Assembly: GCA_026982915.1 (NCBI GenBank)
Contig: JALWQU010000148.1
Span: 1-14,691, forward strand
Origin: Candidatus Altimarinota bacterium
GTDB taxonomy: Bacteria; Patescibacteriota; Gracilibacteria; UBA4473
Length of the DNA stretch: 14,691 bases
Direction of reading: 5' to 3'
The position numbers and the translations under genes were made by a program. A model generated the notes under the pieces. That model was not told the DNA's origin and made no database searches. It worked only from the letters and a program-made list of their open reading frames with translations. The first letter of the stretch is position 1, and the number at the start of each line of letters is the position of its first letter. Shown in pieces: positions 1 through 14,691 of the stretch.

Positions 1-90
1 TTATTTAATCATTAAAAAAGTGCTAGTAATTTTTAAAAAAACCCATATTTTACAATTACATTAATCGTAAATAAGTAATAAAAGATTAAT
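1..90. other. AT-rich leader before the first gene
   Basis: This stretch has no coding potential that I can support and is almost entirely A and T. A weak promoter-like pair on the + strand (TTTACA at 49-54, TAAGTA at 72-77, 17-base spacer) would start transcription only a few bases before the ATG at 91. In sequence this AT-rich such matches arise easily by chance. There is no Shine-Dalgarno before the ATG, so a very short or leaderless transcript is possible. Confidence 0.25.
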
Positions 91-840
91 ATGTCAGAAT
101 TAACGCCTTACGCCAAAGAAAGACAATTATCCCTTCATGAGCAAACTATTCATGAAGAACTAATAAGTCAGTGTTTTTTATTATATGGAAATAAAACACA
201 AACACTCCTTTTACATCTTAAAAATATAAACCTCTCAAGAGAGGAAAAAGAAACAACCTGGCCGTTGTTCGTCGATAAAATAAAAAATCAATTCAAAACT
301 TCGGCTCAAAAAGGGGCTGATGTCTATACCGCTTATCAACAGCTAAAATATGTGCATCAAGAACTAGAACTTCACCGTGATAATAGCTATGGAGACATAC
401 TTGGTGAAATCCGAGAAAATTATCGAGCTAAAACAATCGCCTCGATAGAGGAACCTGAAACGATGACAACGAAGAAGGCTGTATCTGAAGCTAAAGCCAT
501 AAATAGACAATGTAAAGATTTAGCAGAATTTTCGGATGAAATGGTCATACTTTGGGCCAAAATTCGCCAACAGAATTTATCCTATGAAATACGCAAAGAA
601 GTAGCAGAAATACATAAAGAAGGCATAATCTGTAAGTTTAAAAAACAAACAAAAACCATCAAAACTACGGTGGAATCTGAAGCTGATTATCTAATCGCCA
701 AAAAAGCCTTTTACACCCTTCATATTTGGTATAATAAAATCGGTTATCGGGACGGTCGGAAAGAGCTTCATAAAATAGCTAAATCTTCCCCAGCACAAAG
801 ACTAATCGACTCTATTAGAAAAATAGCAACAAGTATTTAA
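91..840 (+). CDS. hypothetical helical cytosolic protein, 249 aa
   Basis: I do not recognise a family. The product is rich in Lys, Glu, Gln and Ile, with no signal peptide or membrane segment, so it is probably a soluble, mainly alpha-helical cytoplasmic protein. The segment at roughly residues 120-190 is highly charged and coiled-coil-like. The C-terminal third is basic and contains an aromatic patch near residues 207-218 (FYTLHIWYNKIG), which could suit nucleic-acid or partner binding; that is inference only. The ATG at 91 is chosen because it is the first in frame, although no Shine-Dalgarno precedes it. It is the only confident + strand gene. It ends in TAA four bases before the stop codon of the convergent LRR gene. 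Its composition looks more AT-rich than the macroglobulin gene. It could be a lineage-specific orphan or an accessory gene. Confidence 0.75.
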   Translation: MSELTPYAKERQLSLHEQTIHEELISQCFLLYGNKTQTLLLHLKNINLSREEKETTWPLFVDKIKNQFKTSAQKGADVYTAYQQLKYVHQELELHRDNSYGDILGEIRENYRAKTIASIEEPETMTTKKAVSEAKAINRQCKDLAEFSDEMVILWAKIRQQNLSYEIRKEVAEIHKEGIICKFKKQTKTIKTTVESEADYLIAKKAFYTLHIWYNKIGYRDGRKELHKIAKSSPAQRLIDSIRKIATSI

Positions 841-844
841 CCCA

Positions 845-3800
845 CTACTTTTTTATCAATTTTTGTTGGGCGATTCTTTCTGATAAGGTCTGCACTTCGT
901 GATCCTTCAAGACAGGTCTACGAAATGGACTTTTTTTCCACTGTGGTACTTTTTTTAATTCTGTTTGTTTCGACGCTGATGGTTTCAGAGGCACTTCGAT
1001 AATCTTCCCGACTTTGCCAATCCAAATAGTATCCACCAAGAAATTGGTGGTATTGCCAGCCGTATCTGTCGCAGTAGCGTAAATATCCAGGGGTTTGCCA
1101 ATGAAGTTTTTTATATTTTGGGGTATTATAAACGCCCGATTTTCTGGCACAAAATCTGTAGCGCCTAGCCAGTGAAGATCTACCTCAAATCGGTCCCCTA
1201 CTTTTCTATCCACCGGTCCGTGGTACCGCAACCAATCTCCGGGCAAAAAGGCACCATCTCGTCCACTGGCACCGGTTATAAAACCTTTATCCGTATAAAC
1301 CGTTGGCATATTATCAATAATGATTTTTGGGGAGTTGAGCAGGACAATTCGCTTTCCCTGACTGTTCGAAACCTCAATCGGAAAAACAACCGATTTACGA
1401 TCGATATACCCCTGTCTTATCTGAAATGATTGACCTGGTTTTTGCATTCCAAATATACCGAGATTACTGTAGTTTATTCGATAATTTTCCAATGGATGTC
1501 CCGATGGAGCATGATAGGTAATCCAGTCACCAATACGAAAGACGCCATCTTTTCCGGTAGCACCAGTGAAATAACCTCCCTCATATCGCTTAATACTATA
1601 ACGACAACTCTGACCACACGTGGTTATTTGTGTTGGTTGTGGTGATGGCAATGGCGTTTCTGGTACTGGATCATCACCATAAAGTCCTTCCCACAAAGGC
1701 CCCCACTTGGACTTACAAGCCGCTGATTTTGGAGAAGGCACACAAGCATCATTGGGATCAGTATCCGCCCCGTCAGAAACGCCATCACTATCTCTGTCAA
1801 GGATCAGACAAGCCAGTGATAGATTATTGGGAATACACGCATCCGTTGGATTCGGATCGACCGTATCCTTTATTTGATCTCCATCTTGATCTGACTCAAT
1901 AGTGATAATAAATATTTTTTCAAAACTTCCTGATCCATCATCAACCTTTACACGAATGGAATAAAAAGGATTTGTTGTAAAATCATAAACAGCGTTTGTC
2001 TTTAACTGATTGCCCACAATACTAAAACTCGCATTCCCCGTATCACCGATACCAGATACAAGTGAATAAATTTCTGCCGTATGCTCTTGATCATCCTGCA
2101 TGGTAAAGGTCCCAATCAGTGTACCAATTCGTTGCCCCTCGATTAAAAGATTATTACTGAGAAAAATATCGGTTGGGGGCGTATTAAGATCGTTTATTTG
2201 AATCGCAAAAGCCTTCTCAAAATCATTAAATCCATCATTGGTATTAATTCGAATCATGTAAGTCGATTTGGCTTCATAATCAAAGACATCATTGGAAACA
2301 AGGGTTGTGCCTATAATTTTAAAAGACGCATTATCGGAGTCACCCTCTCCAGATACGAGCGAATAGGTGTAAGGACCAACAATATCTTCATCTAGTGTTG
2401 TAAGGTTTCCGATAAAAGTATTGGGTGGTTCATTTTCATCAATATCAACCGCTGATAACAAAATATCATAAGGAATATTCTGACAAAATTTCCCCGGCTG
2501 TACCGTAAAGCTGGCGGAGCCTGAAGGTGATTTTGTTTCTAAAAAGTCATAAAAAGGTGTATCCACTTCAGGCGTAAGGAGATGATTATTTTGAAGACGC
2601 AGACCATCATGTTCGACCAGATTATTAAGATTTTTAATACTCAGTGGTATTTCACAGCTTAACTCGTTATCAGAAAGATAGAGATACTCCAAATTTGCCA
2701 GCGCTCCAATACTCGGTGGAATCGACCCCGTAAGATTATTACTACTAAGCGAAAGGGTTCTTAGACTTGGACTCAATCCAATGGTATCAGGAATTGAGCC
2801 TGAAAAGTTATTATTCCCCAGTAATAGATGCTCTAACTCAGACATAAGTCCAAAAAAATTAGGAATACCGCCATGAATATTATTATTGTTATCAAGCCTT
2901 AGCGCTCGTAGGTTTGAAAGATGAACAAGGCTCGAAGGTATTTCTCCCGAAAGCCCCTCCGCTGAAAGTTCTCGAACATGTATCTTACCATCAACTTCCT
3001 CGTTTACAAGATGGTTCCATTTTGACGGATCTGATTCGGTTTTCCAGTTAAGATTGGAACTATCACCATCAAGCGCGTTATAAAAATCAACCAAAGCCTG
3101 ACATTCATCCTCTAAAAAATAAGTCTGGGTACTACAATTTAGAAATTCATCATCCTGAACATCATCAATTTGAATAGTGAAATTTTCAGCATAGCTATTA
3201 AGGCCGTCCGAAACATTGATACGGATATCATAATGCGTCTTTGTTTCATAATCAAAAACCGCATTAGACCGTAACTGACTACCAACGATCTGAAATTCAC
3301 TATTATCCGTATCACCAAAACCACTAACAAGCGTAAAGGTAAAAACAGCGCTATCTGGGTCGACGGCCGAAAGATTCCCAACTAGAGAACCAACTGGCAC
3401 GGCTTCATTGACATGATCATCATCCAGAACAATATCTATTGGTGGTAGCTGTGGCAGATTACAAGCCGGAACATTTTGGTTACTAAAATGTTCCACACCT
3501 ACGGGTGATTTATCATTGAGGAAAAGGTCTAAAACAGACCCAACAACCGGTACTTGCAAATTATTACGCGCTACCTGTAAACCAATATGAAAGGTTAAAT
3601 TCGTAAGCGAGGTAAAGGTATTGGGTATCGCACAAGACAGTTTATTGTCATTAAGATAAAGCCGCTCAAGACCTACTAAGTTCCCCACCTCATCGGGAAT
3701 CGTTCCAGAGAGGTTATTATGGTTAAGGTAAAGGTACTTTAACGCTACAAGATCCCCTATTTCAATCGGAATTTCACCCGAAAGATCATTACCCGAAAGA

Positions 3801-6676
3801 TTAAGGATTTCTAATAATGTTAGATGTTTAATACTCGTTGGTATTATCCCAAAAAGACTATTATCGGATAGATCCAGAACCGATAATTCTGGAAGATTAC
3901 CGATAACAGCGGGGAAATTTCCTTGAAGATTATTGTTCGGAAGTGTTAGTCCTGTGACATGACCATTCTCGATCGTAATCCCCTTCCAAAGCGTGAGATT
4001 GGTAATACTTCCCCAGTTGGTATTATCGGTCCAATTCGGCCCATTAAGCGTAAAGTAAAAAGCTTCAAGCGCTTCACATTCTGATTCGGGTATCCCGGTC
4101 ACCACCGTATTCATACAATCAACCTCAAATCCATTATTTTTCGGAAAAAGCGTTATATCTCGTGATTGAAGTGTTAGCCCTGGTACATTCGGATTGGTTA
4201 CTCGATAAGTATAGATACCCTGATCGTTAATGGTTGAAATTTGGGTATAAATACGCGTATTCCCCGAAGGAATAACGATACCATTTTTGTACCACTGATA
4301 CTCATCATTGCCTGATGGATTAAGCCCTATCTGTGGAGTTAGGGTAAACGGATTACCGATATCAAAAACTTCTAGTCGATCAATATCAACCAGTTTTTGA
4401 GGAATGAAGGTAAAGGTTCCATAAGTAGTGTAAGTCGGGTATTCAGCTTCAAAGTCTTCAAAAACAAAATTATTATTCTCGATCGTCAGACTATTCATCC
4501 CCGCAATAGCCGTGAGGTCAGGAAAAGCACCGCCAAAGGTATTATTGGCCAGTTTAACGGTTTGCAGATTGGGTAACGTAGCTATACCCGATGGCACTGA
4601 TCCCGAAAAAGTGTTGGTCGAAAGATCTAGGTTTATAAGGGAAGCCAGACTACCAATCGAGGCTGGCAGCGTTGATTCAAATTGATTATGACTTAGATTA
4701 AGATCCGTAAGGTTTACGAGTAACCCAAAAATACTCGGAACAGTCCCTGAAAGTTGGTTCGACGATACATCCAAATTAGTTAGATTCACAAGCGCACTAA
4801 AGGTCGACGGCAAAACCCCTGTCAGATTATTATGATTAAAATCAAGGTTGGTAAGATTTACTAAACCTCCAAGACCTGAATAGATACTCCCTGAAAGATT
4901 ATTATGACTCAAATCAAGGTCAGTAAGGGTTGTTTGATTTTCAAAAGAAGGCGGTATTGCCCCTGATAGCTGATTTTGATGGAGGTCCAGTACCGATAAA
5001 GACCCTAGGGCGGTAAGCTCTGTCGGAATGGCCCCGGTCAAATTATTCTGTGATAGATCAAGATTGGTCAAACTAGTTAATCCCGAAATCCCTACGGGAA
5101 TTACCCCCGAAAGCTGGTTACTCGATAAATCTAAACCCGTTACATGCCCGCCTGAAACCGTCACGCCATACCAAGTACTAATCGCTACGGCTGTACCCCA
5201 ATTAGTTCTAGTTGTCCAGTTTACACCGTCCAATGTGGCATAAAAATCCAACAAAGCCAAACACTCGTCTGTTGGCACCCCCATGGTCACCGTATCATCA
5301 CAGTAATCATTAAAATTAACCGTAAAGGTATTTGATACCAATATAAAATCATCTATCACATCATTTGAAATAGTATAAAGATAACCCCCTGAATCCGTGG
5401 CGCTTAACGAAGGGATGGTAAGCGTATTACCTGTTTCTCCAGGCATTAGTGTCAAATCCTTGTACCACTGAAAATGATCATTACCTGATGGATTTATAGC
5501 GACAGAAGCCACGATAGAAAGAGCGTCACCTATGGATTTACTAAGTGTTTGCTCGGTGTCTACCAATCTTTGTCCACCATTAAAATAAACTGCATAGTTT
5601 TTGTAGGCGGTATGTTGAGCCTCAAAATCCTCAAATACAAACTTATTATTATAAAAAGCTAATTGTGTCAGTGTTGGAATAACGGTGAAATCAGGGATCG
5701 TACCACTGAGTTCATTATTGTAAAGGTAAAATTTTTCAAGGGCGGGATAGGTCGCTAAACTCGCCGGAATATTTCCCGTAAGTTCATTGTTACCAATAGA
5801 TAAAAGTCGAAGATTTACCAGATTTCCAAGCTGTGTTGGAATCGTGCCGGATAAACTATTGGAATGCAATGAAAGCTTTTCTAAAGCTGTCATATTCCCT
5901 ATTTCTACCGGAATACTCCCTGTCAAAAGATTCGCGTAAAGATAACATTGTTTTAGGGCGGTAAGCGCTCCAAAGGTGGTCGGAATGGTTCCCGTAAGCT
6001 TATTATTTCCCAGGTTTAAAATAACAAGATTCGTCATCCCGCCTACGGTAACGGGAATCGTCCCCAAAAGTTGATTATTACTAAGATCAAATTCGATCAG
6101 ATTACTAAGATTTGTAAGTGCTAATGGAATGGTCGCGGAAAAAGTATTATTATTGAGATACAAATGGGTTAGAGGTGCAATCAAGCCAATACTGTTTGGG
6201 ATAACCCCACCAAGGTCATTGTGATGCAGATACAAATGTGTAAGACTTGAAAGGTTTCCGACTGTTGATGGAATCGTCCCCGAAAGGTTATTATGCTGAA
6301 GATAAAGCCGTTTTAGATTTATGAGGTCCTCAATACTCGAGGGGATTTCACCAGTAAGATTATTGGTACTAAGGTCTAAGATCTGAACATCGGTCCCACT
6401 CCGAACAACGCCTTCCCAGGTATCAACATTTGAGTTGGTTCCCCAATTGGCATTAGTCGTCCACAAATCACCATTCGTAGCATTGTAAAGATCCTCCAAG
6501 GCTTCACATTGCACCTGCGTAATACCCGTGGTAGCTGTATCCGTACAATCGGTAAAAAAAGCCCCTCGACTTAACGGTGTATTGTTGATAAAACTTGCTC
6601 CTAAAGTGACTAATACCCCTGTCAAGATTAACCAGAAAGGTTTTTTGTTCGAAACCGCGTATTTAGAAGCAATCAT
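845..6676 (-). CDS. giant secreted LRR / Ig-like / cadherin-like surface protein
   Basis: This 1,943-residue protein is probably exported and works in adhesion or ligand recognition. The N-terminus has a basic stretch followed by a hydrophobic run at about residues 14-30, fitting a Sec signal or N-terminal anchor. The modules in order are: LRR block 44-345 and Ig-like domain about 368-456; LRR block 459-735 and Ig-like domain about 760-847; LRR block 854-1072 and cadherin-like domain 1079-1173; LRR block 1181-1398 and cadherin-like domains 1401-1497 and 1500-1595; two thrombospondin-3-like Asp repeats (1596-1650, e.g. DRDSDGVSDGADTDPND); a Pro-rich linker; and two Ig-like domains at about 1695-1790 and 1791-1888. 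The LRRs follow the plant-type LxxNxLxGxIP consensus. Each block opens with a Cys pair and an NW(T/G)-type N-cap. I see no LPXTG anchor; the tail is strongly basic. It lies 73 bases downstream of corC. No Shine-Dalgarno precedes the ATG, but a promoter sits directly upstream. Confidence 0.93.
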   Translation of the reverse strand: MIASKYAVSNKKPFWLILTGVLVTLGASFINNTPLSRGAFFTDCTDTATTGITQVQCEALEDLYNATNGDLWTTNANWGTNSNVDTWEGVVRSGTDVQILDLSTNNLTGEIPSSIEDLINLKRLYLQHNNLSGTIPSTVGNLSSLTHLYLHHNDLGGVIPNSIGLIAPLTHLYLNNNTFSATIPLALTNLSNLIEFDLSNNQLLGTIPVTVGGMTNLVILNLGNNKLTGTIPTTFGALTALKQCYLYANLLTGSIPVEIGNMTALEKLSLHSNSLSGTIPTQLGNLVNLRLLSIGNNELTGNIPASLATYPALEKFYLYNNELSGTIPDFTVIPTLTQLAFYNNKFVFEDFEAQHTAYKNYAVYFNGGQRLVDTEQTLSKSIGDALSIVASVAINPSGNDHFQWYKDLTLMPGETGNTLTIPSLSATDSGGYLYTISNDVIDDFILVSNTFTVNFNDYCDDTVTMGVPTDECLALLDFYATLDGVNWTTRTNWGTAVAISTWYGVTVSGGHVTGLDLSSNQLSGVIPVGISGLTSLTNLDLSQNNLTGAIPTELTALGSLSVLDLHQNQLSGAIPPSFENQTTLTDLDLSHNNLSGSIYSGLGGLVNLTNLDFNHNNLTGVLPSTFSALVNLTNLDVSSNQLSGTVPSIFGLLVNLTDLNLSHNQFESTLPASIGSLASLINLDLSTNTFSGSVPSGIATLPNLQTVKLANNTFGGAFPDLTAIAGMNSLTIENNNFVFEDFEAEYPTYTTYGTFTFIPQKLVDIDRLEVFDIGNPFTLTPQIGLNPSGNDEYQWYKNGIVIPSGNTRIYTQISTINDQGIYTYRVTNPNVPGLTLQSRDITLFPKNNGFEVDCMNTVVTGIPESECEALEAFYFTLNGPNWTDNTNWGSITNLTLWKGITIENGHVTGLTLPNNNLQGNFPAVIGNLPELSVLDLSDNSLFGIIPTSIKHLTLLEILNLSGNDLSGEIPIEIGDLVALKYLYLNHNNLSGTIPDEVGNLVGLERLYLNDNKLSCAIPNTFTSLTNLTFHIGLQVARNNLQVPVVGSVLDLFLNDKSPVGVEHFSNQNVPACNLPQLPPIDIVLDDDHVNEAVPVGSLVGNLSAVDPDSAVFTFTLVSGFGDTDNSEFQIVGSQLRSNAVFDYETKTHYDIRINVSDGLNSYAENFTIQIDDVQDDEFLNCSTQTYFLEDECQALVDFYNALDGDSSNLNWKTESDPSKWNHLVNEEVDGKIHVRELSAEGLSGEIPSSLVHLSNLRALRLDNNNNIHGGIPNFFGLMSELEHLLLGNNNFSGSIPDTIGLSPSLRTLSLSSNNLTGSIPPSIGALANLEYLYLSDNELSCEIPLSIKNLNNLVEHDGLRLQNNHLLTPEVDTPFYDFLETKSPSGSASFTVQPGKFCQNIPYDILLSAVDIDENEPPNTFIGNLTTLDEDIVGPYTYSLVSGEGDSDNASFKIIGTTLVSNDVFDYEAKSTYMIRINTNDGFNDFEKAFAIQINDLNTPPTDIFLSNNLLIEGQRIGTLIGTFTMQDDQEHTAEIYSLVSGIGDTGNASFSIVGNQLKTNAVYDFTTNPFYSIRVKVDDGSGSFEKIFIITIESDQDGDQIKDTVDPNPTDACIPNNLSLACLILDRDSDGVSDGADTDPNDACVPSPKSAACKSKWGPLWEGLYGDDPVPETPLPSPQPTQITTCGQSCRYSIKRYEGGYFTGATGKDGVFRIGDWITYHAPSGHPLENYRINYSNLGIFGMQKPGQSFQIRQGYIDRKSVVFPIEVSNSQGKRIVLLNSPKIIIDNMPTVYTDKGFITGASGRDGAFLPGDWLRYHGPVDRKVGDRFEVDLHWLGATDFVPENRAFIIPQNIKNFIGKPLDIYATATDTAGNTTNFLVDTIWIGKVGKIIEVPLKPSASKQTELKKVPQWKKSPFRRPVLKDHEVQTLSERIAQQKLIKK
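2186..3136 (-). repeat. module 4 of LRR protein: second LRR plus cadherin-like copy
   Basis: Encodes residues 1181-1497. The C-cap cysteines C1341/C1398 have exactly the 57-residue spacing seen in module 3, and the cadherin-like domain repeats VFDYEAKSTYMIRIN and VSGEGDSDN. The N-cap Cys pair is shorter here (11 residues apart instead of 13). A further cadherin-like domain (1500-1595) follows directly. Confidence 0.78.
3158..4117 (-). repeat. module 3 of LRR protein: LRR block plus cadherin-like domain
   Basis: Encodes residues 854-1173. The N-cap cysteines are C854/C867 and the C-cap cysteines C1015/C1072. After the LRRs comes a cadherin-like domain with the typical pattern VDPDSA, FDYETKTHYDIRINVSDG and an Asp-rich exit. 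Its cysteine layout matches module 4. Confidence 0.78.
4136..5302 (-). repeat. module 2 of LRR protein: second LRR plus Ig-like copy
   Basis: Encodes residues 459-847. It repeats the order of module 1: Cys pair C459/C472 with the same 13-residue spacing, an NWTTRTNWG-type cap, LRRs, FVFEDFEA at 737, and an Ig-like domain containing NPSGNDEYQWYK, which matches NPSGNDHFQWYK in module 1. This is an internal duplication that has since diverged. Confidence 0.8.
5309..6547 (-). repeat. module 1 of LRR protein: Cys-capped LRR block plus Ig-like domain
   Basis: Encodes residues 44-456: N-cap cysteines C44 and C57, about ten plant-type LRRs, then an Ig-like domain ending in a DSGGYLYTISN-type strand. 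The LRR exit carries FVFEDFEA (about residue 346), which recurs in module 2 391 residues later. The shared motifs mark this as one half of a duplicated LRR-Ig unit. Confidence 0.8.
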
Positions 6677-6682
6677 CCGAAC

Positions 6683-6709
6683 ATTCTACCACAAAAACCG
6701 CTTTATCAA
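6683..6709 (-). promoter_or_regulatory. likely leaderless promoter of the LRR gene
   Basis: On the - strand, a -35-like TTGATA (6704-6709) is followed after 15 bases by TAGAAT (6683-6688). The latter is preceded by TGG, giving an extended -10 (TGnTAGAAT). Only six bases (GTTCGG) separate the -10 from the ATG, so transcription would begin at or next to the start codon. This would explain the missing Shine-Dalgarno. The 15-base spacer is shorter than ideal, which the extended -10 could offset. Confidence 0.5.
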
Positions 6710-6749
6710 AAACCTTACCTGTTTACAGATGATCCTTTTGTGTTACTGA

Positions 6750-8057
6750 TTATTTTACAAGAAGCGTGACCTCGGTGATTTTCTCTTCCTCGATCCCCTT
6801 AACCGTAAAGACAAATACCCGACCTCTTACCGAAAGCTTGATCGTTTCGTTTTTTTCCGGGAATTTTTCTAGTGTCTCAAGGATAAACAAGCTAATAGTT
6901 TTATTTTCGTCTTCCAGTTGCCAGGGTAATTCCTCCGGTGGGTTTGGGAGTTTTTTAATGATAAAATTTTCAATCGCTTCTAGCTCCGTTTCTCCTGAAA
7001 AAATAATTTTAGATTTTCCTATTTGTCGGATAGTGTCCGTCTCCTCATCCTCCTCATCCTGTATTTCCCCAAAAATCTCTTCCAAAATATCCTCCATCGT
7101 AATAAGCCCCACGAGCCCTCCAAACTCATCATAAACAATCCCCATATGTGTTTTCGAGGCTTGAAACTCTTTAAAAAGTGTCCCGATCTTCATCGTGATC
7201 GGAATTTTTAGCGGTGAACGCAGCGGTAAATTCGCTACTTTTAGTTTTGAGAAACCTTTTTCATGGATCTTTTCGATCATGCTATGAATCGTCAAAATAC
7301 CGACAATATTATCAAGATCATCATGGTAAATCGGTATGCGTGAAAAAGATTCTTGCTGAATACTTTCGAGCATTGATTTGGTCGATGTGTCATCCTCAAG
7401 CGCAAAAATTTTTGAACGAGGGGTCATGACCGCTTCGACGGAATGCTCATCAAGCTCTAAAATTTTCTCTGTCCATTCTTTTTCATTTTCATCAATTTTT
7501 CCCTCTTTTTCGGATAATTCTAGGGCCGCTTTTAGTTCATCTTCATTTAGTCCGTGCCGAATTTCTTTATTCCCGCTAAACTTTTTCACGAGCTTTGATA
7601 GAGGCCACACGAGAGGCGTAAGAATGAACTGCAAAAAAGACAAAACCGGTGTAATAAAAAGAGAAAACTCAACCGCGTATCGATGCGCTAAACTCTTGGG
7701 CGTGATCTCGCCAAAAAGCAGGATCAAGAAAGTCATAATACCGGTTACCACCCCCACCACCAGTGTTTGATTATCCCCAAATCCATTGGCGGTCGCAAAA
7801 TTGGTCGCCATGATCGTCGCGATAGCCGATGAGGCAATATTAACCACATTATTCCCGATGAGAATCGTGACCAATAGTTTTTCAGAATCGGCCTTGAGCA
7901 GCTCAAGGCGTTTTATTTTTCGTCGTTCTTTTTCTGATTTTGATTTATTCTTCAGGGCTTGTAGTTTTTCCGCGCCTAATGAGAAAAGGGCGATCTCTGC
8001 CCCGGAGAAAAAACCGGAAAGGAGGAGGAGGACAAAAAGCAAGAGCACCTGATTCAT
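6750..8057 (-). CDS. HlyC/CorC-family CNNM/CBS membrane protein
   Basis: A membrane protein of the CNNM/CorC family, whose members are linked to Mg2+/Co2+ efflux or ion homeostasis. At 435 residues it has the usual length and full domain order. An N-terminal CNNM (DUF21) membrane domain covers about residues 1-165, with the signatures SGFFSGAEIALFS (14-26), GNNVVNI (68-74) and FGEITPKSLA (115-124). The first CBS domain covers about 205-262 and opens with VMTPRSKIFAL. The second covers about 272-330 and ends VYDEFGGLVGLITMEDILEE. An acidic linker and a C-terminal CorC_HlyC domain (about 345-433) follow. No clear Shine-Dalgarno is present before the ATG. It is preceded by its own probable promoter and separated from the upstream 125-aa gene by a strong terminator, so it probably begins a transcription unit that may read into the LRR gene. 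The exact ion cannot be told from sequence. Confidence 0.95.
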   Translation of the reverse strand: MNQVLLLFVLLLLSGFFSGAEIALFSLGAEKLQALKNKSKSEKERRKIKRLELLKADSEKLLVTILIGNNVVNIASSAIATIMATNFATANGFGDNQTLVVGVVTGIMTFLILLFGEITPKSLAHRYAVEFSLFITPVLSFLQFILTPLVWPLSKLVKKFSGNKEIRHGLNEDELKAALELSEKEGKIDENEKEWTEKILELDEHSVEAVMTPRSKIFALEDDTSTKSMLESIQQESFSRIPIYHDDLDNIVGILTIHSMIEKIHEKGFSKLKVANLPLRSPLKIPITMKIGTLFKEFQASKTHMGIVYDEFGGLVGLITMEDILEEIFGEIQDEEDEETDTIRQIGKSKIIFSGETELEAIENFIIKKLPNPPEELPWQLEDENKTISLFILETLEKFPEKNETIKLSVRGRVFVFTVKGIEEEKITEVTLLVK

Positions 8058-8080
8058 GATAATTTTAGTAATTGATCTCT

Positions 8081-8109
8081 AGCATACTAAATCTATAAAT
8101 ATATGGCAA
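8081..8109 (-). promoter_or_regulatory. probable promoter of the corC-like gene
   Basis: On the - strand, TTGCCA (8104-8109, five of six matches to TTGACA) and TATGCT (8081-8086) are separated by exactly 17 bases. The predicted start of transcription is near 8074, giving a leader of about 17 bases before the ATG at 8057. The -35 lies inside one arm of a 9-bp inverted repeat. Confidence 0.55.
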
Positions 8110-8157
8110 TTATTTATAATTTACATTTTTAAACTCAAAAGTGTATATTAATTGCCA
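8104..8157. repeat. 9-bp inverted repeat upstream of corC-like gene
   Basis: TGGCAATTA (8104-8112) and TAATTGCCA (8149-8157) are perfect inverted copies separated by 36 AT-rich bases. The left arm contains the -35 of the corC-like promoter. The right arm supplies the same TTGCCA on the + strand, so the element could be a regulator site or a pair of divergent promoters. No convincing -10 follows on the + strand. Confidence 0.45.
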
Positions 8158-8294
8158 CTTAACACAGTCCTACAAAGGATAAAAGGAACTAAATATCGCT
8201 TTATCCAATCCCATAAAGGCTTAACCCAAAAAAACATGCAAAATCAAAAACAAAAATGTAAGTTTTGGCTTATTTTTTGGTAAAACCGGTATAG
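8158..8294. other. AT-rich non-coding stretch between corC promoter and terminator
   Basis: I see no supported gene here. There are runs of A and of T and a 15-codon ATG frame at 8236-8283 without a ribosome binding site. A short + strand transcript from the 8152 TTGCCA to the terminator at 8295 is conceivable but unsupported. Confidence 0.4.
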
Positions 8295-8326
8295 AAAAAA
8301 CTCTAACTTTCGGTCAGAGTTTTTTT
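8295..8326. terminator. strong bidirectional intrinsic terminator
   Basis: A ten-base-pair stem, AAAAAACTCT (8295-8304) with AGAGTTTTTT (8316-8325), is topped by a small inner ACT/GGT stem with loop TTC. Both strands end in a U-run (seven T on +, six on -), so it can stop transcription from either side. On the - strand it lies six bases after the hammerhead ribozyme and insulates corC from the 125-aa unit. Confidence 0.85.
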
Positions 8327-8331
8327 ACTAT

Positions 8332-8384
8332 TCCTTTTTCGTCGTTTTCGACTCATCAGATCGGACACACATCCGGTGAAAGGA
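8332..8384 (-). ncRNA. type III hammerhead self-cleaving ribozyme
   Basis: Read on the - strand, all conserved core parts are present in order. Stem III 5' strand UCCUU (8384-8380) is followed by the cleavage triplet UUC. Stem I ACCGGA (8377-8372) pairs with UCCGAU (8365-8360) across loop UGUGUG. Then come core CUGAUGA (8359-8353), stem II GUCG/CGAC with loop AAAA (8352-8341), core GAAA (8340-8337), and stem III 3' strand AAGGA (8336-8332). Stem III is the open stem, so it is type III. Self-cleavage is predicted between 8378 and 8377. Stem I and its loop (ACCGGAUGUG) and the core are nearly identical to the satellite tobacco ringspot virus ribozyme. One flaw is a C-A mismatch at the second base pair of stem I, which may slow cleavage. 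The chance of all core and stem parts matching at random in a short window is very small. Confidence 0.9.
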
Positions 8385-8385
8385 T

Positions 8386-8424
8386 GGAATTATGCGAGAG
8401 GTTTTTAAGCTCAAGCATAATCCC
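8386..8424 (-). ncRNA. hairpin immediately upstream of the hammerhead
   Basis: The arms GGAATTATGC (8386-8395) and GCATAATCCC (8415-8424) pair at nine of ten positions. The stem continues with GAG/CTC after a two-base bulge. After ribozyme cleavage at 8378/8377 this hairpin would sit right at the new 3' end of the upstream RNA, with only a few unpaired bases beyond it. The structure is seen in the sequence; the protective role is inference. Confidence 0.55.
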
Positions 8425-8440
8425 AAGTTTTTAGTGCCGT

Positions 8441-8488
8441 CTCCCAGAGATTAAGTATCGCATTAGCGATCTTGCTCACATTAAGGAG
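8441..8488 (-). ncRNA. structured 3'-UTR region with nested stems
   Basis: This region between the 125-aa stop codon and the ribozyme folds on paper into an imperfect hairpin. The inner stem is ATCGC (8457-8461) with GCGAT (8466-8470), extended through AAG/CTT (8453-8455 with 8471-8473) and GAG/CTC (8447-8449 with 8475-8477), each separated by small bulges. An outer CTCC (8441-8444) can pair with GGAG (8485-8488). Alternative small hairpins exist (TCTCCCAGAGA at 8440-8450). It is non-coding and seems to be part of one structured RNA with the hammerhead. Confidence 0.4.
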
Positions 8489-8491
8489 CCG

Positions 8492-8869
8492 TTACTTTCT
8501 CTTAGAAAGACAGCGCAAACAATCAATCAATATATTATCGTTGTCAAAGATCTCAACCTCTATTAGGGCATCTTTCCCTTGGCTGGGATCAAAATAAGCA
8601 ATTCCATCACTTTGTTTTTTTAGTATTAATCGTACTTCAGCTTTCCATTCATCAGGAATAATGAAACGGTCTTGTTTTATTAATGTAAGCATTCCCTTAG
8701 TGAATGGTTCATTGTTTCGTAGGTAGTTACGGAAAAAACCAAAAGTATCAGTATTCCCTATTTTTTCCTGATGTTCGGTTCTTAATTGCTCAGTACTAAT
8801 TTTTTTTACGAGCTCTTTATCGATAAGTTTATTAATTTTTTCTATTGATAAAATTACTATTTCAGACAT
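8492..8869 (-). CDS. orphan 125-aa protein linked to hammerhead RNA
   Basis: I do not recognise a family. The product is a small soluble protein with no signal or membrane segment. Its N-terminal half is charged and probably helical, rich in Lys and Glu. The second half has strand-like runs and ends in an acidic patch (DALIEVEIFDNDN) followed by a basic tail (LSKRK). The start at 8869 is well supported by AGGAG at 8876-8880, six bases before the ATG. This is the only strong Shine-Dalgarno among the starts visible here. The gene is flanked upstream by operator-like repeats and downstream by a structured 3' UTR, the hammerhead ribozyme and a terminator, so it looks like a self-contained unit. 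The last codons lie inside one arm of a 17-bp inverted repeat. It could be a mobile-cassette, phage-derived or toxin/antitoxin-type protein, but nothing in the sequence decides this. Confidence 0.75.
   Translation of the reverse strand: MSEIVILSIEKINKLIDKELVKKISTEQLRTEHQEKIGNTDTFGFFRNYLRNNEPFTKGMLTLIKQDRFIIPDEWKAEVRLILKKQSDGIAYFDPSQGKDALIEVEIFDNDNILIDCLRCLSKRK
8497..8513 (-). repeat. left arm of 17-bp inverted repeat
   Basis: On the - strand this reads CTGTCTTTCTAAGAGAA, a perfect copy of 9059-9075 on the + strand. It covers the last codons of the 125-aa gene. Similarity may continue a further 15 bases or so with gaps (TAACGGCTCCTT here, TAAAGCCTCCTT there). Confidence 0.75.
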
Positions 8870-8889
8870 ATTATTCTCCTAAATATTAT

Positions 8890-8903
8890 GTAGCAAATGC
8901 TAC
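8890..8903. promoter_or_regulatory. operator-like palindrome before the 125-aa gene
   Basis: GTAGCA and TGCTAC are separated by two bases, giving a near-perfect palindrome 20-34 bases upstream of the ATG. It lies exactly in the 17-base gap between TTTCAA (8906-8911) and TAATAT (8883-8888) on the - strand, the position expected for a repressor site. However, a start from that -10 would fall at the Shine-Dalgarno, so the true promoter may lie further upstream and the palindrome may be in the leader. Confidence 0.4.
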
Positions 8904-8927
8904 GATTGAAAACTACTGATTTTCAGA

Positions 8928-8973
8928 GTTTACCCTTCTAAAATTCACTTTTGAAAATTCTAAAAGGGTAAAC
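8928..8973. repeat. 10-bp inverted repeat upstream of the 125-aa gene
   Basis: GTTTACCCTT (8928-8937) and AAGGGTAAAC (8964-8973) are perfect inverted copies around a 26-base AT-rich core that itself contains TTCTAAAA twice. Without a clean U-run it is not a typical terminator. It may be a protein-binding site or a leader hairpin. Confidence 0.55.
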
Positions 8974-8982
8974 CGCCAGAAG

Positions 8983-9060
8983 ACCAAGGAAACATGAAAT
9001 ACAGGAAATAAAATAATTTTTACCAAATCATACATGAAATACGGATTAAATATTTTTTCT
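8983..9060. repeat. diverged tandem direct repeat, two 39-bp units
   Basis: Units 8983-9021 and 9022-9060 both begin ACCAA, share ACATGAAATAC (8992-9002 and 9032-9042), and end in a similar GGA-TAAA and T-rich run. They abut directly and differ by substitutions and a one-base shift. They lie 114-191 bases upstream of the 125-aa start, directly against the right arm of the 17-bp inverted repeat. Confidence 0.5.
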
Positions 9061-9075
9061 GTCTTTCTAAGAGAA
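9059..9075 (+). repeat. right arm of 17-bp inverted repeat
   Basis: CTGTCTTTCTAAGAGAA on the + strand, matching 8497-8513 in inverted orientation. The two arms enclose the 125-aa gene and its upstream repeats (about 579 bp from end to end). It abuts the hairpin at 9078-9100. Confidence 0.75.
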
Positions 9076-9077
9076 TA

Positions 9078-9100
9078 AAGCCTCCTTTTCCTTGAGGCTT
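9078..9100 (-). terminator. possible weak terminator after the macroglobulin gene
   Basis: AAGCCTC (9078-9084) and GAGGCTT (9094-9100) form a seven-base-pair stem with a nine-base loop. On the - strand it is followed by TATTCTC, a poor U-run. It lies 123 bases after the macroglobulin stop codon, so it is the best candidate for ending that transcript before the 125-aa unit. Confidence 0.4.
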
Positions 9101-9222
9101 AATACTCCCAGAAAGTTTTGGATGTTATGTAAAAGAACAGATACACTTACCTTATTAAACTATTTTAAATAAATAGCAAGCATTTCCCCTTAAATTCTCC
9201 AGAATCCCCCCTCCAAACCTCC
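9101..9222. other. non-coding 3' region of the macroglobulin gene
   Basis: I see no gene here. On the - strand the first bases after the stop are purine-rich, with repeated GGAGG and GGAGGGGGG runs at about 9200-9222, followed by AT-rich sequence. No structure is strong enough to name. Confidence 0.35.
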
Positions 9223-12200
9223 CTACTCCTCAATCACCACCTTTTCCCCACTAGTAGTGGCAAAGACCTCCGGAAAGTACATCTCCTCAATCTTCGCCGG
9301 CATAACCGAAAAGTCCCCCGTAATCCTCGCACGAACCAAGTACTTTACCTCATGCGTACCAACCCCCAAATAATCCGTAAAGAACCGCGCCTCGGTTTCA
9401 TGAAATTCCTGATGATCAAACTCCGGACGACACCATCCATAACATTCATCCCCCTGAATAACTTTCTTCAGGGTTTTGTCCGTGTTACTAAAATTAAAAT
9501 TAATAAACTCCATCCCCGACGGAATATGATCGACCAGGGCAATCTGACGATGACTGGCATTCGCCACAATACGCAGACGAACGACATAGTTTTGACCTTG
9601 TTGGAGCGTGGTCAAGGGCGTGGTAAAATCCGTGTCAGTCGTGGCATAAATCCCTCGTTCAATAAAAAATCCTTTTGAAACAGGGCCTACTTGATCGACC
9701 GGAAAGACTTCGTTTAGTGCAATATCCGCATAAAACGGTTTGTCATTTTCTGGGACCAGCGTGAGGCCGTCAAAATTTTCATTGGTTAAGATTTTGGTAA
9801 CTTCTTTTGTGTCTGAAAGATTTTGGAGTGTTCCGCTCAAAATCGTTGATTTATCAGTACCATCAACCCGAAATTTGGCGCCAAGATTTTTAACCTCATT
9901 AGTTTCCGCATACTTTTTCAGCGTTTTCAAGATTCGAATACCACTGTTACCAGAAAGTTTTTCAGCGTTTGCCCCGATTAAATACCGAGCGGCCTTGTGC
10001 TGAATTTCTTCCAACTTATTCGCGTGCATAAGCTCTTCAAGGATCACCGCGCTCAGCCGTTCATTCTGACTGTAAAACGCCCGATCCGTTTCTTCCCAAA
10101 AAACATATCGATCTCGTGCTTTGAGATTAGCGTCAACAGCCTCCCAAGCTAGTTTTTTGAAATTCTGTGAAGTCGGAGAAAGTGTAATTCCGTTTTGTTT
10201 TATGATTCGAGCCGCACGAATCCACCATATTTTAGATTCCACCGTTTTGGCTTTTTTGGTCAGGAAATCAAGCTCAGCCACCGTCAGGCGTTCTTTCTGA
10301 GCGAGTACCGCGGCGGCATAGTTTCGAGTCGTGTCATTGAGGCAATAGTCCTTCAGGAAACAACTATTCAGTACTTCACGATGAAGGTAGTCTTGCGCTT
10401 TAGTTTGGTGATCGGGGTTAAAAGGCGCACCGTATTCAGCCCAAAGTGACGCATTTTCCAGCACATTAGCGGTTACCCAAACACTAGGGCTTCGGCTCTG
10501 TCTCCAATAGGCGTAGCCATTATCCATAAAGGTAGAATCAATGTAATCTCGATTTTTAAGGAGATCTTCTTTATCAAGCGTCGCTAGTTCTCGTTTAAGG
10601 GTTTTATTGAGTTGGTCTTGTAGCATATTCGCGGTGTAAAAACTCAGGCGTTGTTCCGTACAGCCGTAGTTCATTTTGGCGGTAATATCGGCCAGCGTTT
10701 CAAGTTTTGTAACCAGTGAAGGATTTATTTTAACCGAAAGTTTTGAAAAAATGGCGTTCTGAAAATCCGGGAAAATCTCAACCTTTTTGGTCTTGTTCAC
10801 ACGGAAAAAATCCGCGACAGAAAGGGTTATTTGCGGTGGGAAAATTTTTCGTTTGAGTTCGACACTATCGGCAAGCCCATCATCAGCCGTAACCGTGAAT
10901 CCGATTTTCGTCAGGATGAAATCCACTGGAGCGGTATTTTTTGGGGCCTTTTTAAAATCCCAATCAGCCAGTTTAACCGTAAAGAAAACCCGTGCTTCGG
11001 TTTCAACTTCAATATTTTTGACCGTTTTGTTGGCCGTTATGGTCTCGGGTAAATTCAGCGTTACTTTGACCTTAGCGGATTTTTTATCCGGATTGTTTCG
11101 TCGAATAAGGAGCCCAATATTGACTTCATCACCCGCCTGAAAAGCGTTTGGGAGAATTTCAGAAATAAGGAGCGGGATCGTCACTTTTGTAGCGCTTTCG
11201 GTTTCCCCAAAAGCATTGTCAGGTGTATGCCCCACCGCCCAAATATGCCAAGTCGTAAGATTGTCAGGCGCGATAAATTTCACCACGGCTTTCCCGGTCG
11301 TCGGATCGGTTTTAACCGTTGGAGAAAAAAGGGCCGTATCCTTAAAGTCCCCTCGTGGTTTAAAATCATCACCTTTTCCACCACCTCCACCACCAAGATC
11401 CATCGCCATTTTGGCACGAATCGTCTCGGCTTCACTCAGGAGCGCCTGCATTTCTTTTTTCGAAACAAAATTGGCAAGAGTGTTACTCGTACGAACGCCC
11501 AGCGGCACTTCGGCAAAAAACTTCTGCCAAAGATTGAGTGGTGGGCGACTTTTGAGCGCGAGAAGGGTTTGATCGACTACTGAAATAGTGACGGTGGCGG
11601 GTTTCGGCTGTCCGTTGACGGTTGTTTGGACTTCGAGAACGACCTCTTCACCGGGTTTGTAGACGGCTTTCTGAGGGGTTAGCTCAATTTCCAAGACCTT
11701 TTCAGGATTTTTAATCGGAATATTTACCGATCCCCATCGAACAGACGGATTACCCTGTGCATTTTTCCCTGTCAAAAGAACACTGACAAAAACATTCGGC
11801 ACCATCCAGTCCTCCGTGGTAAACGAAATGGTATTGTTTGCAAGATTAATCGGCAGTTCCTGAAGCACTTCTCCTCGTTCAATCGTGGCTCGTGCATTTT
11901 GTGGATCAATCTCAAAATCATCTAGCGGAAAAAATATTTCTACCGGATCACCGATGTTGTAACTTTCTTTATCAGTGAAAACCGACAAGATTTTATTCTG
12001 ATCGTTGTGTCGAACTGAGGCAAAATCATTCCCCGATACCCAAAAATATTGTTCGAGCGTTGTTTTTCGGTCCTTGCGGTCTTCATGTGTAAACCGAAGG
12101 AAATAGTTTCCCGCTTTTTTGGGCGTTATGGTCGTGAGCTCAAACCGGCCTTTTTCGTCACTCTTGAGCGTTACGGTTTCCATTAATTTTTCATCGCGTT

Positions 12201-14691
12201 TCCATTCTCCGTAAAATTCACCATCAGCGGCTTTACGGTCATTTCGCACCCATTTCTCGAGAAAAAGTTCCGCTTTTACGGTTTCCGACACGGGTTGATC
12301 TTCGAGATCGGTGAGCGTTCCTGTCGTGGTTATTTCGGTACTAGGCGCATAAAAATATCGTCCAACATCAAGGGTTATTTTGCGATCTGATTCGAAAAAA
12401 GGAGTTGATTTTTCTATCGAAGAAACCTCGTCAATAGAGGCTTCAACCGTGGCGTTGAGGGTAAGCGTATTCCAGATGACATCAGGATCTTCTCGTTTGA
12501 AATCCAGATCAATGGGGAGTGAAAATTGACCTTTTTTATCCAGAATACCCTGCCCCTTAACCAGCACACGATCGTGATTGCTACAATACCAATTACAGTT
12601 TTTTCCCTTTCCGAAGAGGGTAAGTGTGTAGGTTACTTTCTTCTGCGCCAAAGCCCCACCAAAAGCGTATTCAGCGGTAATATTATTCGCTATTTTTTCC
12701 TGATAAACCGCTTTTTCCGTCTCAAATTCAGACCGAATTAAAAATTTAGGTTTGCGGTATTTCTGAACATGGAAAGGCACACTAATTTGTTTATCTCTAA
12801 TCTTTTCGCCTCCTTCATTTGGGGCATTCGGGAAAATAATCCGTAGTTCATAGGCGCCAAGGGGGCTGTCTTCAGGAATATCCCATTTCCCGTCTAGATC
12901 ACCTGTGGTACTACGACCCTGTGTTTCGTAAACCGTTTCCCAAAAAGGATCTCGGACCTCAATCTTGTAATCAACTGGTTGATCTGGGGTAACCGATTGT
13001 AAAGGGGTTTTTCTCCCGTAATTTTGTCGTTGTCGAAAAATAGACTTCAGATAAACAGTATCACCGGGTTTGAACAAGGGACGATCGGTAAATCCGGCTC
13101 CCGTTACATTATTCTGATAAGCCCAAGGCGAAAAGTTTACCTTGGCGTCATAGGGTGATATTCCCTTCGCAAAATTTGTTGATCCGATACCGAGCGTACC
13201 GTCTTTTCGGGTAATAAAAAAGGGACTCAGCTGTGAATCACTAAGCGTTATGATCATTGGAAGCGATAAATTTTCTAGTGGTAATAATTCATAACTATTT
13301 TTATTATCATCATAACCTTCAATTTTCGTAATCCCTTCGGTGATCGACTTTCCACCAAAAGAACTCGCCGATATTTCAAGACGATTATTCGCAAAAGTCT
13401 TCAGTCCCACAGAAAAATCAGCGATGAAAAAGGTAGCGCTTTTAGCCGGGTATCTCTTATTACTTTCCTGAATGGATATTTCGTAAGCACCAGGAAATAG
13501 CTGCCCTTCATATGATACAATAGGAAAATCTTCCTGTAGATCAATCTCAAAACTACCATAACGAGTACGACTTTCTTCTAGCTCAATTTTAATGGTTTCT
13601 GTAACATTTTCAGGGAAATTTCGTTGCAACTGAATACGAATATCACGAGCTTTACCCGTGTAAGAAAAGAGGAACTTGAGCGGTGTATCAGTCGGAAAAA
13701 CGGTATCGTATTGAGGAAAATAAAGCGCCTGAATCCGATCATCATAAAAAGTTGTAAAATCTCGGGTAAAGTCTTTGGCGAGTGGTCGTCCGTAAATATC
13801 TACCAGGTCTTCATCCACCGTAATCGTGTAGGCTTGTCCGGGTTTCCAGAGATTATTTTCCAGAGGCGGGATACTGAAATAAGTTGTTTCGTTCGGCGTA
13901 TCCGTCCATTTTTTTAGATAATTTTCCCAGACTTCAGTGGACGGTTTAGGCGTGATATGAAAATGCTTGGCAAAATCAGCCGCTTTAACCTTATGAGAGA
14001 ACTGAATACTCCCCCAAGATCTAGGTCGTTTCGGAATGTAACAAGGATTATTGGTACTGTAATGAGAACAATTTTTTACCTTAAATTCACCAATAGTTCT
14101 AACAAATCTTGTGATATTTTTTTTGGTGGCAAGATTCCCCTTTAGCGGCTTGAGGCCTTTGGTAATAGTAAGCTTGAATACATCTTCTCGTTTCTTAAAC
14201 ACGCGCTCATTGTCCGTTTTCTTGAGGGTTGTGGGTTTTTCGGGCAAAGGCCCAAGGGGCATCCAGTTTTTGTTCGGGATAACTTTTACAATAGATTTAT
14301 CGGTTTCTTTTCTGATTTTTTCATTCCCCTTTTGGATGACTTTTTTCCCATAAGCCAGATTGAATTCCAGTACCGGATCAAAAACAAGATGTTCAGAAAG
14401 ATTTTGCAGATCAACCGGCTGACTAAAGTGCAGTACGAGTGGTTTTCGATTGATTAGGTCGTGACTATCAAGGTCGGTAAGCTCAAGGCGTTTGGTCTGA
14501 AAACTATGCGTTACCGCGTTCCCGACCAGTTTTTCTGGAAGCTGAATACGAAACTCAGTGGAAAGAGGCCAGACTTCTCGTGGTTCAAAAATAAGCCCCG
14601 AAGTCCCGAGTAGAGACCAAGAACCCTTTATTTTAGGCGTCAGGGTAATTTTCCTGGCTAATTTCTTCGCCCATTTATCCGCTCGTTGTAG
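9223..14691 (-). CDS. bacterial alpha-2-macroglobulin, 5' end beyond window
   Basis: An extracytoplasmic protease trap: a protease cuts the bait region and is captured, aided by a reactive thioester. The 1,822 residues visible (numbered from the window edge) lack only the N-terminus. The ATG at 14262 is internal: another 143 in-frame codons without a stop run to 14691 and encode Ig-like macroglobulin sequence. Visible parts are: a TDRPLFKPGDTVYLKS macroglobulin-2-type signature near residue 535; a bait-like region with poly-Gly at 1100-1105; the DTALFSPTV and PDNLTTWHIWAVG signature of the A2M family domain; the intact thioester GCTEQ with Cys at about 1344, inside the helical thioester domain; and a C-terminal bacterial-type domain ending PAKIEEMYFPEVFA. 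Paired cysteines (CNWYC, CYGWC) suggest disulfides. The signal peptide or lipobox and the promoter are outside the window. No pbpC partner is seen downstream. Confidence 0.96.
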   Translation of the reverse strand, partial: LQRADKWAKKLARKITLTPKIKGSWSLLGTSGLIFEPREVWPLSTEFRIQLPEKLVGNAVTHSFQTKRLELTDLDSHDLINRKPLVLHFSQPVDLQNLSEHLVFDPVLEFNLAYGKKVIQKGNEKIRKETDKSIVKVIPNKNWMPLGPLPEKPTTLKKTDNERVFKKREDVFKLTITKGLKPLKGNLATKKNITRFVRTIGEFKVKNCSHYSTNNPCYIPKRPRSWGSIQFSHKVKAADFAKHFHITPKPSTEVWENYLKKWTDTPNETTYFSIPPLENNLWKPGQAYTITVDEDLVDIYGRPLAKDFTRDFTTFYDDRIQALYFPQYDTVFPTDTPLKFLFSYTGKARDIRIQLQRNFPENVTETIKIELEESRTRYGSFEIDLQEDFPIVSYEGQLFPGAYEISIQESNKRYPAKSATFFIADFSVGLKTFANNRLEISASSFGGKSITEGITKIEGYDDNKNSYELLPLENLSLPMIITLSDSQLSPFFITRKDGTLGIGSTNFAKGISPYDAKVNFSPWAYQNNVTGAGFTDRPLFKPGDTVYLKSIFRQRQNYGRKTPLQSVTPDQPVDYKIEVRDPFWETVYETQGRSTTGDLDGKWDIPEDSPLGAYELRIIFPNAPNEGGEKIRDKQISVPFHVQKYRKPKFLIRSEFETEKAVYQEKIANNITAEYAFGGALAQKKVTYTLTLFGKGKNCNWYCSNHDRVLVKGQGILDKKGQFSLPIDLDFKREDPDVIWNTLTLNATVEASIDEVSSIEKSTPFFESDRKITLDVGRYFYAPSTEITTTGTLTDLEDQPVSETVKAELFLEKWVRNDRKAADGEFYGEWKRDEKLMETVTLKSDEKGRFELTTITPKKAGNYFLRFTHEDRKDRKTTLEQYFWVSGNDFASVRHNDQNKILSVFTDKESYNIGDPVEIFFPLDDFEIDPQNARATIERGEVLQELPINLANNTISFTTEDWMVPNVFVSVLLTGKNAQGNPSVRWGSVNIPIKNPEKVLEIELTPQKAVYKPGEEVVLEVQTTVNGQPKPATVTISVVDQTLLALKSRPPLNLWQKFFAEVPLGVRTSNTLANFVSKKEMQALLSEAETIRAKMAMDLGGGGGGKGDDFKPRGDFKDTALFSPTVKTDPTTGKAVVKFIAPDNLTTWHIWAVGHTPDNAFGETESATKVTIPLLISEILPNAFQAGDEVNIGLLIRRNNPDKKSAKVKVTLNLPETITANKTVKNIEVETEARVFFTVKLADWDFKKAPKNTAPVDFILTKIGFTVTADDGLADSVELKRKIFPPQITLSVADFFRVNKTKKVEIFPDFQNAIFSKLSVKINPSLVTKLETLADITAKMNYGCTEQRLSFYTANMLQDQLNKTLKRELATLDKEDLLKNRDYIDSTFMDNGYAYWRQSRSPSVWVTANVLENASLWAEYGAPFNPDHQTKAQDYLHREVLNSCFLKDYCLNDTTRNYAAAVLAQKERLTVAELDFLTKKAKTVESKIWWIRAARIIKQNGITLSPTSQNFKKLAWEAVDANLKARDRYVFWEETDRAFYSQNERLSAVILEELMHANKLEEIQHKAARYLIGANAEKLSGNSGIRILKTLKKYAETNEVKNLGAKFRVDGTDKSTILSGTLQNLSDTKEVTKILTNENFDGLTLVPENDKPFYADIALNEVFPVDQVGPVSKGFFIERGIYATTDTDFTTPLTTLQQGQNYVVRLRIVANASHRQIALVDHIPSGMEFINFNFSNTDKTLKKVIQGDECYGWCRPEFDHQEFHETEARFFTDYLGVGTHEVKYLVRARITGDFSVMPAKIEEMYFPEVFATTSGEKVVIEE

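What the first reader, a model, noticed from the sequence alone, without database searches (positions are those of the whole stretch)
8332..8384. Hammerhead ribozyme of the plant-satellite type in a bacterial intergenic region
The - strand carries a complete type III hammerhead: CUGAUGA, stem II GUCG/CGAC, GAAA, a five-base-pair stem III and stem I ACCGGA/UCCGAU, with predicted cleavage after UUC at 8378. Stem I, loop I and core nearly repeat the satellite tobacco ringspot virus ribozyme. It sits between an orphan gene and an intrinsic terminator, in the same orientation as both. Bacterial hammerheads are known, but their roles are largely unexplained, and this gene context is one I do not recognise. 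A C-A mismatch in stem I is the only visible defect.
Basis: partly seen in the sequence, partly recalled or inferred. Interest (0 to 1): 0.88.

Follow-up and report, generated by a model that had tools for sequence, protein, structure and literature searches.

The report
Hairpin-capped hammerhead ribozyme ends bacterial mRNA
A small-genome bacterium carries what looks like a real self-cutting RNA, a hammerhead ribozyme, just after a gene of unknown function; about half of its relatives in bacteria and phages have a small hairpin right before the cut, which suggests that these ribozymes make protected RNA ends.

Summary
In detail: 8332-8384 (-) is a type III hammerhead with predicted cleavage after C8378. 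It misses Rfam's cut-off (19-23 bits against 48.5), but so do 18 of 18 loci with relatives. A covariance model of 61 relatives, window excluded, scores it 69.4 bits, E 3.7e-23. No second hammerhead was found in its genome. The model hits 35 of 379 genomes sampled from the phylum at E<=1e-6. New here: an 11-bp hairpin (8385-8425) ends directly at the ribozyme. Such hairpins precede 20 of 40 genomic and 19 of 41 viral type III hammerheads, about 1 expected in each; none of the 81 has one starting within 5 nt downstream. Type I hammerheads of the viral contigs lack it (0 of 37), but their own stem III leaves a hairpin at the cut end. My reading: self-cleavage gives the upstream mRNA a hairpin-capped 3' end. 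Cleavage and function are untested. Against full activity, the stem I C-A mismatch occurs in none of 91 aligned relatives.

The parts
8492..8869 (-). orphan gene, 125 aa, with AGGAG ribosome-binding site; predicted mRNA body upstream of the ribozyme
   Evidence: Only the window's own protein found at E<=0.001 among 5.8 billion; no PHROG hit at E<=1 and no Pfam hit near its cut-off (best E 0.096).
8385..8425 (-). 11-bp hairpin (arms 8425-8415 and 8395-8385) that abuts the 5' strand of stem III; predicted 3' end of the mRNA after cleavage
   Evidence: -16 kcal/mol, z -5.2, 0 of 200 shuffles as stable (the 41 nt 8384-8424, without the outermost T8425-A8385 pair); z -6.2 for the 50 nt that end at 8385; 11 pairs, gap 0.
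8332..8384 (-). type III hammerhead ribozyme
   Evidence: 69.4 bits, E 3.7e-23 with model R1, which excludes the window.
8377..8378 (-). predicted cleavage site, between C8378 (H17) and A8377
   Evidence: Position fixed by the hammerhead core; inferred, not shown.
8361..8376 (-). stem I mismatch C8376-A8361
   Evidence: Unpaired at this place in 0 of 61 rows of A1 and in 0 of the 30 other rows of A2.
8295..8325 (-). intrinsic-terminator-like hairpin with T run, directly after the ribozyme
   Evidence: Scans; sequence.

Best explanation
A type III hammerhead sits in the 3' untranslated region of a one-gene transcript: orphan gene, 11-bp hairpin, hammerhead, intrinsic terminator. RNA polymerase makes the whole RNA and stops at the terminator. 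The hammerhead then cuts after C8378. The orphan mRNA keeps a new 3' end: the hairpin plus the seven nucleotides UCCUUUC, ending in a 2',3'-cyclic phosphate. The terminator leaves on a separate RNA that begins with a 5'-OH and stem I. The hairpin-capped, phosphate-blocked end should resist 3' exonucleases, so the module makes a defined and stable mRNA end. In phages the same module stands between genes and would cut a long transcript into units. Shown by computation: the ribozyme's fold and conservation, and the hairpin's position and its absence from type I hammerheads of the viral contigs. Inferred: the transcript, cleavage in the cell, the end chemistry (established for hammerheads in general), and the stabilising effect.
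For: The window matches an independent model. A hairpin of at least 7 pairs ending 5-9 nt before the cut is found in 20 of 40 genomic and 19 of 41 viral type III hammerheads, against 1.30 and 0.58 expected; in 11 of 29 model hits from the phylum sample, against 1.09; and in 13 of 31 and 13 of 32 with stricter redundancy and one per contig. Slots after ordinary stop codons give 2.3-3.1%, binomial P about 1e-20, with rows not fully independent. None of the 81 has such a hairpin starting 1-5 nt downstream of the ribozyme, and within 10 nt only the window has one, its terminator (which replaces the downstream part, whose mirror could not see G-U pairs). Type I hammerheads lack an upstream hairpin (0 of 37 at 7 pairs, 0.32 expected; 1 of 37 at 6 pairs, 1.01 expected; Fisher 3.9e-7 against viral type III), while their stem III, closed by a loop, leaves a hairpin at the 3' end of the upstream product. 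Of 40 viral type III hammerheads 33 have a stop codon within 200 nt upstream (median 32 nt; 16 of 40 on the opposite strand) and 14 a start codon with a Shine-Dalgarno-like site downstream (median 22 nt; 2 of 40 on the opposite strand).
Against: No cleavage was measured. The stem I mismatch is in none of 91 aligned relatives, so this copy may be slow or decaying. Half or more of the relatives have no hairpin by my criterion. By folding energy alone the 50 nt upstream beat 95% of shuffles in only 14 of 37, 1 of 3 and 13 of 42 hammerheads. The plain fold of 8326-8400 is not the hammerhead, and the computed share of the hammerhead fold is low for the window (0.002), though that calculation ignores tertiary contacts and enforced a lone pair beyond the mismatch. 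A terminator already follows the ribozyme, so the gain from cleavage is less obvious here than between phage genes; of the 41 rows printed only the window and L034 have a terminator within 60 nt. In genomic loci the stop-codon and start-codon context hardly differs between strands (35 against 30 and 12 against 5 of 39).
Confidence: 0.5

Rival explanations
1. A decaying relic. The module came in with a phage or mobile gene and is now inactive or nearly so, because of the stem I mismatch; it has no present role.
For: The mismatch is in none of 91 aligned relatives; single copy; neither the orphan gene nor the end of the A2M gene lies beside the CNNM gene in the 19 other loci from 18 relatives of the same family, for the up to 1.5 kb of flank that was fetched; orphan protein without relatives.
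Against: Everything else is intact: core, stems II and III, the 11-bp hairpin (z -5.2), both loops. Neutral decay should have hit more than one of these positions.
Confidence: 0.25
2. The hairpin is a folding insulator: it keeps upstream mRNA from mispairing with the ribozyme, and the ribozyme itself has some other role.
For: The hairpin directly abuts stem III.
Against: The computed hammerhead share is above the median for shuffled upstream sequence in 17 of 32 with hairpin and 16 of 35 without, so no benefit shows; type I hammerheads in the viral contigs do without such a hairpin (0 of 37). The calculation ignores tertiary contacts and co-transcriptional folding.
Confidence: 0.12
3. The ribozyme makes a small regulatory or circular RNA, or regulates the orphan mRNA on a signal.
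For: Hammerheads occur in circular RNAs of viroids and satellites (PMC6155905, passages); several hammerheads lie close together in some relatives, such as L140.
Against: Only one hammerhead was found in the genome (genome 92% complete), so no circle by paired cutting; the loops are the short standard ones, with no sensor domain.
Confidence: 0.05
4. Chance resemblance to a hammerhead.
For: Rfam's gathering score is not met; 8 of 14 control genomes also ring with RF00008 at E<=10.
Against: 69.4 bits, E 3.2e-21 for the genome with a model that excludes the window.
Confidence: 0.02

Closest known systems
Type III hammerhead ribozyme (Rfam RF00008; viroid and plant satellite hammerheads)
   Same: Core, permutation (stem III open), UH cleavage site, three stems, loop I facing a short loop II.
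   Different: DNA-encoded in a bacterial gene context, preceded by a hairpin and followed by a terminator; a C-A mismatch in stem I; below Rfam's cut-off.
[quoted passage not shown] 2011, PMC3088659; section 6, passages)
   Same: Bacterial, next to a small gene of unknown function, same strand.
   Different: Single ribozyme, no recognisable phage gene in the window, terminator right behind it. The word 'hairpin' occurs twice in the paper's main text; I saw one of the two, about loops of stems, and no upstream hairpin module in what I read.
Prokaryotic hammerheads flanking small non-conserved ORFs (2017 review, PMC6155905, passages)
   Same: Small non-conserved ORF beside the ribozyme; role called an open question.
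   Different: The passages that I saw do not mention candidate-phyla-radiation hosts or an upstream hairpin.

Membership tests
Type III hammerhead ribozyme | conserved core CUGAUGA ... GAA, A15.1-U16.1 pair, UH before the cut | tested here: met
Type III hammerhead ribozyme | three helices, with stem III the open one | tested here: met
   6 + 4 + 5-of-6 pairs, one C-A mismatch; helices covary across relatives (A1 was partly chosen by pairing, A2 is fitted to the model's structure)
Type III hammerhead ribozyme | loop I / loop II tertiary contact | tested here: inconclusive
   both loops match the relatives' consensus; the contact itself cannot be tested here
Type III hammerhead ribozyme | Rfam RF00008 gathering score (a curators' cut-off, not a property of the RNA) | tested here: not met
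   19.1 and 23 bits against 48.5; 0 of 18 loci with relatives meet it either
Type III hammerhead ribozyme | self-cleavage | not testable with these tools
   needs a bench assay
Clustered prophage hammerheads (PMC3088659) | two or more hammerheads flanking genes | tested here: not met
   one hammerhead found in the genome (genome 92% complete)
Clustered prophage hammerheads (PMC3088659) | phage genes nearby | tested here: not met
   the orphan and the 91-840 protein have no significant PHROG or Pfam hit; the other three tested are LRR, CNNM/CBS and A2M proteins by Pfam. The contig is only 14.7 kb.
Hairpin plus type III hammerhead module (defined here) | hairpin of at least 7 pairs ending 5-9 nt before the cut | tested here: met
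   11 pairs, ending 7 nt before H17

The most novel reading that the evidence does not exclude
Prokaryotic hammerheads are makers of mRNA 3' ends. In every permutation the upstream product is left with a hairpin at its 3' end: in type I (and, by its layout, type II) that hairpin is the ribozyme's own stem III; type III, whose stem III is open, is supplied with a separate hairpin directly upstream. Phages and candidate-phyla-radiation bacteria thus share a protein-free way to cut transcripts into units with protected ends.
Probability: 0.4. Interest if true: 0.8.

Novelty: new variant of a known kind. Interest (0 to 1): 0.62.

Why it matters
The role of bacterial and phage hammerheads is called an open question in PMC6155905 (passages), and PMC10085705 (passages) says the reason for their association with certain genes is unknown. 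A hairpin placed where the ribozyme's own layout does not provide one is a specific clue to 3'-end formation and can be tested directly. It also shows a hammerhead population in candidate-phyla-radiation bacteria that Rfam's cut-off passes over. My searches for print on this found nothing: hammerhead ribozymes + Patescibacteria, 0 papers; hammerhead + self-cleaving ribozymes + candidate phyla radiation, 0 papers; listing of 10 of 49 papers, none of the ten containing the words candidate phyla radiation. The library is open-access only and lacks most subscription journals.

Tried and rejected
Loose core pattern in 99 genomes: 96 match, no use. Orphan protein search: no relatives; Pfam and PHROGs nothing significant. 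Synteny: neither the A2M nor the orphan gene lies beside the CNNM gene in the 19 other loci from the family, within the fetched flanks. Insulator role of the hairpin: not supported. Inverted repeat around the orphan gene as a repeated mobile element: the only exact copies in the genome are the two here, plus one place with two mismatches. Annotated phage records: no match to L045 or L059 and only a 21-base match, E 0.4, to the window. Paired hammerheads for a circular RNA: no second hammerhead found. Structure prediction of the orphan protein did not finish, so nothing is claimed from it. The host lineage is not named by the tools; 'candidate phyla radiation' rests on the record titles of relatives, sorted by me from recalled taxonomy, and I did not prove it for the window's own genome.

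Limits of the counts: the structural scanner favours paired stems, so covariation in A1 and the absence of mismatches there are inflated; A2 comes from the model and still leans to its structure. A1 holds only hammerheads of exactly 53 nt (62 with the window); others with longer loops were left out. Of 75 viral loci, 54 pass the scanner; of 32 genome loci, 28 pass by rule, but L161 is poor on inspection, so I count 27. Titles that name candidate-phyla-radiation bacteria 21 of 21, other named 1 of 5, unnamed 5 of 6. The 40 genomic hammerheads include several from L140; stricter counts are. The downstream control was flawed (its mirror could not see G-U pairs) and was repeated properly; the outcome within 5 nt is the same (0 of 81), and the repeat also shows the window's terminator at 8 nt.

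Full report
WHAT IS THERE. The - strand of 8332-8384 reads as a type III hammerhead: six-pair stem III (8384-8379/8337-8332), C8378 as the nucleotide before the cut, stem I 8377-8372/8365-8360 closed by UGUGUG, CUGAUGA, a four-pair stem II with loop AAAA, GAA. One pair of stem I, C8376-A8361, is a mismatch. Upstream on the same strand lies a 125-aa ORF (8492-8869) with a good ribosome-binding site and no relative found among 5.8 billion proteins other than itself. Downstream lies a terminator-like hairpin with a T run, 8325-8295. Other genes of the window encode an LRR protein, a CNNM/CBS membrane protein and an alpha-2-macroglobulin.

IS IT REAL. Rfam's model gives 19.1 bits and, over the whole genome, 23 bits with E 0.0099, below the gathering score of 48.5. 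One search looked through 353 genomes of the same class with Rfam's model: none passes its cut-off and 11 have a match at E<=0.3; five of the matches in other genomes (L032-L036, from G329, G287, G283, G350 and G303) are hammerheads by structure. Pattern scans for loop I plus core returned 75 viral loci and 32 genome loci, of which 54 and 27 hold a hammerhead by structure (one by-rule pass, L161, dropped on inspection). The 21 genome loci whose titles name candidate-phyla-radiation bacteria (my sorting, from recalled taxonomy) all hold one; of five titles naming other bacteria only one does (Henriciella); of six unnamed, five. I aligned 61 hammerheads of equal length without the window, built a covariance model and searched the window: 69.4 bits, E 3.7e-23; in the genome E 3.2e-21 and no second copy. 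Rfam's type I and II models find none in the genome either. With the new model 18 of the 353 class genomes match at E<=0.01, but only the window's own, G303, G287 and G329 do so at E<=1e-8. Over 379 genomes sampled from the phylum, 35 have a match at E<=1e-6, the window's genome included. In a test of 18 loci with relatives none reaches any hammerhead cut-off of Rfam, so Rfam's cut-offs pass this family over.

THE HAIRPIN. Directly before stem III the window has an 11-bp hairpin, 8425-8415/8395-8385; the stretch 8384-8424 folds at -16 kcal/mol, z -5.2. I asked whether relatives have the same. A hairpin of at least seven pairs whose 3' end lies 5-9 nt before the cut occurs in 20 of 40 genomic and 19 of 41 viral non-redundant type III hammerheads, against 1.30 and 0.58 expected from the same contigs; most of them end 5-7 nt before the cut. 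The phylum sample, gathered afterwards with the model, gives 11 of 29 against 1.09. One hammerhead per contig with stricter redundancy gives 13 of 31 and 13 of 32. Positions after ordinary stop codons give 2.3-3.1%. None of the 81 has such a hairpin starting within 5 nt downstream of the ribozyme; within 10 nt there is one, the window's own terminator. Against this: half or more of the relatives show no hairpin by this rule, and by folding energy alone only 14 of 37, 1 of 3 and 13 of 42 upstream stretches beat 95% of their shuffles.

WHY TYPE MATTERS. In 15 of the fetched viral loci I found 37 non-redundant type I hammerheads; none has such an upstream hairpin (0.32 expected; with six pairs 1 of 37, 1.01 expected; Fisher against viral type III 3.9e-7). 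After cleavage, the upstream product of a type I hammerhead ends in its own stem III, a closed hairpin. The upstream product of a type III hammerhead ends in the single 5' strand of stem III, and here the separate hairpin stands. So with either type the upstream RNA can keep a hairpin at its new 3' end. That is the ground for the 3'-end reading. A folding-insulator role was tested and not supported. In viral contigs the type III ribozymes lie between genes: 33 of 40 have a stop codon within 200 nt upstream, at a median of 32 nt, and 14 of 40 a Shine-Dalgarno-like start downstream, at a median of 22 nt, against 16 and 2 of 40 on the opposite strand. In genomic loci the contrast is weak (35 against 30 and 12 against 5 of 39; all). 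The window and L034 instead have a terminator right after the ribozyme (2 of 41 rows).

DOUBTS. No tool here can show cleavage. The mismatch in stem I is found in none of the 61 rows of A1 nor in the 30 other rows of A2, though both sets lean to paired stems. This copy may be slow or on its way out; still, the core, both other stems, the loops and the hairpin are intact. In thermodynamic folding without tertiary contacts the hammerhead is not the favoured fold.

COMPARISON WITH PRINT. Perreault et al. 2011 (PMC3088659; passages, section 6) found hundreds of bacterial hammerheads, on many occasions arranged around genes in prophages, showed cleavage of three tandem sets in vitro and of one in E. 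coli, and wrote that phage transcripts may be cut into operon- or gene-length mRNAs. The 2017 review (PMC6155905, passages) notes small non-conserved ORFs beside them and calls the role open. A 2023 paper (PMC10085705, passages) says the reason for their association with certain genes is unknown. I saw no upstream hairpin module in these passages. Searches with Patescibacteria or candidate phyla radiation found no hammerhead paper (listing only). The ribozyme is thus a new member of a known kind; the hairpin-plus-type-III module is, as far as these searches go, a variant not described before.

VERDICT. Ribozyme fold and membership: about 0.97. Cleavage by this copy in the cell: about 0.65. Hairpin-capped 3'-end formation as its job: about 0.5. 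These are judgements, not computed numbers.

Noticed in passing
L045, L046, L047, L053, L055, L076 (viral contigs): These viral contigs carry two to seven different type I hammerheads within about 8-14 kb; some also hold type III ones. No match to annotated phage records for L045.
   Followed up: partly
window 8497-8513 and 9059-9075: A perfect 17-bp inverted repeat encloses nearly the whole orphan gene; these are its only exact copies in the genome. It could pair the mRNA's 5' leader with the 3' end of the ORF. Unexplained.
   Followed up: partly
L140 (CAINCE010000073.1): Five type III hammerheads in one 8 kb stretch together with an Rfam DUF3800-IX RNA.
   Followed up: no
L036 and L149: Two genomes share a small protein (112 and 116 aa, similar by eye at the C-terminus) as the nearest gene upstream of their hammerheads; no Pfam family above its cut-off.
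   Followed up: no
L033, about 1000-1400 (-): A hammerhead at the end of a stretch of about 300 nt without a convincing ORF, which looks like a structured noncoding RNA.
   Followed up: no
L034 and L035: Genomes of two families share a 124-nt stretch, 85% identical, that holds hairpin and hammerhead, behind different small genes, as if the module moves.
   Followed up: partly
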